Part shown: piece by piece, positions 1-64,000 of the stretch
Layout of the letters: each line of letters begins with the position of its first letter
How positions within the stretch are numbered: the first letter of the stretch is position 1
Assembly: GCA_022843485.1 (NCBI GenBank)
Contig: JALHNM010000001.1
Location: 558,001-622,000, forward strand
Direction: 5' to 3'
DNA: 64,000 nucleotides
Source of the DNA: Fimbriimonadaceae bacterium
GTDB taxonomy: Bacteria; Armatimonadota; Fimbriimonadia; Fimbriimonadales; Fimbriimonadaceae
The notes under the pieces: model-generated
What the model saw: only the letters and a program-made list of their open reading frames with translations
Database searches by the model: none
Told to the model about the DNA's origin: nothing
Position numbers and translations under genes: made by a program

Positions 1-2
1 AT

Positions 3-503
3 GGGACGAAGGGCCTGCTTCTGTTCTTCGGGGCGTTCACGGTCCTCGGGGCCCTGTTCGTCTGGGTGGGCGTGCTTTTGACCTCGAGCCCGGTGCTGCT
101 GGCTGGGCCGTCGATCCCAGTCGCGGCCCTCACGGTCCTCTGGGCGACCCGCCGCCCGGACGCGCCGGTGATGCTGATGGGGGTGTTCCCCCTGGCGGCC
201 CGGTGGGTCGCCGTGATCGCGGTCGCGATGTTGGTCTTCGGGCTAGGCACGGGGAACCCGTTGATCGGGGTGCTCGCGGGCCTGACCTGCGGCGTGGCGT
301 GGTGGGCGGCGAGGCAGCGGCTTTCGTTCCGGCGGTCGGTCGTCGTGCCTGGGGGCGGGCGGGGTCCGGGCTCGAAATCGAGGGAAGAGTTCGACTCCTA
401 TATGAACAGGGTGAAGGAGCGGGAACGGGAGCGGGAGGAGCGCGAGAGGCTCCGGCGGCTCTTCGAAGGGAGCCTGAAGGACGAGGACCCGCCTCGAGAC
501 TGA
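3..503 (+). CDS. Multi-pass membrane protein, C-terminal part (rhomboid/Derlin-like?), 5' end outside window
   Basis: The gene is already open at the window edge; its codons run in frame from base 3 to the stop at 501-503, giving about 166 visible residues. There are four hydrophobic stretches, followed by a highly charged tail with the run EREREREERERLRR, probably an amphipathic or coiled cytoplasmic segment. The pattern 'P..V.LMGVFPLAARWVA' followed by a Gly-rich helix resembles the later helices of rhomboid/Derlin-like proteins, but the catalytic Ser/His region, if any, is not visible. The family call is tentative; the integral membrane nature is clear. Confidence 0.55.
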   Translation, partial: GTKGLLLFFGAFTVLGALFVWVGVLLTSSPVLLAGPSIPVAALTVLWATRRPDAPVMLMGVFPLAARWVAVIAVAMLVFGLGTGNPLIGVLAGLTCGVAWWAARQRLSFRRSVVVPGGGRGPGSKSREEFDSYMNRVKEREREREERERLRRLFEGSLKDEDPPRD

Positions 504-693
504 GCCTGGGCTAGGCCCTCCTAGACTCGTCGCTAGAGAGAGTCTTGTGAAACGCCAGGCAATTCTGCGTGTTTTGGCCCAGACCCCTTCCAATCGGCAC
601 GCTAGACGTGTATCATCGTCAGTGCTAGGAGAGCGATCACCCGGCCGACAAGGACGGGGCGCCTTCTTCGAGCATGCAGAGGACTTAAGCACA

Positions 694-1395
694 ATGAACA
701 TCCGAACCCTGCTTTCGCTTTCGATCGCTGCCGTCGCCGTCGGCGCCAGCGCCAACATGGACCAGATCTCGAACACGGGCGGCCTCTTCGGCACCCCGGG
801 CTTCGGCGTCTTCCAGGTCTTCGGCGACTTCGCTGACTTCAGCGGCACCGTCGTCGACGACTTCAACTCGGCCGGCGTCGTCACCGACGTCGCCGCTGCG
901 TTCGAGCTCAGCGACCCGTCGATCTTCAGCACGCTTGGCAACCGCGTCCGCGGCTGGCAGGTCAGCTTCTGGAGCACCTCGGGTGCCGCTGGCGGCTCGG
1001 GCAACGGCCTGAACGGTGGCACGGTCGCCCAGGCCCTCGTGACCTCGGGCATCAGCTACAGCACGATCCTCTCGGGCACGCAGTTCCGCGTCGACATCAC
1101 GGGTCTCAGCCTCAACACGGGCGCCGGCCTCCGCTGGATCGGCATGGCCCCGGTGATGGACTTCACCGGCAACGGTCAGGCCTTCATCCTCAGCAACGCC
1201 ACCCCGGCCAACCGCGGCGGCGGTGCTGCTAACAACAGCGTCGGCGTCAACCCCGGCGGCGGCTTCGGCCTCGGCAACATCATCCCGGTCAACACCGACG
1301 CCGCCTACGCGGTCAAGTCGGTTCCGGAGCCGGCCACCATGCTCGCCCTCGGCGCCGGCCTCGCCGCCGTCGCTGCTCGCCGCCGCCGCAAGTAA
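694..1395 (+). CDS. PEP-CTERM sorting-domain protein
   Basis: Secreted protein of 233 aa. The N-terminus (MNIRTLLSLSIAAVAVGASA) is a signal peptide. The C-terminus carries the sorting signal: a VPEPAT motif, a hydrophobic stretch and a final Arg cluster (AARRRRK), as recognised by exosortase/archaeosortase systems. The middle is Gly/Asn/Thr-rich with no catalytic motif seen. I use ATG 694 rather than the upstream in-frame ATG 547 because it starts the signal peptide and is preceded by AGAGGA. It stands alone with a strong terminator behind it. No exosortase gene is in the window, so anchoring would need one elsewhere. The function of the mature part is unknown. Confidence 0.88.
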   Translation: MNIRTLLSLSIAAVAVGASANMDQISNTGGLFGTPGFGVFQVFGDFADFSGTVVDDFNSAGVVTDVAAAFELSDPSIFSTLGNRVRGWQVSFWSTSGAAGGSGNGLNGGTVAQALVTSGISYSTILSGTQFRVDITGLSLNTGAGLRWIGMAPVMDFTGNGQAFILSNATPANRGGGAANNSVGVNPGGGFGLGNIIPVNTDAAYAVKSVPEPATMLALGAGLAAVAARRRRK

Positions 1396-1433
1396 GCGGA
1401 GCGCGACATAGACCGGGGCTTCGGCCCCAAGGA

Positions 1434-1468
1434 CGCCCTGAGCTTCGGCTCGGGGCGTTTCTCTTTGT
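1434..1468 (+). terminator. Rho-independent terminator after the PEP-CTERM gene
   Basis: A 10-bp stem (1434-1443 with 1448-1457, one G-T pair) is capped by a TTCG tetraloop and followed by the T-rich tract TTTCTCTTTG. Confidence 0.85.
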
Positions 1469-1844
1469 TGGCATCCCCCCCCCTAGCTCGATCATGGGGC
1501 AGGGCTCCTGTTTGCCTGGCCAAGAGCGTGCAGTTTGGTCCGTCTCACGAAAAGGTCTTGCCGACCGGACCGGCGGAGTCTCGCTTCGCAGAGTCGTGGC
1601 GACTCTGGCTGTGTCGGGCCGCTCGACCCGCGCCTCAGCACCTGTGGCACCTTGGGTCGGGAGGCCAGAGGTTCAGCCCGTTACCCGGGTTCTCCTTATC
1701 GTCCCCAACCTCACTACCTTCACCGCCAGAGTCTCGGCCCGAGGCAGGTCGTTCGATTAGATCGACCGATCGACCCAGAGCTCCCTCAGCGTCGAGGGGG
1801 TCTCTCGGCGGCCCTCGGGAACTGGCCCCGGACGACCGATGGTC
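1469..1844. other. Gene-free gap upstream of ssrA
   Basis: No convincing coding region on either strand: the open frames here have atypical composition and no recognisable protein. A perfect 8-bp hairpin (CAGAGTCG/CGACTCTG, 1589-1607, 3-nt loop) and several GATCGACC-like direct repeats near 1757-1775 are visible. The gap may hold the upstream promoter region of ssrA or an unrecognised RNA; nothing firmer can be said. Confidence 0.5.
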
Positions 1845-1850
1845 TATACT
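1845..1850 (+). promoter_or_regulatory. -10 box of the tmRNA gene
   Basis: TATACT lies 10 bases before the predicted mature 5' end of tmRNA. No good -35 hexamer is visible at the expected distance. Confidence 0.65.
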
Positions 1851-1860
1851 AGCGAAGCCT

Positions 1861-2213
1861 GGGGGCGAAAGGGTTCGACAGGGTCGGATCGAGCCTGGGA
1901 TGCGAGTCGAGGAGCCGTTGGCCTCGTAAAAAGCGGCAAAAAAGTAACTGCGAACGACAACTTCGCTTACGCTGCCTAATTAGGTAGCGCGTCCGCCGGA
2001 ACCGCGCCAGCCGGGTCCCAAGCGGGCGACGCAAACGCTGGATCGCTGTGAGCCTTCTGTTCGGAGGCGGGTCGGCTAAATGAATCGGACTGGACGCGAC
2101 GGTAGCCTGGCCTCTCGGAGTGCCCCGCGTCGAGATAAAGAGTAGAGGAGACGCTCGTGGATTCCTCGGTGAGACGATTTTGGAAGGGGGTTCAATTCCC
2201 CCCGCCTCCACCA
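1861..2213 (+). ncRNA. ssrA: Transfer-messenger RNA (tmRNA)
   Basis: Rescues stalled ribosomes by acting as alanyl-tRNA and then as a short mRNA. The 5' end GGGGGCGAAAGGGTTCGAC is the classic tmRNA start. Its first seven bases pair with CGCCTCC at 2203-2209, followed by A and an encoded CCA (2211-2213), forming the acceptor stem. The T-arm has GGTTCAATTCC. The tag frame runs from GGC at 1935 to TAA at 1977-1979 and encodes GKKVTANDNFAYAA. Length is 353 nt, one-piece form. The tag ends in AYAA rather than the usual ALAA. Confidence 0.96.
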
Positions 2214-2226
2214 AACTTTCCGGCCG

Positions 2227-2799
2227 CTACCCACCCGGGGGCGGCTCGTCCTCCGGCAGCACGATCTTGCCGCCGAACGCGGTGACTGCCTCCTCCACGT
2301 CGTCCATGGCGACTTCGATGAGTTCGCGGCACGCCCCGTATTGCGGCCCCTGCTCGGAGAGGGCGTCCAGGATGCCCCGGGCCTCGGACAGGTCCCGGTA
2401 GGCGTCCTCCCCGGCCTCGATCCGCCGCTTGCGGTCGTCGTCGGCCCGCTGAAAGTCCGCTCGGACCTCGTCGTCGCTCGGGGGGTCGCTGGCGGCGTCG
2501 GCGGCAGTCGAACCGGCGCTGTCGACGTAGTCCGCCGCCCCTTCGAGGGCCGTCTTCACGTCGCCCCGGGCCCGGGAAGCCAGGCTCCGGACGGAAGCGA
2601 GCGCGTCCTGGATCGTGGCCCCGGCCGCCGCGAGCTGCACCGCACCGGCCCGGAGCTGCTCCGAGACCGCACCATCGGGGTCGGCAGGCGGGGCTGCGGC
2701 GGGGCCGGGCCCGCTCGGTGGCTGGTAGCCCGAAGTCGGCCCCCCCGGCTGGCACCCGCCGAGCGTGATCAGCGCCACGACCCACACCGCCCCTTTCAC
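2227..2799 (-). CDS. Predicted lipoprotein of unknown function
   Basis: Protein of 190 aa from a GTG start at 2799. The N-terminus is a lipoprotein signal: MKGAVWVVALITLGGC, with lipobox LGGC. A Pro/Gly-rich linker follows, then a mostly helical, Ala/Asp/Glu-rich domain with no known motif. An upstream in-frame start exists but would bury the signal peptide. The gene ends 13 bases from the 3' end of tmRNA (convergent) and is divergent from the ChaN-like gene. I do not recognise the family. Confidence 0.7.
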   Translation of the reverse strand: MKGAVWVVALITLGGCQPGGPTSGYQPPSGPGPAAAPPADPDGAVSEQLRAGAVQLAAAGATIQDALASVRSLASRARGDVKTALEGAADYVDSAGSTAADAASDPPSDDEVRADFQRADDDRKRRIEAGEDAYRDLSEARGILDALSEQGPQYGACRELIEVAMDDVEEAVTAFGGKIVLPEDEPPPGG

Positions 2800-2815
2800 A
2801 TGCCCAGGGTACCTG

Positions 2816-2845
2816 TTGACTTTCGGCCCGGCGCGGCACGACAAT
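2816..2845 (+). promoter_or_regulatory. Promoter of the ChaN-like/pyrD operon, leaderless type
   Basis: TTGACT (2816-2821), an 18-bp spacer, and GACAAT (2840-2845). The expected transcription start falls on or next to the GTG start codon at 2852, so the mRNA is probably leaderless. Confidence 0.65.
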
Positions 2846-2851
2846 GGGGAC

Positions 2852-3721
2852 GTGGTCACGCTCTGCGCCCTTACGATCGCCCTCGCCGACCCGTTCCTAC
2901 TCGAGATCGGCACCTCCGGCCGGGTCACGGTCGCACCCGGCCTCACGGACACCGCGACCGGCACGGCCGTGACGGTCAAGGATGTCGCCAAGGCCGCCGA
3001 GGGGGTCCGGTTCGTGTTCGTGGGCGAATCGCACGATAGCCCCGATCACCACCGCCTCCAAGCGGACGTCGTGGAAGCCCTTGTCGCCACCGGCCGCCCC
3101 GTCAGCGTGGGCTTCGAGATGTTCACCCGGGACAACCAGGCCAAGCTCCTCCCCTGGGCCCAGATGCCCCCGGGCGAGGCCGCCTTCTTGGAACAGATCG
3201 ACTGGAAGGGCCAGTGGGGCATGCCGTTCCGCCTCTATCGGCCGATCTTCCAGGTCGCGCGGTGGCACAGCCTGCCACTGGTCGCGCTCAACATCCCCCG
3301 GGCTTGGGTCCGCCAGGTCAGTCGCCAGGGGCCGGAGACCTTGACCGACGAGCAGAAGGCTTGGATCCCCCGTCTCGACGTCGGCAACAAGGACCACCGG
3401 TCCGTGTTCGACGCCCTGATCGGCGGGCACCCGCTGGAGGGGCCGCAGATGGACCGGATGTACGCCGCCCAGTGCGCGTGGGACGAGGCGATGGCCGACG
3501 CCGCGCTCAGCTGGCTCAAGGAGCACGGCCGTCCGAACGAGGTGATGGTCGTCATCGCCGGGTCGGGCCACGTGATGTACGGACAGGGCATCAACTGGCG
3601 GGTCACCAAGACGACGGGCGAGAAGACCCTGAGCGTGGTCTGTATCGACGCTGAGGGCCCCCGCGAGGTGAGCAAAGGCCTCGCCGAGTTTGTGTTCTCG
3701 GCGCCAGCCCCCCCTCGCTGA
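2852..3721 (+). CDS. ChaN-family (haem/iron-regulated, DUF399-like) exported protein
   Basis: Protein of 289 aa from GTG 2852, which begins a short signal-like segment (VVTLCALTIALADPF). Family signatures are in order: GESHDSPDHH near residue 66, GFEMF, the W-containing segment around QWGMPFRLYRPIF, the LNIPR motif, and a C-terminal IAGSGHVMYGQGI. ChaN-like proteins bind haem or act in iron acquisition; the exact role here is not known. The start was chosen from the promoter at 2816-2845 and the signal peptide. pyrD follows after 2 bases, so the two are co-transcribed. Confidence 0.78.
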   Translation: MVTLCALTIALADPFLLEIGTSGRVTVAPGLTDTATGTAVTVKDVAKAAEGVRFVFVGESHDSPDHHRLQADVVEALVATGRPVSVGFEMFTRDNQAKLLPWAQMPPGEAAFLEQIDWKGQWGMPFRLYRPIFQVARWHSLPLVALNIPRAWVRQVSRQGPETLTDEQKAWIPRLDVGNKDHRSVFDALIGGHPLEGPQMDRMYAAQCAWDEAMADAALSWLKEHGRPNEVMVVIAGSGHVMYGQGINWRVTKTTGEKTLSVVCIDAEGPREVSKGLAEFVFSAPAPPR

Positions 3722-3723
3722 CG

Positions 3724-4698
3724 ATGGGCTGGTACGAGGCCCTCGCGCGGCCGCTGCTCTTCGGGCTCGACCCGGAGGCCGCCCACGACCTCGGGTTGCG
3801 GGCGGTGGCGAGCGGACTGGTGCCGCCTTCACCCTCGCCGAGCCTGCCGGTCGAGGTCTTCGGGGTGCGGTTCCCGAACCCGGTCGGACTCGCGGCCGGG
3901 TTCGACAAGAACGCGGTGGCGGTCGAGCACTGGGGCGCGCTCGGCTTCGGGTTCGTCGAAGTGGGCACGGTCACGCGCCACCCGCAGCCCGGGAACCCGA
4001 AGCCCCGGATGTTCCGGCTCCCCGAGCACCGGGCGCTCATCAACCGCCTGGGCTTCAACAACGAGGGGGCGGACGCGGTGGCCCGAAGACTCGAGCTCGC
4101 CTCGCCCCGGATCCCCGTCGGGGTGAACCTAGGGAAGTCGAAGGTGACCCCACTCGAGGAGGCGGCCGAGGACTATGCGTACTCGTTCCGGCGGCTGCGG
4201 GAGCTCGGGGACTACTTCGTGGTCAATGTCTCCTCGCCGAACACGCCGGGGTTGCGCTCGCTCCAGGACCGGCCGGCCCTCGCCGCGATCCTCGGCCGCC
4301 TGCGCGAGGTGGATTCGACGCGGCCGTTGCTCGTCAAGGTCGCCCCGGACCTCGAGGAGGGGCAGCTCGACGATGTGGCGTCGCTCGTGGGTGAGTTCGG
4401 GCTGGCCGGGGTCGTCGCGACCAACACGACGGTGGCCCGTCCCCTGCCGTCCGATCCCGGGATCGAGGGGGGGCTGTCCGGGGCTCCCCTTGGGCCGCTG
4501 GCCGACCGGGCCCTCGCTCGACTCCGGTCGTCGTGCCCGGCGGGGACAGTCCTCATCGGGGTCGGCGGGGTGACGACCCCGGACGACGCCCGCCGCAAGT
4601 TCAGCCTGGGGGCCGACCTGGTCCAGGTCTACACCGGCTTCGTCTACGGCGGCCCCTCCTTCCCCTCCCGCCTCGTCGCCGCGCTCGCCGCCCCGTGA
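3724..4698 (+). CDS. pyrD: Dihydroorotate dehydrogenase (quinone), class 2
   Basis: Fourth step of pyrimidine synthesis: dihydroorotate to orotate with FMN and the quinone pool, at the membrane. Of 324 aa. The N-terminal helices (MGWYEALARPLLFGLDPEAAHD) are the membrane-binding extension typical of class 2. The FMN and substrate motifs are visible: NPVGLAAGFDKN, RLGFNNEG, VNVSSPNTPGLR (with the catalytic Ser of class 2 enzymes), VATNTT, GVGGV and VQVYTGFVYGGP. ATG 3724 follows the preceding stop by 2 bases. Confidence 0.95.
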   Translation: MGWYEALARPLLFGLDPEAAHDLGLRAVASGLVPPSPSPSLPVEVFGVRFPNPVGLAAGFDKNAVAVEHWGALGFGFVEVGTVTRHPQPGNPKPRMFRLPEHRALINRLGFNNEGADAVARRLELASPRIPVGVNLGKSKVTPLEEAAEDYAYSFRRLRELGDYFVVNVSSPNTPGLRSLQDRPALAAILGRLREVDSTRPLLVKVAPDLEEGQLDDVASLVGEFGLAGVVATNTTVARPLPSDPGIEGGLSGAPLGPLADRALARLRSSCPAGTVLIGVGGVTTPDDARRKFSLGADLVQVYTGFVYGGPSFPSRLVAALAAP

Positions 4699-4729
4699 GC
4701 CTCGGCGGCTCGCGGGGCGGTGGTGGCGT

Positions 4730-6208
4730 TCAGTCGAGCACGGCCTCGAAGGCGAAGGCTCGGAATTCGACTTGGGCCCGGGCTCGGGCGGTGGGGAGGG
4801 TGGGACGGACGGTGGCGCGGACCGAGACAGTGCCGTCGGGGGCGCGGTAGCGGGCGAGGTCCCCGGTAAGGACGAGCTCGACCTTGGTCCACTCCCGTCC
4901 GACCGGGGTGCGGGCGACGTCCACGGTGTCCCAATGGCCGGTGGTGAGGTCGCGGACCTCGAGGACGGCCTGGGCGGGGCCGCTCGCGCGGACCTCGCCG
5001 GTGAGCCAGAGGTAGTGGGGCGCCGAGTCGAGCCGGGCCGAGGCGACCACCGCCGCCCCCGCCCCCCGCTCTGGGCGCACCGACAGCCCCCCTGCCCCCG
5101 CGATCGTCGCCCCCGCCTCGACCACCAGCCCCGCCCCGACGCGGGTGGCCTTGGGCGTCGCGATCCAAGGGCGGGCCTTCCCGTCCCCAGGACGTAGCCC
5201 GTTGCCGACCAAGACTCCCTTGTCGGTCACCCTCACGATCTCGTAGAAAACCCATCCGAGAGCCTGTGCACCGAGGAGGTCGTTGATCAGCCGTTCTCTA
5301 TGGCGTTCGGTCCACAGCGCGATGATCTGATCGCTTGAGGTCGAGTTCCAGAGCTGGAGCGCGATATGCCCCAGCGAGTTAACGTCGGTCGCACCGCTCT
5401 CTGGCCACTTCACGGGATCGACGAGAAAGCGCCACCCTCCGGATTCGGTCCATGTCGCGGCTCGCGGCCCCATTGGCGGCCCCGTAGCCACGCCGACGAT
5501 CAAGCCTCGGTCGTTGATGTAAGTGAAGGCGGCCTCCCTGAATCCAGCCGGCCGTTCGACGACCAGAACCGAGCCTCCCTGGTAGGCAAACCCTCTTCTC
5601 GGGGAGAGGTCCATATCGCCGGTGACTCCCACGAAGTCCCCGTTGTCGTTGACTCCCAAGGCCAACCGAGACCATCCAGGGATAGCCGGGCCGAAGTTCT
5701 CGGCTCTTCCGTCTGGAACGAACCTCAACGGGTCTCCACCCCGGCCAAAGCTACCCGCGTAACCTGCTCCCCCTACAGCCCATCCAGACTCTGAGACGTC
5801 CTCGATATAGATCTTTGTCGATCCCGGAGGGCTTTGGAGTCGGAGATAGCCCGATTCGACGTCCCACCTGCACGCTCCCACCGGATTCGTCGCGAAGAGG
5901 CCGTGGAGGGTATCTCGACTGTCGATTCCAATCCAAGAAGCCTGTTGACCGTTGTCTAGGGGCACTCGAACAAACGACCCGCCGGCCCTCCTTGTGTAGT
6001 AGCCGTTAGATGCGACCAACAGAACGAGCCCGAGCGACTCGTTCGCCCCTCGGACGTACATGTCGTTGTCGGGTGCCCCAGGAGGCAGGGGCACCTCATG
6101 GAGCACGTACTGTTGCGCCGTCGCACCAGTCAAGACCCCGGCAGCCAAGAGGCTAAGCGAGAGCAGGCGACGGAGCCCTGGCGGGTAGGTGACGGCGCTC
6201 ACGTCCAT
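4730..6208 (-). CDS. Secreted HAF-repeat-like protein, type B, copy 1
   Basis: Predicted exported protein of 492 aa. The signal peptide ends ...TGATAQQ. The first ~330 residues contain recurring 'N..G..VG' units (for example LGVNDNGDFVG, INDRGLIVG, VTDKGVLVG), as in HAF-type extracellular repeats that probably fold as a propeller. The last ~130 residues look like a beta-sandwich (PHYLWLTGEV...). The ATG directly follows the TGA of the upstream paralogue (TGAATG), so translation is probably coupled. Homologous in layout to the gene at 13005-14441. Function unknown. Confidence 0.7.
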   Translation of the reverse strand: MDVSAVTYPPGLRRLLSLSLLAAGVLTGATAQQYVLHEVPLPPGAPDNDMYVRGANESLGLVLLVASNGYYTRRAGGSFVRVPLDNGQQASWIGIDSRDTLHGLFATNPVGACRWDVESGYLRLQSPPGSTKIYIEDVSESGWAVGGAGYAGSFGRGGDPLRFVPDGRAENFGPAIPGWSRLALGVNDNGDFVGVTGDMDLSPRRGFAYQGGSVLVVERPAGFREAAFTYINDRGLIVGVATGPPMGPRAATWTESGGWRFLVDPVKWPESGATDVNSLGHIALQLWNSTSSDQIIALWTERHRERLINDLLGAQALGWVFYEIVRVTDKGVLVGNGLRPGDGKARPWIATPKATRVGAGLVVEAGATIAGAGGLSVRPERGAGAAVVASARLDSAPHYLWLTGEVRASGPAQAVLEVRDLTTGHWDTVDVARTPVGREWTKVELVLTGDLARYRAPDGTVSVRATVRPTLPTARARAQVEFRAFAFEAVLD

Positions 6209-7724
6209 TCACCTCGTGTAGAAGTTCGCTTGCTCCACGTCGATCGACCACGTCGAGGACACCGGCCCCGTCGACTTGGCCGACAGGCGACCTCGCACCT
6301 TCCCCCCGGACACGAAACGCGCGAGCTCGCCCGGGGCTGCGCCCTCGAACGTCAGGTAGTGCCGTGCGACCCGCGACTCGGCAGGGGTCACCACCACCCA
6401 GGCCAACGCTTGGAAGTCCCAGAGCTCGAGACCCACGTCGAAGAGCCCGCTTGCGTCCACACGGACGGTCGAGCGAAACCAGAGCTCTTGTGGCGATCCC
6501 GAAACCAGGGCCTCGACCTCGACGAGCACGGGCGGGCCGGCCGGGACCAGCCCGGTTGCACGTCTGACGTTCGCCCAGGCCGCGTCAGGGAACCGAACGT
6601 CCGTGAAGTTCCCGAACTGGAGCGTCCCGTTCACGACCGAGAAGTCGCCAGCCACACTGGGCACCCTTCGAGTGAACGCCGAGGAACCGGTCGCGAAGAA
6701 GACCTCAAGTTGATCCGAGCTCGAACCCCCGAACCGCGGCGGTGTGGCTTCCGAGATGCCCGAGACCGCGAGGTTCGACGTGTCCGTGGCCGGTTCGCAG
6801 AAGGCTCTGAGGTCGATCGCCGCACCACCGTTCGGCTGGAACGCCCCGAGCCAGAGGTACGGGACCGGGCCGTTGCCTACGAAGGTCTCGCCGACGCGAT
6901 CGAACTGGGCCGGCCGACCGTACCGGGAATCGAGGAACGTGACCGAGGCATCGCCTAAGGTGTACACGAACGTCTGGCCCAGAAGCGACCCGCTCGGCTC
7001 CATCGCCCCAACGACCCTGTTGCCGCTGACCCCGATCACCGTGCCTTGCCTGCCGACCGCCCAACCAGGCAGGAACTGCGCCGTACCATAGACCGATCCG
7101 CTCGGCACCCAGTATGCGGGCACGATGGAGCCGCCAGACAGTACGGAACCACCGATAAGGGAGCTTTGGGTCCGACCGATTGCGGTGGCACGTGTCGATG
7201 TGTCGTCAGGAAGCAAGAAGTCGTAGGTCTGGGACCCAGGATCGACCCAGTACGCACGATCCAGGTTGTTCTCGCGGATAAATCCTACGACTCGGTTGTC
7301 CTCTGAGACTTGGGTCCCGGTACCCTGCCTAAGGTCGCTCGGGAAAAGGTGAGCAGGCACTCCATTGATCCACCGCAAGGGGCGCGTCGTTGTCGATCCT
7401 CCACCGTTGGCTGACCCCACGATTCGGCCAAAGGCGTTCCCGTGCTTTGAAACCCCCCTGTCCGCTCCTATTGGGGTGGCCATCTCACCCGGGGTGCCCA
7501 AGTCCGACCTCATCGGGAGAACCTCGATACTCGGCGTCCGAGAGATCGCCCCGAGAAGGTCGCCAATGGTTCCCATCTGGCCAGAAGTTACCGCGGCGAA
7601 AAAGCCGTCAACTCGGAACCGCTCGATCTTGTACAACGTCGTGGACTGGGCGAGGGCTTCCCCCCCCCCCGCAAACGGCGAGGGCGGCGAGGGCGAGCCG
7701 CAGGGTGGTCTTCGTGTGTTTCAT
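6209..7724 (-). CDS. Secreted HAF-repeat-like protein, type A, copy 1; frame broken at a G11 tract (possibly phase-variable)
   Basis: A perfect signal peptide starts at ATG 7724 (MKHTKTTLRLALAALAV) after GGAGCGAACAG. It enters a run of 11 G (minus strand; 7660-7670) that shifts the frame and gives a stop after about 39 codons. With 10 or 13 G the signal peptide continues through EALAQS, an ideal cleavage site, into the 476-residue frame that begins at TTG 7636. The full product would be about 504 aa: repeat-rich N-part (DNRVVGF, GNRVVGA) then a C-terminal beta domain (SPQELWFRSTVRV). It is either a sequencing error or a phase-OFF allele. Confidence 0.75.
7660..7670 (-). repeat. Homopolymeric tract G11 inside a signal-peptide coding region
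   Basis: Eleven consecutive C on the plus strand (G on the coding strand). Both flanks are in good coding frames that differ by one base, so length changes by slippage would switch the downstream protein on or off. Confidence 0.9.
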
Positions 7725-7833
7725 CTGTTCGCTCCGGGTCACACCAAGTGTGCCCATAGTTTACGACGCCGTCCTCTTCCAGCCCATCGCAGCGGGACGG
7801 GAAAAGTACGGTGATTTTTCCACATTCGTCGCA

Positions 7834-9429
7834 TCACCGCTCGCCGGGGAGGACGATGCCGCGCATGATGACCCGTTGGCAGAGGAGGAAGACGATGAGC
7901 GTGGGCAGGGCGGCGAGGGTCACCGCGGCCATGACCACCGCCTTCGGCGCGGAGAGCTGGAGCTGGTAGACGAAGACCATCAGCGTCCACATCCGTGAGT
8001 CCTGGGCGACGAGGAAGGCGTACAGGAACGCCCCGTAGGCCCCCATGAACGCGAGCAACGCGATGTAGCCGAGCACGGGCTTGGAGAGGGGGATGGCGAT
8101 CCGGAGCATGGTCACCCACTCCGGCGCCCCGTCGACCTGGGCGGAATCGAACACCTCACGGGGGAGCGAGTCGAAGAACCCCTTGAGCAGGAAGATCGTG
8201 TACCCGCTCGCCGCGGCGGGCAGGACGAGGGCGGCGAACGTGTTCAGGAGCCCGAGGTCCTTGAGCAGCAGGAACGAGGGGATCATCGCCACCTCGGCGG
8301 GGAAGGCCATCGTCGCGAGAAGGAACAGGAGCAGCGAGCCGGTCCAAGGCATCGGGAACCGCGACAGGGCATAGGCGGCGAGGGGGTTGACGACGAGCTG
8401 CGTGCCGACCGCCAACAGGCAGAAGAGGACGGTGTTCCAGAGCGCCCGCCCATTGATCGCGACATAGTCGAGGACGTACAGCACGTTGCGGACCGAGAAC
8501 TCGCGCCGCAGGCCGGGCGCCTCCGTCTCGACCCGGGCCCGTTCGTCGGCCACGATCGGGAGCGGGCCGCCGGCCGCCTGCGCCCAACGGGCCTCGACCG
8601 TTCCGGACCGGAACTGCGGGGGGAGCGCAGAGGCCTTGAACTCGTCCAGCAGCGGGCCCGTAGAGGGGAGACGGACCTCTTCGAAGGAGGTGGCCCCCCC
8701 TCGCACCGGGGCGGGCACGTCGGCGAGGCGGTTGCCGGTCTTCCCCCGGAGCCACTCCTGGAACAGCCGCTCGGCCCGGATCGGGATCCGGTACTCGGCG
8801 GGCAGCGTCGCCTTGAACTCTGTCCAGTCCGTCCACTTGGGCCCGGGTTGGGGTCGCCACCGGGGCCGGTCGAAGGCCTCGTTCGGCGGGGCCACGGTTT
8901 GGAAGGCGGTGTTGAGCTCGGTGTAGGCCCGGTTGAGGCGGTCGATCGACCCGTAGCGGCCGCGGAGCCACTCCTGCCACCGCCGGCTCAGGCGGCTCGT
9001 CACGTGGTTCGGCGGTGTGCCGAACCCGGCGTGCCAGTGGTCGAGGGGGAGCCCTTCGAGGAACGCCCGGTAGTCGGCCACCGTGTCCGGGCGCGCCTCG
9101 GGGCCGATCCGGGTCGAAGCGATCACCGAGACGTCCCCTCGATACTTGTCGTCGACGTACTTGCGCTCGAGTTCGGCGGGGTCTGTCCAGAAGGCGGGGA
9201 CGAGGCGGCCGTCGTTCTGGTCCGTCGGGCCCTTGAGCCCGGTCGAAGCCATAACGAGGAACGGGTAGACCGTCGTGACCGCCCCGACGACCAGCAGGCC
9301 ATAGACGACGGCCATCGCGAGCCGGGCCCGGAAGCGCTTTCGGCCCACCTTCCCTACGAGCGACACCCCGCCAGTTTCCCTGGCTGGCGAGTCTACGGGG
9401 GCCTCCACGGGGCTCCGGTCAGAAAACAC
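7834..9429 (-). CDS. Sugar-type ABC transporter permease (MalG-like) with large extra domain
   Basis: Inner-membrane permease of 531 aa; ordinary MalG-type permeases have 270-300. Helix 1 is at residues 38-60 and the other helices lie after residue 325, including the ATPase-contact loop FDSAQVDGAPEWVTMLRIAIPL (EAA loop equivalent). Residues ~66-325 are an additional, Trp/Arg-rich region placed after helix 1, predicted outside the cytoplasm. Its segments WQEWLRGRYGSIDRLNRAY and LFQEWLRGKTG resemble pieces of GH42-type glycosidases. No partner permease, binding protein or ATPase is adjacent. The start is GTG 9429; a TAGAAT box lies only 4 bases upstream, so an internal start (VSLVGKVG) is possible. 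Confidence 0.8.
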   Translation of the reverse strand: MFSDRSPVEAPVDSPARETGGVSLVGKVGRKRFRARLAMAVVYGLLVVGAVTTVYPFLVMASTGLKGPTDQNDGRLVPAFWTDPAELERKYVDDKYRGDVSVIASTRIGPEARPDTVADYRAFLEGLPLDHWHAGFGTPPNHVTSRLSRRWQEWLRGRYGSIDRLNRAYTELNTAFQTVAPPNEAFDRPRWRPQPGPKWTDWTEFKATLPAEYRIPIRAERLFQEWLRGKTGNRLADVPAPVRGGATSFEEVRLPSTGPLLDEFKASALPPQFRSGTVEARWAQAAGGPLPIVADERARVETEAPGLRREFSVRNVLYVLDYVAINGRALWNTVLFCLLAVGTQLVVNPLAAYALSRFPMPWTGSLLLFLLATMAFPAEVAMIPSFLLLKDLGLLNTFAALVLPAAASGYTIFLLKGFFDSLPREVFDSAQVDGAPEWVTMLRIAIPLSKPVLGYIALLAFMGAYGAFLYAFLVAQDSRMWTLMVFVYQLQLSAPKAVVMAAVTLAALPTLIVFLLCQRVIMRGIVLPGER

Positions 9430-9538
9430 AGTAATTCTACTTGGAAAACCCGACTGGATTACCTGGAACCACCCCCGTGAAAGCTCGGGGATCGCTCGCC
9501 CAGGAGGGGCGGGTTCGGGGCTTCAAGGAAGAAAAGCC

Positions 9539-10942
9539 ATGTCCTTTCGCATCAACAACAACGTCACGGCCATGACGGCCTATCGCAACCTGAGTTCGAC
9601 GGGGATGGAGGTCAGTCGGTCCATCACGCGGCTCTCGACCGGTCTGCGCATCAACTCGGGGTCGGACGATCCTGCCGGCCTCATCGCAAGTGAGAGCTTC
9701 CGCAGCCAGATCTCGGGCATGAGCGCCGCCCTGCGCAACAACCAGGACGCCCTCAACTACGCCAAGACCGCCGACGGCGCCCTCGACGAGGTGAGCAAGC
9801 TGCTCCGCGACGCCCGGGCCCTCGCCGTCGCCAACGGCAACAGCTCGGTCGATGCGACGCAGAAGCAGGCCAACCAGAACCAGCTGAACAATATCCTCTC
9901 CTCGATCGACCGGGTCGCTTCGACCACGGCCTTCGGGACGCGGCGGATCTTGAACGGCGGTGCGGGCGTCACGGGCACCGTCACCGACGCGACCAACTTC
10001 TCGTCCTCGTCGCTGACGGGCCTCTTCAACGGTCAGTCGGTGAACCAGAGCGGCATGCTGAGCGTGAACATCACGACGGTGGCTGACCAGGCGGTCGTGA
10101 CGGGCACCCAGACCTACTCGGCCGCCACGGCGACCGTCACCGCGGGCACGTTCTCGATCAACGGCCGGGCCTTCACCGTCCAGGCGGGCCAGACGGTTCA
10201 GAACGTCCTCGACATGGTCAACGCCGAGCAGACCTCGACCGGTGTCCGGGCGACTTGGGCCGCGAGCGCGGGCGTTTCCTTCACGGCGGCCGCATACGGC
10301 AGCGACACCACCGTCACCGTCACCACGGGTACGGCGGGCACGCTCTTCACGGCGGCGGGCACCGTCTCGGACGCCGGGGCGAACGCCGTCGCCGCGGTGA
10401 CCTACACCTATGGCACGAACACGGTGAGCACCACCTTCAACCAGGGCCGTGGCCTCCAGCTGAAGGACGCGGACGGGAACACGATCAACGTGACCGTCCC
10501 GGGGAACACCGCCACGAACCGCACCGGCGTCGTGCAGGTCCTCGCGGGTTCGAGCTCGTTCCAGATCGGTTCGAACGGCGACCAGACCGCCCAGCTCAGC
10601 CTCCAGAACTTCAGCTCGGCGACCCTTGGGCTGAACGGGGTCGATATCACGGGCTCGAGCATGACGACCGCCCTCACCGCGATCGACAGCGCGATCTCGT
10701 CGGTCTCGAGCTCGCGGGGCAACATCGGCTCGTTCATGCGCAACACGATCGAGTCGAACATGCGCTCCCTCAGCATCACCCGGGAGAGCCTCGTCGCCAC
10801 CGAGTCGTCCATCCGCGACGTCGACGTCGCCGAGGAGATGACCAACTACACCAAGCTCCAGATCTTGCAGCAGGCCGGCCTGTCGGTCTTGGCGCAGGCC
10901 AACTCGGCGCCCCAGTCGGTGCTGAGCCTGCTCCGAGGCTAA
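9539..10942 (+). CDS. Flagellin
   Basis: Flagellar filament subunit of 467 aa. The N-terminal D0/D1 region (MSFRINNNVTAMTAYRNL, then STGLRINSGSDDPAG) and C-terminal D1/D0 region (ESSIRDVDVAEEMTNYTKLQILQQAG, ending VLSLLRG) are canonical. Between residues ~150 and 370 lies a Thr/Ala/Val-rich variable domain exposed on the filament. ATG 9539 follows AAGGAAGAAAAGCC, a clear ribosome site. The 5' leader can form GC-rich hairpins (CGCCC aggag GGGCG). No sigma-28-type promoter is evident. It stands alone; no other flagellar genes are in the window. Confidence 0.95.
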   Translation: MSFRINNNVTAMTAYRNLSSTGMEVSRSITRLSTGLRINSGSDDPAGLIASESFRSQISGMSAALRNNQDALNYAKTADGALDEVSKLLRDARALAVANGNSSVDATQKQANQNQLNNILSSIDRVASTTAFGTRRILNGGAGVTGTVTDATNFSSSSLTGLFNGQSVNQSGMLSVNITTVADQAVVTGTQTYSAATATVTAGTFSINGRAFTVQAGQTVQNVLDMVNAEQTSTGVRATWAASAGVSFTAAAYGSDTTVTVTTGTAGTLFTAAGTVSDAGANAVAAVTYTYGTNTVSTTFNQGRGLQLKDADGNTINVTVPGNTATNRTGVVQVLAGSSSFQIGSNGDQTAQLSLQNFSSATLGLNGVDITGSSMTTALTAIDSAISSVSSSRGNIGSFMRNTIESNMRSLSITRESLVATESSIRDVDVAEEMTNYTKLQILQQAGLSVLAQANSAPQSVLSLLRG

Positions 10943-10968
10943 GCGAAAGGAGCCTCGTCCGTGCGGGT

Positions 10969-10992
10969 GCGCCTGGGCTTCGGCCCGGGCGC
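10969..10992 (+). terminator. Terminator hairpin after flagellin
   Basis: Ten-base arms (GCGCCTGGGC/GCCCGGGCGC, one T-G pair) around a TTCG loop, followed by CCCGTCGTTTCT. Same architecture as the hairpin at 1434. Confidence 0.7.
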
Positions 10993-11020
10993 CCCGTCGT
11001 TTCTGGGGTAGCCCTAGCGG

Positions 11021-11458
11021 GTGGAACGGCGGCTCGCCTCGGCCGAGGAGACCCGGGCCTTCGCGGCGGAGGTCGGGGCGGCGTGGGGCCCGGGCGACGT
11101 CGTCCTCCTGGAAGGGGAGCTCGGGGTCGGGAAGACGACCTTCGTCCGCGGCTACCTGCGCTCGCTGGGTTGGGAGCAGGCGGTCCGGTCGCCGACGTTC
11201 ACACTGCTCCAGCTCTACCCGACGGTGCCGCCCGTGGTCCATGCCGACCTCTATCGGGTCGGGTCGACCCAGGGCCTGGGGTTGGAGGAGCTCCTCGAGA
11301 ACCACGTGGCCTTGATCGAGTGGCCCGACCGGCTTGGAGGGTGGCTAGACCCGGACGCCTGCTGGCGGGTGACGCTCGAGTTCGACGGGGAGGGGCGACG
11401 GGTGTCGGTTCGGGCACCCGGGGGCGGGGCCGCCGCGGAGCGTCGGGCTCCGGATTGA
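11021..11458 (+). CDS. tsaE: tRNA threonylcarbamoyladenosine biosynthesis protein TsaE
   Basis: ATPase of the TsaB-TsaD-TsaE complex that makes t6A37 in ANN-decoding tRNAs. Of 145 aa, with Walker A GELGVGKTT, SPTFTL, the HADLYR motif and IEWP, all family hallmarks in the right order. The last residues (GAAAERRAPD) are encoded by the first copy of a 25-bp repeat, so the native C-terminus may have been extended by that repeat. The start is GTG 11021. The gene is convergent with hslU. Confidence 0.92.
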   Translation: MERRLASAEETRAFAAEVGAAWGPGDVVLLEGELGVGKTTFVRGYLRSLGWEQAVRSPTFTLLQLYPTVPPVVHADLYRVGSTQGLGLEELLENHVALIEWPDRLGGWLDPDACWRVTLEFDGEGRRVSVRAPGGGAAAERRAPD

Positions 11459-11505
11459 GTTGGGGCCAGCGCGGGAGATTGCCGCCGCGGAGCGTCGGCC
11501 TCCGG
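11429..11505. repeat. Two 25-bp direct repeats containing a small palindrome
   Basis: Copies at 11429-11453 and 11481-11505 match at 24 of 25 positions. Each contains CGGAG-7 nt-CTCCG. The first copy forms the 3' end of tsaE; the second fills the gap before hslU. It resembles a REP-like intergenic element. Confidence 0.6.
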
Positions 11506-11509
11506 GGGG

Positions 11510-12892
11510 CTAGACCACGGTACGGCTCATGTCGAGGCTCTTCATGATCGGGCCCAAGCGCTCTTCGACCATCGCCTTATCGACCTTGACCGTCCTTGCG
11601 CCGCTTTCGGGGGCCTCGAACATCTCCTTTTCGAGGAGCCGCTCGAGCATCGTGTGCAGCCGCCGGGCGCCGATGTTCTCGGCCTTCTCGTTCACCGCCG
11701 CCGCGTAGAGGGCGATCGTGCCGAGGGAGTCCTCGGAGAACTCGAGCGTGACCCCTTCCACGGCGAGCAGCAACTGGTACTGCTTAGTGACGGCGTTCTG
11801 CGGCTCGAGGAGGATCCGCCGGAAGTCGTCTTGGCCCAGTGAGTCGAGTTCGACCCGGATCGGCAGGCGTCCCTGGAGCTCGGGGATGAGGTCGCTCGGC
11901 TTGGACATGTGGAACGCCCCGGCGGCGATGAAGAGGATGTGGTCGGTGCGGACCGGGCCGAACTTCGTGGGCACGGTGCTGCCTTCGATGATCGGGAGCA
12001 GGTCGCGCTGGACCCCTTCCCGACTCACTTCCGGCCCCGACCCCCCACCTTTCGCGCCGATCTTGTCGATCTCGTCGAGGAAGACGATGCCGGTCTGCTC
12101 GACCCGCCGGACAGCCTCTCGGTTGACGGACGTCCGATCCATGAACCGACGCGCCTCGGCCTCGGTGAGGAACTCCTTGGCCTCGCGCACGCTCATCTTC
12201 GTGCTGACCCACTTCGTCGGCTGGGCGATGGGGAGGTTGTCGATGCCCATCTCCTCCATGCCCTGGGGGCCGAAGACCTGGAGGAAGCCGCTCCCGGTGT
12301 CCTCGGTCTCGACCTCGACGACCGTCGTATCGTGCTCGCCGCGTACGATCTCCTCGCGAAGGCGGGCCCGCCGCTCTTGGCGCCTGGCCTCTTCGGCGTC
12401 GGGGTCGGTCACGTTGCCGTCCGCGTCCGGGGTCGGGAGGCCGAAGTAGGAGGGGATGGCGTTGAGGTCCGGGTCGACGAGGTCGATGAGCCGCTCGATG
12501 GCGGCCTGCTCGGCCATGTCGCGGACGGCGTCGACCTTCTCTTGCTCGACGAGCCGGACGGCGGCGCCGACCAGGTCCCGGATCATGCTCTCGACGTCAC
12601 GCCCCACGTAGCCGACCTCGGTGAACTTCGTCGCCTCGACCTTGATGAAGGGAGCGCGGGCGAGTTGGGCGAGGCGCCGGGCAATCTCGGTCTTGCCGAC
12701 CCCGGTCGGGCCCATCATGAGGATGTTCTTCGGCAGGATGTCGTCACGCAGACGGGGGTCGACCCGCTGTCGGCGGTAGCGGTTGCGCAGGGCGACGGCG
12801 ACGGCCCTCTTCGCCGCCTGCTGCCCGACGATGTAGCGGTCCAGCTCGCGGACGATCTGGGTGGGGGTCAGCTCTTCGATCGGCAACGACAT
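11510..12892 (-). CDS. hslU: HslU, ATPase subunit of the HslUV protease
   Basis: AAA+ unfoldase of 460 aa. N-terminal LTPTQIVRELDRYIVGQ, Walker A GPTGVGKTE, the pore-loop region KFTEVGYVGRDVE, the inserted I-domain (residues ~115-235), Walker B IVFLDEIDKI, sensor region LQGRLPIRVEL, and the C-terminal MKSLDMSRTVV, a variant of the usual HslV-activating tail. I chose ATG 12892: everything upstream is a non-conserved extension, and TACAAC sits 10 bases before it (a short-leader promoter). The peptidase partner HslV is not in the window. Confidence 0.94.
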   Translation of the reverse strand: MSLPIEELTPTQIVRELDRYIVGQQAAKRAVAVALRNRYRRQRVDPRLRDDILPKNILMMGPTGVGKTEIARRLAQLARAPFIKVEATKFTEVGYVGRDVESMIRDLVGAAVRLVEQEKVDAVRDMAEQAAIERLIDLVDPDLNAIPSYFGLPTPDADGNVTDPDAEEARRQERRARLREEIVRGEHDTTVVEVETEDTGSGFLQVFGPQGMEEMGIDNLPIAQPTKWVSTKMSVREAKEFLTEAEARRFMDRTSVNREAVRRVEQTGIVFLDEIDKIGAKGGGSGPEVSREGVQRDLLPIIEGSTVPTKFGPVRTDHILFIAAGAFHMSKPSDLIPELQGRLPIRVELDSLGQDDFRRILLEPQNAVTKQYQLLLAVEGVTLEFSEDSLGTIALYAAAVNEKAENIGARRLHTMLERLLEKEMFEAPESGARTVKVDKAMVEERLGPIMKSLDMSRTVV

Positions 12893-13004
12893 GGGCGTAT
12901 TGGTTGTACCTGGGGCCCGGTGTCCACCCCCCGGCGCGGCCCTGGGCCACGCCATTCCGTCGGGCGCAGGCTGTCTCGCCGGGCCGTCTCGCGACGGCCC
13001 GCGC

Positions 13005-14441
13005 CTACCTGGGAACCCAGACGATGGCGGCACGGTCGAGGAGGGCGTCCCAGGGGCCATGGGCGGCGTCGGGGCGGAGGGTGAGGCGGGCGCGGACGAG
13101 GCCGCCTGGTCCGACCAGGGGCCCGGTGGCGACGTGCGCGACGCATTGGAGGGAGGCGGCCCCTTCCACCTCGGTCGACGAGCGCTCCCTTGGGCTCCAC
13201 CGTCCTTGCCGCCAGTCGTAGAATTCCACGTGCGCCTCGAGGGGCCGCGAGCGGGGGCCTTCGACGTCGGCCTCGACCCAGAGGAAGTGGGGGACGGCGC
13301 CGACGCGGGCTTCGAGCTCGACTTGGGCGGTCCCGTCGAGGCCGGGGACGAGGCGGGCCCCCCGGCCGTCGTGCTCCGCGAGCGTCCCGGGGGCGACCCT
13401 GGCCGGCAGACCGCCTGCGGGCACCGCGAACGCGGGGACGGCCCGAAGCGAGCGGGGGGTGGCGATGTAGCCGGCGTAGACGCCGTTCAGGTAGCCCCAC
13501 CCGACGACCTGGCCCTTGTTGTTCATGGCCTCGGCCGCGCGCAGGTCCCAACCGCCCGGATCGACCACGAGGTCTTGAAGCAGCACCGTGCTGAGGTCGG
13601 GCCGGGTGATCGCGGCCGCCTCGCGCCCGTTCCAGAACGAGGCCAGGTGGGCCATGTAACCAAGGTCGTTCACGTCCCGCAGGTTGTAGCCCATGACTCC
13701 TGCTAGCGGCGGCACGTTCTCGAAAGCCCCACCCGGCCGGAGGCGGAACGTGCGGCTCTCACTGAGACTCCCCGCCATCCCGTACGCGCGGTCGCTCGCG
13801 TCGATCTGGAACAGCTCGAGCCACTTGAGGCCGGAGGGCGGGGCGACGAAGGTCGGCTGGCCGCTCGGCGACCACACGACGCCCCGGTTGGCGCCCCCGA
13901 CCCTGTAGACGAAGAATCCCACGGCCTGGCCGCTGTCGCTGACGTCTTGAGCGAAGACCAGGTCGGCCCCGGGGAGCTCTAAGGGCCTGAGGTTCATCGA
14001 ACGGTCGTAGGCGACCGCCCATGCGCGGCTCGAACCGTACGGTCTCGCCCAGCCGGCGGAGAGCCCGGACGGGCTGCACCCCTCGATCTGGACCCTGGTC
14101 CCTTCGGGGGGCGCGAACTCGGTGTACCCATGCTCGGGCGTCCATTTCACCGAACCGCCGTTCCCAGCGAACCCGACGTACACGGCCCCAAACCGATCCA
14201 TCGAGAAGGGGAAAAAGGCCCCGGGCGGCCAGAACCCCATCCCGCGCATTCCTTCACGAGTTGTGTAGTAGAACGGTTCCGATACGCCGCCTAACTGTCC
14301 TGAGACGGCGCCCGTGTCGCTCACTGCGTACGGTAAGGCCCAAATCGCACCAAGGATGGGCGTAGTGGCGTGGACGTCGTACCCCTGGCCCCTGGCCGCC
14401 GCCGCCGCGAGGGCGGCGGCGGCGACAACAGCTAGCCTCAC
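13005..14441 (-). CDS. Secreted HAF-repeat-like protein, type B, copy 2
   Basis: Paralogue of the 4730-6208 product, 478 aa. The signal peptide is MRLAVVAAAALAAAAARGQ. Repeats of the 'N/S-D-x-G-x-x-x-G' kind follow (AVSDTGAVSG, DVSDSGQAVG, AMNNKGQVVG), then a C-terminal beta domain (VPHFLWVEADVEG...). The start GTG 14441 overlaps the stop of the upstream gene (GTGA). Gene order, coupling and C-terminal domain all match copy 1, so this is one half of a duplicated operon. Function unknown. Confidence 0.7.
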   Translation of the reverse strand: MRLAVVAAAALAAAAARGQGYDVHATTPILGAIWALPYAVSDTGAVSGQLGGVSEPFYYTTREGMRGMGFWPPGAFFPFSMDRFGAVYVGFAGNGGSVKWTPEHGYTEFAPPEGTRVQIEGCSPSGLSAGWARPYGSSRAWAVAYDRSMNLRPLELPGADLVFAQDVSDSGQAVGFFVYRVGGANRGVVWSPSGQPTFVAPPSGLKWLELFQIDASDRAYGMAGSLSESRTFRLRPGGAFENVPPLAGVMGYNLRDVNDLGYMAHLASFWNGREAAAITRPDLSTVLLQDLVVDPGGWDLRAAEAMNNKGQVVGWGYLNGVYAGYIATPRSLRAVPAFAVPAGGLPARVAPGTLAEHDGRGARLVPGLDGTAQVELEARVGAVPHFLWVEADVEGPRSRPLEAHVEFYDWRQGRWSPRERSSTEVEGAASLQCVAHVATGPLVGPGGLVRARLTLRPDAAHGPWDALLDRAAIVWVPR

Positions 14442-15091
14442 CGGCGGATCCAGGAGGCTTGGTCGACCTCCACGTGCCAGGAAAACGTGTCCGAGGATCC
14501 GAGCCTTGCTCGCACCCGTGAACGCACGTTGCCTTGAGATACGAACCTTGGCTCGTTGGGGAGCTTGGCATCGACGGTTCGGAACTCAGGCTTGAGCGAG
14601 AAACCCGTCACCGAGGAGTCCACCCAGGCTCCCGCCGTCCAGTCCCAGAACTGCACCGAAAGGAGGACGCCGGTCGCGTTGCTTCGGGCTGTCGTCCGGA
14701 ACCACAGGTCGTTCGCGCCGCTGGCGCCGGTGCCGTCGACGATGAGCCGGACGCGATGGACGGGGTCTGGGGAGATTTCCGCTCGGGTGACACGGCCCCA
14801 GACGGCGTCGGGGCGGCGATAGTCGTCGAGTTGCCCGTAGTTCTGGGTCCCAACCTCGAAGGTCACACCGCTGGGCTCCAGCCTGGTGTGGTCGGGGCTG
14901 GCCTGCGAGACCCACCATGCTCTCTGCGCCGTCTGCTGGTTGTACTGCCCTCCGAACTGCGGCGGCGACTGACCGAGGTCCACCGTGTTCAACCCGGTGA
15001 CGCTTGCGGCGACCAAGTCGGCACCGGGCTCCGCGAACGCTCGGAGATCGACCGACGCTCGCTGTGCTGATCTGTGCCGTGCTGTGATCAT
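14438..15091 (-). CDS. 5'-truncated type A HAF-like gene, copy 2 (remnant)
   Basis: Of 217 aa, starting MITARHRSAQRA with no signal peptide. From ASVDLRAFAEPGADL onward it aligns along its length with the second half of the 6209-7724 product (AAIDLRAFCEPATDT), including FGG..., YRRPDAVWGRV and the C-terminal LWFRTTAR domain. The roughly 300-residue repeat region and signal peptide present in that paralogue are absent, and nothing resembling them lies upstream. It still has a good promoter (15101-15129), so it may be expressed, but it should not be secreted. Best read as a decayed copy. Confidence 0.65.
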   Translation of the reverse strand: MITARHRSAQRASVDLRAFAEPGADLVAASVTGLNTVDLGQSPPQFGGQYNQQTAQRAWWVSQASPDHTRLEPSGVTFEVGTQNYGQLDDYRRPDAVWGRVTRAEISPDPVHRVRLIVDGTGASGANDLWFRTTARSNATGVLLSVQFWDWTAGAWVDSSVTGFSLKPEFRTVDAKLPNEPRFVSQGNVRSRVRARLGSSDTFSWHVEVDQASWIRR

Positions 15092-15100
15092 GGCACCGTT

Positions 15101-15129
15101 AGTCTACACTGCCAAGAGCCGCAGTACAA
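15101..15129 (-). promoter_or_regulatory. Promoter of the truncated HAF-like operon copy 2
   Basis: TTGTAC, 17-bp spacer, TAGACT, then 9 bases to the ATG at 15091: a nearly leaderless arrangement. Confidence 0.7.
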
Positions 15130-15232
15130 CCCACTTGAAAGATTTTGATCACCGGCCACGCTCTCCAGAACAAGGGCCGTTGGCGACCAATGACGGGAGT
15201 CGTGCGCGGGCTCGCCTCGCTACGGCTCTTGT

Positions 15233-15766
15233 CTACTTTTCGGGGACGAACTTGAGGACGGTGCCGTTGATGCAGTACCGGAGCCCGCTGGGGGGTGGGC
15301 CGTCGTCGAAGACGTGGCCCAGGTGCCCGTCGCACCGCGAGCAGAGGATCTCGGTCCGGGTCATGAAGTGGGTGCGGTCGGTCTTGTACCAGACGGCGTC
15401 CTTATCGACCGGCTCGCAGAACGAGGGCCAGCCCGTCCCGCTGTCGAACTTGTTGCCCGCGCGGAACAGCTCCAGGTCGCAGCCGACGCAGAGGTACGTG
15501 CCCGGACCCTTCTTCTCGAGGTTGACCCCGCAGAACGGCGGTTCGGTGCCCTTGTTGCGAAGGATCTTGTACTGCTCCGGAGTGAGGCGCGCCTTCCACT
15601 CCTCGTCAGTCCGTACGACCTTGTCCGGTCGTTGGGGGCTCTGCATGTCCAGGTTCACGACTGAGGTCTCCTTCTTGGGGGCGTCCTGGGCGGCCTGTCC
15701 GGCGAGCGCGATCACCCCGGCAACCGTCGCCGCACAAGCGGCGAGTGCGATAATCGTCCCGTTCAT
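15233..15766 (-). CDS. msrB: Peptide-methionine (R)-S-oxide reductase, exported
   Basis: Repairs methionine R-sulfoxide in proteins. Of 177 aa. An N-terminal hydrophobic segment (IIALAACAATVAGVIALAG) suggests export or membrane anchoring. The MsrB fold motifs are YKILRNKGTEPPFCG, the zinc cysteine pairs CVGCD and CSRCDGHLGHVF, GTGWPSF, and the C-terminal RYCINGTVLKF with the resolving/catalytic Cys. Two ATGs are possible, 15772 and 15766; the GGAG upstream is 9 bases from the second, so I use that. Divergent from the lipid kinase gene. Confidence 0.93.
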   Translation of the reverse strand: MNGTIIALAACAATVAGVIALAGQAAQDAPKKETSVVNLDMQSPQRPDKVVRTDEEWKARLTPEQYKILRNKGTEPPFCGVNLEKKGPGTYLCVGCDLELFRAGNKFDSGTGWPSFCEPVDKDAVWYKTDRTHFMTRTEILCSRCDGHLGHVFDDGPPPSGLRYCINGTVLKFVPEK

Positions 15767-15841
15767 TGCCATAGTCTCCGGACTCTCCCCCTTCTCGAAC
15801 GTATTGAAGGAGGGACCGGTTCCCACGACCCTCCTCAACCT

Positions 15842-16711
15842 GTGAAGGCCCGCGTCTATCTCAACCTAGGATCCCGGCTCGGCGACCGGCCGCTCGCCGA
15901 GGTCGTCGCGATGCTGAGTTCTCGGGGTGTTCATGTGGAGGACGCCCGCGTGGTCCACGACCCCTCGGTCATGCGGTCACTCGTGACCAAGGCCACCCTC
16001 GAACGCGCAGAGGCGGTGGTCATTGGGGGCGGAGACGGGACGGTGAGCCTCGCTGCCGACATCGTGGCGGGAAGTGCCTCGAACCTTGGGGTCCTGCCGC
16101 TCGGCACTGGGAACGCCCTGGCCCGAGACCTGGGCATCCCGCTCGCCCTGGAGGCGGCGTGCGACGTGGTCGCGAAAGGGCGGGCCCTCGGGATCGACGT
16201 GGGGAGGATCGGCGCGCACGTGTTCGTGAACGTGGCTTCCATCGGGGTGACGACCGATATCGTCCGCTCGCTCGACAAGGGCGAGAAGCGCCGCCTGGGG
16301 AGGTTGGCCTATGTCTCGGCGATCCTGCGCTCGCTCCGGTCCGTCCGGCCCTTCCACGCGGTCCTGACGTTGGACGGGGAGCGCCACGAGTTCGAATCGA
16401 TCCTGGTCGTCGTCGGGGTCGGTCGGACGCACGCGGGACCGTTCGCGGTCGCCCGCGACGCCTCGCCGACCGACGGGAAGGGGCATGTCTACGCAGTCCA
16501 GGGCCGTTCGCCCTGGAAGCTCGCGACGCTCGGGATCGGGCTCGCGCTCGGTCGGCACACGGACCTCTACGACGTTTTCGCGGCCAGCGCCACCCAGATC
16601 AAGCTTGAGACCGAGCCGGGTCGGACGGTTACGCTCGACGGCGAGCCAAGTCTCCGGACCCCGGTCGAGATCGAGGTCATCCCGAGAGGGCTCCACGTCT
16701 TCGTGCCCTGA
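15842..16711 (+). CDS. Diacylglycerol/lipid kinase family protein
   Basis: Of 289 aa. The DAGK catalytic domain is clear: VVIGGGDGTVSLAADIV (nucleotide loop) and GVLPLGTGNALARDLGIP, followed by the C-terminal lid ending TVTLDGEP. Members phosphorylate diacylglycerol or related lipids (YegS/DgkB type); the true substrate cannot be read from sequence. The start is GTG 15842, directly divergent from msrB, with no Shine-Dalgarno visible. Confidence 0.85.
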   Translation: MKARVYLNLGSRLGDRPLAEVVAMLSSRGVHVEDARVVHDPSVMRSLVTKATLERAEAVVIGGGDGTVSLAADIVAGSASNLGVLPLGTGNALARDLGIPLALEAACDVVAKGRALGIDVGRIGAHVFVNVASIGVTTDIVRSLDKGEKRRLGRLAYVSAILRSLRSVRPFHAVLTLDGERHEFESILVVVGVGRTHAGPFAVARDASPTDGKGHVYAVQGRSPWKLATLGIGLALGRHTDLYDVFAASATQIKLETEPGRTVTLDGEPSLRTPVEIEVIPRGLHVFVP

Positions 16712-16744
16712 CCTGGCGGGGCCTGGGTACTCTACGGGCTCGAT

Positions 16745-17518
16745 ATGGCCGGACTCCGTTCGCTCATCCCTCTCGGAACCCGGATGCGGGTTCGGCGGTG
16801 GCTCGACGCCCGAGCCCAGAACCACGCCTACCACGAACGCGCCCACCGGGCCGAGTTCTTCCGCCGGGCCTGGGTGGCGCTCAAATTCAACGGGATCAGC
16901 GGGGACTACGTCGAGTTCGGCTCGCACGGGGGCAACACGTTCGGCCTTTCGTACCAGGCCTCGCGGGCGGTCGGGCTGTCGCCCCACCTTTGGTCGTTCG
17001 ACTCGTTCTGCGGGTTGCCGCCGCAGAGCCTGCCGGCCGACGAGCACCCGGCGTGGATCGAGGGGGCCCTGGCGACGTCGCTCGACACGTTCGACGCCAT
17101 CTGCGCCGCGAACGGGATCCCCCGGTCCGCCTACACGACCGTGCCCGGCTTCTACGAGGACACGATCGGCGGGGCCAAGGGGGAGGACCCTCGCTTCCCG
17201 CGGGACGTCGCGCTGGCCTACATCGATTGTGACCTTCACAGCTCGACGCGCACGGTGCTCGAGTTCCTGGCCCCCCGCATGAAGCACGGGATGGTCTTGG
17301 CCCTCGACGACTACTTCTGCTGGTCCGCCACGGCGCTGGCCGGGGAGCGGGTCGCGGTCGACGAGTGGTTCGGCGGCCAGTCGCGGTTCCGGCTCGCCCC
17401 GTACGTCCAATACGGCTGGCACGGGATGGCGTTCGTGGTCGAGGACGTGTCGCTGTTCGACGGACTGCCGTCAGGAAGGGCTTCGGTCTGGGCGGGCATG
17501 GAGCGACCGACGACCTAG
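16745..17518 (+). CDS. TylF/macrocin-O-methyltransferase-like class I methyltransferase
   Basis: Of 257 aa. The SAM-binding start GDYVEFGSHGGNT, followed by LWSFDSFCGLP, the metal or substrate region AYIDCDLHSST, and LALDDYFCW fit the TylF family, which methylates sugar hydroxyls in polysaccharides or natural products. TACTCT sits 11 bases before ATG 16745, so it has its own short-leader promoter. The 3' end overlaps the convergent polymerase gene by 4 bases. The substrate is unknown. Confidence 0.8.
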   Translation: MAGLRSLIPLGTRMRVRRWLDARAQNHAYHERAHRAEFFRRAWVALKFNGISGDYVEFGSHGGNTFGLSYQASRAVGLSPHLWSFDSFCGLPPQSLPADEHPAWIEGALATSLDTFDAICAANGIPRSAYTTVPGFYEDTIGGAKGEDPRFPRDVALAYIDCDLHSSTRTVLEFLAPRMKHGMVLALDDYFCWSATALAGERVAVDEWFGGQSRFRLAPYVQYGWHGMAFVVEDVSLFDGLPSGRASVWAGMERPTT

Positions 17519-18777
17519 GGCGTGAGCCCTCGGAAGGTGTCCGGCCACTCGTTGTCCCCCTTCCCCTCGCTGAAGAGCCAGGTCTTGTCGAAGGCGATCT
17601 TCTCCTTGGCTTTGTCCTTGACCCGTTCGATCGAGGCGAGGTAGACCGCGTTCTTCCCGAACTTCTGGTTGACGCGGTCGATCGCGTGGCTGAGCTCGGC
17701 CCGATCCTCCGTTTCGTCGAAGAGCGAAGGCGTGAACCCGCCTTCCTTGCTTAGGCCGGTGAAGGCCACACCAACCGCCATCGGCCCCTCGAAGTCCCGG
17801 CCCTCCCAGAGCGCCAGCAGACGTTCGGTGACGGTCACCGTGTCTTGGGTCGGGGGGAGCCCGCACTCCGCCCCCCACCCTTTACGGCCCCGCACGTAGA
17901 CGCTCAGCCGGCTTGCCCAGAGACCGTTCTTGCGCAGTCGGGCCGTCGCCTTGTGCGCCAGGCGGAGGAGCACGTCCCGGCACCCTTGGTCGTCCCGCAG
18001 GTCAGGGGGCAGGACGTGGGAATGGCTCAGGCTCTTCCCTCCCTCGAGCTCCTGTTCCACCTCGTAGCCTCGGAGCAGGTAGGACCAGCGCTCGCCGACG
18101 ACACTGCCGAACGCGGCGCGGAGCTCCTTGGGCGAGCGGTCGATGAGGTCGTCGCTCCGGAACACCCCCGCCGCTTTGAGGCGGGCTTCCATGCGCTTGT
18201 TGATCCCGGGGAACTCGGTGAGCTTGAGGCCTCTGAGGCGGTCAGGGAGTTCGGAGGCGAGGAGGGTCACGAGCCCGTCGGGCTTTTCGAACTCCGTCGC
18301 GAGCTTGGCGAGGAAGGCGTTCGGGGCGATGCCGACGCTGCACGTCATCGTGGGGGCGACGTGTCGACGGATGGCCTCTTTGAGGCGCAGGGCGAGGGTC
18401 CGGGCTGCCTCCGGTTCTCGCTCGACGCCGAGGAGCCGGAACCGCATCTCGTCGATGCTGCAGACCTTGTCGAGCGGGAGCACGGTCTCGACGACGTCGA
18501 GGATCCGGTGGTGGTAGGCCACGTAGACCGGCGGGCGGGCCTCGACGACATGGAGGCCGGGGCAGCGGTCCTTCGCCTCGCCCACACGGGTGCCGGTCTT
18601 CACGCCGAACGCCTTCGCCTCGTAGCTCGCGGCGATGACGAACGTGGTGTCGGCGAGGAGCGGGACGACGGCGACGGGCTGGCCGCGCAGCTCCGGGCGC
18701 TCCGCCTGTTCGACGCTCGCGAAGTAGGCGTTGAGGTCGAGGAACAGGACCCGGAGCGGCCGGGCGTCGTCTCGCAT
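17515..18777 (-). CDS. Y-family DNA polymerase (DinB/Pol IV-like)
   Basis: Error-prone translesion polymerase, 420 aa. Catalytic motifs: VLFLDLNAYFASVEQ (metal Asp and steric-gate region), AASYEAKAFGVKTGTRVGEAK, CSIDEMRFRL (second acidic site), CSVGIAPNAFLAKLATEFEKPDG, and a HhH-like LTEFPGINKRMEARL. A little-finger domain follows. The end (EGKGDNEWPDTFRGLTP) lacks an obvious beta-clamp motif. I place the start at ATG 18777; the frame stays open far upstream only because it runs antisense through the TPR gene. Confidence 0.88.
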   Translation of the reverse strand: MRDDARPLRVLFLDLNAYFASVEQAERPELRGQPVAVVPLLADTTFVIAASYEAKAFGVKTGTRVGEAKDRCPGLHVVEARPPVYVAYHHRILDVVETVLPLDKVCSIDEMRFRLLGVEREPEAARTLALRLKEAIRRHVAPTMTCSVGIAPNAFLAKLATEFEKPDGLVTLLASELPDRLRGLKLTEFPGINKRMEARLKAAGVFRSDDLIDRSPKELRAAFGSVVGERWSYLLRGYEVEQELEGGKSLSHSHVLPPDLRDDQGCRDVLLRLAHKATARLRKNGLWASRLSVYVRGRKGWGAECGLPPTQDTVTVTERLLALWEGRDFEGPMAVGVAFTGLSKEGGFTPSLFDETEDRAELSHAIDRVNQKFGKNAVYLASIERVKDKAKEKIAFDKTWLFSEGKGDNEWPDTFRGLTP

Positions 18778-18886
18778 CGCTGGCAGAAGCGCGTCTACCA
18801 CTCTCCTTGAGACGATGGCACGCCCCGGAGAGTGCCAGGCAGGCCTACCGGGCTTAGGCTCCCCACGCCTGGCCTTGGGCGACCGG

Positions 18887-18892
18887 TACACT
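18887..18892 (+). promoter_or_regulatory. -10 box (TACACT) of the TPR gene, leaderless
   Basis: TACACT ends 8 bases before ATG 18901, so transcription would begin at or within a base or two of the start codon. Confidence 0.6.
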
Positions 18893-18900
18893 CGCTCCCG

Positions 18901-20838
18901 ATGCAGATCGCCGTCCTTCCCTTGAACGCTGGGCCCGAGACGCGGCCGGCGTTGGCCCGGCAGATCGCGAACTTCGCCTGTGAGATCGCCCGCGGCGTGA
19001 CTCAGAAAGAGGTTCACGCGGTCAACTACCTCGCCCAGTACCCGGACGAGGGGGTGACGCGGGTCGCCATGGTCAACCCGTCGGAAGGGCTGAACGAAGC
19101 CGAGATGATCGGCCAGTTCTGGCAGCAGGCCCCCATGGAGCGGCTGGTCGACGGCCTTTTCGTCGAGCGTCCGGACGGGGGTGGCCAGCTGACGGTCCGC
19201 GTCTTCGAGAAGGGCGACACGGAGCCGGCCGACGTCCGCGAGTACACCTTTCTCCCAGGCGGGATCTTCGGCGCGGCCCGAGGCATGATCGAGACGGTCG
19301 TGAAGAACCTCGAGGGCGCCCTCCCCGGGGAGTTCGAGGAGGACATCCAGCTCTTCGGCACGTCGGACCCAGAAGCGTTCACTGAGTTCCTGCTCGGGTT
19401 CGACGCGGTGCAGTACATCGAGAAGGCGAACGGCATGGTCGCCCGCGAGTTCCAGCCCGAGCACGCCTACGACAGCCTGACCAAGGCGCTCGATCGCGAC
19501 GTGGACTGGGAAGCGCCGTACCTGGCCCTTCTGAACCTGGCGCGGCTGTGCACGCAGTTCCGCATCGGGAGCGGGGACGACGCCGAGAAGGCCCTCAAGC
19601 GGGTGACCGAGATCGAGCCGGACGACCCCCGCGGCTGGTACGGGCTCGGCCAGTTCTACGCCGCCGTCGGGAACATGACCGCCGCCAACGACACGATGGA
19701 GAAGGCGGTCGTGAAGCTCCAGCAGAAGGCGGCCCGGCTGCGCAAGGAAGCGGAGGCGGCCAAGGCCATCGGCGACGAGGCGGCGGCCCAGCAACTCTTG
19801 GCCGATGCCGACGCCACCGAGCGCGACCAAGCCCCGGTCCTCGCCCAACTCGGCCTGGCCCAGATGAACTCGGGAATGCCCGCCAACGCGGAGCGCAGCC
19901 TCCGCCGGGCGGTCGAGCTCGAGCCGGACGAGAAGCCGACCCTCCCGCTCCTGAGCCAACTCCTCACCCAGACCGGCCGCGCCCACGAGGTGCCCGCCAT
20001 GTGGAAGGAGCTCGTCGAGAAGACGCCCCAGAACGCGGTCGCCCACGTCAACTACGCCCAGGCCCTCGCCGCGAACCAGAAGCAGGACGAGGCGATCGCC
20101 GTGCTCGACCATGCCCTGCAAACGCTCGAGGACACGACGTTCGTGAAGCGCTTCTACGCCCCGATCCTCGCCCAGAGAGGCGAGAACGACCGGGCGATGG
20201 ACTTCTACGAGGAAGTGCTCGACGTCGAACCGACGAACATCCCGATCCTTCTCGAGTACGCGCAGACGCTCCAGAACGGGAACCGGGCCATCGACGTCCC
20301 GCCCGTGCTCAAGAACGTGCTCGCCGCCAACCCCGACCCCAACACGAAGGCCCAGACGCAGGCTTGGCTCATCGAGCTCGAGCAGGAGAAGCGGGTCGAA
20401 GCGGTCAAGACGGCCAGCGAGAAGCTCGAGGCGAACGACGTCGAAGGGGCCCTGCGGGAGCTCAAGCCGCTCCGCACCTGGCTCGCCGACTACTGGAAGA
20501 TGTGGGCCATCCTCGCCGCCGCGCTCAACCGCAACGAGGAGTACATCGAGGCGGAGAACGCCGCCAAGCAGCTGCTGGAGATCTTCCCGGGGTGCGAGCC
20601 TGGGTACGGCGAACTCGCCAACGCCCTCTCGAGCCAGGGCCGCGACGAGGAGGCGTACCAGATGCTGCGGATCGGGCTGATGAACGTGCCCGGGTCGGTC
20701 CCGATCGGGATCAACCTGGGTCTCGCCGCGAAGCGGACGGGCCGGTCGGACGAAGCCCGCGCCCTCGCCAAACAACTCCGCGAGGCACTTCGGGACCACA
20801 AGGAGCTCCACCCACTGCTCGAAGAGATGGAGAGCTGA
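18901..20838 (+). CDS. Tetratricopeptide-repeat protein
   Basis: Of 645 aa, no signal peptide or membrane segment, so probably cytoplasmic. Residues ~1-180 form a domain of mixed strands without a recognised family (IAVLPLNAGPETRPALARQI...). From ~190 on there are many 34-residue TPR-like helical pairs (DDPRGWYGLGQFYAAVGNMTAA, PVLAQLGLAQMNSGMPANAE, and others). TPR arrays bind protein partners. An in-frame ATG at 18832 is upstream of the -10 box, so I use 18901. The partner is unknown. Confidence 0.75.
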   Translation: MQIAVLPLNAGPETRPALARQIANFACEIARGVTQKEVHAVNYLAQYPDEGVTRVAMVNPSEGLNEAEMIGQFWQQAPMERLVDGLFVERPDGGGQLTVRVFEKGDTEPADVREYTFLPGGIFGAARGMIETVVKNLEGALPGEFEEDIQLFGTSDPEAFTEFLLGFDAVQYIEKANGMVAREFQPEHAYDSLTKALDRDVDWEAPYLALLNLARLCTQFRIGSGDDAEKALKRVTEIEPDDPRGWYGLGQFYAAVGNMTAANDTMEKAVVKLQQKAARLRKEAEAAKAIGDEAAAQQLLADADATERDQAPVLAQLGLAQMNSGMPANAERSLRRAVELEPDEKPTLPLLSQLLTQTGRAHEVPAMWKELVEKTPQNAVAHVNYAQALAANQKQDEAIAVLDHALQTLEDTTFVKRFYAPILAQRGENDRAMDFYEEVLDVEPTNIPILLEYAQTLQNGNRAIDVPPVLKNVLAANPDPNTKAQTQAWLIELEQEKRVEAVKTASEKLEANDVEGALRELKPLRTWLADYWKMWAILAAALNRNEEYIEAENAAKQLLEIFPGCEPGYGELANALSSQGRDEEAYQMLRIGLMNVPGSVPIGINLGLAAKRTGRSDEARALAKQLREALRDHKELHPLLEEMES

Positions 20839-20851
20839 GGCAGGATAGGGC

Positions 20852-20875
20852 CTATAGGACTGATGAGTCCTATAG
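20852..20875. terminator. Perfect 10-bp palindromic hairpin between convergent genes
   Basis: CTATAGGACT-gatg-AGTCCTATAG lies between the end of the TPR gene and the end of the ABC ATPase gene. It is AT-richer than its surroundings and lacks a T tract; its position suggests a bidirectional terminator or a protein-binding site. Confidence 0.5.
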
Positions 20876-20883
20876 ACTCTCGG

Positions 20884-21534
20884 TTAGGGGGCTTCGACCA
20901 CTCGACCGTCCATGATCCGCACGGTGCGGTCGGCCCGTTCGAGCATGGTGGGGTCGTGGGTCACCACCACGAGGCCCCCTTTGCCCCGGTGGTCGATAAG
21001 GGTTTCGACAACGGCGACCCCGTTGGCATGGTCGAGGTTGGCGGTCGGCTCGTCCGCGAAGACGCACGCCCGGCCCCCGAGGAGCGCCCGGGCGATGCAC
21101 ACCCGTTGCTTCTCCCCGCCGGACAGCTCGTGGGGCAGCCGGTGGCTCTTCGCACCGAGCCCGAGGGAGTCGAGCAGCCCGGCCGCCTCATCGCGCCGGT
21201 TCTCGCCCGGGCAGGCCACGACCACGTTCTCGAGTGCCGAGAGGTACCCCAGTAGGTAGGGGTACTGGAACACGAACCCGAACTCGCGCAGCCTGAGGCG
21301 TGCTCGCTCGGTCTCGGACATCGCCTGGAGCGACCGGCCCTGGTACCGCACTTCGCCCGACGTCGGCTGCTTCAATGCGCTCATCAGGTAGAGCAGCGAG
21401 GACTTGCCGGACCCGCTCGGGCCGAGGATCCCCAGAAACTCGCCGTCCCGGACCTCCAAGTCGATCTCGCGGCAGGCGAAGACATCCCGGCCGTGGTCGG
21501 AGTAGACCAGCGAAGCCCGGCACACTTCGATCAC
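20884..21534 (-). CDS. ABC transporter ATP-binding protein, LolD/MacB type
   Basis: Of 216 aa. Walker A GPSGSGKSS, Q-loop FVFQYPYLLG, signature LSGGEKQRV, Walker B CVFADEPTA(N), and the switch His in VVVTHD are all intact. It energises the FtsX-like permease encoded just upstream, with which it overlaps by GTGA (start GTG 21534). LolD/MacB-type pairs move lipoproteins or peptides, or do mechanical work at the membrane; the cargo is unknown. Confidence 0.9.
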   Translation of the reverse strand: MIEVCRASLVYSDHGRDVFACREIDLEVRDGEFLGILGPSGSGKSSLLYLMSALKQPTSGEVRYQGRSLQAMSETERARLRLREFGFVFQYPYLLGYLSALENVVVACPGENRRDEAAGLLDSLGLGAKSHRLPHELSGGEKQRVCIARALLGGRACVFADEPTANLDHANGVAVVETLIDHRGKGGLVVVTHDPTMLERADRTVRIMDGRVVEAP

Positions 21535-22607
21535 ACGAGCCTCCGCTCGACCACACCCACCGGGTCGAACCGCCGGAACCGCAACACCACTGTCAACGCC
21601 GAGGCGACGAAGATCGCGATCGGCACCGGCACTGTGTAGACGTAGGCCACGGGGTCTTGGGGGTCGAGCATGAATGCCCGGGGCTCCATCAGCACCGCCC
21701 GCACGACGTTCAGCAGTCCGAAGGCCACCCCGATCCCCGCGATCCAGCCGCCCACGACGACGAGGGCCGTCTCCGCGAGCACCCGCCCGAGCAGCCACTC
21801 GCGGGTGTAGCCTAGGGCCTGGAGCAACCCGAACTCCTGCAGCCGCTGCGATTGGTAGATGTTCATCAGCATCGCCATCATCAGTGTGATGACGATCACG
21901 AGCATCCCGATCACCACGTTGAGGATCGAGTAGAGGATCACGAACATCTCGTCGGTCTCCCGTTCCAGCCGGAAGAACGCGAAGACGCGGGCCTGCATGC
22001 CTTGGAACCGGTCGAACGCCCACCGGTCCAATCGGTCTTGGTCGGCCCGGTCCTTGGCCATGACGACGAGGACGTCGATAGGAGGGAAGTGATTCGCCCG
22101 GTGGTACTCGACGGGCACGATCGCCATCCACGGCTCCATCTGGGCGATTCCGACCACGCGGACCTCCTGGGCCGAGTACGAGTCGGGCCGATCGGGGCTG
22201 AGCATGACGTCGCCGAGCTTGAGGCCGAGGTTCCGGGCGACTGGCTCGCTCACGATCGCTTCGGGTCGGCCTGGCGCCGGCCACCGGCCGTCGATCCGGC
22301 GCGCGCCCCCGAGCCGATCGAGGTAGACGGGCATGTCGTCCTGCTCGAGCCCGAGCACGATGAAGCGCCACGGCCCCACGATGCTCTTCACCTCCATGTC
22401 GCTCGCCCGGCAGACCATGACCGGGCCGAGGGGCACGGGCGACTCGGCTTCGACGACCCCGCGGATGACCGGCGTCATCGCGTTGTTGCCGCGCGGCGTG
22501 AGGCCCAGATAGTTCTGGCTGTAGCCGTAGGTCGTGCGGATCGAGAGGGGGATCGAGTTCATGATCGACACGATCCCGGCGATGAGCATGACGGCGAGCA
22601 CGATCAC
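21531..22607 (-). CDS. FtsX-like ABC permease
   Basis: At least 358 aa. Helix 1 is at the N-terminus; a large extracytoplasmic domain (residues ~35-215) follows, then three C-terminal helices around 222-255, 270-300 and 325-345. This is the MacB/LolC layout. GTG 22607 is the only ordinary start. However, about 24 further codons upstream (TTRNPLGPAVFLLRNAGKTL) read like the usual cytoplasmic N-terminus of such permeases and abut the stop of the preceding gene. A non-standard start (for example CTG 22643) is therefore possible. Confidence 0.8.
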   Translation of the reverse strand: MIVLAVMLIAGIVSIMNSIPLSIRTTYGYSQNYLGLTPRGNNAMTPVIRGVVEAESPVPLGPVMVCRASDMEVKSIVGPWRFIVLGLEQDDMPVYLDRLGGARRIDGRWPAPGRPEAIVSEPVARNLGLKLGDVMLSPDRPDSYSAQEVRVVGIAQMEPWMAIVPVEYHRANHFPPIDVLVVMAKDRADQDRLDRWAFDRFQGMQARVFAFFRLERETDEMFVILYSILNVVIGMLVIVITLMMAMLMNIYQSQRLQEFGLLQALGYTREWLLGRVLAETALVVVGGWIAGIGVAFGLLNVVRAVLMEPRAFMLDPQDPVAYVYTVPVPIAIFVASALTVVLRFRRFDPVGVVERRLV

Positions 22608-22668
22608 GCCGATGAGGGGGAGGGTCTTCCCGGCGTTCCGCAGGAGGAAGACGGCGGGGCCGAGCGGG

Positions 22669-23358
22669 TTACGCGTGGTCGGCCCCCCCGCGAGTGCGTC
22701 GGTAGCGAAGGTAGACCTCTTCGCCCGCCTTGTGGATCGAGAGGAGGTGGAACGGGAGGGTTGTTCGGCCGGGAAGCGGCTCGCCGTCGGCGTAGGTCGG
22801 GACGTCGCGACCCAGCTTGACCTTCGGGGCGATCGTCCAGAAGAGCTCGTCGACGAGGTCGGCGGCGACCCATGAAGCGTTCAGCTCGCTGCCCCCTTCG
22901 AGGAGGAGCCGTTCCACGCCGTGGTCCTGGCGCAGCCTCCGGGCGACCTCGACGACATCGATAGCGTCCGGCCCGGTCGTGATCGTTTGGACGCCGTCCG
23001 GCTCACGACCCTCCCGGGTGACGACCCAAGCGAGATCGGGCGCATCGGTGAAGAAGCGGCCAGCTGTGGGCACGGCCCCGCTGCCGGTCACGACGAACCG
23101 CTTGAGCTCGGCTGGGTACCAGAGGCCCGGGGTGGCCTTGAGCGAGCCTGCGCCGATCATCACGGCGTCGGCGCAGCCCTCGATCATGCGCATCGTCGCG
23201 TGGTCGATAGGGCTTCCAAGGTCCATCACGTGCTCGTCGCGGGGGCCGGTCAGGATCTTGCCGTCGATCGTCGTGACCATGTTGACGAACGTGTAGGGCC
23301 GATCGGCCGGGGCGGGGGGGAAGTCGAGGCGGTCGTAGACCGAAGCGGGTGCGTTCAC
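22669..23358 (-). CDS. RibD C-terminal-domain reductase (dihydrofolate reductase-like)
   Basis: Of 229 aa. It matches the stand-alone reductase domain of riboflavin synthesis enzymes: PYTFVNMVTTIDGKI, DAVMIGAGSLKATPGL, and VERLLLEGGSELNASWVAADLVDELFW. These enzymes reduce a pyrimidine ribosyl group with NADPH. A complete bifunctional RibD is at 34537-35559, so this copy may be a paralogue with another substrate. GTG 23358 overlaps the stop of the DsbA-like gene. Confidence 0.8.
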   Translation of the reverse strand: MNAPASVYDRLDFPPAPADRPYTFVNMVTTIDGKILTGPRDEHVMDLGSPIDHATMRMIEGCADAVMIGAGSLKATPGLWYPAELKRFVVTGSGAVPTAGRFFTDAPDLAWVVTREGREPDGVQTITTGPDAIDVVEVARRLRQDHGVERLLLEGGSELNASWVAADLVDELFWTIAPKVKLGRDVPTYADGEPLPGRTTLPFHLLSIHKAGEEVYLRYRRTRGGADHA

Positions 23359-23951
23359 GTCCGCGCGTCCTGGATGGCCTTGGCGAGGACGGCGTACGGC
23401 TGCTCGGCGTAACGCTCGTCCCCGATGAAGAAGGTCGGGACGTTGTAGACCCCCAGGGAATAGGCGACGTCGTCGAACGGGACGATCCGATCCCGGTAGG
23501 CGCGGCCTTCGATCTCGGCCCGGAATCGGACAGGGTCGGGCAAAAGCCCTTCGGCGAGGGCGAGTAGGACTTCGACGTCGCCGACCCGCTCGCCTCGGAG
23601 CCAGTAGGCTTCGTAGAGCCTATCGACGAACTCGCCGCCGACGCCCTGCGCCTTGGCCGACTCGCACGCCTGGAGGGCGTCGTGGACCCGCATCCGCCGG
23701 GGCCGGGTGGCGGTCGGCGGCTCCATCCCCTCGGCGGCGTAGGCGAGCCGGAGGCGGCTGGGCGTCTCGGGCTTGTTCGCAGGGGGCGGGGGGTCCGGCG
23801 GGCCGGGTTCGGGCCACTCGAGCTCTTCCGGCCAGAGCTCGTAACCGACCCAATCGACGGTCACGCCGAGGTCGGCCTGGAGGCGTCGGGCCTGGTGCAG
23901 TCCGATCCAACACCAGGGACATGTCACGTCGTGGGCGATTCGGACGACCAT
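23355..23951 (-). CDS. DsbA-family (FrnE-like) thiol oxidoreductase
   Basis: Of 198 aa with no signal peptide, so cytoplasmic. The thioredoxin-fold active site CPWC occurs at the N-terminus (DVTCPWCWIG), followed by the helical insertion and the cis-Pro region YNVPTFFIGDERY. FrnE-like proteins act as disulfide oxidoreductases or isomerases, some in stress resistance. A CATGCT box sits 6 bases before ATG 23951. It heads a four-gene run with the reductase and the ABC transporter. Confidence 0.85.
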   Translation of the reverse strand: MVVRIAHDVTCPWCWIGLHQARRLQADLGVTVDWVGYELWPEELEWPEPGPPDPPPPANKPETPSRLRLAYAAEGMEPPTATRPRRMRVHDALQACESAKAQGVGGEFVDRLYEAYWLRGERVGDVEVLLALAEGLLPDPVRFRAEIEGRAYRDRIVPFDDVAYSLGVYNVPTFFIGDERYAEQPYAVLAKAIQDART

Positions 23952-24013
23952 ACACTGAGCATGACGCGGTCCGACGGTGGCTCGTCGGTCGGGCCCAATC
24001 GCCGTCCCGGGCC

Positions 24014-25285
24014 CTAGGCGGCCCGGGCGTAGCTCGTCTCGTCGTCGCTCGAGAGCGGGGTCGAGACCTTGAGGAGCCGCTCGACGCTACGGCCGTCGTC
24101 CGGGGCCACCGCGTGTCCCAGGAGCAAGTGGAGGGCCCCGTTCGGTCCCACTCGTCCGACGAGCCACGCCCGTAGTCGCTGCTCGAGCCGTTGGCGCACG
24201 ACGGCCGCCGCCGAGCCGGTGTTCGGGAGGACGACCGCGAACCCGTGCTCGCCGAACCTGCAGACGACGTCCACGGACCGCACGATGGATTTCAGGCAGT
24301 CGGCGACGTCGGCCAGGAAGTCCCGCACGCTGGAGTCGCCGTAGAACGACGCCATGGCCTTCAGGCCGTGGAAGTCGATCCGCACGACCGCACACTGCCG
24401 CCCATCGGCACTGACCCGGTGAGTCTCTTCGGTGAGCCGGCCGAGGAAGTAGCGCTCCGAGTAGATCCCGGTGAGGGGATCGATGACGGCAGGCTCTGCC
24501 GGCATGTCCGCTCGGAGTTCGAGGTCGGCCTCCTCCTCGCTCACGAGGATCTTGCGGAGCTTGCTCATCGACTGCCGCAGAATGTGGCTCACGTAGTTGC
24601 ACGAGATCCCGAGGCGCGCGGCGATCTCGGTCTGGTTGAGCGAGTCGAAGTGGAACATCACGACGACCTCTCGCTCGAGCTCGCGCAATTGTTGGATGGC
24701 GCTCTCGAGGACGACCCGATCCTCGAGCGAAACGCTGCTCGCGCTATCGGAGGAGTCGAGCTTGTCGAAGTCCGTGTCGCCATCGTCGTCCTCGACGATC
24801 GGGGCGTCGAGCGAGGTGACGCGCAGGAGCTCCTGGGTCGCAGCGACCTCGCGGACGGCCTGTTCGCTGACCTTGCACGCTTCGGCGACCTCGCGGTCCG
24901 TCGGCTGGCGGCCGAGTTCGACCTGGAGTTCGAGCGCGGCCTTGTTCAGCCGGTGCCGGAGCTCCTGCACCCAGGCTGGGTGGCGGATGATCTGGCTCTT
25001 ATCGCGCAGGTAGTGCTTGATCTCACCCGCCACGAGGTGCGTGGCGTAGGTGTTGAACCGGACACCGTTCGCCGGGTCGAACTTCGAGAGGGCGTTCAGG
25101 AGGCCGATGTAGCCGACCTGGGCGAGGTCCTCGATCGGCTCGACCCCGCTGAACCGACGGGCGATCCGCTCTACCAATCCCGCGTACTGCAGGATGATGA
25201 GGTCCTTGAGGTCGGGCCTTGGGTTCTGGACGTAATCCAGGACCAAGGCTTCGGCGTCGTTCTTCCTTGCGATTGCTTCCGACAT
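24014..25285 (-). CDS. Group-3 sigma-70 factor fused to a degenerate GGDEF domain
   Basis: Of 423 aa. Residues 30-100: sigma region 2 (IEDLAQVGYIGLLNALSKFDP, VRFNTYATHLVAGEIKHYLRDK). Residues 100-160: region 3. Residues 195-245: region 4 (LNQTEIAARLGISCNYVSHILRQ helix-turn-helix). This is SigB/SigF/WhiG-like. Residues 266-375 match a GGDEF domain from VIDPLTGIYSERYF to VVLPNTGS. The signature is GEHGF (345-349), and the first metal Asp is replaced (RID, 302-304), so no cyclase activity is expected. The RxxD inhibitory-site motif is kept (R336-D339). The start ATG follows GGAGCGAAC. It lies 100 bases downstream of pilC. I infer a sigma factor controlled by c-di-GMP. Confidence 0.9.
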   Translation of the reverse strand: MSEAIARKNDAEALVLDYVQNPRPDLKDLIILQYAGLVERIARRFSGVEPIEDLAQVGYIGLLNALSKFDPANGVRFNTYATHLVAGEIKHYLRDKSQIIRHPAWVQELRHRLNKAALELQVELGRQPTDREVAEACKVSEQAVREVAATQELLRVTSLDAPIVEDDDGDTDFDKLDSSDSASSVSLEDRVVLESAIQQLRELEREVVVMFHFDSLNQTEIAARLGISCNYVSHILRQSMSKLRKILVSEEEADLELRADMPAEPAVIDPLTGIYSERYFLGRLTEETHRVSADGRQCAVVRIDFHGLKAMASFYGDSSVRDFLADVADCLKSIVRSVDVVCRFGEHGFAVVLPNTGSAAAVVRQRLEQRLRAWLVGRVGPNGALHLLLGHAVAPDDGRSVERLLKVSTPLSSDDETSYARAA

Positions 25286-25305
25286 GTTCGCTCCGTCGAT
25301 GTCTT

Positions 25306-25357
25306 GCCGGAGTCCTTTCCGGCGCCCTGCCTTGCCCATCCTTGGGCCCCCGGCAGG
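25306..25357 (-). promoter_or_regulatory. Stacked hairpins in the leader of the sigma-GGDEF gene
   Basis: A nested hairpin (CCTGCC/GGCAGG enclosing GCCCA-agga-TGGGC) is followed by GCCGGA-6 nt-TCCGGC, between the pilC stop and the sigma start. No T run follows, so a simple terminator is unlikely. It could be an attenuator, an mRNA-processing site or a small-molecule leader; I could not match it to a known riboswitch. Confidence 0.35.
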
Positions 25358-25385
25358 AGAGGGTAAGTCGCGGCCCGGAGGGGCC

Positions 25386-26588
25386 TTAGTTGTCCACGCT
25401 GTTGACGATGCTGAAGATCGGGGTCATGACCGAGACGGCGATGAAGCCCACGACGCCGCCGAGGAAGATGATCAGCAACGGCTCGATCATCGAGGTGAGT
25501 CCCTTCACCGTGTCCTCGACCTCCATATCGTAGAAGTCGCCGACCTTGACGAGCATGTCGGACAGACGGCCCGACTCCTCGCCCACGTCGATCATGTGGG
25601 TGACCATGCTGGGGAACAGGCCCGACTCGGCGAGCGGCTCGCTGAGGCGGCGCCCCTCGCGGATACTGGCCCGGGTCGAGTCGATCGCCCGAGCGAGGAC
25701 CTGGTTGCCCAACGTCTCGCCCACGATCTCGAGGCTCCGCATCATCGGCACGCCCGCGTTGATGAGCGTCCCGAACGTCCGGCAGAAGCGGGCGACGCTC
25801 ATCTTGAGCGTCAGCTCGCCCATGATCGGCACCTTGAGCTTGAAGAAGTCCATCTGGTAGCCGCCCCTTGGGGTCTTGGACCAGAGCTTGAGGCCGAAGA
25901 GGAAGCCCCCGATCGCGAGGAGGATGACCCACCAGTAGGCGGACATGAAGTCGCCCACCCCGAAGAGGAAGGCGGTCATCGTCGGCATCTTCACGTTCAT
26001 GCCGCTGAAGATGTCCTTGAACTTCGGCAGCACGAAGCTGAAGAGGACGAAGAGCATGAGCTGGGAGAAGATGAGGACCAACACCGGGTACATCATCGCG
26101 CTCTTGATCTTGCTCTTGACGGCCGCCTCGTACTCGAGGAAGCCGCTTAAGCGGTCGAGGATCGTGTCGAGGATGCCGCCCAGCTCGGCCGCTCGGATCA
26201 TGTTCACATAGAGCTTGTTGAACACGTCCGGGTGGCGGGAGAGGGCGTCGGCGAGGGTCGCCCCGCCCTTGACATCGGTCGTCACCTGGGCGAGGGCCGG
26301 CTTGAGGGCCGGGTCCTTGCACTGGGAGTGGAGGATGTCGAGGCACCGCAGGATCGGGATCCCGGCGTCGATCATCGTCGCGAACTGGCGCGAGAAGACG
26401 ACGATCGCCTTCGGCTTGACCTTGCCCTTGAACGCCTTCTTCCCCGGCGCACGGGTCTCCTTGAGTTCGAGCGGTCGCATGCTCGCCTCCCGGAGCTGGG
26501 CGAGGAGCAAAGCCTCGTTCTCAGCTTCGGCGACGGCCTTGACCTGCTTGCCGTTCCTGTCGATCGCGGTATAGGCGTAATAAGGCAT
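25386..26588 (-). CDS. pilC: Type IV pilus inner-membrane platform protein PilC
   Basis: Of 400 aa. Two tandem T2SF/GspF domains: residues ~70-190 (FSRQFATMIDAGIPILRCLDIL ... FLEYEAAVKSKIKSAMMYPV) and ~270-395 (ARFCRTFGTLINAGVPMMRSLEIV ... EPLLIIFLGGVVGFIAVSVMTPIF), with three membrane helices. PilC links the assembly ATPase to the growing pilus. The partner genes pilB/pilT are not adjacent; the pilMNOPQ operon is 13 kb away. The sigma-GGDEF gene follows on the same strand. Confidence 0.94.
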   Translation of the reverse strand: MPYYAYTAIDRNGKQVKAVAEAENEALLLAQLREASMRPLELKETRAPGKKAFKGKVKPKAIVVFSRQFATMIDAGIPILRCLDILHSQCKDPALKPALAQVTTDVKGGATLADALSRHPDVFNKLYVNMIRAAELGGILDTILDRLSGFLEYEAAVKSKIKSAMMYPVLVLIFSQLMLFVLFSFVLPKFKDIFSGMNVKMPTMTAFLFGVGDFMSAYWWVILLAIGGFLFGLKLWSKTPRGGYQMDFFKLKVPIMGELTLKMSVARFCRTFGTLINAGVPMMRSLEIVGETLGNQVLARAIDSTRASIREGRRLSEPLAESGLFPSMVTHMIDVGEESGRLSDMLVKVGDFYDMEVEDTVKGLTSMIEPLLIIFLGGVVGFIAVSVMTPIFSIVNSVDN

Positions 26589-26642
26589 CCTGCCGTACCC
26601 CTGAACCGGCCGGAGCCCTCCTGGCCCGACCGCACGAGGAGA

Positions 26643-26650
26643 TTATCGGC
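26643..26650 (-). promoter_or_regulatory. Possible pilC promoter, -10-like GCCGATAA
   Basis: GCCGATAA, identical to the -10 of sigma-28/WhiG-type promoters, lies 55 bases upstream of the pilC start. The matching TAAA -35 element is not present; GATAAT within it could equally serve a sigma-70 factor. Confidence 0.35.
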
Positions 26651-26770
26651 ATCCCATGAGGGTGATCCCCACGGAACAATGCGGTTTTCCCGGGTCGGCC
26701 CAGGTCCTTTAAGTTTGCGCGGGTCGCCGCAAGATCGAAGACCTCGTAGGGGACTTGAGGGTTCCCCCGC

Positions 26771-27712
26771 TCAGGCCGTCCACAGGAAGGGCTCAGCGTC
26801 CGTCAGAACCTTGCCGTGGGCCTCGATCGCCCGGAGCATGTACTCGGGCAGGGTGAACATCGCATGGTGGAACCGGGGGGTGTAGTACCGGTTCGTGACC
26901 CCCCGGGCCGCGAGGCGCCGCCCGATCTCCTCCGGCGTGAGGTCCATCGGGTCGTGCCGCTTGCTCGCCAGGATGAAGCCCCAGGGCATCTGGAAGGTCG
27001 TCACGAGCCCGTAGTAGCCCCGCACGACGGGGAACGTGTCCTTCATCGACTCGAGGGTCGTGTGGATCTGGGCGAAGAGGTAGGGGTACGTCTCGTTGCA
27101 GGCCCCCGACTGGAGCACGAACACCCCGTCGTCGTCCAGGGCGTCGGCGATGTGCTGGAAGTACTCCTTGGTGTAGAGCATCCGGGCGGGCGACCCCTCG
27201 TGCGGCCCGGGGAGGTCGCTCAGGATCACGTCGTACCCGTAACCCCGGTGATCCTCCACCCACTTTCGGGCGTCCTGGTGGACCAAGGTCACCCGGGGGT
27301 CGTCGAAGCACCCGTGGTGCCACTCGGTCATGTGGACCTTGACCCACTGGATGAGCTCTTCGTCCAGGTCGACCATGTGGGCCTCAGTGACGGTCGAGTG
27401 CTGGAGGGCCTGCCAGAGGGTGGCCCCCTCGCCTCCGCCACAGACGAGGACCTTCTTGGGGTCCGGGTGGACGGTCATGGCCGGCTGGACCATCGACTCG
27501 TGGTAGACGTATTCGTCCAGGAGCGAGGACTGGATCTTGTAGTCGAGGAAGAGCGTCTTCCCCCACACGGGCATATCGACGATCTGGTACTGCTGGAACT
27601 CCGACCGGCCCTCGACGAGGAACTTGTCGACCGAGAAGAACCACGTGACCCCTTCTGTGTGGGTCTCGGCGATGAACATGCCGGTGCTCTGGGAGAAAAG
27701 CCGCTCGCTCAT
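26771..27712 (-). CDS. speE: Spermidine synthase
   Basis: Transfers aminopropyl from decarboxylated AdoMet to putrescine. Of 313 aa. N-terminal beta region, then VLVCGGGEGATLWQALQHS (cofactor loop), VDLDEELI, QDARKWVE, and the catalytic DVILSDLPGPHE loop. ATG 27712 is preceded by TATCCT at 10 bases, so it has its own short-leader promoter. AdoMet decarboxylase (speD) is 2.4 kb away and arginase is at 32.8-33.8 kb; ornithine decarboxylase is not seen. Confidence 0.92.
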   Translation of the reverse strand: MSERLFSQSTGMFIAETHTEGVTWFFSVDKFLVEGRSEFQQYQIVDMPVWGKTLFLDYKIQSSLLDEYVYHESMVQPAMTVHPDPKKVLVCGGGEGATLWQALQHSTVTEAHMVDLDEELIQWVKVHMTEWHHGCFDDPRVTLVHQDARKWVEDHRGYGYDVILSDLPGPHEGSPARMLYTKEYFQHIADALDDDGVFVLQSGACNETYPYLFAQIHTTLESMKDTFPVVRGYYGLVTTFQMPWGFILASKRHDPMDLTPEEIGRRLAARGVTNRYYTPRFHHAMFTLPEYMLRAIEAHGKVLTDAEPFLWTA

Positions 27713-27755
27713 GGGACGGGGCAGGATACCGTCCCGGCGGTGCGTCTCCCGGGGC

Positions 27756-28580
27756 CTATCGCGCTGCCGGAGGGGCGAGCCTTAGGCCCCGGAACGTGAC
27801 CGCCACCGTCTCGGCCGCCTTCATCTCGAACGCCCGCACCTGACGGCGGTCGTGCGCGGGGAAGAAGAACACGTTGTTGACGGTCGTTTGCCCGGGGGTC
27901 CAGGTGTCGCTCACGTCGGCCGGCACCGTCCGCCCGTTGCGCATCTCGAGCTGCCCGATGGGCTGATCGACCCCTTTGACCACGTTCAGCCGCACGGAGT
28001 ACACGATCTGGCTCGTGCCCTCCCGGCGGGCCCGGACGGCGGGGGCTGCGGTGAGGCGGGTACCCGTGAAGTTCTGCGTCCACCGGCGAGCGGCGTACTC
28101 GTACCGGGCCACACAGCGGAGTCCGACGGGTACGTGGAGGGTGAGGTCGCCGCTGGGGCTGGACGAGAGGGTCTGGCTCGAGACGAGCTCGACGACCCGC
28201 GTCTTGCCCGGCTCACCGATCCGGGCCCGAGATTGGCTTCGTCGGGGGCTGGCGTTGGGCGTCCCCGAGAAGGCGCCGCGTGGCGACCAGGCCGCCATGG
28301 CGAGGGGGTACTCGACCCGCGACCAGACCTGGACCTCGCCGAAGCGGGGGTCTTCGAGGCCCGCCGGGAACGGGGTCGCGAGTGCGCCTCCGTCCGGAGC
28401 CCAGGCCGAGACGGCTCCGTCCTCAAGGCGAGTTCGCACGCCGACGACCTCGGTGCGGAACTCGCCCGGCTCGGTGTGGGCCCACCCTTTCGCAGCGACC
28501 CGGGTTTGATCGGGGAACCACGAGCGCGCCTCTTGCGCACTGGCGAGTACGGTCACCGCAAGGATGGAGGCGATGGGCAT
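27756..28580 (-). CDS. Exported protein of unknown function
   Basis: Of 274 aa. The signal peptide is short (MPIASILAVTVLASAQEA). The rest is strand-rich with Arg/Ser/Thr-rich stretches and no recognised motif; the C-terminal part (AETVAVTFRGLRLAPP) looks like a beta-domain edge. TAGAAT is 6 bases upstream of ATG 28580, predicting a leaderless mRNA. It is upstream of speE on the same strand but speE has its own -10 box. I do not recognise the family. Confidence 0.7.
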   Translation of the reverse strand: MPIASILAVTVLASAQEARSWFPDQTRVAAKGWAHTEPGEFRTEVVGVRTRLEDGAVSAWAPDGGALATPFPAGLEDPRFGEVQVWSRVEYPLAMAAWSPRGAFSGTPNASPRRSQSRARIGEPGKTRVVELVSSQTLSSSPSGDLTLHVPVGLRCVARYEYAARRWTQNFTGTRLTAAPAVRARREGTSQIVYSVRLNVVKGVDQPIGQLEMRNGRTVPADVSDTWTPGQTTVNNVFFFPAHDRRQVRAFEMKAAETVAVTFRGLRLAPPAAR

Positions 28581-28618
28581 GCCCCTATTCTAGTCGCCCC
28601 AGACGGACGGCCCCCGGG

Positions 28619-28819
28619 TCAGCGAGCTCTTATCCTCGCGAGGCGGACACTCGGCGGTGCGTCCCCGGGCTCGTCCCGACCAGGGTTCGAACCGATCACC
28701 GTGTTCGGCGCCTCGATCGGGCGGATGGCGGCCTCGTTGGCGCAGGCGAGGATCGGGCCGAGGATCAGCGTGAGGGCGAAGGACGAGCGCTTGAGGCGCG
28801 CGCTGTAAAGAGGCTCCAT
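28619..28819 (-). CDS. Possible small lipoprotein or peptide
   Basis: A 66-codon frame in the otherwise gene-free stretch 28581-28936. It begins MEPLYSARLKRSSFALTLIL and has a hydrophobic core ending ILAC, a weak lipobox, then a polar tail. There is no clear ribosome site or -10 box. Plausible but unproven; the rest of the gap holds only the divergent promoter at 28924. Confidence 0.3.
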   Translation of the reverse strand: MEPLYSARLKRSSFALTLILGPILACANEAAIRPIEAPNTVIGSNPGRDEPGDAPPSVRLARIRAR

Positions 28820-28936
28820 AGGCACGACGGTGCCCGTTCGACGCCTCGACCGGCCGAGGAAGTTCGCCGGTAGCGTCAACTCCCGGTCACCGGTGGCAAC
28901 CCGGCGTCGGGGTGCGGGGCGAACATAATCGTCTTC

Positions 28937-30043
28937 GTGATCGCACCGTCCGCATTGGCCCTCGCGCTCCTCAGCCCGTCCCACGCCCCGTCGTGCCCGT
29001 GTCGGTACCCGCTCGAGGACCCGCCCCAAGAGGCCCGACCTTTTGCCGAATGGCCGGACAACCGCGCGCACGAGCCCCACGGGAGCGAGGTCCACCTCCG
29101 AAACCTCCGCCAGCTGACGTTCGGCGGGCAGAACGCGGAGGCCTACTGGGACGTGAGCGGCCGCAAGTTGACCTTTCAGACCTCGCAACCCGCGTGGCCG
29201 GACGAGCAGATCGTCACGATGAACGCGGACGGGTCGGACAAGCGCCTGGTCTCGACGGGCAAAGGCCGGTGTACGTGTAGCTACTTCACCCCGGACGCCC
29301 AATGGGTCTACTTCAGCTCGACCCACGAGCGCAACCCCGGCCCGCAGAAGAGGCTCGACATGAGCAAGGGCTACGTCTGGATGGTGAACCCGGAGATGGA
29401 GCTCTACCGCCGCGAGGTCGCGACGGGAGCGCTCGAGAAGGTGCTCTCAAAGCCCGGCTACGTCGCCGAGACGACGATCGCCCCGAACGGGCGGTTCATG
29501 GTCTTCACCGGGGCGTGGGAAGGGAACATCGACATTTACCGCTCAGACCTCACGGGCCGCGATGTCCGGCGGTTGACCACGGAGTTCGGCTACAACGGAG
29601 GGCCGTTCGTGAGTTGGGACTCCAAGAAGGTCGTCTATCGCCGGGGCCCGCTCGTTAAGACCGAGGAGGAGCGAAAGGAGTTCTCGGAGCTGCTCGCCCA
29701 GAACCTCGTCCGACCGAACCGGATGGACATCTGGGTCATGGACGCCGACGGTCGGAACAAGCGCCAGGTGACCCGGCTTCCGGGGTCTTCGTTCGCGCCG
29801 TTCATGCACCCGGACGGCAAGCGGATCGCGTTCTCGAGCAACTGGGAAGACCCGAAAGGCCGCGAGTTCGACCTGTACATCGTGAACCTCGACGGCACGG
29901 GGCTCAAGCGGGTGACGCACACCCCCGACTTCGACGGGTTCCCGATGTTCACCCGGGACGGGAAGCGGCTGGTTTGGGCCTCGAACCGACACGGCGCGGT
30001 GCCTCGCGAGACGAACGTGTTCGTCGCCGACTGGGTCGAATGA
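28937..30043 (+). CDS. TolB-like/PD40 beta-propeller protein
   Basis: Of 368 aa from GTG 28937. The N-terminus has a short signal-like stretch (IAPSALALALLSPSHA). From residue ~50 there are repeated TolB-type blades: NLRQLTFGGQNAEAYWDVSG, IVTMNADGSDKRLVSTG, IYRSDLTGRDVRRLTTEFGYNGG, IWVMDADGRNKRQVTRLPG, and LYIVNLDGTGLKRVTHTPDFDG. Such propellers bind proteins or sugars outside the cytoplasm. CATAAT (28924-28929) ends 7 bases before the GTG, so the transcript is leaderless. The partner is unknown. Confidence 0.82.
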   Translation: MIAPSALALALLSPSHAPSCPCRYPLEDPPQEARPFAEWPDNRAHEPHGSEVHLRNLRQLTFGGQNAEAYWDVSGRKLTFQTSQPAWPDEQIVTMNADGSDKRLVSTGKGRCTCSYFTPDAQWVYFSSTHERNPGPQKRLDMSKGYVWMVNPEMELYRREVATGALEKVLSKPGYVAETTIAPNGRFMVFTGAWEGNIDIYRSDLTGRDVRRLTTEFGYNGGPFVSWDSKKVVYRRGPLVKTEEERKEFSELLAQNLVRPNRMDIWVMDADGRNKRQVTRLPGSSFAPFMHPDGKRIAFSSNWEDPKGREFDLYIVNLDGTGLKRVTHTPDFDGFPMFTRDGKRLVWASNRHGAVPRETNVFVADWVE

Positions 30044-30050
30044 AGGTCAA

Positions 30051-30082
30051 GGGCCTGCTGGACGCTTCGGTCCGGCAGGCCC
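30051..30082. terminator. Bidirectional terminator between the propeller gene and speD
   Basis: Thirteen-base arms (GGGCCTGCTGGAC/GTCCGGCAGGCCC, one T-G pair) around GCTTCG, placed between two converging genes. Confidence 0.7.
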
Positions 30083-30099
30083 GGTCTTGTCGAAGGGCC

Positions 30100-30708
30100 T
30101 TAGCCCTCGACTTCGCTCTGGACGCCACGCCGGACGACCAGGAACTTGATGCGTTGCGGTCGGAACCGCTCGCGGAGGACGTCGACGGCCTTGTCCACGT
30201 GGACGGTGCCGCCGCAGTAGAAGAGGTCGACCGCGGCGTAGCCGTGCTCGGGCCAGGTGTGGATCGTGTAGTGCGACTCCTGGATGATGACGGCGCCGGA
30301 GACTCCCCACGGCTTGAACTCGTGGAACGAGTCGGCGACGACGGTCGCCTCGCTGTGGTGCGCGGCGTCGGTCATCGCCTTCCCGACGACCTCTTCGGTC
30401 TTCAGGGCGTCCTTATCGCACCCGAAGAGCTCGACGAGCAGGTGCGAGCCGAGCGAGGGGGCTTCGTCGGGGCCGAAGGGCAGGCCCTCGCTGTCCTTGC
30501 CGAGCCAGTCGTTGAAGGTGTCGGCGCTCTCGCTATGGATGAGCTGCCAGCCCGCGTCGTTCTTGATGCGGGGAGGAGAGGCGACGATGTCCGACTTTTG
30601 GAACCGTCGGACGATCCGGTCGAACCAGGCCATGCGCCGGGGGGCGGACATGGGGACGAGCGCGGCACAGAGGCACGCGCTAACCAGGATGAAGATGGTA
30701 GTGGCCAA
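30100..30708 (-). CDS. speD: S-adenosylmethionine decarboxylase proenzyme with N-terminal membrane anchor
   Basis: Supplies decarboxylated AdoMet for spermidine. Of 202 aa; the usual bacterial form is ~120-130. The catalytic part starts near residue 86 (GSHLLVELFGC). The self-cleavage site is E144-S145, with H150 and C165 at the spacings (5 and 20) known from the Thermotoga enzyme, in ESHYTIHTWPEHGYAAVDLFYCGG. The first 85 residues are extra and begin with a hydrophobic helix (TIFILVSACLCAALVPM), so the enzyme may be tethered to the membrane. The start is TTG 30708 after GAGGAAAAC, the best ribosome site. Confidence 0.9.
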   Translation of the reverse strand: MATTIFILVSACLCAALVPMSAPRRMAWFDRIVRRFQKSDIVASPPRIKNDAGWQLIHSESADTFNDWLGKDSEGLPFGPDEAPSLGSHLLVELFGCDKDALKTEEVVGKAMTDAAHHSEATVVADSFHEFKPWGVSGAVIIQESHYTIHTWPEHGYAAVDLFYCGGTVHVDKAVDVLRERFRPQRIKFLVVRRGVQSEVEG

Positions 30709-30940
30709 TCAAGTTTTCCTCGGAGGTGATCCTTTCCGTCGTGCCGTCGGTCCTCACGGACGTCGGGCTGATGCCGAACGACGAGACGGATAGCCTGCGG
30801 AAGGTTGTTGTCTTCCGCCAGAGGGAGGGACCGCCGTACGTCACGCACCAGTCCACTCACCCTGCCCCTCCCCCGTACATCGGGAAGGAGGCGTTCCGCT
30901 CTTGGCGCCGGCGATCGGAAAACCGATGGCTTGGGCGCAG
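30709..30940 (-). promoter_or_regulatory. Long 5' leader of speD
   Basis: About 230 untranslated bases between the predicted transcription start and speD. They include hairpins ATCGG-tttt-CCGAT and GCGGAAG-8 nt-CTTCCGC and a possible short GTG-initiated frame. A polyamine- or AdoMet-responsive leader or uORF is conceivable; no known riboswitch was recognised. Confidence 0.4.
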
Positions 30941-30946
30941 GTGGAA

Positions 30947-30975
30947 ATCATACCGCCCCTGAGCTCGCGTGTCAA
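30947..30975 (-). promoter_or_regulatory. Strong sigma-70 promoter of speD
   Basis: TTGACA, 17-bp spacer, TATGAT: nearly consensus, pointing toward speD. Confidence 0.85.
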
Positions 30976-31052
30976 GGAAAGACCGTGAGTTTGGGCCGGT
31001 TGCCGACCGTTCGTCACATGACGGCATAAGACGTGCCTGCGTTCAGGGTGTC

Positions 31053-31089
31053 GGGACCCTCGGCCTAGTCCCGGTCTCGGCCGGGTCCC
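31053..31089 (+). other. Strong intergenic hairpin upstream of rplU
   Basis: Arms GGGACCC(t)CGGCC and GGCCGGGTCCC with a 13-nt loop. No T run follows. It lies before the presumed rplU promoter (CATACT at about 31109-31114) in the 472-base gap between speD and rplU; its role is unknown. Confidence 0.55.
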
Positions 31090-31180
31090 TAGGCGGGGGA
31101 GGGGGCCTCGTGCCATACTCTCCGTCCGCCCATCCCTTGCGGTGTGGGCGACTTCGCCGGTGACCGGCGGGTGACACCCA

Positions 31181-31498
31181 ATGTACGCGATCGTGAAGAC
31201 CGGCGGCAAGCAGTACAAGGCCGCAAAGGACGAAACCCTCATCGTCGAAAAGATCGAGGGAGAGCCGGGGACGGCGGTGACGCTCGAGGACGTCGTCATG
31301 GTCGTCAGCGGCGACCAGGTCGCCCTGGGGAGCCCCTACGTCAAAGGCGCTAAGGTTCGGGCGGAGATCGTCCGACAAGGGAAAGCGAAGAAGATCGAGG
31401 CGTTCAACTACAAGCCGAAGAAGAACGTGCGGAAGCGCTGGGGGCACCGCCAGCCGCAGACCCACCTTCGCGTGCTCGAGGTCGTCGCGGGGAAGTAA
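31181..31498 (+). CDS. rplU: Ribosomal protein bL21
   Basis: Large-subunit protein of 105 aa, full length. [13 protein letters not shown] at the start and the C-terminal [17 protein letters not shown] are diagnostic. There is no strong Shine-Dalgarno just before the ATG. Co-transcribed with rpmA, 3 bases downstream, as in most bacteria. Confidence 0.97.
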
Positions 31499-31501
31499 GC
31501 C

Positions 31502-31765
31502 ATGGCATCTAAGAAAGGACAAGGTTCGACTAAGAACGGGCGCGATTCCAATTCCCAGCGCCTCGGCGTGAAGCGGTTCGGCGGCGAGGTGGTCAAGGCC
31601 GGCTCGATCATCGTCCGCCAGCGGGGCACCAAGTTCTATCCGGGCCCGGGCGTCGGGATCGGGAACGACCACACGCTCTTCGCCCTCATCGCCGGGCAGA
31701 TCAAGTTCGAAGGCCCCTCCAACCGCCGCCGCGTCGCCGTCTACGCCGACCAGCAGGGCTCGTAA
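31502..31765 (+). CDS. rpmA: Ribosomal protein bL27
   Basis: Of 87 aa, full length. The N-terminal tail ([20 protein letters not shown]) reaches the peptidyl-transferase centre; [20 protein letters not shown] is the family core. It lacks the cleavable extension seen in Firmicutes. The gene ends in front of a shared terminator hairpin. Confidence 0.97.
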
Positions 31766-31786
31766 CCTCAGGGGTTCGTATCCGAA

Positions 31787-31816
31787 GCTCCGGGTCTTCC
31801 TAGAGAAGCCCGGAGC
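31787..31816. terminator. Bidirectional terminator between rpmA and kdsD
   Basis: GCTCCGGGTCTTC-ctaga-GAAGCCCGGAGC (one bulge/mismatch). It overlaps the last codons of kdsD on the minus strand. Confidence 0.75.
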
Positions 31817-32765
31817 GGAGGAGATCCTTAAGGGTCAAAAGGCCCACGACGGCCCCCCGCTCGACGACCGGCATCTCTCCGATCTTGCGGGGGAAGTTTT
31901 GGAAGGCTTCGAGGGCTTCGGCTGCTAGCAGGTCCGGTTCCACCGTCGTCGGGCTCGGCGTCATCGCCTCTCCTGCCGTGCCTTCGAGGGGCGAGGGCGA
32001 GCGCAGGAACCACCGACGGATGTCGCCGTCCGAGAGGAACCCGAGGAGTACCCCGTCCGGCCCCACCACGCACGCCCCGCCCGCCCCTAACCGGGTCACC
32101 ACCTGGAGCGTCTCCAGAATCGGGGTCGACGGAGGGACGAGAGGCAGGTCCTCGCCTTGGCGCATGACGTCGCGCACCCGGAGCGTGAGCCGTCGCCCCA
32201 GTGCCCCGGCCGGGTGGAACCGGGCGAAGTCCTCGGGCCCGAACCCCCGCGCCTCCATCACCGCGACCGCCAGGGCGTCCGAGACGGCCAGCATGACCGT
32301 CGTCGAGGTCGTCGGCGCCAGGTTGTTCGGGCAGGCCTCGGCGTCGACGGCGACGTCCAGCGCGAGCCCCGCCGCCCGGGCCGCGCTCGACCCCGGCCGG
32401 CCGGTCAGGACGATCGACTCGGCCGGAGCCGATTGGAGGACCCGTACGATCTCGTCCGTCTCCCCGCTGTAGGAGTAGGCGACAAGGACGTCCGTCGAAC
32501 CGACCATCCCGAGGTCGCCGTGCAGGGCCTCGGCGGCATGGAGGAAGAACGCCGGCGTCCCGGTCGACGCGAAGGTCGCGGCGGCCTTTGCCGCCACGTG
32601 CCCAGACTTTCCGAGCCCACAGCAGACGACCCGCCCACCGCACCCGAGCAGCCGGTCGACGGCCTCCGAGAACGCTCCGTCCAACCGCGCCGCAACCCGC
32701 TCGATGGCGGCGGCCTCCTCGACCAGCACGCGCCGGAGCCGCTCGATCGCCCCCGGCTCAGCCAA
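31800..32765 (-). CDS. kdsD: Arabinose-5-phosphate isomerase (KpsF/GutQ family)
   Basis: First step toward Kdo for lipopolysaccharide or capsule. Of 321 aa. SIS domain at residues ~35-170 (GRVVCCGLGKSGHVAAKAAATFASTGTPAFFLHAAEALHGDLGM in pieces, SYSGETDE, AFTPTTSTT-like APTTSTT), then two CBS domains (RVRDVMRQGEDLP..., TAGEAMTPSPTTVEPD...). The start is TTG 32765, overlapping the end of the arginase gene by 8 bases, so both are probably translated from one mRNA. Confidence 0.92.
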   Translation of the reverse strand: MAEPGAIERLRRVLVEEAAAIERVAARLDGAFSEAVDRLLGCGGRVVCCGLGKSGHVAAKAAATFASTGTPAFFLHAAEALHGDLGMVGSTDVLVAYSYSGETDEIVRVLQSAPAESIVLTGRPGSSAARAAGLALDVAVDAEACPNNLAPTTSTTVMLAVSDALAVAVMEARGFGPEDFARFHPAGALGRRLTLRVRDVMRQGEDLPLVPPSTPILETLQVVTRLGAGGACVVGPDGVLLGFLSDGDIRRWFLRSPSPLEGTAGEAMTPSPTTVEPDLLAAEALEAFQNFPRKIGEMPVVERGAVVGLLTLKDLLRSGLL

Positions 32766-33777
32766 CCCGCTCAGTCCTCCCCGGGTCGCGTGGCCCCAGG
32801 ATCGACTTCCCGAAGAACGAAAGAACCCACTCGGTCGCGACCCGGGCCGTCTCGTTGGACCGGTCGTTGAGAGGGTTGACCTCGACGACGTCCAGCCCCG
32901 CCAGGCGATAGGGGCAGTCCGGCGCGCCGAGAAGGGCGTGGAGCATCTCGGCCACCAAGTGCCCCTCGCGGTAGGTCAACCCTCCGCGCACGGCCGTGCC
33001 CGTCCCCGGCGCGAACACCGGGTCGAGCACGTCCACGTCGAAACTCACCCAGAGGGCGGTCGCGCCCGAGGCTCGGAGCCATCGGTCCACTTCGGCGAGG
33101 CAGCCCCCCACGCCCAAACGGTCGACGTCCTGCATCGTGAGCGGCAGGCTCCCCGTCATGTGGTCAACTTGGTTCTTGACCTCGCCCTCATCGACGTCCC
33201 GCAAACCGAGCCAAGCCACCCGGCCCCGGCGCAAAGCGGGCTCGGCCACAGCGCAGAGCTCGGGCCACTGCCCGTGTAGCCGGTCGATCCACGGCACGTC
33301 GTCCCGCTGCTTTGCCGACGAAGAACCGGGCGGGAGGTGCGCGAGGGTGGCCAGCGGCATCCCGTGGAGGTTGCCCGAGGGGGTGGTCCCCGGGGTGTTG
33401 AGGTCCATGTGCGCGTCGATCCAAAGCACGGCCAGCCCGTCCCCGTGTCGGCGTAGCGCCCCCGCCACCGACCCGAGCGCCAGGCTGTGGTCCCCGCCGA
33501 TCACGATCGGGATGGCCTCCGCCGGGTCGATCCCGGCGACCCTATCCCTGAGCGCCTGGTAGACGGGCAGCGACCGCCCGGCCCGCTCGGGGGCGGCGAT
33601 CGGCACCTGGCTGTCTATGGGGCACAGATCGCTTCCCCGGATCTCGTAGTCGAGTCTCTGAAGCCCGGTCTCGAGCCCGACCAGCCGCATCGCAAGCGGC
33701 CCAAGGCGGCTTCCTGGCTCCGGGCCGCAAAGGTCGAACGGCACCCCGACGATGTCGACCACGCGCCGGTGCTTCAT
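32758..33777 (-). CDS. rocF: Arginase
   Basis: Hydrolyses arginine to ornithine and urea. Of 339 aa. The binuclear manganese motifs are present: GGDHSLALG, WIDAHMDLNTP, and SFDVDVLDPVFAPGTGT. VPFDLCGPEPGSRLGP near the N-terminus and GGLTYREG near the C-terminus are typical of arginase rather than agmatinase, although substrate choice is not certain from sequence. ATG 33777 is preceded by TAGACT at 8 bases (leaderless). Divergent from pdxT. Ornithine could feed the polyamine enzymes speE/speD. Confidence 0.88.
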   Translation of the reverse strand: MKHRRVVDIVGVPFDLCGPEPGSRLGPLAMRLVGLETGLQRLDYEIRGSDLCPIDSQVPIAAPERAGRSLPVYQALRDRVAGIDPAEAIPIVIGGDHSLALGSVAGALRRHGDGLAVLWIDAHMDLNTPGTTPSGNLHGMPLATLAHLPPGSSSAKQRDDVPWIDRLHGQWPELCAVAEPALRRGRVAWLGLRDVDEGEVKNQVDHMTGSLPLTMQDVDRLGVGGCLAEVDRWLRASGATALWVSFDVDVLDPVFAPGTGTAVRGGLTYREGHLVAEMLHALLGAPDCPYRLAGLDVVEVNPLNDRSNETARVATEWVLSFFGKSILGPRDPGRTERVG

Positions 33778-33785
33778 GAAGGCGG

Positions 33786-33829
33786 AGTCTACACCCAGTC
33801 CCGCCCCGCCCCCGGCGACCCCGTACACT
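33786..33829. promoter_or_regulatory. Divergent leaderless promoters of arginase and pdxT
   Basis: TAGACT (minus strand, 33786-33791) lies 8 bases before the arginase ATG, and TACACT (plus strand, 33824-33829) 7 bases before the pdxT ATG. The two -10 boxes are only about 30 bases apart back to back. Confidence 0.65.
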
Positions 33830-33836
33830 CGGCCCA

Positions 33837-34421
33837 ATGGCCGGGCGAGTCGGGGTGCTGGCGGTACAGGGCGACTTCGAGCGGCATTGCGACTCGTTTC
33901 GCCGGGCAGGCGCGCCGCCCGTCGCCGAGGTCAGGACCCCTGCTGACCTAGACGGCGTCGACCGGCTCGTGATCCCTGGCGGGGAGAGCACGACCGTGGG
34001 GATGCTGCTCGAACGCTACGGGCTCGCGGCGGCGATCCGTGACCGTGTCGCCGCCGGAATGCCCGTCTGGGGTACCTGCATGGGCCTCATCCTGCTGGCC
34101 CGGGAGGTCGAGGGTCGCCTCCAACCCACGCTCGGGCTGCTCGACGTCACCGTCCGGCGCAACGCCTTCGGAGCCCAGGTCAACAGCTTCGAGGACGAGG
34201 TCGAGGTGGCAGGCGTCGGGAGCCCGGTGCTCGGGGTCTTTATCAGAGCCCCCATCGTCACCCGGATCGGCCCGGGGGTCGAGACCTTGGCCCGTTACGG
34301 GGGACAGGTCGTCGCCGTTCGGTCCGGGGCGGTGGTCGGGACCTCGTTCCACCCGGAGCTGACGGACGACACACGGCTCCATACGTGGTTCCTCGGGCTG
34401 GAGACGGCCCCCGAAAAGTAA
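33837..34421 (+). CDS. pdxT: Pyridoxal 5'-phosphate synthase glutaminase subunit PdxT
   Basis: Delivers ammonia to PdxS for vitamin B6 synthesis. Of 194 aa, full length. Class-I-like glutaminase motifs: RLVIPGGESTT, the nucleophile in WGTCMGLILLA, and the His-Glu pair in SFHPELTDD. The synthase partner pdxS is not adjacent, unlike many bacteria. Leaderless promoter just upstream, terminator just downstream, so monocistronic. Confidence 0.93.
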   Translation: MAGRVGVLAVQGDFERHCDSFRRAGAPPVAEVRTPADLDGVDRLVIPGGESTTVGMLLERYGLAAAIRDRVAAGMPVWGTCMGLILLAREVEGRLQPTLGLLDVTVRRNAFGAQVNSFEDEVEVAGVGSPVLGVFIRAPIVTRIGPGVETLARYGGQVVAVRSGAVVGTSFHPELTDDTRLHTWFLGLETAPEK

Positions 34422-34424
34422 AGT

Positions 34425-34458
34425 GCCCCGCTCTCGAGGGCAGAGAGACGGGGCTTGG
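34425..34458 (+). terminator. Terminator after pdxT
   Basis: GCCCCGCTCTC-7 nt-GAGAGACGGGGC (one bulged base), followed by TTGG. Confidence 0.7.
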
Positions 34459-34536
34459 TTCGGGGGAGGAGAAAATCGTGTCCTGGTGGTGAGACTGACC
34501 CCCCACGCGCCGTGTTCCGTTCGGCGGAGACTTTTT

Positions 34537-35559
34537 TCAGACTTTTTTGCCGGGAGGGACGGGACTGAACGTGGACCACACGTTCCCCCCGACGAGCCGC
34601 GATTGGACGGGCACGAGCTCGAGCCCCTCTGGCAATCGGAGCGGGAGGCCCTCGCCGAACGTCTTCGTGCCGGTGAACAGCTCCAGCCGGTCGGCGACGC
34701 CCGCCTCGGCGAAGCGTGAGATCGTCGTCGGCCCGCCTTCCACTAGCACCCCGACGAGGCCCATCTCGTATAGCGTCGAGACAAGGGAGCAAGGATGGAG
34801 GTCGGCCTCGGTCTGACGGTCGTGGCGCTTCACCCCCTGCGAGACGAGCCAGACCGTCCGGCCCTCCTGCCCAAAGGCCCGTTCCTCACCGGTCAAACGG
34901 CCGCCCGGATCGACGATGACCCTAACGGGCTCGTTCACGACCTTCTTGGACCGTACCGTGAGCGAGGGGTCGTCGGCCACGACCGTCTTCCACCCGACGA
35001 GGACCGCCCCCATCTCCGCGCGCAGGAGCCGGGCCCGCTCGCGGGCTTTCTCGGTCGTGATCCACTTCGACGACCCGTCCGGTTTGGCCATGTAGCCGTC
35101 CGTCGTGATCGCGGCCTTGAGGGTGACGTAGACCCTGCGTCTGCGGACGGCGGTGAGGAAGACGGTGTTCGCCTCCTCGGCGTCCGCGGTCAGGACGCCG
35201 GTCTGAACCTCGATCCCGGCCTCCCGGAGCCGCTGGACGCCACCCGCTGCGGTCGGGTTCGGGTCCTCAGAAGCGACGAACACGCGGCGAACCCTGGCTT
35301 CCACGAGGGCGTCGGCGCAGGGCGGAGTGCGGCCATGGTGGGCGCACGGCTCGAGGGTGACGTAGACTTCGGCCCCTTGGGCCCGCCGGCCGGCCCGGGT
35401 CAGAGCGACCGCCTCCGCGTGGGGCGCTCCGGCTCGCTCATGGTGCCCCTCGCCCACGACCTTGCCGTCGAGCACGATCACGCACCCCACGTGGGGATTG
35501 GGGGCCGGATAGCCCTGTTCCGAGAGCGCGATGGCCCTCCGCATGAAGCGTAGTTCCAC
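34537..35559 (-). CDS. ribD: Bifunctional riboflavin biosynthesis deaminase/reductase RibD
   Basis: Two consecutive riboflavin steps. Of 340 aa. Deaminase domain: APNPHVGCVIV, the zinc/catalytic GAPHAEAVAL, and TLEPCAHHGRTPPC. Reductase domain from ~145: YVTLKAAITTDGYMA, GSSKWIT, AVLVGWKTVVADDPSLTVR, and VLVEGGPTTISRF. The start is GTG 35559, 6 bases after the preceding gene. It ends the aroK...ribD operon. Two AAAAAAGTCT repeats straddle its stop codon. Confidence 0.95.
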   Translation of the reverse strand: MELRFMRRAIALSEQGYPAPNPHVGCVIVLDGKVVGEGHHERAGAPHAEAVALTRAGRRAQGAEVYVTLEPCAHHGRTPPCADALVEARVRRVFVASEDPNPTAAGGVQRLREAGIEVQTGVLTADAEEANTVFLTAVRRRRVYVTLKAAITTDGYMAKPDGSSKWITTEKARERARLLRAEMGAVLVGWKTVVADDPSLTVRSKKVVNEPVRVIVDPGGRLTGEERAFGQEGRTVWLVSQGVKRHDRQTEADLHPCSLVSTLYEMGLVGVLVEGGPTTISRFAEAGVADRLELFTGTKTFGEGLPLRLPEGLELVPVQSRLVGGNVWSTFSPVPPGKKV

Positions 35560-35565
35560 GGCCGT

Positions 35566-35862
35566 TTAGCCTTGTTTGTCGCGGTGGTCCTTCAAAGTGG
35601 CCTCGATGAGGGAGCGCACGTTCTGCCGTTCCAACTCGAGGATCTCCCGTCTGGCTTGGCGTACCGTGAGCCAGGCGAGACCGGCGACCACCACCCAGGT
35701 GCCCGCGGTCGCCCCGAAGTAGAGCAGCACGCGCTGTCCCCAGCGAGCCTGGAGGACGCGGTCGGCGCCTCGATCCGGCCGGGGGCCTACCACGATCGGC
35801 CACGCGAGCATGAGCAGCAGGCCGAGTACGAGGAAGGCCGTCGTCAGGACCTTAAGGCGCAC
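35566..35862 (-). CDS. Small two-helix membrane protein
   Basis: Of 98 aa from GTG 35862, overlapping the 3' end of rpe by 19 bases. Two hydrophobic helices (VLTTAFLVLGLLLMLAWPIV; FGATAGTWVVVAGLAWLTV), then a charged cytoplasmic helix (RQARREILELERQNVRSLIE). No known family. The tight overlap marks it as part of the aroK-ribD operon. Confidence 0.7.
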   Translation of the reverse strand: MRLKVLTTAFLVLGLLLMLAWPIVVGPRPDRGADRVLQARWGQRVLLYFGATAGTWVVVAGLAWLTVRQARREILELERQNVRSLIEATLKDHRDKQG

Positions 35863-36497
35863 GCGTCCCTCAGCGTTCGCATACTGCCTTCTACGCTCGC
35901 CGACCGCAGAAGGTAACTTCCCGCCACAAAAGTTGTCGCACCCGCGTCCCAGAGCGGGCCGATGGTCTGGTCGTCGACCCCGCCGTCCACTTCGATCTCG
36001 AGGTTCGGGCGGAGCTCCCGGAGGCGACGGACCTTCTCGATACAGGCGGTGATCAGGCTTTGGCCGCCCCAACCGGGGTTGACGGTCATCACGAGGGCCA
36101 CGTCGATGACGTCGAGCAGGGGGAAGAGGGCCTCGACGGGCGTGCCCGGGTTGATCGCGACCCCTGCGCCTAAGCCCTCGGCCCGGAGGGTTTGGGCGAG
36201 ACGATGGGCGTGGGGCGTCGCCTCCGCGTGGAAGACGATCCGCTCGCACCCCGCCTCGGCGAACGCGGCGAAGTGGCGGTCCGGGGTCAGGGTCATGAGG
36301 TGCGCCTCGAAGCGCGTCTTCCCGAGCGGGCGGAGGCTCTCGACCAGGGCGGCGCCGAACGTGATCGGCGGCACGAACTGCCCGTCCATCACGTCGAAGT
36401 GGATCCAATCGGCCCCCGCCGCGATCATCTCCGCGACCGCCGAACGGTAGTCCGAAGGGTCGCTCGACAGGATCGATGGGGCGATCTGGGGGGTCAG
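35844..36497 (-). CDS. rpe: Ribulose-phosphate 3-epimerase, probable CTG start
   Basis: Pentose-phosphate enzyme. Of 217 aa if read from CTG 36497. Core motifs: IAPSILSSD (with the active-site Ser), DWIHFDVMDGQFVPPITFG, EAHLMT, VMTVNPGWGGQ, and EVDGGVDDQTIG. The first ordinary start, ATG 36428, would delete the essential IAPSILSSD strand; between it and the preceding stop the only candidate start is CTG. That CTG overlaps the kinase-like gene's stop as CTGA, the same geometry as the GTGA and ATGA junctions elsewhere in this operon. Confidence 0.9.
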   Translation of the reverse strand: MTPQIAPSILSSDPSDYRSAVAEMIAAGADWIHFDVMDGQFVPPITFGAALVESLRPLGKTRFEAHLMTLTPDRHFAAFAEAGCERIVFHAEATPHAHRLAQTLRAEGLGAGVAINPGTPVEALFPLLDVIDVALVMTVNPGWGGQSLITACIEKVRRLRELRPNLEIEVDGGVDDQTIGPLWDAGATTFVAGSYLLRSASVEGSMRTLRDACALRS

Positions 36498-38221
36498 GGC
36501 CGTGGCGTCACCTCCGCCCGCTGCGTCTGCTGGCTCACGAGGTCGCCGTTGAAGAACACTCGGAAGAGCGCCTCGCGGCCGTAGCCGTCGGCTGAAGCCT
36601 CGAAGGTCTCCCCTCCAGCGTGCTCCCCTTCGTAGATCGTCTTCGTCTCTCGGTCGTCGGTCATATCGACTCGGACTTGGACCTTCGCTTGGCCGATCGG
36701 CATCGTCAGGCTGATCTTGTAGGTGTAAAGCCCGGGTTCAGGCTCGCCGGGCACGGGTTCGTCCCCGTTGCTGACCCGGAGACGGACGCTCGACCCTCGC
36801 TCGAGCTTCTTGCCCGCCGGCGGGTTCTGGGAGATCACCATCCCGGCCGGGACGTCTTTGGACCGGGCTCGGGTGACCTGGTCGGCAACCTTGAGATCGA
36901 CCGAGGCGAGCACCCGCTCCGACTCTTGGACGGAGCGGCCTCGGAGGTCGGGGACCTCGATGAAGCGGCCGCCCGCGCTGAGGGTCACTTCGATCGATCC
37001 CCCTTGCTTCGCGTTCTTGCGCCCGGGTGGGGGGTTCTGGTCCAGCACGATCCCGACCGGGAACTCCTCGCTCGCCTGGCGCCCGCCGGGGTTCAACCGA
37101 AGGCCGGCCTTCTCCAGCGATGTCCGGGCCTGGGCTTCCGGCATCCCGACGACGTTCGGGACGTCGATGAGTCGTGGGGCGTTGAAGTTGAAGAACGCCC
37201 ACCCGCCGATCGCGAGCGCGACGAGCGCCGTGGTGGAGTAGACGATGGCGGCGAGCCAGGCAGGGACGCCGTCCGAGTCTTGCCGTGCGGGTCGGGTCGG
37301 GACCTTCTCCGGGGCCGCGGTCGGCTCCTCGACGGGCACGGCGACGCGTGGCGGCGTGGCCTCGACTCGCTGGATCGGCCAGGTCAGCGGGCGACCGAAG
37401 CGCAAGGCGTCCTGGATGGCCCGCAGGTCGGCCAAGAGGCGCGTGGCGTCGGGGTAGCGGTCGCGTGCCGACTTCGCCATGCAGGTCTTGACGAGCTCGT
37501 CCAGGGCAAGTGGCACCGAGGGGTTGACGGCGCGCAGGCTCGGGTAGGCGGCTTCGGCGTGCTTGCGGGCGATGGCCGCGCTTGAGTCCCCGGGGTAAGG
37601 GGCGCGCCCCGCCAGCATCTGGTAGAGCAGGACGCCGAGGGCGTACACGTCCGTGGCGGGCGAGGGCATCTCCCCTGCCGTGACCTCGGGCGCCAGGTAG
37701 GGAGCCATGCCCTTCAGCATCACGAGCCCCGCCGTCGGGCTGTTCGGGTAGGTCTCCCAGAATCCGGTCATGGCGAGCTTGACCGTGCCCGATGGGTGGA
37801 GGAGCACGTTCCGGCTGCTTAGGTCGCCGTGGACCATCCCGCCCTGGTGGACGCGGATGAGCGCCTCGGCGATCTGGATCGCGGTGCTGAGCGCGAGTTG
37901 GATCGAGAACGAGGCGAGCCGCTGGATCCGCTCGTCCAAGGTCGTGCCTGGAACGAACTCACAGACGAGGAACGCCTCTTGCCCTTCGACGACCGTCTCC
38001 TGGACCCGCTCGAGCGTCGGGTGATCGATCTCGTGGAGGCGCTCGACGTGCGCCCGGAGGGCACGGACGAAGGCGGGGTCTTGGGCGAACGCCGGTTCGA
38101 GCACCCGGAGGCGCGCCTCGCGGCCGGTCTGCCTATCGAGTGCGCGGTAGGACGCGAAGATCGGGCTGGAGTCCAGCTCTTGCTCCGGCTCGTACCGGCC
38201 TCCCAGCACCCCTCCGATCAC
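36494..38221 (-). CDS. PASTA-domain protein with a kinase-like domain lacking catalytic residues (pseudokinase)
   Basis: Of 575 aa. Kinase-like domain at residues ~8-270, one helix near 325-345, and two PASTA domains (~352-420: DVPNVVGMPEAQART...; ~424-492: EVPDLRGRSVQESERV...), then a beta-rich tail. The fold markers APYLAPE and DVYALG are kept, but the Gly-rich loop is absent, the ATP lysine is Arg39, HRD is HGD (131-133) and DFG is MTG (151-153). Phosphotransfer is therefore unlikely. PASTA kinases sense peptidoglycan; this one may act as a scaffold. GTG start overlaps the upstream stop. Confidence 0.87.
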   Translation of the reverse strand: MIGGVLGGRYEPEQELDSSPIFASYRALDRQTGREARLRVLEPAFAQDPAFVRALRAHVERLHEIDHPTLERVQETVVEGQEAFLVCEFVPGTTLDERIQRLASFSIQLALSTAIQIAEALIRVHQGGMVHGDLSSRNVLLHPSGTVKLAMTGFWETYPNSPTAGLVMLKGMAPYLAPEVTAGEMPSPATDVYALGVLLYQMLAGRAPYPGDSSAAIARKHAEAAYPSLRAVNPSVPLALDELVKTCMAKSARDRYPDATRLLADLRAIQDALRFGRPLTWPIQRVEATPPRVAVPVEEPTAAPEKVPTRPARQDSDGVPAWLAAIVYSTTALVALAIGGWAFFNFNAPRLIDVPNVVGMPEAQARTSLEKAGLRLNPGGRQASEEFPVGIVLDQNPPPGRKNAKQGGSIEVTLSAGGRFIEVPDLRGRSVQESERVLASVDLKVADQVTRARSKDVPAGMVISQNPPAGKKLERGSSVRLRVSNGDEPVPGEPEPGLYTYKISLTMPIGQAKVQVRVDMTDDRETKTIYEGEHAGGETFEASADGYGREALFRVFFNGDLVSQQTQRAEVTPRP

Positions 38222-38421
38222 GGGTCGTCCTCCGGGGGGACGAACGCGAGGGCGACGGCGGCCACGAGGAGTCCCAGCGACAGCCAGGGCACGGGAGAGG
38301 CGTCGAGCGCCCGCACGTACGCCGAGGGGTCGCCGAAGAAGTAGGCGTACTGGCTCGCGAAATAGCCCCCTGCCAGGAGCAGGACACCGACCAGCGTCAC
38401 GGCGAGCCGAACCGTCTTCAT
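38218..38421 (-). CDS. Small two-helix membrane protein
   Basis: Of 67 aa. Two hydrophobic helices (RLAVTLVGVLLLAGGYFASQ and WLSLGLLVAAVALAFV) joined by a short outer loop. It overlaps aroB upstream (ATGA) and the pseudokinase downstream (GTGA), so it is firmly part of the operon. No recognised family; a partner of the PASTA protein is a guess. Confidence 0.7.
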   Translation of the reverse strand: MKTVRLAVTLVGVLLLAGGYFASQYAYFFGDPSAYVRALDASPVPWLSLGLLVAAVALAFVPPEDDP

Positions 38422-39446
38422 GGACCTTTGAGCACGGAAAGGACGTCCGATTCAGGCACGTCCGTCACCAGTCTACACTCCCCGACCCTGGTAAGAAGGC
38501 TGAAGGCCAGGTGGGGGCCTGTCGCCTTCTTCTTGTCCCGACGCATCCTTTCGACCAAACGTTCCGGCGAGAGCCCGGCAGGGACTTCGGTCGGCAGCCC
38601 TTGGGCCTGGAGCCCGGCCTGGAGCCTGTCGGTCGTGCCCGCGGGGGTCAGGCCGATGCGCTCCCCGACCTTGGCCTCGGCGACCATCCCGATCGCCACC
38701 GCCTCGCCGTGGGTCAGCCCCTGGTACTCGAGCTCTGCCTCGATCGCGTGGCCGATGGTGTGCCCGAAGTTCAGGGCCGCTCGGTAGCCCAGCGTCTCGT
38801 GCTCATCGGCGGCGACGACGTCGGCCTTGAGCCTGACGCACCGCCAGACGACGTCTTCGCAGGGTCGGTCGGGGGCGAGGGGCTCCGCCTCGAGCCGGCC
38901 GAGGAGGTCGGGATCGAGGATCGCCCCGTACTTCCACACTTCGGCCGCTCCGCAAAGCCACTCGCGGGCCGGAAGGGTCGTGAGGAACTCGGTGGCAAGT
39001 TCGACCCGGCTGGGCGGCCAGAACGCGCCCGCGAGGTTCTTCCCGGACGGCAGGTCGATCCCCACTTTGCCCCCGACCGAGCTATCGACCATCGCGAGCA
39101 GGGAGGTGGGGATCTGGACGGCATCGACCCCCCGCATGTAGACCGCGGCGGCGAAGCCGGCTAAGTCGCCGACCACCCCGCCGCCGAACGCGACGACCGT
39201 CGATTTCCGCGTCGCTCCCTCCTCGGCGAGCCAGTCGAGCGTCCTTCCGAGCGCATCCATCGACTTCGTCGCCTCGCCCGCAGGATGGACCAGCAGGTGG
39301 GGGAGGCTCTTGAGCTCGGCCGCGTAGTGGCGGGCAAGGTTGGCGTCCGTGACCCAGTAGCCCTCACCCCAGGCTTTGAACACGACGGCCGGCGTGGCCT
39401 CGGCGACCTCGTAGGCCCCCCGGCTGTGGGTGACGGTCACGGGCAC
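38418..39446 (-). CDS. aroB: 3-Dehydroquinate synthase
   Basis: Second step of the shikimate pathway, NAD- and metal-dependent. Of 342 aa. GGGVVGDLAGFAAAVYMRG, QIPTSLLAMVDSSVGGKVGIDLPSGKN (read in two parts), AEVWKYGAI, and the metal site LNFGHTIGHAIE with GEAVAIGM are intact. GTG 39446 overlaps aroK by 10 bases, so the two consecutive-pathway genes are coupled. Confidence 0.95.
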   Translation of the reverse strand: MPVTVTHSRGAYEVAEATPAVVFKAWGEGYWVTDANLARHYAAELKSLPHLLVHPAGEATKSMDALGRTLDWLAEEGATRKSTVVAFGGGVVGDLAGFAAAVYMRGVDAVQIPTSLLAMVDSSVGGKVGIDLPSGKNLAGAFWPPSRVELATEFLTTLPAREWLCGAAEVWKYGAILDPDLLGRLEAEPLAPDRPCEDVVWRCVRLKADVVAADEHETLGYRAALNFGHTIGHAIEAELEYQGLTHGEAVAIGMVAEAKVGERIGLTPAGTTDRLQAGLQAQGLPTEVPAGLSPERLVERMRRDKKKATGPHLAFSLLTRVGECRLVTDVPESDVLSVLKGP

Positions 39447-39955
39447 GCGACGAGGGCCTCCAGCACCCGGTCGACGACGGTCTCAGTGGGTTCATCGGCC
39501 ACGACGACCCGGAGGTCGGCCTGTTCGTAGAGTGGCCTGCGTTCGGTAAGGATGCGCTCGACCCGCTCTGGCCAATCCTCGGCCTCAAGCAGGGGCCGTC
39601 GGTTCGTCGTGGTGCCGAGCCTGGCGAGAAGGGTGGCGAGCGCGACGTCGAGGAAGACGACGGTGCCGAGCCGCCTCATCTGGACCCAGTTCTCGGGTCG
39701 TAGAACGATCCCGCCACCCGTGGCCAAGATGCGCGGGGCGGGCTCGAGGTCGCAAAGCACCCGGGTCTCGTGCTGGCGGAACGCCTGCTCCCCGTAGTAG
39801 GCGAACCAGCTGTGGATCGACCGCCCGAGGGCTCGTTCCAGGAGTTTGTCGGTGTCTTGGAACGGCACGTCGAGCCGGGCCGCGAGCTCGCGGCCGATCG
39901 TGCTCTTCCCGCTCCCCATCATCCCGACGAGGATGACCCCTGCGCCTTCTGACAT
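39437..39955 (-). CDS. aroK: Shikimate kinase
   Basis: Phosphorylates shikimate with ATP. Of 172 aa. P-loop VGMMGSGKSTIG, the DTDKLLE shikimate site, FRQHETRVL, and LATGGGIVLR are standard. ATG 39955 sits immediately after the terminator of the pil operon; an in-frame GTG nine codons upstream lies inside that terminator and is less likely. It heads the aroK-aroB-38218-36494-rpe-35566-ribD operon. Confidence 0.94.
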   Translation of the reverse strand: MSEGAGVILVGMMGSGKSTIGRELAARLDVPFQDTDKLLERALGRSIHSWFAYYGEQAFRQHETRVLCDLEPAPRILATGGGIVLRPENWVQMRRLGTVVFLDVALATLLARLGTTTNRRPLLEAEDWPERVERILTERRPLYEQADLRVVVADEPTETVVDRVLEALVACP

Positions 39956-39960
39956 AGAAT

Positions 39961-39988
39961 AAGGCGGTGGCCTGTTGGCCACCGCCTT
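39961..39988 (-). terminator. Terminator of the pilM-pilQ operon
   Basis: Perfect 12-bp stem AAGGCGGTGGCC/GGCCACCGCCTT with a 4-nt loop, followed on the minus strand by ATTCT. It abuts the aroK start codon. Confidence 0.85.
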
Positions 39989-40015
39989 GGAGGATACTCG
40001 CCTCCGGGAGCGTCC

Positions 40016-41623
40016 TTAGGGTTCGAGCCCGAACTCGTCGTCCTTGACGACGGTCGGCGTGACGAACACGAGGAGTTCGCCGCTCGACTTACGCTCGTCC
40101 CGTCCCCGGAAGAGCTGCCCGATGATCGGGATGTCGCTGAGGACCGGGATCCGCTTGACGGTGTAAGTGTCGGCCTTAGTCGTGAACCCAGCGAGCGCGA
40201 TGGTCTCGCCGTCCTTGACGATGGTGGCGAGCTGGATCCGCTGACTGGTCGTGTTCGGGATCCGGATACCGTCCGGGCCGACCGACTCGCCGGTGATCTG
40301 GGTGATCGTGGGCGTGAGGGTCATGGCGATGGTGCCGTCGTTGTTGATACGGGGCCGGACAGCGAGCGAGGTCGCGGCGTTGAACGGGGTCGGCTGGAAG
40401 AAGGTCTGGGTCCCGCTCGGGCCGTTGTTGATGACCGGGATGAAGATCGTCGTCTGGATGACCTGTTCGACGAGGGCCGGCTGGTTGTTGGGCGTCCTCA
40501 CGAGCGGGGCGGTGACGGTGCGTCCCCAGCCGTTGTTCATGAGCGTCCTCAGTCGGGTGCTGATGTTCCCTGTCGAGTAGTTGAAGAAGACGGGGTCGCC
40601 GGACCGGGCGAACTCGCCGGGCCGGACGCCCGCGAAGATCGTGCCGCGGCTATAGAGCCAGTCGATACCGAGGGCTCGATCGAAGTTGGAGGTCGTGGCG
40701 ATGAACTCGACCTTGATGACGACCTGCTTGGGCTGCTGGTCGAACTGTTCGACGAGCCGCTCGAACTCCCGGATGGCCTCTTCGGAGCCGGTGACGATGA
40801 AGGAGTTGTCGGTCGGGTCGTAGATGACGCGGGTGATGCCGGTCGGGACGAGGCCCTGGCCGCCTTGGAGCTGGCCGACTCCGCCGCCCTGCTGGCCACC
40901 GACGCCGCCGCCCTGCTGTCCGCCGAGGCCACCGCCGCCGCCGGGGGTCCCGCCGACCTGTTGCGCCCCTTCGCCCGGGAGCACGATGCCTCGTGCGCCT
41001 TCGACCCGGTTGTTGACCTGGTTCTGGGTGAGCGGGGTGGAGAGGACCTGGTTCGCGGGGACGCCCCAGTTCTGGATCTGGGTGGGGGCGGCCTTGTAGG
41101 GGCTCGTATCGCGCTGGATGCGGTCGAGCGCCTTGTTGAGTTCGGCGATGTCGCCGGGGAGGTTGAGCGGGCTCTCGCCCGCAAGGATGGCGATCACGGT
41201 GGCGGGGTCGCCCTTCATCAGGCGGATCCGGCGGAGCACGTTCGGCCGCCCGACGATGGGTTCAGCGGCCGGGGCCACGGCCGGCACCTCGGTCGGCCGG
41301 TCGCCGGCCCGGATGATGAAGACACCGTTCTCGTCCTGCTGCGCCCAGCCCCCCGCCGCCTTCGTGATGTACTCGATCGCCTCTTCCGCAGTGCGGTCGA
41401 CGAGCTTGAGCGTGATCTTGTTGAACGGCTTCTCGCCCGCCTCGATGATGAACTGCAGGCCCGTCTGAAGCGAGATCGCTTGGACGGCGGACCTGAGGTC
41501 GGCTTCCTGCAGGTTGAGGTCGAGGCGCTTCGCCAGAGCGCTGCTCTGGGCGAAGGCGAGGGTCAAGCAGGCCGTCGCCACCATAACGGTGGCCAGGGCC
41601 CGCGCAAGCATCCGTGATCGCAT
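40016..41623 (-). CDS. pilQ: Type IV pilus secretin PilQ
   Basis: Outer-membrane pore for the pilus. Of 535 aa. Signal peptide (ends TLAFAQS), STN-like domain (residues ~33-105), a secretin N1 domain interrupted by a Gly/Gln-rich linker (GGQQGGGVGGQQGGGVG, ~235-260), and the C-terminal secretin barrel with VPVLSDIPIIGQLFRG and the closing LLVFVTPTVV. Shorter than proteobacterial PilQ because AMIN domains are missing. Last gene of the operon. Confidence 0.93.
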   Translation of the reverse strand: MRSRMLARALATVMVATACLTLAFAQSSALAKRLDLNLQEADLRSAVQAISLQTGLQFIIEAGEKPFNKITLKLVDRTAEEAIEYITKAAGGWAQQDENGVFIIRAGDRPTEVPAVAPAAEPIVGRPNVLRRIRLMKGDPATVIAILAGESPLNLPGDIAELNKALDRIQRDTSPYKAAPTQIQNWGVPANQVLSTPLTQNQVNNRVEGARGIVLPGEGAQQVGGTPGGGGGLGGQQGGGVGGQQGGGVGQLQGGQGLVPTGITRVIYDPTDNSFIVTGSEEAIREFERLVEQFDQQPKQVVIKVEFIATTSNFDRALGIDWLYSRGTIFAGVRPGEFARSGDPVFFNYSTGNISTRLRTLMNNGWGRTVTAPLVRTPNNQPALVEQVIQTTIFIPVINNGPSGTQTFFQPTPFNAATSLAVRPRINNDGTIAMTLTPTITQITGESVGPDGIRIPNTTSQRIQLATIVKDGETIALAGFTTKADTYTVKRIPVLSDIPIIGQLFRGRDERKSSGELLVFVTPTVVKDDEFGLEP

Positions 41624-41671
41624 CCTTTTCCTATGTCCTCTTCAATCGAATCGTTGGGGCTGGGCCCGGCT

Positions 41672-42352
41672 TTATCGGCCGAAGCCTCCTCCGCCGCCGC
41701 CTCCGAAGCCGCCGCCACCGCCGCCGAAGCCTCCGCCGCCGCCTCCGAAGCCGCCTCCGCCGAAGCCGCCGCTACCGCCGCTGCCGCCTCCAAAGCCGCC
41801 GCCGCCGAAGCCGCCACCGCCTCCGAAGCCGCCGCCACCGCCGCCCCCACCGAGGCCACCGAGGCCGGAGAGCGTGGACTGCTCGGGCGGGGTGGTGATG
41901 TCGGCTTGGCCGGACAGGATAGCGACGATGAGCTGCGGGTCGGCCTTCTTCACCCGGATCTTGACGGTCGGGTTCGTCGTCTCGGTGGGCGTCGCCGTCT
42001 CCGGGGTGGTCGACGGGTTGACCGTCGTCGCCGGGCGGACGAAGATGATGTAGACGCCGCCTTCGATCCGGTAGGTGGCGTTGACCTGGTTCAAGACGTT
42101 GCGAAGGGCGGTCTCGAACGGGACGTCCCGCAGGCTCACCGTGACCGTGCCCTGGACGTCCTGGGAGACGCTGTAGTTCGCCTGGACGGCCCGGAAGATG
42201 ATCTTAAGGGCGTCCCGGATGTCGGCTTGGTCGAGCTCCAGGCTCGGGATCGTCTGCCCTCGGACGTCCTGTTGGGCGCTCGCCAGGATGGGTGTCGTCA
42301 CGAGGCCCGCCATCACGGCGAGGGTCGTCAGGGTTGCCAGTTTGATCTTCAT
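41672..42352 (-). CDS. Exported STN (secretin/TonB short N-terminal) domain protein with Gly-rich tail
   Basis: Of 226 aa. Signal peptide ending LASAQQ; one STN/secretin N0-like domain at ~35-105 (IPSLELDQADIRDALKIIF, VTVSLRDVPFETALRNVL, YRIEGGVYIIFV). The last ~65 residues are almost only Gly with Phe (GFGGGG units). It lies between the pilP-like gene and pilQ and probably associates with the secretin ring. The C-terminal secretin barrel is absent, so it is not a secretin itself. Confidence 0.8.
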   Translation of the reverse strand: MKIKLATLTTLAVMAGLVTTPILASAQQDVRGQTIPSLELDQADIRDALKIIFRAVQANYSVSQDVQGTVTVSLRDVPFETALRNVLNQVNATYRIEGGVYIIFVRPATTVNPSTTPETATPTETTNPTVKIRVKKADPQLIVAILSGQADITTPPEQSTLSGLGGLGGGGGGGGFGGGGGFGGGGFGGGSGGSGGFGGGGFGGGGGGFGGGGGGFGGGGGGGFGR

Positions 42353-42427
42353 CGTCGGTCTCCGTACTTGAGTAGATGTCCCAATCGGCGTTGCGCTACG
42401 TCGTTTTTACCCCTTTCGTCGTCCGGC

Positions 42428-43123
42428 CTACCCGGCACCTGTTCGACTGCCCCGTCCGCCGCGTTGGCTGCGCTCGTCGCCGCCTTGCTCGCCGCCGCCG
42501 GCGGGGGCTCCGCCGCCTTGGGCCGGGGCGTTGCCGCCCCCGCCTTGGCCGGGTAGGGTGCCTTGCAGCGGGATGGTGATCTGGCGGGGCAGCTTAGTCC
42601 CGGATCGCCGGAGCACGGCCCGTTCGGTGTCGATCGAGACGACCGTCCACTCGGTGTCGGGGATCCGTTGTCCGGGGCGGATGTCGAGGGTCTTGTCGCC
42701 CATGTCCAGGATCGCGATGACCCCGTCCCTGATGACGACGCCGGACAGTCGCCAGGCAGGCACCGGTTCGATGACAGGGGCGGCGTCGACCTCGGACTCC
42801 AGGGGCTCCTCGTAGAGGAGCGAGAACCCGCCGACGTCGGCCACGAGCCGCTCGGCGCGCTGTGACCGGTCGAAGGCGACTTCGGCGGGGAGCATGGCGA
42901 AGGCGTTCGGTCGGCTCCCGAAGGGCCGGGCCTTGCCGATGGCCTGGAGCGTGGCGCTCGGTTCGGGGTTGACCTGGGCGTCGATCCCGGCCTCGGCCGC
43001 GAACTTCGGGTTCTCGACCCGGATCGGCCGCACGCCGGACGGTTGCAGCGCCTCTTCTTGGGGGCCGCACCCGGCCGCGAGCAGGCCGAGGGCCACGAGG
43101 CTCGTCGCGAGTGTCTTCTTCAT
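42428..43123 (-). CDS. pilP: PilP-like pilus assembly lipoprotein
   Basis: Of 231 aa. Lipobox in LGLLAAGC. The conserved beta-domain is near residues 125-190 (WRLSGVVIRDGVIAILDMGDKT, IRPGQRIPDTEWTVVSIDTERAVLRR), as in PilP/GspC-type periplasmic linkers that connect PilNO to PilQ. The C-terminal tail is Gly/Gln/Arg-rich. The symbol rests on position between pilO and pilQ and on this domain; sequence conservation is modest. Confidence 0.72.
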   Translation of the reverse strand: MKKTLATSLVALGLLAAGCGPQEEALQPSGVRPIRVENPKFAAEAGIDAQVNPEPSATLQAIGKARPFGSRPNAFAMLPAEVAFDRSQRAERLVADVGGFSLLYEEPLESEVDAAPVIEPVPAWRLSGVVIRDGVIAILDMGDKTLDIRPGQRIPDTEWTVVSIDTERAVLRRSGTKLPRQITIPLQGTLPGQGGGGNAPAQGGGAPAGGGEQGGDERSQRGGRGSRTGAG

Positions 43124-43125
43124 GG

Positions 43126-43911
43126 TCAGTTCTGCCCTCCGGCCGCTCGGGCGGCCGCTTCCCCGGTCAGGGGGGCGCCTCCTCCGGGAGGGCCACCGCC
43201 GGGCGGCCCACCCGCAGGCGCGGCGCCCGTGCCGCCCGCTTCTTGGGTGACGGGCCCAATCTTGTCCCCTCGGACGTAGCCCACGATCGACAGGTTGTAG
43301 GTCCCCGTCAGCAGGGGCGCGGTCCCCGTCAAGGCTAGACCGTCCGTGACGGCGAGATAGTTCGGCATCTGGCTCCAGGAGCGCACGTGTTCGAGGATCT
43401 GGTCGAACGTGCCTTGGACCGTGACCTGCCCGAGGTCGAACACGACGACGGGGAACCGGATCGCGGGGTAGTTGTAGTACGCCTCGACGATCTCGAGCGG
43501 CGAGGTGGGCGGGTCCGGGATCCGGGGGCCGGTCACGACGGTGACGCCGCCCTTGCGAAGCTGAGCGTTCAGCGCGCGCTGGACGTTGTTGCGGAACTTC
43601 ACCGAGTCCACGGTTAGCTGCAGCCGGTTGACGGCGAGGTTGATCCCGCCTTGGTTGACGTCCTGCGGGGGCGTCTTGACGGCGACGACTTGTTGCCAGT
43701 CGGCCGCGATCTCGTTGACCTTTGCGATCGCCTTCTTGACCCGGTCGTTGGCCTGCTTCTGCTTGTTCGCCTCGGCGAGCAGCTTCTCCGCGTACTCGCG
43801 TTGCATCTTGGCCTCTTCCATGTTCGGGACGAACTGGGAGAGTCCGATCCCGAGGGCCATGACGAGCACGGAAAGGCCGATGATGACGATGGTGAGTGGG
43901 CTGAGCTTCAT
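43126..43911 (-). CDS. pilO: Type IV pilus assembly protein PilO
   Basis: Of 261 aa. One N-terminal helix (LTIVIIGLSVLVMALGIGLSQ), a coiled segment (EEAKMQREYAEKLLAEANKQ), then a ferredoxin-like periplasmic domain ending around residue 215. The Pro/Gly-rich C-terminus is extra. With PilN it makes the inner-membrane alignment complex. It follows pilN by 10 bases. Confidence 0.82.
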   Translation of the reverse strand: MKLSPLTIVIIGLSVLVMALGIGLSQFVPNMEEAKMQREYAEKLLAEANKQKQANDRVKKAIAKVNEIAADWQQVVAVKTPPQDVNQGGINLAVNRLQLTVDSVKFRNNVQRALNAQLRKGGVTVVTGPRIPDPPTSPLEIVEAYYNYPAIRFPVVVFDLGQVTVQGTFDQILEHVRSWSQMPNYLAVTDGLALTGTAPLLTGTYNLSIVGYVRGDKIGPVTQEAGGTGAAPAGGPPGGGPPGGGAPLTGEAAARAAGGQN

Positions 43912-43921
43912 GGCGTCCTCG

Positions 43922-44794
43922 TCAGTCCTCGTCCTCAGCGAGGCGACCTCGTCCTGCGCGTCCGGTTGGGGGCGGGGGCGGGGCGCCTCCGCCGGCGAAG
44001 GAGCCTCCGGGCGGCGCGGCCCCGGCCGCTCCTTGGGCGGCGAGCGTGGCCCGTGGGTCGGGCGTCTGGATGTTCCTGGAGATCGTGACGGTAAGAGTCA
44101 CCGGCGACCAGTCCGGCATGGCGCCGCGGAGCGCCTCCTCGGTGCCGAACCCTCCCTGACCCAGGAATCCTCGGGGGGCGGCGGAGGCGCGGGCCGCGAG
44201 CTCTTCCATCCGGGCCACGGGGTCGGAGGGAAGGTTGCCCTCGCTCGGGAGCACGGGCAGTCCGTTCTGGTCGGTCTCGCTCAGGGCGGGCACGGCCGGC
44301 ACGGGCACGTTGAAGTCGGCTCGGGCCACGTTGGTCACGCCGGGCATCCGGAGCAGGGCGATGACGACGTCAGCGTACTGCTGGAACGATTGAAGGACGC
44401 CTCCGATCGTGATGGTGGCTTGCTCGGGGCTGTTGGGGGCGGCCGTGAGCGTGGTCACCCGCATGAAGCTCGGCACGTACGTCATCACCTCGCGGTAGAG
44501 GTCCGGGTAGACGGTGTTGTGCTTGAGCATGGCGTTGGCCAGCTTCAGGTTCCGGTCGATCACGACCGCGCCCTGCATGATCTCGTCTGCCCGTTTCGAC
44601 GTGTCGAGGGCGTCTTGGGCCGGCTGGACGAGGCTGTCGGCCTCGGCCTTGTTCCGGGCCAGCGTCTGCTGGGAGTACAGGATCATCCCGACGGCTGTGG
44701 CGATCCCGAGCACGCCGAGCAGGATCGAGACGACCGTGGCCGTCTTGGCCTGGCCCTCTTTAGAGACGTAGGTCGGAAGGAGGTTGAGCTTCAT
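43922..44794 (-). CDS. pilN: Type IV pilus assembly protein PilN
   Basis: Of 290 aa. It begins MKLNLLPTYV, the short conserved cytoplasmic peptide (INLLP type) that docks on PilM. A membrane helix follows at ~22-42, then a coiled region and a ferredoxin-like domain (TLTAAPNSPEQATITIGGVLQSF). The Pro/Gly-rich C-terminus (~245-290) is an extension. Ten bases downstream of pilM. Confidence 0.88.
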   Translation of the reverse strand: MKLNLLPTYVSKEGQAKTATVVSILLGVLGIATAVGMILYSQQTLARNKAEADSLVQPAQDALDTSKRADEIMQGAVVIDRNLKLANAMLKHNTVYPDLYREVMTYVPSFMRVTTLTAAPNSPEQATITIGGVLQSFQQYADVVIALLRMPGVTNVARADFNVPVPAVPALSETDQNGLPVLPSEGNLPSDPVARMEELAARASAAPRGFLGQGGFGTEEALRGAMPDWSPVTLTVTISRNIQTPDPRATLAAQGAAGAAPPGGSFAGGGAPPPPPTGRAGRGRLAEDED

Positions 44795-44803
44795 GCGGGG
44801 CCT

Positions 44804-46087
44804 TTAGAAACAGATGTGCAGGCCGTTCCCCACGGCGACGGCGAACTCGGAGTGCCGGCCCGAGCCCAGCCCGGCGTCCAGCTTCTTCGCGGAGAGGGTC
44901 ACGCCCCGCAGGGGGTCCATCTCCTCGCACGGCAGGCCGAGGGAGGCCTCGAGGAACTTCGTCATCCCCTTCATCTTGGCACCTCCACCGCAGAGCAGGA
45001 CCTCATGGACCTCTCCACCCTTGCTGCGGAAGTAGTCGATCGACCGCCGGACCTCGGCGACGAACTCGTCGAGCACGGGGGCCATCGCGTTGTAGGCCCG
45101 GGTGTCGCCCCCACCGTAGGGGACGGGGTTCGGGGCGGCGGTCTCGAAGGGTGGCGGGGCCGTCTCGAACGGGTTCTCGTCGGCCATGGCGGGCGCGGCC
45201 GGGGGCGCCTCTTCGAACGGGTTCGCGGCGGCGGTGGGTTCGGGGGCCAGCTCGTCCGGGTCGGCGAACGGGTTGTAGGGCGTGAAGGCCTGGGTGGCGG
45301 TCGAGGCTTCGAACGGGTTGTAGGCGGCTCCGCCCGCCCCCGGGGAGTCGGGGATCTCGGCCTCGGCCTTCATATGCTCCGCCTGCTCGAAGTCCACACC
45401 TAAGGTGTCGGCGATCGAACGGGTCATCATCTCCCCTCCGATCGGCACGGACCGGGGCATCTGCAGCTTGCCGTCCTTGTAGACGTTGATCGCCGTGGTC
45501 TTGTGGCCGACGTCGACGACGCAGACCGACTTGCCCTGGAACTCCTGGCTGTAGCCAAGGGTGAGGGCCCGGGCGATGCCGAGGGGCTCGACGTCGATGG
45601 CGGCCGGGCGTCGGCCGGACTTCTTGACCGCCGCGATAAGGTTGTCGATCGCGGACTGCGGCGAGATCGCGAGCACGACGTCCATGTTCTGGGGGTTCGT
45701 CGGCTCGGGCGGGAACGCCTTGAAGTCGTTGACGACCGTGCTCTCGGCGAACGGGATGTTCCGGGTGATCTCCCAGTCCATGTGCTGCTTGAGCTCGGCC
45801 TCGTTCATCGCCGGGACCTCGAGCGTGCGCACGAGGACGGAGCCCTGGCCGGCGATCGAGACGACAACGTCGGCCACGCTCGCCCCGCTCGAAGCGATGA
45901 GGGCCTTAAGGGCTTGGGCGACCGACTCGGCGTCGTGCATCCCGGTCTGATCGACGGCGCCGGGCGGGGTCGGGGCCATCCCGAGGGCCGTCACGGCGGG
46001 AGACTTGCCCTGTAGCCGGACTTCGGCGATCTTGATGCTCTGACTGCCGATGTCGACGCCGAGGACGCTCGTGAGTTTCTTCGCCAT
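44804..46087 (-). CDS. pilM: Type IV pilus assembly ATPase-like protein PilM, with NPF-rich insert
   Basis: Cytoplasmic actin-like protein, 427 aa; common PilM is ~350. Nucleotide motifs: VLGVDIGSQSIKIAEV (phosphate 1), VCVVDVGHKTTAINVY (phosphate 2), VLLCGGGAKMKG (adenosine). An insert at ~244-330 is Ala/Pro-rich with four NPF motifs (257, 272, 289, 305). The start ATG has AAGGAAGTCC upstream. First gene of the operon, behind a good promoter. Confidence 0.92.
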   Translation of the reverse strand: MAKKLTSVLGVDIGSQSIKIAEVRLQGKSPAVTALGMAPTPPGAVDQTGMHDAESVAQALKALIASSGASVADVVVSIAGQGSVLVRTLEVPAMNEAELKQHMDWEITRNIPFAESTVVNDFKAFPPEPTNPQNMDVVLAISPQSAIDNLIAAVKKSGRRPAAIDVEPLGIARALTLGYSQEFQGKSVCVVDVGHKTTAINVYKDGKLQMPRSVPIGGEMMTRSIADTLGVDFEQAEHMKAEAEIPDSPGAGGAAYNPFEASTATQAFTPYNPFADPDELAPEPTAAANPFEEAPPAAPAMADENPFETAPPPFETAAPNPVPYGGGDTRAYNAMAPVLDEFVAEVRRSIDYFRSKGGEVHEVLLCGGGAKMKGMTKFLEASLGLPCEEMDPLRGVTLSAKKLDAGLGSGRHSEFAVAVGNGLHICF

Positions 46088-46120
46088 GGACTTCCTTGTG
46101 GCACTGCCCGAAGACGCGCT

Positions 46121-46150
46121 ATCTTAGCACCCTCGCCGGGGGGCTGTCAA
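46121..46150 (-). promoter_or_regulatory. Promoter of the pilMNOPQ operon
   Basis: TTGACA, 18-bp spacer, TAAGAT; transcription would start about 25 bases before pilM. Confidence 0.8.
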
Positions 46151-46221
46151 CGAGCTAGGGCTCCCCTCCACCGCACTTCCGACGGGTCGGGCCGGTCGGA
46201 AAGTTCGGCCGCGCCTGTGGC

Positions 46222-46797
46222 TCAGCCCGTCGCTCGCCACCGCGGGGCCGGCTCGGTACCGGACCGGCCCTTCAAGACCGTCTCCATGTTGGCGTTGGCT
46301 AAGGTCTCGACGACCTGCTCCCGGCCCCAAACAGTGAAGTAGCCCAGGCCCCCACGGGCGAGGCTGCCGGGCATTGCGACCCGGTACTTGCGGTCAGGCT
46401 GGAGGCTGGCCCCGGAGACGGTGGCCTCGACGATCCGGCGGTCCGGCGGGGCCGTGCGCGAGAAAGTGACGGACAGGCCGGAGAGCTGGAGGAACCCGGG
46501 GTTCGGGCTTGGGTACAGGCCCACTGACCGCTCAAGGGCCTTCGTGACCTGGGCCCCGGTCAGTTCGACGACGGCGACGTCGTCGGTCGGGAACTGGAGG
46601 ATGCCCGCAAGGTCCCCGGACTTGAAGGTCGGCTTGAGCACCCCGGCAGGGAGGAAGGCGATCTCGGCCCGGCCGGCCGAGCGCAGGAGGTCGGCGGCGA
46701 ACTGGGCGGGCCCGAACGACTCCGTGTCCGGACCGTCCGCGTACCCCAGCCCCGGGGCGAGCGCCAAGGCGACCAGGAAGGCCGACATCGTCTTCAT
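46222..46797 (-). CDS. Exported stand-alone 5'-nucleotidase C-terminal domain protein
   Basis: Of 191 aa. Signal peptide ending LGYADG. The rest matches the substrate-binding C-terminal domain of UshA/CpdB-type nucleotidases: ADLLRSAGRAEIAFLPAGVL, GILQFPTDDVAVVELTGAQVTKALE, GFLQLSGLSVTFS. The N-terminal metallophosphatase domain that does the chemistry is absent and not encoded nearby, so catalysis is not expected; nucleotide or ligand binding is possible. A hairpin (TTCCGAC/GTCGGAA, 46177-46201) follows its stop. Confidence 0.75.
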   Translation of the reverse strand: MKTMSAFLVALALAPGLGYADGPDTESFGPAQFAADLLRSAGRAEIAFLPAGVLKPTFKSGDLAGILQFPTDDVAVVELTGAQVTKALERSVGLYPSPNPGFLQLSGLSVTFSRTAPPDRRIVEATVSGASLQPDRKYRVAMPGSLARGGLGYFTVWGREQVVETLANANMETVLKGRSGTEPAPRWRATG

Positions 46798-46889
46798 TTT
46801 GCCACTCTCTTGGACTGTCTATCGGGCCTGAGGTTTCCGTTCGAGACCGATGGGCCCGCTTCGGGACGGGCCTTCCGCACTAGAGGGCC

Positions 46890-47315
46890 TTAGAAGTCCG
46901 ACTGGATCCCCATCGACCGGGCCGAGCCCGCGACGATGCGGATGGCCTGCTCCTCGTCGTTCGTGTTCAGGTCGGCCATCTTGAGCCGGGCGACCTCGAG
47001 GGCCTTTTCCTTCGTGAGCCGGCCGGCGCTTTCTTTGCCGGGGTTGTTCGAGCCCTTCTCGATCCCCATCGCCCGCTTGATGAGGTCGGTCATGAGGGGC
47101 TGCTTGACCTTGTAGCTATAGGAGCGGTCCTCGAAGACGGTGATCTCGACGGGCAGCGTGAACCCCATCTGCGGGGCGGTCTGCTCGTTGAACTTCTTCA
47201 GGAACTCCATCATGTTGATGCCGGCCTGGCCGAGGGCGGGGCCGACGGGCGGCGCCGGGGTCCCTTTGCCGGCGGCGATGTTGAGCTTGATGACGCTGGT
47301 GATCTTCTTGGCCAT
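46890..47315 (-). CDS. rplK: Ribosomal protein uL11
   Basis: Of 141 aa, full length. KITSVIKLNIAAGKGTPAPPVGPALGQAGINMMEF and the C-terminal ARSMGI are diagnostic (quoted region is shortened in the protein as AGKGTPAPPVGPALGQ). ATG 47315 has GGAGAG upstream; the longer frame is not conserved. The usual neighbour rplA does not follow; the next gene is the 5'-nucleotidase-like protein. Confidence 0.96.
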   Translation of the reverse strand: MAKKITSVIKLNIAAGKGTPAPPVGPALGQAGINMMEFLKKFNEQTAPQMGFTLPVEITVFEDRSYSYKVKQPLMTDLIKRAMGIEKGSNNPGKESAGRLTKEKALEVARLKMADLNTNDEEQAIRIVAGSARSMGIQSDF

Positions 47316-47473
47316 GGGAGTCTCTCCACGGGGGACTGGACGGGGAGGGGGAAGCGTCACCCGGAGTCCGACCGGGAAGTATGACACTTATGGGGCTCGG
47401 GCCCCGGGCTCGGCGCCACGGGTGCGCACGGGTTCACCGCCGCCCCGGAGGGCTGTGTCAGACTTAGGGGGTC

Positions 47474-48973
47474 ATGCCGGAAGTCTCGTTGCGCATCCCC
47501 CAGATCGGAGAGGGCCTGCAAGAGGCCCGCCTCGTCGCGGTGCTGAAGCAGCCCGGGGACCTCGTGAAGCGGGACGAGCCGATCTACCAAATGGAGACGG
47601 ACAAGGCGGTCATGGACGTGGAGTCGCCGCACGAGGGGCGGATCGTCCGCTGGCTCGCCGACCCGGACACGATCCTCAAGATCGGCGCCGAGGTGCTCGT
47701 CATGGACGTAGTCTCTTCCGGCGCGTCTGCCGCTGCGCCTGAAGCGCAGGCCGCCGCACCCCTGGCCGCCGCACCCGCTTCGAACGTCGTGGCGCTGAAG
47801 ATCCCGCAGATCGGGGAGGGGCTCCAGGAAGCCCGGCTCGTGGCCACTCTCAAGCAACCGGGGGACAGGGTCAAGCGCGACGAGCCGATCTACCAGATGG
47901 AGACGGACAAGGCGGTCATGGACGTCGAGTCGCCGCACGCCGGGCGCATCGTCCAGTGGCTCGCGGAGCCGGACACCGTGTTGAAGATCGGGTCTGACGT
48001 GCTCCTTATGGAAGTGGAGGGCCCGGTGGCTGCGGCGGTCGTCGAGACGGCAGTGGCGGAGCCGGGTCACGGACCCGGGGACCGGGGAGCGGGTCGCGGA
48101 CCCGCGCTCCAGGGGCGGCGGACGGACGTGCCGCCTCGCACCCGGGCCTACGCGAAGGCGAAGGGGCTCTCGGACGCCCAACTCGAGGCGGTCCCGGCGA
48201 AGGGGTCCAAGCTCATGCCGGAGGACGTGGACGCGTTCCTGGCCGGTGCGGCCCCGTCCGGGGTGGCGGCGACGGCGACCGGCAAGGCGTACCGTGAGGC
48301 GCCGATGGGGGCGAAGCAGCGGGTGCTCTCCAGCCGGCTGCAAAGGGGGAACCAGCTCGTCGTGCCGGGCATGATGTCGGTCGTGGTGGACTGGGGCCCG
48401 ATCGAGGCCCTGCGCCAAGAGTACAAGGACGCTTCCGGGGACTTCAAGCCGAGCGTCTTCACGCTGTTCGCGTACTGTGTCGCCCGAGCGGCGGCGGGGC
48501 ACCCGATCGTCCGGTCGACCCTCGTCGGCGACTCGAACGTGCGGACGTACGACCACCTTCAGCTGGGTATCGCGGTGGCGCTGCCTGGCGACGAACTGGT
48601 CGTGGCCGTGGTCGAGGATTCGGACGCTTTGGATTGGCCGACCTTCGCCGCCACGACCCGCGAGCGCATCGACCTTGCCCGCCAAGGGAAGGACCAGGCT
48701 AACGAGTCGGTCACGCTCAGCATCACGAACATGGCCGCCTACCAGATTCGGGACGCCATGGCGGTCGTCGTGCCGCCGGGCGTGGCGACGATCTTCCTGG
48801 GCGAGGCCTACAACGGCCTGTCGAACGAGACCCCGGGCGAGCTGAAGGTCCAGCGGTGCGCCAACGTCGGCATCACGATCGACCACCGTCTGATCAACGG
48901 CGTCGGCGGGGCGGAGTTCTTGCTCGCGATCAAGCGGAACGTCGAGGGCGTGCGGGCCTTGGTGGGAGCGTGA
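47474..48973 (+). CDS. 2-Oxo acid dehydrogenase E2 acyltransferase with two lipoyl domains
   Basis: Of 499 aa. Two near-identical lipoyl domains (residues ~3-80 and ~105-182), each with QMETDKAVMDVESPH holding the lipoyl lysine. Then a subunit-binding-like segment (PPRTRAYAKAKGLSDAQL) and the catalytic domain (~275-499) with DHRLINGVGGAEFLL. It transfers acyl groups to CoA; whether it serves pyruvate or branched-chain substrates is open, though nearby biotin-carrier and HMG-CoA lyase genes favour branched-chain breakdown. E1 and E3 are not adjacent. CAGACT lies 9 bases upstream of ATG. Confidence 0.88.
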   Translation: MPEVSLRIPQIGEGLQEARLVAVLKQPGDLVKRDEPIYQMETDKAVMDVESPHEGRIVRWLADPDTILKIGAEVLVMDVVSSGASAAAPEAQAAAPLAAAPASNVVALKIPQIGEGLQEARLVATLKQPGDRVKRDEPIYQMETDKAVMDVESPHAGRIVQWLAEPDTVLKIGSDVLLMEVEGPVAAAVVETAVAEPGHGPGDRGAGRGPALQGRRTDVPPRTRAYAKAKGLSDAQLEAVPAKGSKLMPEDVDAFLAGAAPSGVAATATGKAYREAPMGAKQRVLSSRLQRGNQLVVPGMMSVVVDWGPIEALRQEYKDASGDFKPSVFTLFAYCVARAAAGHPIVRSTLVGDSNVRTYDHLQLGIAVALPGDELVVAVVEDSDALDWPTFAATTRERIDLARQGKDQANESVTLSITNMAAYQIRDAMAVVVPPGVATIFLGEAYNGLSNETPGELKVQRCANVGITIDHRLINGVGGAEFLLAIKRNVEGVRALVGA

Positions 48974-49695
48974 GCAAGCCTGTCATCGCGATCGTAGCGA
49001 CCTTTCGCGACGACCCGGCCGCCCCGGGGCAACGTGAGATCGCTTACGTCGGGCGGCCCTACATCGACCGGGTGATCGAGGCGGGCGGCGTGCCGGTCGT
49101 CGTTCCGCCGGGCGTGAGCGCCGAGGACATCGTCCCCCTCGTGGACGGCTGGCTCATCATGGGCGGCGGCGACCTCGACCCGCGCATCTACGGCGAGCAA
49201 CCTCACCCAGAAGCCAAGCTCGAACGGCCCGAGCGCACCGTGCTCGAGCAGGCCCTCCTCCAGAGGCTCGCCCCGTCCGTACCCGTGCTCGGGATCTGCT
49301 ACGGGTGTCAGTTCCTCAACGTTCAGCGCGGCGGATCGCTCCACCAGCACGTCCCTGACGTCGTGGGGCACGAGGAGCACTCCAGCCGCGACCTCCACGA
49401 GGCGCGTATCTCGGAAGGGACGCTGACCGAAGCGTTGGTCGGAGCCGGTTCGGTGGTGGGGCACAGTTCGCACCACCAGTCGATCCGCGAGGTTGGGAGC
49501 GGGTTGAGGGTGACGGCGCTCGCCGAAGACGGTACGATCGAGGGGGTCGAGGACGACGGGGGCCGGTGGCTGGTCGGCGTCCAGTGGCACCCGGAGCGCA
49601 CACCGAACGATGAGGCGACCCGGCAGCTCTTCAAGGCGTTCGTCGCCGAAGCGGCCCGGCAAAGGGAGGATCGAGACGCATGCGGTACTTGGTGA
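48970..49695 (+). CDS. Peptidase C26/gamma-glutamyl-GABA hydrolase-like glutaminase
   Basis: Of 241 aa. Class-I glutamine-amidotransferase fold: LIMGGGDLDPRIYGE, nucleophile in LGICYGCQFLNVQRGGSL, and the His-Glu pair in VGVQWHPERT. PuuD relatives hydrolyse gamma-glutamyl amides in polyamine breakdown, but the substrate here is not known. GTG 48970 overlaps the E2 stop (GTGA), so they are coupled. Confidence 0.85.
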   Translation: MSKPVIAIVATFRDDPAAPGQREIAYVGRPYIDRVIEAGGVPVVVPPGVSAEDIVPLVDGWLIMGGGDLDPRIYGEQPHPEAKLERPERTVLEQALLQRLAPSVPVLGICYGCQFLNVQRGGSLHQHVPDVVGHEEHSSRDLHEARISEGTLTEALVGAGSVVGHSSHHQSIREVGSGLRVTALAEDGTIEGVEDDGGRWLVGVQWHPERTPNDEATRQLFKAFVAEAARQREDRDACGTW

Positions 49696-50129
49696 ACGGC
49701 CACCCGGCCGAGTTGTCCCCGACCGTCGATGGCGTGTCCCTCGCCCGGCTCAGCGACCGCCTCATGGTCCGCAGCCCAAGAGGGACGGCTAGCGCGGTCG
49801 TCGTCCGCAGCGGCGACAAGGTCCTCGTCTCGTACCGAGGCCGGGTCTACACGGTCGAACAGCCGACCCCGGGGGGCGCGAAGAAAGCGGCCGGGGGATC
49901 GGGCGAGTCGCGATCGCCGATGCCCGGGGCGATCGTCGAGGTGTTCGTCAGCCCAGGCGAGACGGTGGAGGCGGGGCAGAAGCTCCTCGTCTTGGAGGCG
50001 ATGAAGATGCAGCACCCGGTGACGGCGCCGTTCGCGGGGACGGTCGCCGAGGTTCCCGTGGCCAAGGGCGACCAGGTCGGCGACGGCCAATTGCTGGTCC
50101 GGGTGGACCCTCTTCCTCCCGCCGAATGA
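49680..50129 (+). CDS. Biotin carboxyl carrier-type protein
   Basis: Of 149 aa. C-terminal biotinyl domain (~75-145): SPMPGAIVEVFVSPGETV and LLVLEAMKMQHPV, where the Lys in EAMKM is biotinylated. The N-terminal ~65 residues resemble the linker part of acyl-CoA carboxylase alpha chains. It probably serves a propionyl-, methylcrotonyl- or acetyl-CoA carboxylase whose other subunits are elsewhere. Overlaps the C26 peptidase gene by 16 bases. Confidence 0.87.
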   Translation: MRYLVNGHPAELSPTVDGVSLARLSDRLMVRSPRGTASAVVVRSGDKVLVSYRGRVYTVEQPTPGGAKKAAGGSGESRSPMPGAIVEVFVSPGETVEAGQKLLVLEAMKMQHPVTAPFAGTVAEVPVAKGDQVGDGQLLVRVDPLPPAE

Positions 50130-50133
50130 GCGC

Positions 50134-50523
50134 ATGAGCGAACGTCTGAGCCCAGACGAGTTCTCGAAACGACAGCGCGACTGGATCGCGGCGTACGAGC
50201 CCGCGTCTGCCTGGGATCGCCGGGACACCCTCAACGCGTTGCTCCAGGCGTTCCGGCGGCTCAGCTACTTCGAGGTCACGAAGAGCGGGGTCACGACCCT
50301 CCTCGTGCCGATGGTCGAAGTCAGGGGCCGGTTCTCGGTCGTGCGCCGGATCGCCGAGTTGGTGCAGCTCGACATCGAGACGATCGTGCGGGACGCCACC
50401 CCGCCCGGGGCCAAGACGGTCACCTCGGTCGCCAACAGCCCGGACGGGTTCACATTCCGGGTCTGCTTGGTGGAAGCCGGGGTCGCGACGTCGCTCCAAA
50501 TCCAGGCCGAAAGCCTTCGGTGA
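50134..50523 (+). CDS. Small soluble protein of unknown function
   Basis: Of 129 aa, no signal or membrane segment. N-terminal helices (SPDEFSKRQRDWIAAYEP) and a strand-rich C-terminal part (GVTTLLVPMVEVRGRFSVV, FTFRVCLVEAGVATSLQIQAE). It lies 4 bases after the biotin-carrier gene, so it belongs to that operon. I do not recognise the family. Confidence 0.65.
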   Translation: MSERLSPDEFSKRQRDWIAAYEPASAWDRRDTLNALLQAFRRLSYFEVTKSGVTTLLVPMVEVRGRFSVVRRIAELVQLDIETIVRDATPPGAKTVTSVANSPDGFTFRVCLVEAGVATSLQIQAESLR

Positions 50524-50547
50524 GACGAAACAGGGCGGACCTGTCCA

Positions 50548-50573
50548 TAGAATCCCTCGAAATGTGCTATATT
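50548..50573 (+). promoter_or_regulatory. Possible promoter boxes of the candidate ncRNA
   Basis: TAGAAT (50548-50553) and TATATT (50568-50573) are both acceptable -10 boxes. The first fits better because the RNA's closing helix begins at 50575. No consensus -35 is visible. Confidence 0.5.
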
Positions 50574-50574
50574 G

Positions 50575-50748
50575 TGAGCACGGGTGCCGTGAGGCCCGTG
50601 AGGAGGCGGCGAGTTCCGTTCCTTTCGAGGGCAGGCCGAGCGGTCCCGGCTCAAGGGTGAAGACGTTGACCGGCTGGATGGGCCGGTCGCCATGGTTAAG
50701 TCTTCTGTGCTCAGGCTTCTGCGGGGACGCGGGAGCCCTTCTTTTTTT
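50575..50748 (+). ncRNA. Candidate structured non-coding RNA, unassigned
   Basis: The 249-base gap between two genes holds no protein frame but a complete RNA-gene layout. A 7-bp closing helix pairs 50575-50581 (TGAGCAC) with 50707-50713 (GTGCTCA). Inside are GAAGAC (50659-50664)/GTCTTC (50700-50705) enclosing GACCGGC/GCCGGTC with a 7-nt loop, and smaller GC stems near the 5' end. Directly after comes a terminator (50714-50748). It does not match tmRNA, SRP RNA (no GGAAGGAAGC-type loop), RNase P or a riboswitch I know. It ends before the promoter of the next gene, so it looks like an independent transcript. Confidence 0.6.
50714..50748 (+). terminator. Rho-independent terminator of the candidate ncRNA
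   Basis: GGCTTCTGCG-ggga-CGCGGGAGCC (three G-T pairs) followed by CTTC and seven T. Confidence 0.85.
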
Positions 50749-50772
50749 CGCCGGGGGTAGTCTCCGCGGGCG

Positions 50773-51654
50773 ATGGTGCGCATCGTCGAGGTCGGCCCGC
50801 GGGACGGGTTGCAGAACGAGCAAGTTCCGCTCGACACCCGGCTTAAGGCCGCGTTCGTGGCAGCGCTGGCGGAGGCTGGCCTGCGCGAGATCGAGGTGAC
50901 CAGCTTCGTCTCGCCGAAGTGGGTCCCGCAGCTCGCCGATTCGGGTGACCTCTGGCCCCTCTTGGCCCCCGGACCGCTCTTCTCGGCGCTCGTCCCGAAC
51001 GCCAAGGGGCTCGAGCGGGCTTTGGAGGTGGGGGTCGACCGCATCGCGGTCTTCACCGCCGCGAGCGACGCCTTCACGACGAAGAACGTCAACATGACCG
51101 TCGCGGAGACCATCGAGGTGTTCGCGGAAGTGATCGCCGGGTTCCGGGCGCGCTACCCGGGCGGTTGGGTCCGGGGCTATGTGAGCACGGCGTTCGAGTG
51201 CCCCTACGCCGGGCGCATCGAACCGGCGCAGACGGCTGAGGTCGCGGCTCGGCTCCTCGAGTTGGGCGTCGACGAGGTGAGCCTGGGCGACACGATCGGG
51301 GTCGCCGCCCCGCCGGAGGTTCGGGCACTGGCCGCCGAGCTCGACGGCCCGAAGGATCGGTTCGCCTGGCACTTCCACGACACACGGGGGACGGCGGTCG
51401 CGAACGTGGCGGCCGCCCTGGACCTTGGGTTCACCGCTTTCGACGCGAGCGCGGCGGGGCTCGGAGGGTGCCCGTACGCGGTCGGGGCTGGGGGCAACCT
51501 GGCGACCGAGGACCTGGTCTACCTGCTCGAACGGTGGGGCTTGCGGACCGGCGTCAGCCTCGCGGCGCTGGCACGGGCGTCGTTGCCCGTTCTGGAGGCG
51601 CTTGGCCGCCGCCCGACGTCGAAGGCCCAGTTGGCGGCGCTTTCGGCGCCGTGA
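50773..51654 (+). CDS. mvaB: Hydroxymethylglutaryl-CoA lyase
   Basis: Cleaves HMG-CoA to acetyl-CoA and acetoacetate at the end of leucine breakdown. Of 293 aa. VEVGPRDGLQNE (catalytic Arg-Asp), EVTSFVSPKWVPQLAD, the metal His pair in WHFHDTRGTAVAN, and the signature GLGGCPYAVGAGGNLATEDLVYLL in parts (GLGGCPYA with the catalytic Cys). ATG 50773 follows TAGTCT by 9 bases (leaderless). Its last 101 bases overlap the converging membrane-protein gene. Confidence 0.93.
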   Translation: MVRIVEVGPRDGLQNEQVPLDTRLKAAFVAALAEAGLREIEVTSFVSPKWVPQLADSGDLWPLLAPGPLFSALVPNAKGLERALEVGVDRIAVFTAASDAFTTKNVNMTVAETIEVFAEVIAGFRARYPGGWVRGYVSTAFECPYAGRIEPAQTAEVAARLLELGVDEVSLGDTIGVAAPPEVRALAAELDGPKDRFAWHFHDTRGTAVANVAAALDLGFTAFDASAAGLGGCPYAVGAGGNLATEDLVYLLERWGLRTGVSLAALARASLPVLEALGRRPTSKAQLAALSAP

Positions 51655-52489
51655 CGCCTCGGTACACCCCGTAGGTGGCCAGCGCGACCGACAGTAAGGC
51701 CACGCCCACGGTCGCGACCTTCTCTTCCCGGGTCATCTTGAACTCGCGGAGGTTCACCAAGAGCACGACCGCGCCGATCGGTACGAGTGCGGGGAGCATT
51801 CGGAACCCGGTCGGTAGCAGGACGAGGGCCAGGTAGACCGCGAGCACCGGGACGAGCCACCGGACCGTCTGCTCGACGCGCATCCGGTGCCGGAAAAGGA
51901 GCACGAAAAAGGTGGCCGTGAAGAAGAGGTCGGCGGGGCCGACGTAGGCAAGGGGCTCGACCCGCGCAGGAGGGGGGCCGCCCTCGGTCACCGCCCGGGC
52001 CTGGGGCACACTCATCGCCACCGACGTGAAGAACTCGGGCTGCTGCTGGACGAGCTGCTGGGTGATCGAGGTCGGGTTGAAGATGAGGAACACGTCGAAC
52101 CCGGCGAGGAAGATGGCGACCGGGATGATGAGGTTCTTGTCCCGGATGAGTTGGGCGAGGAGCGCCCCGAGGCCAAGGGTCCACATCGCGAGCCCGACCT
52201 GGCCGAGGGACTGGGTGACCACGGTTGCGACGCCGGTCTCGGGCAGCACCCGGGCCACGGCCAGGGCGCACCCGGCGTGGAGGGCGGCACCGGCGCCGAG
52301 GAGGGTGAAGCCCTTCGCCGGCGTCCACTCCTCGGCCGCCGCTCGGAAGAGCGCGAAGATCGGCAGCGCGACGAAGAGGACGGTCAGCAGGATCGACAGG
52401 GCTACCGCGAGCGGCCCGGGAAGGGCCACGAGCCCGAGGGCGAGCCGCACGAGGAACAGCGCGGCTGTGCAGAGCCAGAACGCCTTCAG
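51554..52489 (-). CDS. Multi-pass membrane protein of unknown function, probable CTG start
   Basis: About 311 aa with roughly eight hydrophobic helices and a low-complexity Pro/Ser/Thr tail (PPTGPSTSGGGQAPPERATT). The first ordinary start, GTG 52450, cuts into the first helix. Reading from CTG 52489 gives a better N-terminus (MKAFWLCTAALFLVRLALG) and a CTGA overlap with the stop of the glycosyltransferase gene. The tail coding region overlaps mvaB on the other strand. No family recognised. Confidence 0.65.
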   Translation of the reverse strand: MKAFWLCTAALFLVRLALGLVALPGPLAVALSILLTVLFVALPIFALFRAAAEEWTPAKGFTLLGAGAALHAGCALAVARVLPETGVATVVTQSLGQVGLAMWTLGLGALLAQLIRDKNLIIPVAIFLAGFDVFLIFNPTSITQQLVQQQPEFFTSVAMSVPQARAVTEGGPPPARVEPLAYVGPADLFFTATFFVLLFRHRMRVEQTVRWLVPVLAVYLALVLLPTGFRMLPALVPIGAVVLLVNLREFKMTREEKVATVGVALLSVALATYGVYRGVTAPKAPPTGPSTSGGGQAPPERATTPVPAPRG

Positions 52490-53664
52490 CCCCAGGCCCC
52501 CCTGCCGACGGGGGTCGGGTCCGCACCGGGTTCTCCGAGGACCCTTCGGTAGACCTCGACCATCTTCCGTTCCATGGCGCGGTCGGTGTACTTGAGGGCG
52601 GTTGCGCGGGCGTTACGGCTCGTCCGGTCGTAGAGGAGGGGGTCCCGCAGGAGCCGGAGGACGGCTTGGGCCATGTCGTCCGGGTCGTTCGGGACGACGA
52701 ACCCGTCGACGCCGGCGGTGATCGAGCCCGAGGCCCCGCCCCCCTGGACCACGACCGGCGGGAGCCCGTAGGACATCGCTTCGGTGACGACGAGCCCTTG
52801 GGTCTCGGTCATCGAGGGGAAGACGAACACGTCCGCGGCGGCATAGTAGGCATCGAGCTCGTGGCGCGGGACGAACCCGAAGAACCGGACCCGGTCGCCG
52901 ATCCCGAGCTGCCGGGCCATCGCGACGCTCTCCGGCCGGGAAGGGCCGTCGCCCACGACCCAGAGGACGGCGGACGGGTCGCCCTGGAACACCTCCCGGG
53001 CCGCCTCGAGGAGGGCGCCGAGGTTCTTCTCCAACGCGATCCGGCCCGTGTAGAGCAGGACCTTCTGGAGCGGGGCCACGCCCAGGTCCGCCCTGGCTCG
53101 CGTGCGATCGATCTCCTTCGGGACGGGGATGCCGGTCGGGACGACGGTCGTGGGCGTCGTCACCGAGTGCCGCCCGAGCCATCGCTTCGCCGCTTGGCTC
53201 GGGGTGATCACGTGCTGAACCCGGTTGTAGTAATAGTTCGTGTGCTTGGCCGTTTTGTACCGAATGTAGCCCTTCGGGAGGAGGGGCATGTAGTGGGCGT
53301 ACTTGTCGTACTTCGTGTGGTACGTCGAGACGACCGGGAGCCCGCACGACTGCGCCCATCGGAGCCCGACGAAGCCGACGGTGAACGGGGTGTGGGTGTG
53401 GACGAGGTCGAACCCAGTGGCCCTGAACTCGTGGTACCAGGGGTAGAAGGGGGGTATGGCGAGGGGGTAGTCCTTCGTGATGGGCGTCCGGATCGAGCGG
53501 AAGCGATGGACGTTCGGGTCGAGCTCGCGGTGCCCCCGGCAGGCAGACGTGTAGAGGTGCACGGAGTGGCCGTCCTCGCGCAGGCACCGGATGAGGGCGT
53601 CGATGCTGACGCTCACGCCGTTCAGGATCGGCAGGGCACTGTCCGAGAAGACGGCGATCCGCAT
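52486..53664 (-). CDS. GT4-family glycosyltransferase
   Basis: Of 392 aa. N-terminal MRIAVFSDSALPILNGVSVSI, LVHTHTPFTVGFVG, ITPSQAAKRWL; C-terminal VLLYTGRIALEKNLGALLEA, VVGDGPSR, FFGFVPRHELDAYYAAADVFVFPSMTETQGLVVTEAMSYGLP (E-x7-E type motif). Related to diacylglycerol glucosyltransferases and phosphatidylinositol mannosyltransferases; the acceptor is unknown. ATG 53664 is chosen at the conserved N-terminus; TACAAC lies 15 bases upstream. Divergent from hsp20. Confidence 0.88.
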   Translation of the reverse strand: MRIAVFSDSALPILNGVSVSIDALIRCLREDGHSVHLYTSACRGHRELDPNVHRFRSIRTPITKDYPLAIPPFYPWYHEFRATGFDLVHTHTPFTVGFVGLRWAQSCGLPVVSTYHTKYDKYAHYMPLLPKGYIRYKTAKHTNYYYNRVQHVITPSQAAKRWLGRHSVTTPTTVVPTGIPVPKEIDRTRARADLGVAPLQKVLLYTGRIALEKNLGALLEAAREVFQGDPSAVLWVVGDGPSRPESVAMARQLGIGDRVRFFGFVPRHELDAYYAAADVFVFPSMTETQGLVVTEAMSYGLPPVVVQGGGASGSITAGVDGFVVPNDPDDMAQAVLRLLRDPLLYDRTSRNARATALKYTDRAMERKMVEVYRRVLGEPGADPTPVGRGAWG

Positions 53665-53731
53665 CGGGCGCACACCTGGGTTGTACCCCTCGGGGTGTCC
53701 CGGGTGGGGCGCGGCGCGGGCCGGGGGGCAG

Positions 53732-53737
53732 TACAAT
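53732..53737 (+). promoter_or_regulatory. -10 box (TACAAT) of the hsp20-lon operon, leaderless
   Basis: TACAAT ends 7 bases before ATG 53745. Confidence 0.6.
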
Positions 53738-53744
53738 CGGAGCG

Positions 53745-54188
53745 ATGAAGCGCCGCGGGACGACCCATTGGAGCCTCCAGGTCGGAGCGGAGATCACCCG
53801 GCTGTCGGTCGAGCTGACCCCCAGCCGGCCGAACCTGGCCCGGCAACGCGGGTGGAGCCCGCGGGCCGACGTGTTCGAGGGCCCCGAGTTCGTCCTCGCC
53901 CGGTTCGAACTGCCGGGTGTCCTCGCCTCGCACGTCCACCTCCACTACCATTCGGACCGGCACTCGCTCACCGTCCGCGGCGAGCGGGTCGAGGACGGCC
54001 GGCTCGACGCCGAGTCGTTCACGCCTCAGCTCATCGAACTCGAGTGCGGAGCCTTCGCCCGCGAGGTCGAGTTGCCCCCGGGGCCTCTCGACGTCTCGGC
54101 GACCCAAACCCTGTTCGAGAACGGGCTGTTGACGGTCGCGATCCCGAAAATCGTCTCCCGGTCGGGCGAGTCCGGCGGTGACCAGTGA
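53745..54188 (+). CDS. Hsp20/alpha-crystallin small heat-shock protein
   Basis: Of 147 aa. Holdase chaperone. The alpha-crystallin domain (~40-135) starts PRADVFEGPEFVLARFELPGV, has the LTVRGERV strand, FAREVELPPGPLD, and ends ENGLLTVAIPK; the C-terminal I-x-I-like anchor is weak. Coupled to lon by a GTGA overlap, which suggests that unfolded-protein holding and degradation are induced together. No CIRCE or HAIR-type operator was seen. Confidence 0.9.
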   Translation: MKRRGTTHWSLQVGAEITRLSVELTPSRPNLARQRGWSPRADVFEGPEFVLARFELPGVLASHVHLHYHSDRHSLTVRGERVEDGRLDAESFTPQLIELECGAFAREVELPPGPLDVSATQTLFENGLLTVAIPKIVSRSGESGGDQ

Positions 54189-56671
54189 AGAAGGCTCCCG
54201 CGACCGGGACGGTGCCCGTCGAGGACGTCGAGCCGACCGCCGAGCCCCGAGCGAAGGACGTCGAGCTCCCCGTCCTCGAGACGGGGGACCCCGCCGAGGC
54301 CGCGCCGGAGATGCGGGAGGACCCGACGGACGAGGAGGACCGCCCCGCCGTCCCTGAGACGCTGAACCTGCTCCCGCTTCGCGACTCGGTCGTCTACCCG
54401 ATGCTGATAGCGCCGCTGAGCGTGGCCCGGCCCAGTTCGGTCCAACTCATCGACGACAGCGTGACCGGGTCGAACCGGCTGATCGGGGTGGTCGCCCAGC
54501 GCGAGCCCCAGAACGACGAACCCGGGTTCGAGGACGTGTTCGAATACGGCTGTGCGGTGATCATCCGGACCCTCATGAAGTCGCCGGACGCCACCCGGCT
54601 GATCGTCCAGGGCGTCTCCCGCTTCCGGGTGGTCGAGCGGCTCCAAGAGACGCCCTACCTCCGCGCCCGGATCGAGCCGGTCGACGAGCCGCCCGTGGCC
54701 CCGGAGCACGCCGAAGAGACGGAGGCGCTGCGGCGTTCGGTGGCGGCGCTCTTCGACCAGGCCGTCCGCCTCGCGCCGCACATGCCGGACGAGCTGCGCT
54801 CGCTTACGACGGCGGTTCAGGAGCCGGGGGTGATGGCGGACCTGGTGGCGGCGCACATGCCGATGTCCGTGGAGGATAAGCAGGCCGTGCTCGAGACGCT
54901 GGACGTCCGCGAGCGGTTGCGCCGGTTGCTCGACATCCTGGGTCGGGAGGTGCGGGTGCTCGAGCTCTCGACGAAGGTCCAAAGCGAGGTGAGCGCGGAG
55001 CTGAGCAAGAACCAGCGCGACTATTACCTGCGCGAACAGTTGAAGGCGATCCAGCGCGAGTTGGGCGAGTCGGACGACCCGGGCCAAGAGCTCGACGACC
55101 TTCGGGACAAGGTCGAGGCCGCCCAACTGCCCCCCGCGGCACAGAAGGAGGTGGACCGCGAGTTGGGCCGCCTGGGCCGGATCAACCCAGGGTCGCCGGA
55201 GTACACGGTGGCGCGGACGTACGTCGAGACGATGGCGGCGCTGCCGTGGGCGAAATCGACGGAGGACAACCTCGACCTTAGCCACGCCCGCACCGTCCTC
55301 GACGCCGAACACTCCGGGCTCGACAAGATCAAGCGGCGTATCGTCGAGTTCCTCGCTGTGCGCAAGGTCAAGCGCGACGGGCCGGTGCGCCAGCCGATCC
55401 TGTGCTTCTCGGGCCCGCCGGGGGTGGGCAAGACGTCGCTCGGGAAGTCGATCGCGACTGCGCTCGGGCGAAAGTTCGTCCGGGTCTCGCTCGGCGGCAT
55501 GAGGGACGAGGCGGAGATCCGGGGGCACCGGCGGACGTACATCGGGTCGATGCCGGGGCAGATCGTCCAGGCCCTACGCCGGGCCGAGTCGAACAACCCA
55601 GTGTTCGTGCTCGACGAGATCGACAAGCTGGGGAGCGACTTCCGGGGCGACCCGGCCTCCGCCTTGCTCGAGGTCCTCGACCCCCAACAGAACGACTCGT
55701 TCCGCGACTACTACCTCGACACCCCGTTCGACCTCTCGAACGTGTTTTTCGTGACGACCGCCAACCGGCTCGACACGATCCCAGCCCCGTTACGAGACCG
55801 GATGGAGGTCATCGAGCTCGGGGGATACACCGAGGAGGAGAAGCGGGCCATCGCGCGGGACCACCTGGTGCCCCGGGTCGTCGAGGAGCACGGTCTCACG
55901 CCGCGGCAGGTCGCGATCAAGGACGAGGCGCTGGTCCACCTGATCCGCCACTACACCCGCGAGGCGGGGGTGCGGAACCTAGAGCGCGAGATCGCCTCGG
56001 TCGTGCGACGGGGCACGCTCGAGTTCGCGGAGGGGCGGACGAGGAAGCTCGTGGTCGGTCCGAAGTTCGTCGAGGAGGCGCTCGGCGCCCCCCGCTATCT
56101 CAGCGACCCCGTGACGGAACGCGAACTCGTCCCCGGGATGGCGATCGGCCTCGCCTGGACGCCGGTGGGGGGCGACGTCCTCTTCATCGAGTCCGTGAAG
56201 ATGCCCGGCCCTCGGGGCCTCGTCGTCACCGGGCAGCTCGGCGACGTCATGCGGGAGTCGGTGACCGCGGCGCTCTCCTACGTTCGTAGCCATGCGGCGG
56301 AGCTCAAGATCGACCCGGCCGGGTTCGAGTTCGAAGTCCACGTCCACGTCCCCGCGGGGGCGGTCCCGAAAGACGGCCCGAGCGCGGGGGTGACGATGGT
56401 GACGGCGCTCGCCTCCCTCTTCACGGGTAGGCGCTGCCGAGCGCGGCTCGCGATGACCGGCGAGGTCACCTTGGCCGGGCAAGTGCTCCCGATCGGTGGG
56501 GTGAAGGAGAAGGTGCTCGCCGCCCACCGCCTGGGGGTGACGACCGTGCTGCTGCCCGAGGAGAACAAGAAGGACTACCTCGAGGAGGTCCCCGAGGAGA
56601 TCCGCCGGTCGCTGACGGCCCACTTCGTGCGGGACGTGCGCCAGGTGTTGCGGCTCGCGCTCGAGAGGTAG
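54185..56671 (+). CDS. lon: ATP-dependent protease Lon
   Basis: Of 828 aa. An acidic N-terminal extension of ~55 residues precedes the substrate-binding LON domain (LNLLPLRDSVVYPMLIAPLSV). AAA+ domain: Walker A GPPGVGKTSLGKSIA, Walker B VFVLDEIDKL. Protease domain: catalytic Ser in VPKDGPSAGVT and Lys in PIGGVKEKVLAAHR. A second lon elsewhere is not excluded. Starts at GTG 54185 inside the hsp20 stop. Confidence 0.96.
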   Translation: MKKAPATGTVPVEDVEPTAEPRAKDVELPVLETGDPAEAAPEMREDPTDEEDRPAVPETLNLLPLRDSVVYPMLIAPLSVARPSSVQLIDDSVTGSNRLIGVVAQREPQNDEPGFEDVFEYGCAVIIRTLMKSPDATRLIVQGVSRFRVVERLQETPYLRARIEPVDEPPVAPEHAEETEALRRSVAALFDQAVRLAPHMPDELRSLTTAVQEPGVMADLVAAHMPMSVEDKQAVLETLDVRERLRRLLDILGREVRVLELSTKVQSEVSAELSKNQRDYYLREQLKAIQRELGESDDPGQELDDLRDKVEAAQLPPAAQKEVDRELGRLGRINPGSPEYTVARTYVETMAALPWAKSTEDNLDLSHARTVLDAEHSGLDKIKRRIVEFLAVRKVKRDGPVRQPILCFSGPPGVGKTSLGKSIATALGRKFVRVSLGGMRDEAEIRGHRRTYIGSMPGQIVQALRRAESNNPVFVLDEIDKLGSDFRGDPASALLEVLDPQQNDSFRDYYLDTPFDLSNVFFVTTANRLDTIPAPLRDRMEVIELGGYTEEEKRAIARDHLVPRVVEEHGLTPRQVAIKDEALVHLIRHYTREAGVRNLEREIASVVRRGTLEFAEGRTRKLVVGPKFVEEALGAPRYLSDPVTERELVPGMAIGLAWTPVGGDVLFIESVKMPGPRGLVVTGQLGDVMRESVTAALSYVRSHAAELKIDPAGFEFEVHVHVPAGAVPKDGPSAGVTMVTALASLFTGRRCRARLAMTGEVTLAGQVLPIGGVKEKVLAAHRLGVTTVLLPEENKKDYLEEVPEEIRRSLTAHFVRDVRQVLRLALER

Positions 56672-56675
56672 ACGG

Positions 56676-57554
56676 CTAGGGGCGGAGCAGCAAGAGGTCG
56701 TGGGGTTCGTGCACGACCTGGTGAAGGGCGACGCTCCCGACGAACAGCCGCTCCAGGAACCCGTGCCCTTGGGCGCCCAGTATGAGGAGGTCGGCGTCAG
56801 TTCGGGCCATAGCCGCGGCGATGGCTTCGTTCGGGTGCCCGACCGCGACCTCTTCGGTGACCTCGGGGGCGACGGCATGGAGTCGGTCGGCCAGGCCGCG
56901 GTTCGCCGAGACCAGCGCTTCGCGGGCAGTGTCCAGTGCCTGGGCGAGGGCCTCGTCGTCGGTCGCGAGGTGGACGGGCGGGGGGTTGGTGGCGGTCAAG
57001 ACGTGGACGTGGCCGAGCCCCGCGGGGGCGAAGTTCAAGAGGCGCTCAACGCACCGGGCCATGTAGGGAGAATGATCCGTCGCGAGGACGGCCGTCAGCC
57101 GTCCCGGCTTGCGCACGGGGCGCTTGCCGATGAGGACGGGCCGGTCGCCGTGGACGGCAAGCCCCTTCGTGACAGAGCCCATGAACAGCGAGCCGAACGC
57201 GCCCTTACGGGTCGATCCTACGACGATCAGGTCGGCACCGTGCTTCCGGGCGACGCCGCTCAAGATCGTCGAAGGGTCGCCGAACCCGTGTTCGTGGGCG
57301 ACGGACTCTGCGGCACCCTCGAGCTCCTCTCCTAGCTCCTGGCACGCCCGCTCGCCCGCCGCTCGCATCTCGGCGAGGATCTCCGTCATCGGGTGGGTGG
57401 AACCGAGTTCGGGGAACGTGCCGTCGGCGAGGAGGGGCTCGACGACGTGGACGAGGGTCACCTCAAGGTGCGGGAACGCGAGGCGTCGGAGAAGCTCCAC
57501 CCCGTTCGTGACCGTCTTCCCGAGATCGACCGCGATAACGGCTCTGAGGCCCAT
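56676..57554 (-). CDS. Tandem universal stress protein (UspA family)
   Basis: Of 292 aa with two Usp domains (~3-145 and ~150-290). Each has a nucleotide-binding signature: VVGSTRKGAFGSLFMGSVTKGL and ILGAQGHGFLERLFVGSVALHQV. Likely cytoplasmic and ATP-binding, with a stress or signalling role that cannot be specified. It converges on lon with 4 bases between stops. TAGGCT is 6 bases before ATG 57554 (leaderless). Confidence 0.9.
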   Translation of the reverse strand: MGLRAVIAVDLGKTVTNGVELLRRLAFPHLEVTLVHVVEPLLADGTFPELGSTHPMTEILAEMRAAGERACQELGEELEGAAESVAHEHGFGDPSTILSGVARKHGADLIVVGSTRKGAFGSLFMGSVTKGLAVHGDRPVLIGKRPVRKPGRLTAVLATDHSPYMARCVERLLNFAPAGLGHVHVLTATNPPPVHLATDDEALAQALDTAREALVSANRGLADRLHAVAPEVTEEVAVGHPNEAIAAAMARTDADLLILGAQGHGFLERLFVGSVALHQVVHEPHDLLLLRP

Positions 57555-57680
57555 GGGTTCAGCCTACCGGGTCCGCCGGGTTCAGGGATACCGGGGGCCA
57601 GGCGTCCTACCTGCCACTGGGTCAGGTTGGGCCTGTCCGGGACACCGGCCCCTCCCCAGCGTACACTCATCCATCACACC

Positions 57681-58445
57681 ATGCTCCAGATTGCCAACCT
57701 CCATGCCAAGGTCGCCGAAGACGAGAGGGAGATCCTCAAAGGGCTCACTCTGTCCGTCAAGCCCGGTGAGGTTCACGCGATCATGGGCCCGAACGGGAGC
57801 GGGAAGTCGACCCTCGCGAACGTGATCGCGGGGCGCGAGACCTACGAGGTCACCGACGGAGCCGTGACGCTCGACGGCGAGGACCTGCTCGAGATGGAGC
57901 CGGACGAGCGGGCTCACAAGGGCGTGTTCCTGGCGTTCCAGTACCCCGTTGAGATCCCTGGGGTGTCGAACACCTACTTCCTGCGGGCCGCCCTCAACGC
58001 TCGCCGAAAGGCGAACGGCGAGGACGAGATGGACGCCCTCGCCTTCATGAAGCACATCCGCGAGAAGGTGAAGACGCTCGGGTTGACGGACGACATGCTG
58101 AGCCGGTCCGTGAACGAGGGGTTCAGCGGGGGCGAGAAGAAGCGGAACGAGATCTTCCAGATGGCGGTGCTCGAGCCGCGGCTGTGCGTGCTCGACGAGA
58201 CCGACTCCGGTCTGGACATCGACGCCCTCCAGACGGTGGCGCACGGGGTGAACGCGCTTCGTTCGCCGGATCGGGCGTTCATCGTGGTCACCCACTACCA
58301 GCGGCTCCTGAACTTCATCGTCCCCGACTTCGTGCACGTTCTGATGGACGGTCGGTTGGTGAAGAGCGGCGGCAAGGAGCTTGCCCTGGAGCTCGAGGCG
58401 AAGGGCTACGGCTGGCTCGAGGCCGAGGTCGGGGCGACGGCGTGA
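57681..58445 (+). CDS. sufC: Fe-S cluster assembly ATPase SufC
   Basis: Of 254 aa. ABC-type ATPase of the SUF scaffold: Walker A IMGPNGSGKSTLANVIAG, Q-loop LAFQYPVEIPG, signature GFSGGEKKRNEIFQM, Walker B LCVLDETDSGLDIDAL. TACACT (57662-57667) is 13 bases upstream of the ATG. First gene of the suf operon in this window; sufB, usually next to sufC, is not here. Confidence 0.95.
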   Translation: MLQIANLHAKVAEDEREILKGLTLSVKPGEVHAIMGPNGSGKSTLANVIAGRETYEVTDGAVTLDGEDLLEMEPDERAHKGVFLAFQYPVEIPGVSNTYFLRAALNARRKANGEDEMDALAFMKHIREKVKTLGLTDDMLSRSVNEGFSGGEKKRNEIFQMAVLEPRLCVLDETDSGLDIDALQTVAHGVNALRSPDRAFIVVTHYQRLLNFIVPDFVHVLMDGRLVKSGGKELALELEAKGYGWLEAEVGATA

Positions 58446-59779
58446 GCACGGTGCTGAGTCCGGCGACCGGGCTTTCCGGGATCGTCGACCATGGCGCGGC
58501 CTCGGGGAGTTCGGGGGCGCCGTGGGTTCGATCTTTGAGGGCGGCGGCGCTTGACGCCCACCGCGAGCTCGGAGTACCGACGACCCGCCACGAGGAGTGG
58601 AAGTACACGCCCCTCCGCAGGTTGGTCGAGCGCGACTGGGCGGCCGGGGAGCCGGGGCCAGCGGTGTTCCAGCGGGAGCTGCCGCGGTACGACGAAGGCT
58701 CGATCCGCATCGTGCTCGTCAACGGGCGGTTCGACCGGAACCTCTCGGAGACCGAGGCCCGCAGCCCGCACTGGGTCGCCCGCTCGCTGCGTGACGCGGT
58801 GACCGAGGACGATGCCGTCGTGCGGGAGTGGCTCGGCCAGGTGGGCCCGAAGACCACGCAGGCGGTCGGAAGGGAGATCACCCCCGACAGCCACACCTTC
58901 GCCGAACTCAACACGGCCACGTTCGAGGACGGGTTGTTCCTCCATATCACCGGGGACGTGGCGGCCCTGATCGAGATCGTCCACGTGGCGACCGGGGATG
59001 GCCAGGCGTTCGCGCCGCGCGTGCTCGTCGTCGCCGAGGAAGGGGCGAGGGCACGGATCGTCGAGACGTACGTGACGGACGGAGAGGGGGCGACCTTCAC
59101 GTATCCGGTGACCGAGGTCGTGGTCAAGGAAGGCGCGAACCTCGAGCACGTGCGCGTCCAGGACGAGGGCGCTGAGGCCTTCCACATCGCGAACTGGCAG
59201 ACGACCCAGGCGGCGGGGAGCGAGTACCACAGTTTCAACGTCTGCTACGGCGCCGGGCTCGCGCGGGTCGACCAGGGGATCTGGTTGGACGGACAGGCGA
59301 CGGTGACCCGGCTCGACGGAGTCGTTTGCGCGGGCGGGGATCAGCACATCGACAACCACACCCGCCTCGACCATGCCCAGCCGAACTCGAACAGCTTTGA
59401 GGTCTACAAGCAGATCGTGGACGACCGGGCAACGGTGGTGTTCAACGGCAAGATCTTCGTACACCAGGACGCGCAGAAGACCGACGCCAAGCAGACGAAC
59501 CAGGCGCTCCTACTGAGCCCGACGGCGACGATCGACTCGAAGCCGCAGCTGGAGATCTTCGCGGACGACGTCAAGTGCACCCACGGCGCGACCGTCGGGC
59601 AACTCGAGGACCTACCCCTGTTCTACATGCGCTCGCGAGGGGTGCCGAAGGATCAGGCGGAGGCGGTGCTCGTCTACGCCTTTGCGGCCGAGGTGCTGGA
59701 ACTCATCACCCACGTCGGGCTCCGCCAAGCCCTCGAGCGGCGACTCTACGAGAAGCTCGGCGTCGATCTTGGGGCCTGA
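58442..59779 (+). CDS. sufD: Fe-S cluster assembly protein SufD
   Basis: Of 445 aa. The N-terminal marker TTRHEEWKYTPLR is typical of SufD rather than SufB. The C-terminal beta-helix core shows AGGDQHIDNHTRLDHAQPNS, VFNGKIFVHQDAQKTDAKQTNQALLLS, and IFADDVKCTHGATVGQL in short form. Starts at GTG 58442 overlapping the sufC stop. With no SufB gene in the window, either SufB is encoded elsewhere or this protein plays both roles. Confidence 0.9.
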   Translation: MSTVLSPATGLSGIVDHGAASGSSGAPWVRSLRAAALDAHRELGVPTTRHEEWKYTPLRRLVERDWAAGEPGPAVFQRELPRYDEGSIRIVLVNGRFDRNLSETEARSPHWVARSLRDAVTEDDAVVREWLGQVGPKTTQAVGREITPDSHTFAELNTATFEDGLFLHITGDVAALIEIVHVATGDGQAFAPRVLVVAEEGARARIVETYVTDGEGATFTYPVTEVVVKEGANLEHVRVQDEGAEAFHIANWQTTQAAGSEYHSFNVCYGAGLARVDQGIWLDGQATVTRLDGVVCAGGDQHIDNHTRLDHAQPNSNSFEVYKQIVDDRATVVFNGKIFVHQDAQKTDAKQTNQALLLSPTATIDSKPQLEIFADDVKCTHGATVGQLEDLPLFYMRSRGVPKDQAEAVLVYAFAAEVLELITHVGLRQALERRLYEKLGVDLGA

Positions 59780-59857
59780 CGTTCTGTGCTGGCACACGAC
59801 GTTGGCCAGGCCCATCGGTATCGGCGTGACTGCCCGTCTCGTAGGAAGGTGTGACGC

Positions 59858-61087
59858 ATGTCGAAGCTTCGATCCCAAATCGATGTGAGGCTCGAGTTCC
59901 CCGCACTGGCCCAAGAGGTTTCGGGGAGGCCGCTGGCGTACCTCGACAGCGCCGCGTCGACCCAGAAGCCGAATGCGGTGTTGGCGGCCATGGAGCGCTT
60001 CTACCGGGAGGACAACGCGAACGTCCACCGGGGGGTTCACACCCTGAGCCAGCGGGCCACGGACGCGTTCGAGGCGGCCCGGCGGACCGTCGCCCGGTTC
60101 GTGAACGCCCAGAGCGAGCGAGAGGTCGTCTTCACGAAGGGCTGCACCGAGGCGATCAACCTGGTCGCGGCGAGTTGGGGTGGGGCGAACCTGGGCCCGG
60201 GCGACCGGGTGCTGGTGAGCCACATGGAGCACCACGCCGACATCGTGCCGTGGCAACTCATCGCCCAGCGAACCGGGGCGACAGTCGAGCCGTTCCCGAT
60301 TACGGACTCCGGCGAGGTCGATCTCGCGAGTCTTGAGGCGATGCTCGCGGCGGGACGGGTGAAGCTCGTGGGGGTCAAGCACGTGTGCAACGCCCTGGGG
60401 ACGGTGAACCCGGTCGCCGAGATCGCACGCCTCGCCCATGCCCACGGGGCGCTGGTCCTCGCGGACGGTGCCCAGGCGTTGGCCCACGTCCCCGTCGACG
60501 TCCAGGCCCTGGGGGTGGACTTCTACGCGATGTCGGCCCATAAGGTGTACGGCCCGATGGGAGTCGGGGCGCTCTACGGGCGGGCCGAACTCCTGGAGGC
60601 GATGCCGCCCTACCAAGGGGGCGGGGACATGATCCGGACGGTCAGCTTCGAGGGGACCACGTTCAACGATCCGCCGAACCGGTTCGAGCCGGGGACGCCG
60701 AACGTCGCGGGGGCGATCGGGTTCGGAGCGGCGCTCGACTGGGTGCGGGCGGTGGGGCTCGGCGCGATCGCGGCCCATGAATCGGCGCTCACAGCCTACA
60801 GCAGTTCGCGCCTGGCCGAGGTTCCAGGGCTTCGGGTCGTGGGGACGGCGCCCGAGAGGATCGGCGTGTTCAGCTTCGTCATGGACGCGGCCCATCCCCA
60901 CGACGTCGGCACCGTCCTCGACCGGCATGGGGTCGCAGTCCGCACCGGCCACCACTGCTGTATGCCCCTCATGCGGCGGCTCGGCGTCCCCGCCACCACT
61001 CGCATTTCGCTTGCGGCCTACTCGAACGAGGCCGACGTCGACGCCGCCGTCGAGGCCCTCCACGGAGTCCGGGCCCTCTTCACCTGA
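59858..61087 (+). CDS. sufS: Cysteine desulfurase SufS
   Basis: PLP enzyme that takes sulfur from cysteine for Fe-S clusters. Of 409 aa. YLDSAASTQKP, ANVHRGVHTLSQRAT, the PLP lysine in AMSAHKVYGPMG, and the persulfide Cys in VRTGHHCCMPLM, characteristic of group-II desulfurases that partner with SufU/SufE. ATG 59858 is 78 bases after sufD. Confidence 0.95.
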   Translation: MSKLRSQIDVRLEFPALAQEVSGRPLAYLDSAASTQKPNAVLAAMERFYREDNANVHRGVHTLSQRATDAFEAARRTVARFVNAQSEREVVFTKGCTEAINLVAASWGGANLGPGDRVLVSHMEHHADIVPWQLIAQRTGATVEPFPITDSGEVDLASLEAMLAAGRVKLVGVKHVCNALGTVNPVAEIARLAHAHGALVLADGAQALAHVPVDVQALGVDFYAMSAHKVYGPMGVGALYGRAELLEAMPPYQGGGDMIRTVSFEGTTFNDPPNRFEPGTPNVAGAIGFGAALDWVRAVGLGAIAAHESALTAYSSSRLAEVPGLRVVGTAPERIGVFSFVMDAAHPHDVGTVLDRHGVAVRTGHHCCMPLMRRLGVPATTRISLAAYSNEADVDAAVEALHGVRALFT

Positions 61088-61146
61088 CCCAGCCTTGCCG
61101 ACGACCCGGGGAGAAAGGGCGCATAATGAGGAAAGAGTCGTCCCGA

Positions 61147-61578
61147 ATGGATCTCCAAGACCTCTATCAGCAGACCCTCCTCGACCACGGGAAGCGGCCC
61201 CGTAACTTCGGGCCCTTGCCGGAGGCGACGCACCGGGCAGAGGGCTACAACCCGATGTGCGGGGACGAGGTTCGCTTGGCGCTCCTGGTCGAGGGCGACG
61301 TCGTGCGCGAGGCGAGGTTCGAGGGGTGCGGCTGCGCGATCAGCCAGGCTAGCGCGAGCATGATGACCCAGGCGGTCAAGGGTCAGACGGTCGTGCACGC
61401 CCGCGAGCTCTTCGACCGGTTCCACGCCGTCGTCGTCCGAGGCGAGGACGAGGCGTCGGACGACGACCTCGGGCCGCTCGACTGCCTCACCGGGGTGCGC
61501 CAGTACCCGAACCGGATCAAGTGCGCCACGCTCGCCTGGCACGCCCTGAAGGACGCCCTGGAGGGTGAACGTGCCTGA
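61147..61578 (+). CDS. sufU: Sulfur-transfer protein SufU
   Basis: Of 143 aa. Zinc-dependent sulfur acceptor for SufS. The ligands are visible: NPMCGDEV (Cys and Asp), GCGCAISQASASMM, and RIKCATLAW. I start at ATG 61147 (MDLQDLYQQTLLDH), where family conservation begins; an ATG seven codons upstream is also possible. Confidence 0.93.
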   Translation: MDLQDLYQQTLLDHGKRPRNFGPLPEATHRAEGYNPMCGDEVRLALLVEGDVVREARFEGCGCAISQASASMMTQAVKGQTVVHARELFDRFHAVVVRGEDEASDDDLGPLDCLTGVRQYPNRIKCATLAWHALKDALEGERA

Positions 61579-61927
61579 GCCGATCCCGATGGTCACCGGA
61601 GTGGGGCTCAACACGATCCAGCGGAGCCTGCTGGAAGGGGAGGTCATCGAGGCGATCCGCCAGGTGTACGACCCGGAGATCCCGGTCAACGTCTACGACC
61701 TTGGGTTGATCTACGGCCTGGAGGTGGGTGCAGACGCGTCGGTCGCGATTCGGATGACACTCACGAGCCCGGCGTGCCCGGTCGCCGGAACCCTCCCGGG
61801 CGAGGTCGAGGCTGCGGCCCGTGCGGTCCCCGGAGTCAAGTCCACGACCCTCGACCTCGTCTGGGACCCGCCCTTCAGCATCGATCGCATCCCTGAGCAT
61901 ATAAGGCTCGATCTGGGACTGCTATAG
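61571..61927 (+). CDS. sufT: SufT/PaaD-like (MIP18, DUF59) Fe-S maturation protein
   Basis: Of 118 aa. DUF59 core: VIEAIRQVYDPEIPVNVYDLGLIYG and TLTSPACPVAGTLPGEVE, with the reactive Cys in PACP, and VWDPPFS. Members help mature Fe-S proteins when cluster demand is high. Two in-frame GTGs (61565, 61571); the second is 5 bases from GGAGGG. Overlaps the sufU stop. Confidence 0.9.
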   Translation: MPEPIPMVTGVGLNTIQRSLLEGEVIEAIRQVYDPEIPVNVYDLGLIYGLEVGADASVAIRMTLTSPACPVAGTLPGEVEAAARAVPGVKSTTLDLVWDPPFSIDRIPEHIRLDLGLL

Positions 61928-61956
61928 CGTGATGTGCCAAAATGAGAACGTCCAGT

Positions 61957-61968
61957 GCACTTTTGTGC
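61957..61968. promoter_or_regulatory. Possible operator of the Rrf2 regulator gene
   Basis: GCAC-tttt-GTGC palindrome, 20 bases before the regulator's start codon, a position suited to autoregulation. Confidence 0.35.
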
Positions 61969-61988
61969 GTCCGTCCAGGTAAGTCGTC

Positions 61989-62480
61989 ATGAAGTTCAGC
62001 GCCCAAGAAGAGTACGGCCTGCGTTGCCTCCTTTCCCTCGCTCGTGAGGGGGACGACGGGTTCCTCACCATCCCGGAGATCAGCAAGCGCGAGGGGTTGA
62101 CCCCCAGCCACGTCGCGAAGCTCCTCTCGATCCTGCGCCGGGCCGGGTTCGTGAACAGCACCCGGGGCCAGCTCGGCGGCTACAGCCTGGGTCGCCGGGC
62201 GAAGGACATGGTCGTGCGCGACGTGCTCGAGGCGCTCGGTGGGCGGCTTTACGACGAGGGGTTCTGTGAGCGACACTCGGGCATCCTGACGTCGTGCGTC
62301 CACGACACCGACTGCTTGATCCGACCGCTCTGGTCGAATGTCCAGCACGCGGTGGACTCGGTCCTCTCGAACGTGACCGTGGCTGACCTGGTGGCCGGTG
62401 AACTGGCCGACCGGAACGTCACCTTCGGGACTCGGCCGGAGCGGGCCAACGGGAAGCCGCACGACCCGGTCGAGGCGTGA
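61989..62480 (+). CDS. Rrf2-family transcriptional regulator with IscR-like cysteines
   Basis: Of 163 aa. Winged helix at the N-terminus (MKFSAQEEYGLRCLLSLA ... TPSHVAKLLSILRRAGFVNSTRGQLGGYSL). Three cysteines in C-x8-C-x5-C spacing (FCERHSGILTSCVHDTDCLI) resemble the [2Fe-2S] ligands of IscR/SufR-type sensors. Its location inside the suf cluster suggests it reads Fe-S status and controls these genes. Separated from sufT by 61 bases with a candidate operator. Confidence 0.9.
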   Translation: MKFSAQEEYGLRCLLSLAREGDDGFLTIPEISKREGLTPSHVAKLLSILRRAGFVNSTRGQLGGYSLGRRAKDMVVRDVLEALGGRLYDEGFCERHSGILTSCVHDTDCLIRPLWSNVQHAVDSVLSNVTVADLVAGELADRNVTFGTRPERANGKPHDPVEA

Positions 62481-62830
62481 GCGTGGCCGACCGCCCGTTC
62501 CCCGTCGAGGTGACTGACGGCGCGGCCGAGGTGCTGCGACGGATGCTCGCGAAGGCGACCGCCCCCAGCGTGTTCGTCCGAGTCGGGGTCAAGGGCGGGG
62601 GCTGTAGCGGGCTCGAGTACGTGGTCAAGCTGGACGACCGGGAGATCCCCGGTGACGTGCGGTGGGTCGCCGAGGGAGTGACTGTGGTTTGCGACCCGAA
62701 GTCGGCCGAGTTCCTCGAAGGCTCCCGGCTCGTAGCCTCCGGCAACCTCATCGGCGGCGGCCTGACGTTCGAGAACCCCAACGCCGCCCGCTCCTGCGGC
62801 TGCGGCACGAGCTTCCTGCCGAAGGGTTGA
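62477..62830 (+). CDS. A-type Fe-S carrier (IscA/SufA/ErpA family)
   Basis: Of 117 aa. The three carrier cysteines are present: GVKGGGCSGLEY and the C-terminal SCGCGTSF. Receives clusters from the SUF scaffold and passes them to apo-proteins. GTG 62477 overlaps the regulator stop (GTGA). Which A-type subclass it is cannot be decided by eye. Confidence 0.93.
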   Translation: MSVADRPFPVEVTDGAAEVLRRMLAKATAPSVFVRVGVKGGGCSGLEYVVKLDDREIPGDVRWVAEGVTVVCDPKSAEFLEGSRLVASGNLIGGGLTFENPNAARSCGCGTSFLPKG

Positions 62831-62876
62831 CCGCCCTTCCCCGACCTACCAGGTCAGCCTTGGGCCTGGGTCGATG

Positions 62877-63920
62877 TCACTCGACCTCTCCCGTGAGCCG
62901 TCGGTAGGTCTCGACGACGCGGCGGACGTAGTTTTGGGTCTCGCGGAACGGGGGGACGCCGCCGTGGCGGCGGACGGCACCCGGTCCGGCGTTGTAGGCC
63001 GCAAGGGCGAGGACGAGGCCCTCGAAGGTGTCCCCAGTCTTGGCGATGTAGGTGTCGAGGTGCTGGCGCAGGAGCTTGACCGTGCCGTAGAGGTTCTGCT
63101 CGGTGTCGTAGGCGTCGGTGACGCCGAGCATCCGGGCGGTTCCGGGCATGAGCTGGCCAAGGCCCATCGCGCCCTTGTGGCTGGTCGTTTCGGGTCGGAA
63201 CGTGCTCTCGGCGAGGACGAGGGCGACCACGAGGCGGGCGTCCACTCCCCTAGCTGCGCTGAACGCGAGGATGGTCTCGGCGATGTGCTGCGCCTTGTCC
63301 GGGCTCAGACGGGGGTTCTGGCGGCGGATGAAGTCGGCATAGGCCGGGACGAGGGCGATCAGGCGTTCCGGGACGGCGACCTGCTTCGTGACGGGCGGGG
63401 CGACCTCGCGGGGGATGTCCCCGGGCATGGGCGAGGGTCGGCGGCCAGAGCGGGAGCTTTGGTTGGTGGGCCGAGTCCGCGAAGGTCCAGCCCGCGGCGG
63501 GGTCGGGGAGGGGCGCTGGGCTTCTTCCCAGGCCGCGATCGTCCGTTCGGGCGCAGCGGCGACGAGCTCGGACTCGAGGCTGGCCGTGCGGCTCGCGCGG
63601 CGGGCTCGGACGAGGAGCCGGGCGTTCACCCGGTTGGCACCGAGCCAGTCGGGCACGGTCGTGGCTCGGACGAGCACCTGGGGACCCCCGACCACGCTGA
63701 CGATCAAGAGGGTCGAGCCTTCGGCCCCCACGGTGCCCCCGACTTCGCCGCGAAGTTCGATGACCCGGTCACCGACGAAGGCGTCGATCCCGGCGGGGGT
63801 GGCGGCGGAGCGAACGCCGTGCTGCCGCCGGACCTGGAGGTAGTCCTCGAGGGACTGGGCGGCGACGACCGACGGAGCGGTCACGAGACCGAGCGCAAGG
63901 GCGATGGTGAGCGGTCGCAC
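62877..63920 (-). CDS. Lytic transglycosylase (SLT, Slt70/MltC-like)
   Basis: Of 347 aa. Cleaves peptidoglycan glycan chains. Signal peptide (VRPLTIALALGLVTAPSVVAAQS), a beta-rich N-domain (~30-130), a Pro/Arg-rich linker (SPTPPRAGPSRTRPTNQSSRS region), and the C-terminal SLT domain with catalytic Glu in VLAESTFRPETTSHKGAMGLGQLMP and LALAAYNAGPGAV. GTG 63920 begins the signal peptide. It lies 15 bases downstream of the tRNA gene on the same strand. Confidence 0.9.
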   Translation of the reverse strand: MRPLTIALALGLVTAPSVVAAQSLEDYLQVRRQHGVRSAATPAGIDAFVGDRVIELRGEVGGTVGAEGSTLLIVSVVGGPQVLVRATTVPDWLGANRVNARLLVRARRASRTASLESELVAAAPERTIAAWEEAQRPSPTPPRAGPSRTRPTNQSSRSGRRPSPMPGDIPREVAPPVTKQVAVPERLIALVPAYADFIRRQNPRLSPDKAQHIAETILAFSAARGVDARLVVALVLAESTFRPETTSHKGAMGLGQLMPGTARMLGVTDAYDTEQNLYGTVKLLRQHLDTYIAKTGDTFEGLVLALAAYNAGPGAVRRHGGVPPFRETQNYVRRVVETYRRLTGEVE

Positions 63921-63934
63921 GATGGACTTTCGAA

Positions 63935-64000
63935 TGGCGGACAGGTCGGGATTCGAACCCGAGAGAGGATATAATCCCCTACCCACTTAGCAGGCGGGCG
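63935..64000 (-). tRNA. tRNA-Ser (anticodon GCT), 5' end outside window
   Basis: Read on the minus strand: anticodon arm CCCGC-CTGCTAA-GTGGG (anticodon GCT), a long variable arm around GGGGATTATATCCTC as in serine tRNAs, T arm TCGGGTTCGAATCCCGA, 3' acceptor strand CCTGTCC, discriminator G and encoded CCA. The 5' acceptor strand and D arm are cut off by the window edge. Confidence 0.92.

Follow-up and report, generated by a model that had tools for sequence, protein, structure and literature searches.

A tract of 11 G in the signal peptide of a secreted-protein gene of a Fimbriimonadaceae bacterium is best explained, with a probability of about 0.75, by slipped-strand phase variation. The earlier note had suggested a switch of this kind, and comparison with relatives supports that reading: runs stand at the same site in other family members and are made of different bases, ON and OFF lengths both occur, and the downstream frames are open and constrained. 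In kind, the switch is probably a known one; the protein family and the lineage in which it occurs are new. A full-text literature search, covering open-licence texts only, that combined phase variation with Fimbriimonadaceae or Armatimonadetes found no paper, which leaves novelty unproven.

In the proposed mechanism, replication slippage at the G11 run would add or remove one base. With 10 or 13 G the signal peptide would be in frame and the protein exported; with 11 or 12 G the gene would be out of frame and yield only a peptide of 38–45 residues. Since most family members carry such a tract, each cell may display a different subset of surface or secreted proteins. We consider that the window protein is presumably surface-located and that tract length would govern its export; slippage may be expected in the living population, and the switch may well benefit the cell.

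The tract and its reading frames

The window analysed is a stretch of 64,000 nucleotides (C1:558001-622000 of genome G000; 2.96 Mb in 20 contigs). The gene lies on the minus strand, in the order ATG 7724, MKHTKTTLRLALAALAVC, 11 G at 7670-7660 and then AAGCCCTCGCCCAGTCC, as the earlier note had placed it. Codons 1–18 of the signal peptide (MKHTKTTLRLALAALAVC) occupy 7671-7724, so that 54 nt separate the ATG from the start of the tract (7660-7670), and a Shine-Dalgarno-like GGAG, read from the sequence, lies 7 nt upstream of the ATG (7732-7735). If the tract holds 10 or 13 G, the signal peptide ends in ..EALA (7649-7659), with cleavage predicted before QSTTLYK; the AQ at the predicted site is conserved in alignment A1. 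The frame of the mature secreted protein (6209-7648) is open and, at G11, out of frame with ATG 7724.

By frame arithmetic, the assembled length gives a product of 38 aa, and 10 or 13 G give 504–505 aa reading MKHTKTTLRLALAALAVCGGGEALA/QSTTLYKIER (here and below a slash marks the predicted cleavage site). The earlier claim that the EALA/QS site is completed only at these two lengths thus holds, and the early stop, put there at about 39 codons, was recomputed as 38. The downstream frame contains no alternative ATG, GTG or TTG before TTG 7636, which is itself past the cleavage site.

Long runs as such are not exceptional in the window. G/C runs in the window number 180, 46 and 6 at lengths 5, 6 and 7, with one each at 9 and 11, and a dinucleotide shuffle of the window gave more 8-mers than observed; long G runs per se are therefore not enriched there. 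The whole genome has 22 runs of at least 9, of which 12 are 10–15 long, a tail heavier than the fall-off with length would predict; taken alone, this is weak evidence. What is far from chance is where the runs lie, in signal peptides of a single protein family. Three of the 12 runs of at least 10 in G000 lie inside signal peptides, all three in this family (the window gene, L044 and L046), and any one stretch of 200 nt has a probability of about 0.0015 of containing a run of at least 9. Signal peptides were detected by a rough method, which gave positives at 76 of 1658 short control runs and served for screening only.

Recurrence and frame states in the family

The window protein has full-length homologues in relatives at 22–34% identity. 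Searches of Pfam, NCBIfam and PDB sequences returned no match for it, nor did NCBIfam for the members of alignment A1, and homology to PilC/PilY1 was accordingly not found. The HAF repeat proteins (TIGR02913, NCBIfam) do not match the window gene; two window paralogues score 18.1 and 16.4 bits against this model, under the cut-off of 22.65. Structure prediction using the window paralogues alone reached a mean pLDDT of 35 and was set aside. Judged by these comparisons, the protein belongs to a new unnamed family and is not a PilC relative. The family is secreted and present in four genera of Fimbriimonadaceae (g1, g8, g16, g25); an N-terminal profile (A2) run against 113 genomes of the order found 14 strong members and 4 more below E 1e-20. 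A 5′-truncated member also lies in the window (14444-15061), with the C-terminal ~205 residues left and an MsrB-like gene directly upstream.

The comparison of related genomes proposed in the earlier note was made on one assembly per species, counting as a tract any G or C run of 9–13 in or adjoining the signal peptide. Such tracts occur in 13 of the 18 members (five are without) but in none of the 33 secreted proteins taken as controls (Fisher p = 2e-8, the members being kin and not independent draws). The controls come from the same genomes and have only the C-terminal domain in common with the family; otherwise they are distinct proteins, each with a signal peptide of its own, and not one of them shows a G/C run as long as 7 close to its start.

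In the orthologues in G001 and G008, as in the window, the tract (G12, C9 and G11, respectively) stands just before the cleavage site and the same kind of tandem paralogue follows. The G001 orthologue has G12 in MKTTLTRSLFALSLFA-GGG-AAFA/QD and is OFF. The G008 orthologue (CP075364.1, Fimbriimonadaceae bacterium isolate ACE_ARM1), also OFF, has C9 in MTRTKILTLIFVLVT-PPP-VTA/QS and starts at TTG with AGGAG upstream; G008 and CP075364.1 agree in coordinates and in C9 and are thus probably a single record. Further members carry C11 (MTRIT-PPP-RLILCAIVVV..) and G13 (MKSTRALIVCATALL-GGGG-VRAQ) in G000; G9 in two copies (L105/L106; MHKTKTLCVLLSILT-GGG-VQA/QS) and in L144 in G001; G9 in MKQTAILRAFTLAIVAVSSL-GG-ASA/QE and in MGRKKNRIVWLAFVGLT-GGG-YA/QV in G008; C9 immediately after MKRTIKKRTLVASLAVLVASQAVA/QS in G083; and G12 in two members in G025 (MRTNIRRAALGLALSSIC-GGG-VALA/ND), the second copy having AAG for ATG. 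The exact position varies from the n-region to just before or just after the cleavage site. As both base and exact position differ among members, the tracts appear to have arisen several times at one functional place.

Taking the best start codon of each member, the start codons being themselves assigned by inference, eight members are OFF (window 11, L044 11, L090 12, L144 9, L104 9, L194 9, L138 9, L141 12) and two are ON (L046 13, L201 9). Two identical copies at G9 (L105/L106) depend on the start chosen: the inner ATG, with the better Shine-Dalgarno sequence, is OFF and the outer ATG is ON. One member (L140) has lost its start codon. The OFF share is near two thirds, the expectation for free phase. 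Two features of a translational phase-variable gene are thus found, namely a long simple repeat in or near the 5′ coding region (G11 after codon 18), and lengths that decide whether the gene is in frame, the frame beyond the tract being intact. The OFF frames stay open over ~470–580 codons; only L090 (G001, G12) has an early stop, a TAG in the downstream frame, and this copy may be decaying. Between the OFF member L144 and its tract-free paralogue L145, dS is 0.44 and dN 0.076 (499 codons), giving w = 0.17, or ~0.34 in the worst case, with all replacement changes placed on L144 and synonymous change split evenly.

Alternative explanations and known systems

One alternative is an error of the consensus or of sequencing: the tract would really be 10 G long and the gene constitutively in frame, with an ordinary Gly-Gly-Gly in its signal peptide. 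Exact tract lengths in assemblies may be off by one, homopolymer length is often misassembled, the G000 assembly is in 20 contigs, and several relatives are one base from ON. However, whatever the exact length, a long run exists and recurs at the site, made of G or of C, and the 33 control signal peptides have none. The deviations run both ways across separate genomes (9 for an ON length of 10, 11 for 10, 12 for 11); OFF lengths are both shorter and longer than the ON length, on which ground a systematic +1 assembly artefact was rejected and any systematic error in length is unlikely. We regard the error explanation as improbable. A decaying gene family, in which the frameshifts would be pseudogenising events and the runs functionless mutational hot spots, would account for the OFF majority, for the TAG in L090, for the lost ATG of L140 and for the truncated member at 14444-15061. 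Yet seven of eight OFF frames lack a stop over 500 or more codons, the w of L144/L145 points to constraint, and decay does not predict the return of tracts, in G or in C, to a single functional site, so that decay, too, appears unlikely.

Runs of at least 9 G or C can in principle make polymerase or ribosome slip. Programmed frameshifting or transcriptional slippage could, whatever the tract length, yield full-length protein in a fixed low share, with no switching of the DNA, and most assembled alleles are OFF, yet their frames are kept, as this explanation would have it. Against it, base, position and start spacing vary among members, and no conserved sequence was noticed alongside the runs; we give it very little credence. 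Slipped-strand phase variation remains the preferred reading. Counted against phase variation itself are the five members that lack a tract and the identical G9 of L105/L106, two copies identical over 1.1 kb that display no variation.

The closest known likeness is pilC of Neisseria gonorrhoeae, which frameshifts in homoguanine tracts of its signal peptide region turn ON and OFF (PMC5354566). Both cases involve an exported protein with a homoguanine run among the codons of its signal peptide, and expression that depends on frame, here predicted from sequence. The protein and the phylum are unrelated, however, a whole paralogous family bears the device here, with C instead of G in some members, and switching, known for pilC, is here a prediction. 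The gonococcal opa genes, in which CTCTT repeats in the leader vary expression (PMC5354566), resemble the Fimbriimonadaceae family as paralogues that each have a leader-coding repeat giving independent ON and OFF states; they differ in having pentanucleotide repeats instead of mononucleotide runs, and the proteins are unrelated. Orsi et al. (2010) argued that homopolymers at the 5′ end, for the most part A/T, serve prokaryotes as a general means of gene inactivation, with the poly-A of inlA as a case (PMC2831843). Runs near the 5′ gene end inactivate by frameshift in that work as they would here, but poly-A and poly-T are over-represented there, in contrast to G/C runs of 9–13 at one protein site in a high-GC genome.

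Tandem paralogue, shared blocks and wider distribution

The window gene is followed by a tandem paralogue of 492 aa on the same strand (4730-6208), with its own signal peptide and no tract. Its ATG at 6208 comes immediately after the TGA at 6211-6209, and the earlier statement that it begins at the stop codon is thereby confirmed. Gene and paralogue abut in G000, overlap by 4 nt (GTGA) in G001 and lie ~11 nt apart in G008, spacings which suggest that the paralogue may be co-expressed. That it might co-switch through translational coupling, as the earlier note had also considered, is our guess from this arrangement.

Two pairs of members share blocks that include the tract. In G025, L140 (C15:99762-99773) and L141 (C15:57699-57710) are paralogues 42 kb apart that are nearly identical in a block of ~110 bp (-80 to +35 around the tract) comprising start codon, signal peptide, G12 and cleavage site. 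The flanks are unrelated on both sides and one copy has AAG for ATG, as if a switch module had been copied between genes. In G001, L105 and L106, 92 kb apart, share an identical stretch of ~1.1 kb that runs from -200 to +900 and includes the tract, beyond which they are unrelated; by its sequence pattern this would be a recent gene conversion or duplication, in which one N-terminal part is joined to different C-terminal parts.

Tracts are also seen beyond the family. L231 (G025:C10:104695-104707), a secreted gene not among the family search matches, has G13 in its signal peptide (MRPLTTLARAAAVLASVCA-GGG-AMAATG); it is OFF and would be ON at 11 or 14. L095 and L096 (G001) are weaker, possible cases. 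On these sequences we put forward, tentatively and with more doubt than confidence, that the secretome of Fimbriimonadaceae may be phase-variable by means of a portable switch in signal peptides. At five further loci (L039, L042, L094, L100, L102), G/C runs of 10–16 stand just upstream of genes whose products begin with a signal peptide, and some of the runs are close to -35- and -10-like boxes (L100: TTGACA-20 nt-TAACTT); these are possible promoter-spacing switches.

Most known switches based on repeats in signal peptides come from pathogens adapted to a host, and immune escape explains them there. If the phase-variation reading is true, a conserved and repeatedly evolved set in uncultured Fimbriimonadaceae would mean that the same device pays outside pathogens, with phage, predators and biofilm neighbours as candidate pressures, and mixed tract lengths are predicted in existing metagenomic reads.

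Long G runs in Fimbriimonadaceae were considered as general marks of signal peptides and rejected as such, since the runs in G003, G012 and G027 gave ~6 weak matches in 39. Many long G runs in these three genomes lie outside signal peptides, which indicates that such runs arise for other reasons too. Absent mismatch repair was likewise rejected as their cause, mutS1 being found in five of five genomes checked. Very long G runs occur at or near contig ends (L047, L097, G003:C42, G005:C5, G023:C126), a location pointing to breaks or padding introduced by assemblers. A G11 run in L043 (G000:C5:230163-230173) lies between CRISPR-repeat-like sequences (GGTTCATCCCCACGG..) and a gene. Elsewhere in the window, 547-1395 encodes a putative PEP-CTERM protein ending in VPEPATMLALGAGLAAVAARRRRK.

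Follow-up and report, generated by a model that had tools for sequence, protein, structure and literature searches.

Intergenic trans-acting small RNAs with a Rho-independent terminator have their own promoter, a length of 100-200 nt and hairpins. Attenuation leaders and riboswitches place a structured RNA and a terminator immediately ahead of a metabolic gene. 6S RNA (RF00013), an independent gene, folds as a single long hairpin with a central bubble. Here, we analysed an intergenic gap in a 64-kb window (the whole stretch of DNA under study) of a Fimbriimonadaceae genome (G000). We propose, with a probability of about 45%, that this gap encodes a small RNA of ~165 nt, transcribed from an extended -10 promoter up to a terminator that both belong to it, and probably acting in trans.

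Reading the sequence directly, we find the gap at 50524-50772, with the 249 bases claimed for it in an earlier note on this DNA. It separates a gene for a 129-aa protein (50134-50523, + strand; stop at 50523) from the hydroxymethylglutaryl-CoA (HMG-CoA) lyase gene (50773-51654, + strand; ATG at 50773; NF004283, above cut-off), and it is flanked by genes for the breakdown of acyl-CoA compounds. The 129-aa protein matched no Pfam or NCBIfam family. Its gene adjoins that of a biotin carboxyl carrier protein (49680-50129, + strand) and is kept at the same place in several relatives.

The -10 box noticed earlier turned out to be stronger than claimed. It is the extended -10 promoter element TGCTATATT at 50565-50573 (+ strand). 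Scanning the whole window for TGNTANNNT, we found it once on the + strand, at the gap, and once on the - strand. The same element is present in 6 of 7 relatives, so that 7 of the 8 genomes with this layout carry it in the same place, and the exception, G025, reads AGG-TATCAT. The scan also showed it to be nearly the sole such motif in those RNA-bearing loci. A second -10-like sequence, TAGAAT, stands at 50548-50553, with the extended -10 following it at a distance of 20 bases; in G001 and G081, the promoter is preceded by a similar ATAGA. Because the extended -10 lies at 50565-50573, transcription would start near 50580 (±2, from the -10 position) and end at the terminator, giving a predicted RNA of about 165 nt (50580-50748, + strand) with the same layout in seven relatives. 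The intrinsic terminator (50714-50748, + strand) consists of a 10-bp stem and the seven T reported earlier (50742-50748). Its hairpin, at -18.6 kcal/mol, is much more stable than expected from shuffled sequences (z -3.8; 0 of 200 shuffles as good).

We located HMG-CoA lyase in 80 of 85 genomes of the family and inspected the sequence upstream of it in about 75. Eight genomes from four Fimbriimonadaceae genera have a promoter, 100-160 nt and a terminator ahead of the lyase: the window's G000, with extended -10, RNA and terminator directly upstream of the gene, and G001, G008, G016, G081, G082, G083 and G025. None of the other family genomes inspected showed this arrangement; there, the carrier-protein or 129-aa gene often runs straight into the lyase. 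Performing BLASTN with the gap in 60 relatives, we obtained the self-match alone. The HMG-CoA lyase tree was too poorly resolved to tell whether the RNA had a single origin.

All eight copies stand directly upstream of the same gene, as expected of a cis-acting leader, a riboswitch or attenuator in which the RNA and its terminator would set read-through into the lyase and thereby link leucine/acyl-CoA breakdown to a signal. To weigh this alternative, we turn to the lyase's own promoter. In 34 family loci with a placeable start codon, the score of -10-like hexamers has its peak at exactly 12 nt upstream of the start codon (mean 3.38 versus about 1.9 elsewhere). The lyase mRNAs of the family, these sequences suggest, are leaderless and have their own promoter. 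Hexamers found at exactly 12 nt include TAGAAT, CAGAAT and CACAAT, for example in loci L003, L022, L039 and L040. Among the RNA-bearing relatives, the -10 is exactly at 12 nt in four and within one base of it in two more. Since the lyase of these six (of eight genomes) has a separate -10, the RNA is not needed there as its leader. An unsystematic look at the window's fold also revealed no anti-terminator pairing, which speaks against a leader too. The earlier claim that the RNA ends before the next gene's own promoter holds loosely. Relatives have such a -10 at about 12 nt; the window itself offers only the imperfect -10-like TAGTCT (50758-50763, + strand), weak beside the relatives' peak at -12, which could start a near-leaderless lyase mRNA. 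In G025, a ribosome site follows within about 10 nt of the terminator, with no visible -10. Because the window and G025 are without a good lyase -10, read-through may be needed in these two, and a leader keeps some chance, although we consider it unlikely overall.

We then examined whether the RNAs are related. Five of them have long invariant stretches in common. We built a covariance model from those five and ran it over 113 genomes of the class. The model recovered its five, then G001 (E 2.9e-7), which was not in the model, and then a second place in G008. G001 is a congener of the window's genome, and its match lies exactly at the pre-lyase place. By this covariance model, six of the seven relatives' RNAs are homologous. 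A weak match in G076 was rejected, as it overlaps a coding start (ATGGCGACACTAAAAGAGATC) that looks by eye like ATP synthase gamma; the other weak matches in further genomes look coding or random and were discarded as well.

Covariation analysis, which the earlier note had suggested, gave a positive result for two helices of the relatives. With structures drawn by hand, P1a shows compensatory changes (GUUGGC/GCCAGC versus GUUGGU/ACCGGC in G083), and so does P3. Across four sequences, 91.7% of cells pair, compared with 32-50% when the partners are slid. Pairs changed on both sides number four with four sequences and five with six, counts that lean to the favourable side, as the structures were drawn from the same sequences and alignment A3 was fitted to the model. 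A GGGC/GCCC pairing, which hardly varies, would form a possible pseudoknot with P1a.

The minimum-energy fold of the window's copy has a 5′ domain at 50581-50648 (+ strand). In it, P1 (50581-50584/50645-50648 and 50586-50590/50640-50644) is stacked on P1a (50593-50596/50634-50637), which covaries in four relatives. Between the P1a strands lie hairpin P2 and the GAGGGCA motif (50627-50633). By hand, P1a and GAGGGCA can be matched to the relatives in agreement with this predicted fold, in which GGCC/GGCC of the window's copy encloses the hairpin and GAGGGCA as P1a does in the relatives. A P1 helix may begin at the transcription start, a suggestive result (combined p about 0.03). The internal two-step hairpin described earlier is borne out at 50659-50705 (+ strand), with 50659-50664/50700-50705 outside 50668-50674/50682-50688; it would be the counterpart of P3, which covaries in the relatives. 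The proposed 7-bp closing helix, 50575-50581 with 50707-50713, was not supported. Its letters pair, yet simple arithmetic predicts about two chance pairings of this length in a gap of such size, the minimum-energy fold gives these bases other partners, the predicted start lies downstream of five of its seven 5′ bases, and the helix is not kept in relatives.

The primary sequence of the window's copy has diverged far from the others. It matched neither covariance model R1 nor R2, even with the filters off. Its pairwise alignment is near chance: the best score, z 2.6, is with G016, and the other relatives score less, G001, its only same-genus relative, included. It also does not contain the 17-nt invariant 3′ segment GAAAGAGAUGAAAGUGC of the relatives. 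Because the congener G001 has a confirmed RNA in the same place, we take the window's copy with moderate confidence as a diverged orthologue; we infer its family membership from position, promoter and layout. The case illustrates that an RNA gene may retain position and promoter even as nearly all of its sequence is replaced.

This divergence bears on a plainer explanation, a terminator and spacer only, in which the upstream operon ends here, a promoter-like sequence is close by, and the folding is no more than that of any GC-rich sequence. The fold energies agree with it. The stretch 50548-50748 has z -1.8 (10 of 200 shuffles as good), the predicted transcript z -1.3 and its 5′ part z -0.3, and with the first two values so modest, fold stability alone is weak evidence for a structured RNA. 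The window's copy is also not recognisably conserved. On the other side, the extended -10 has no second copy on its strand in 64 kb, 7 of 8 genomes keep it, and in the relatives a conserved, covarying RNA occupies the corresponding place. We regard a mere spacer as unlikely.

The small-RNA gene remains our preferred reading. We consider it probably real, lineage-restricted and of a known general kind; it is probably transcribed, and its mechanism is what we infer from the sequences. The independent structured RNA postulated in the earlier note thus largely stands, by the want of an Rfam match, the layout in eight genomes and the covariation in relatives, with the closing helix removed from it. 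The RNA would fold into a stacked 5′ domain P1-P1a-P2 that exposes GAGGGCA, followed by the 3′ hairpin P3 and the terminator. In the relatives, a small hairpin is followed by the invariant, unpaired, purine-rich 17-mer just before the terminator, which looks like a pairing seed for target mRNAs. By this segment, the relatives' RNAs would act in trans, in an antisense manner, on such mRNAs; the window's copy is without the seed. Scanning five relatives for near-complementary sites of the 3′ segment, we found no shared target, and this counts against the small-RNA gene. So do the failure of both models and of alignment to recognise the window's copy, its ordinary fold stability, and the constant position beside HMG-CoA lyase, not one that a free-standing regulator would require.

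Matches to the 17-mer with up to two mismatches were only moderately commoner than those to a reversed control. Six were exact, and the inexact ones were mostly chance-like and not accepted as real copies. G008 has a single further exact 17-mer, located between eno and a DinB-like gene (L195, 1501-1625; the latter named from its translation by eye). There, the terminator is on the opposite strand from the 17-mer, so a transcript of this second site would be complementary to the RNA. The site, a single case, may be an antisense partner or a decayed copy of the RNA. We dismissed an AUG AAA GUG reading frame in the 3′ segment, as the length through the terminator does not stay in frame between relatives.

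We also compared the RNA with the known families. An Rfam 15 search, likewise suggested earlier, matched no family, riboswitches included, giving chance-level hits only (E up to 10 for the window and 1-5 for the relatives). As the earlier note had stated, the RNA is not tmRNA, SRP RNA or RNase P RNA: the genome's own copies score above cut-off elsewhere, tmRNA at 1861-2213 of this window and the other two on other contigs. Nor has it the single long hairpin of 6S RNA, the predicted minimum-energy fold being of two domains. The 6S covariance model matched nothing in the window or in G000. With the Rfam model, 6S was found in 0 of 25 genomes of this family (G000 and 24 others) against 7 of 16 in sister families of the same order; in Fimbriimonadaceae it is either lost or very diverged. 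A substitute for 6S that binds RNA polymerase or some other protein would suit this distribution, but is very improbable, as the RNA was seen in only 8 of about 80 family genomes, too few for a general replacement, and the predicted fold shows two domains.

A bolder version of our proposal is that these RNAs form a new, structured family of regulators in some Fimbriimonadaceae genera only, with perhaps a pseudoknot at the core (GGGC of GAGGGC with GCCC) and with an invariant 17-nt seed. The family would evolve so rapidly that congeners have next to no sequence in common, and would regulate the leucine/acyl-CoA breakdown genes around it; we hold this unlikely as a whole. In the literature we searched, no publication dealt with small RNAs of Fimbriimonas, and a conserved promoter-driven RNA would thus offer a first entry point to RNA regulation in these bacteria.

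In summary, the gap RNA resembles 6S RNA in its similar length and in being an independent gene; it differs in shape, has no match to the model and is limited to few genera. Like attenuation leaders and riboswitches, it joins structure and terminator directly before a metabolic gene, whereas in most relatives the lyase appears to have its own promoter past the terminator, and no antiterminator was seen. From the trans-acting small RNAs it differs in having no Rfam family, known target or known chaperone; with them it shares its own promoter, length, hairpins and, in the relatives though not in the window's copy, a conserved single-stranded stretch close to the terminator.
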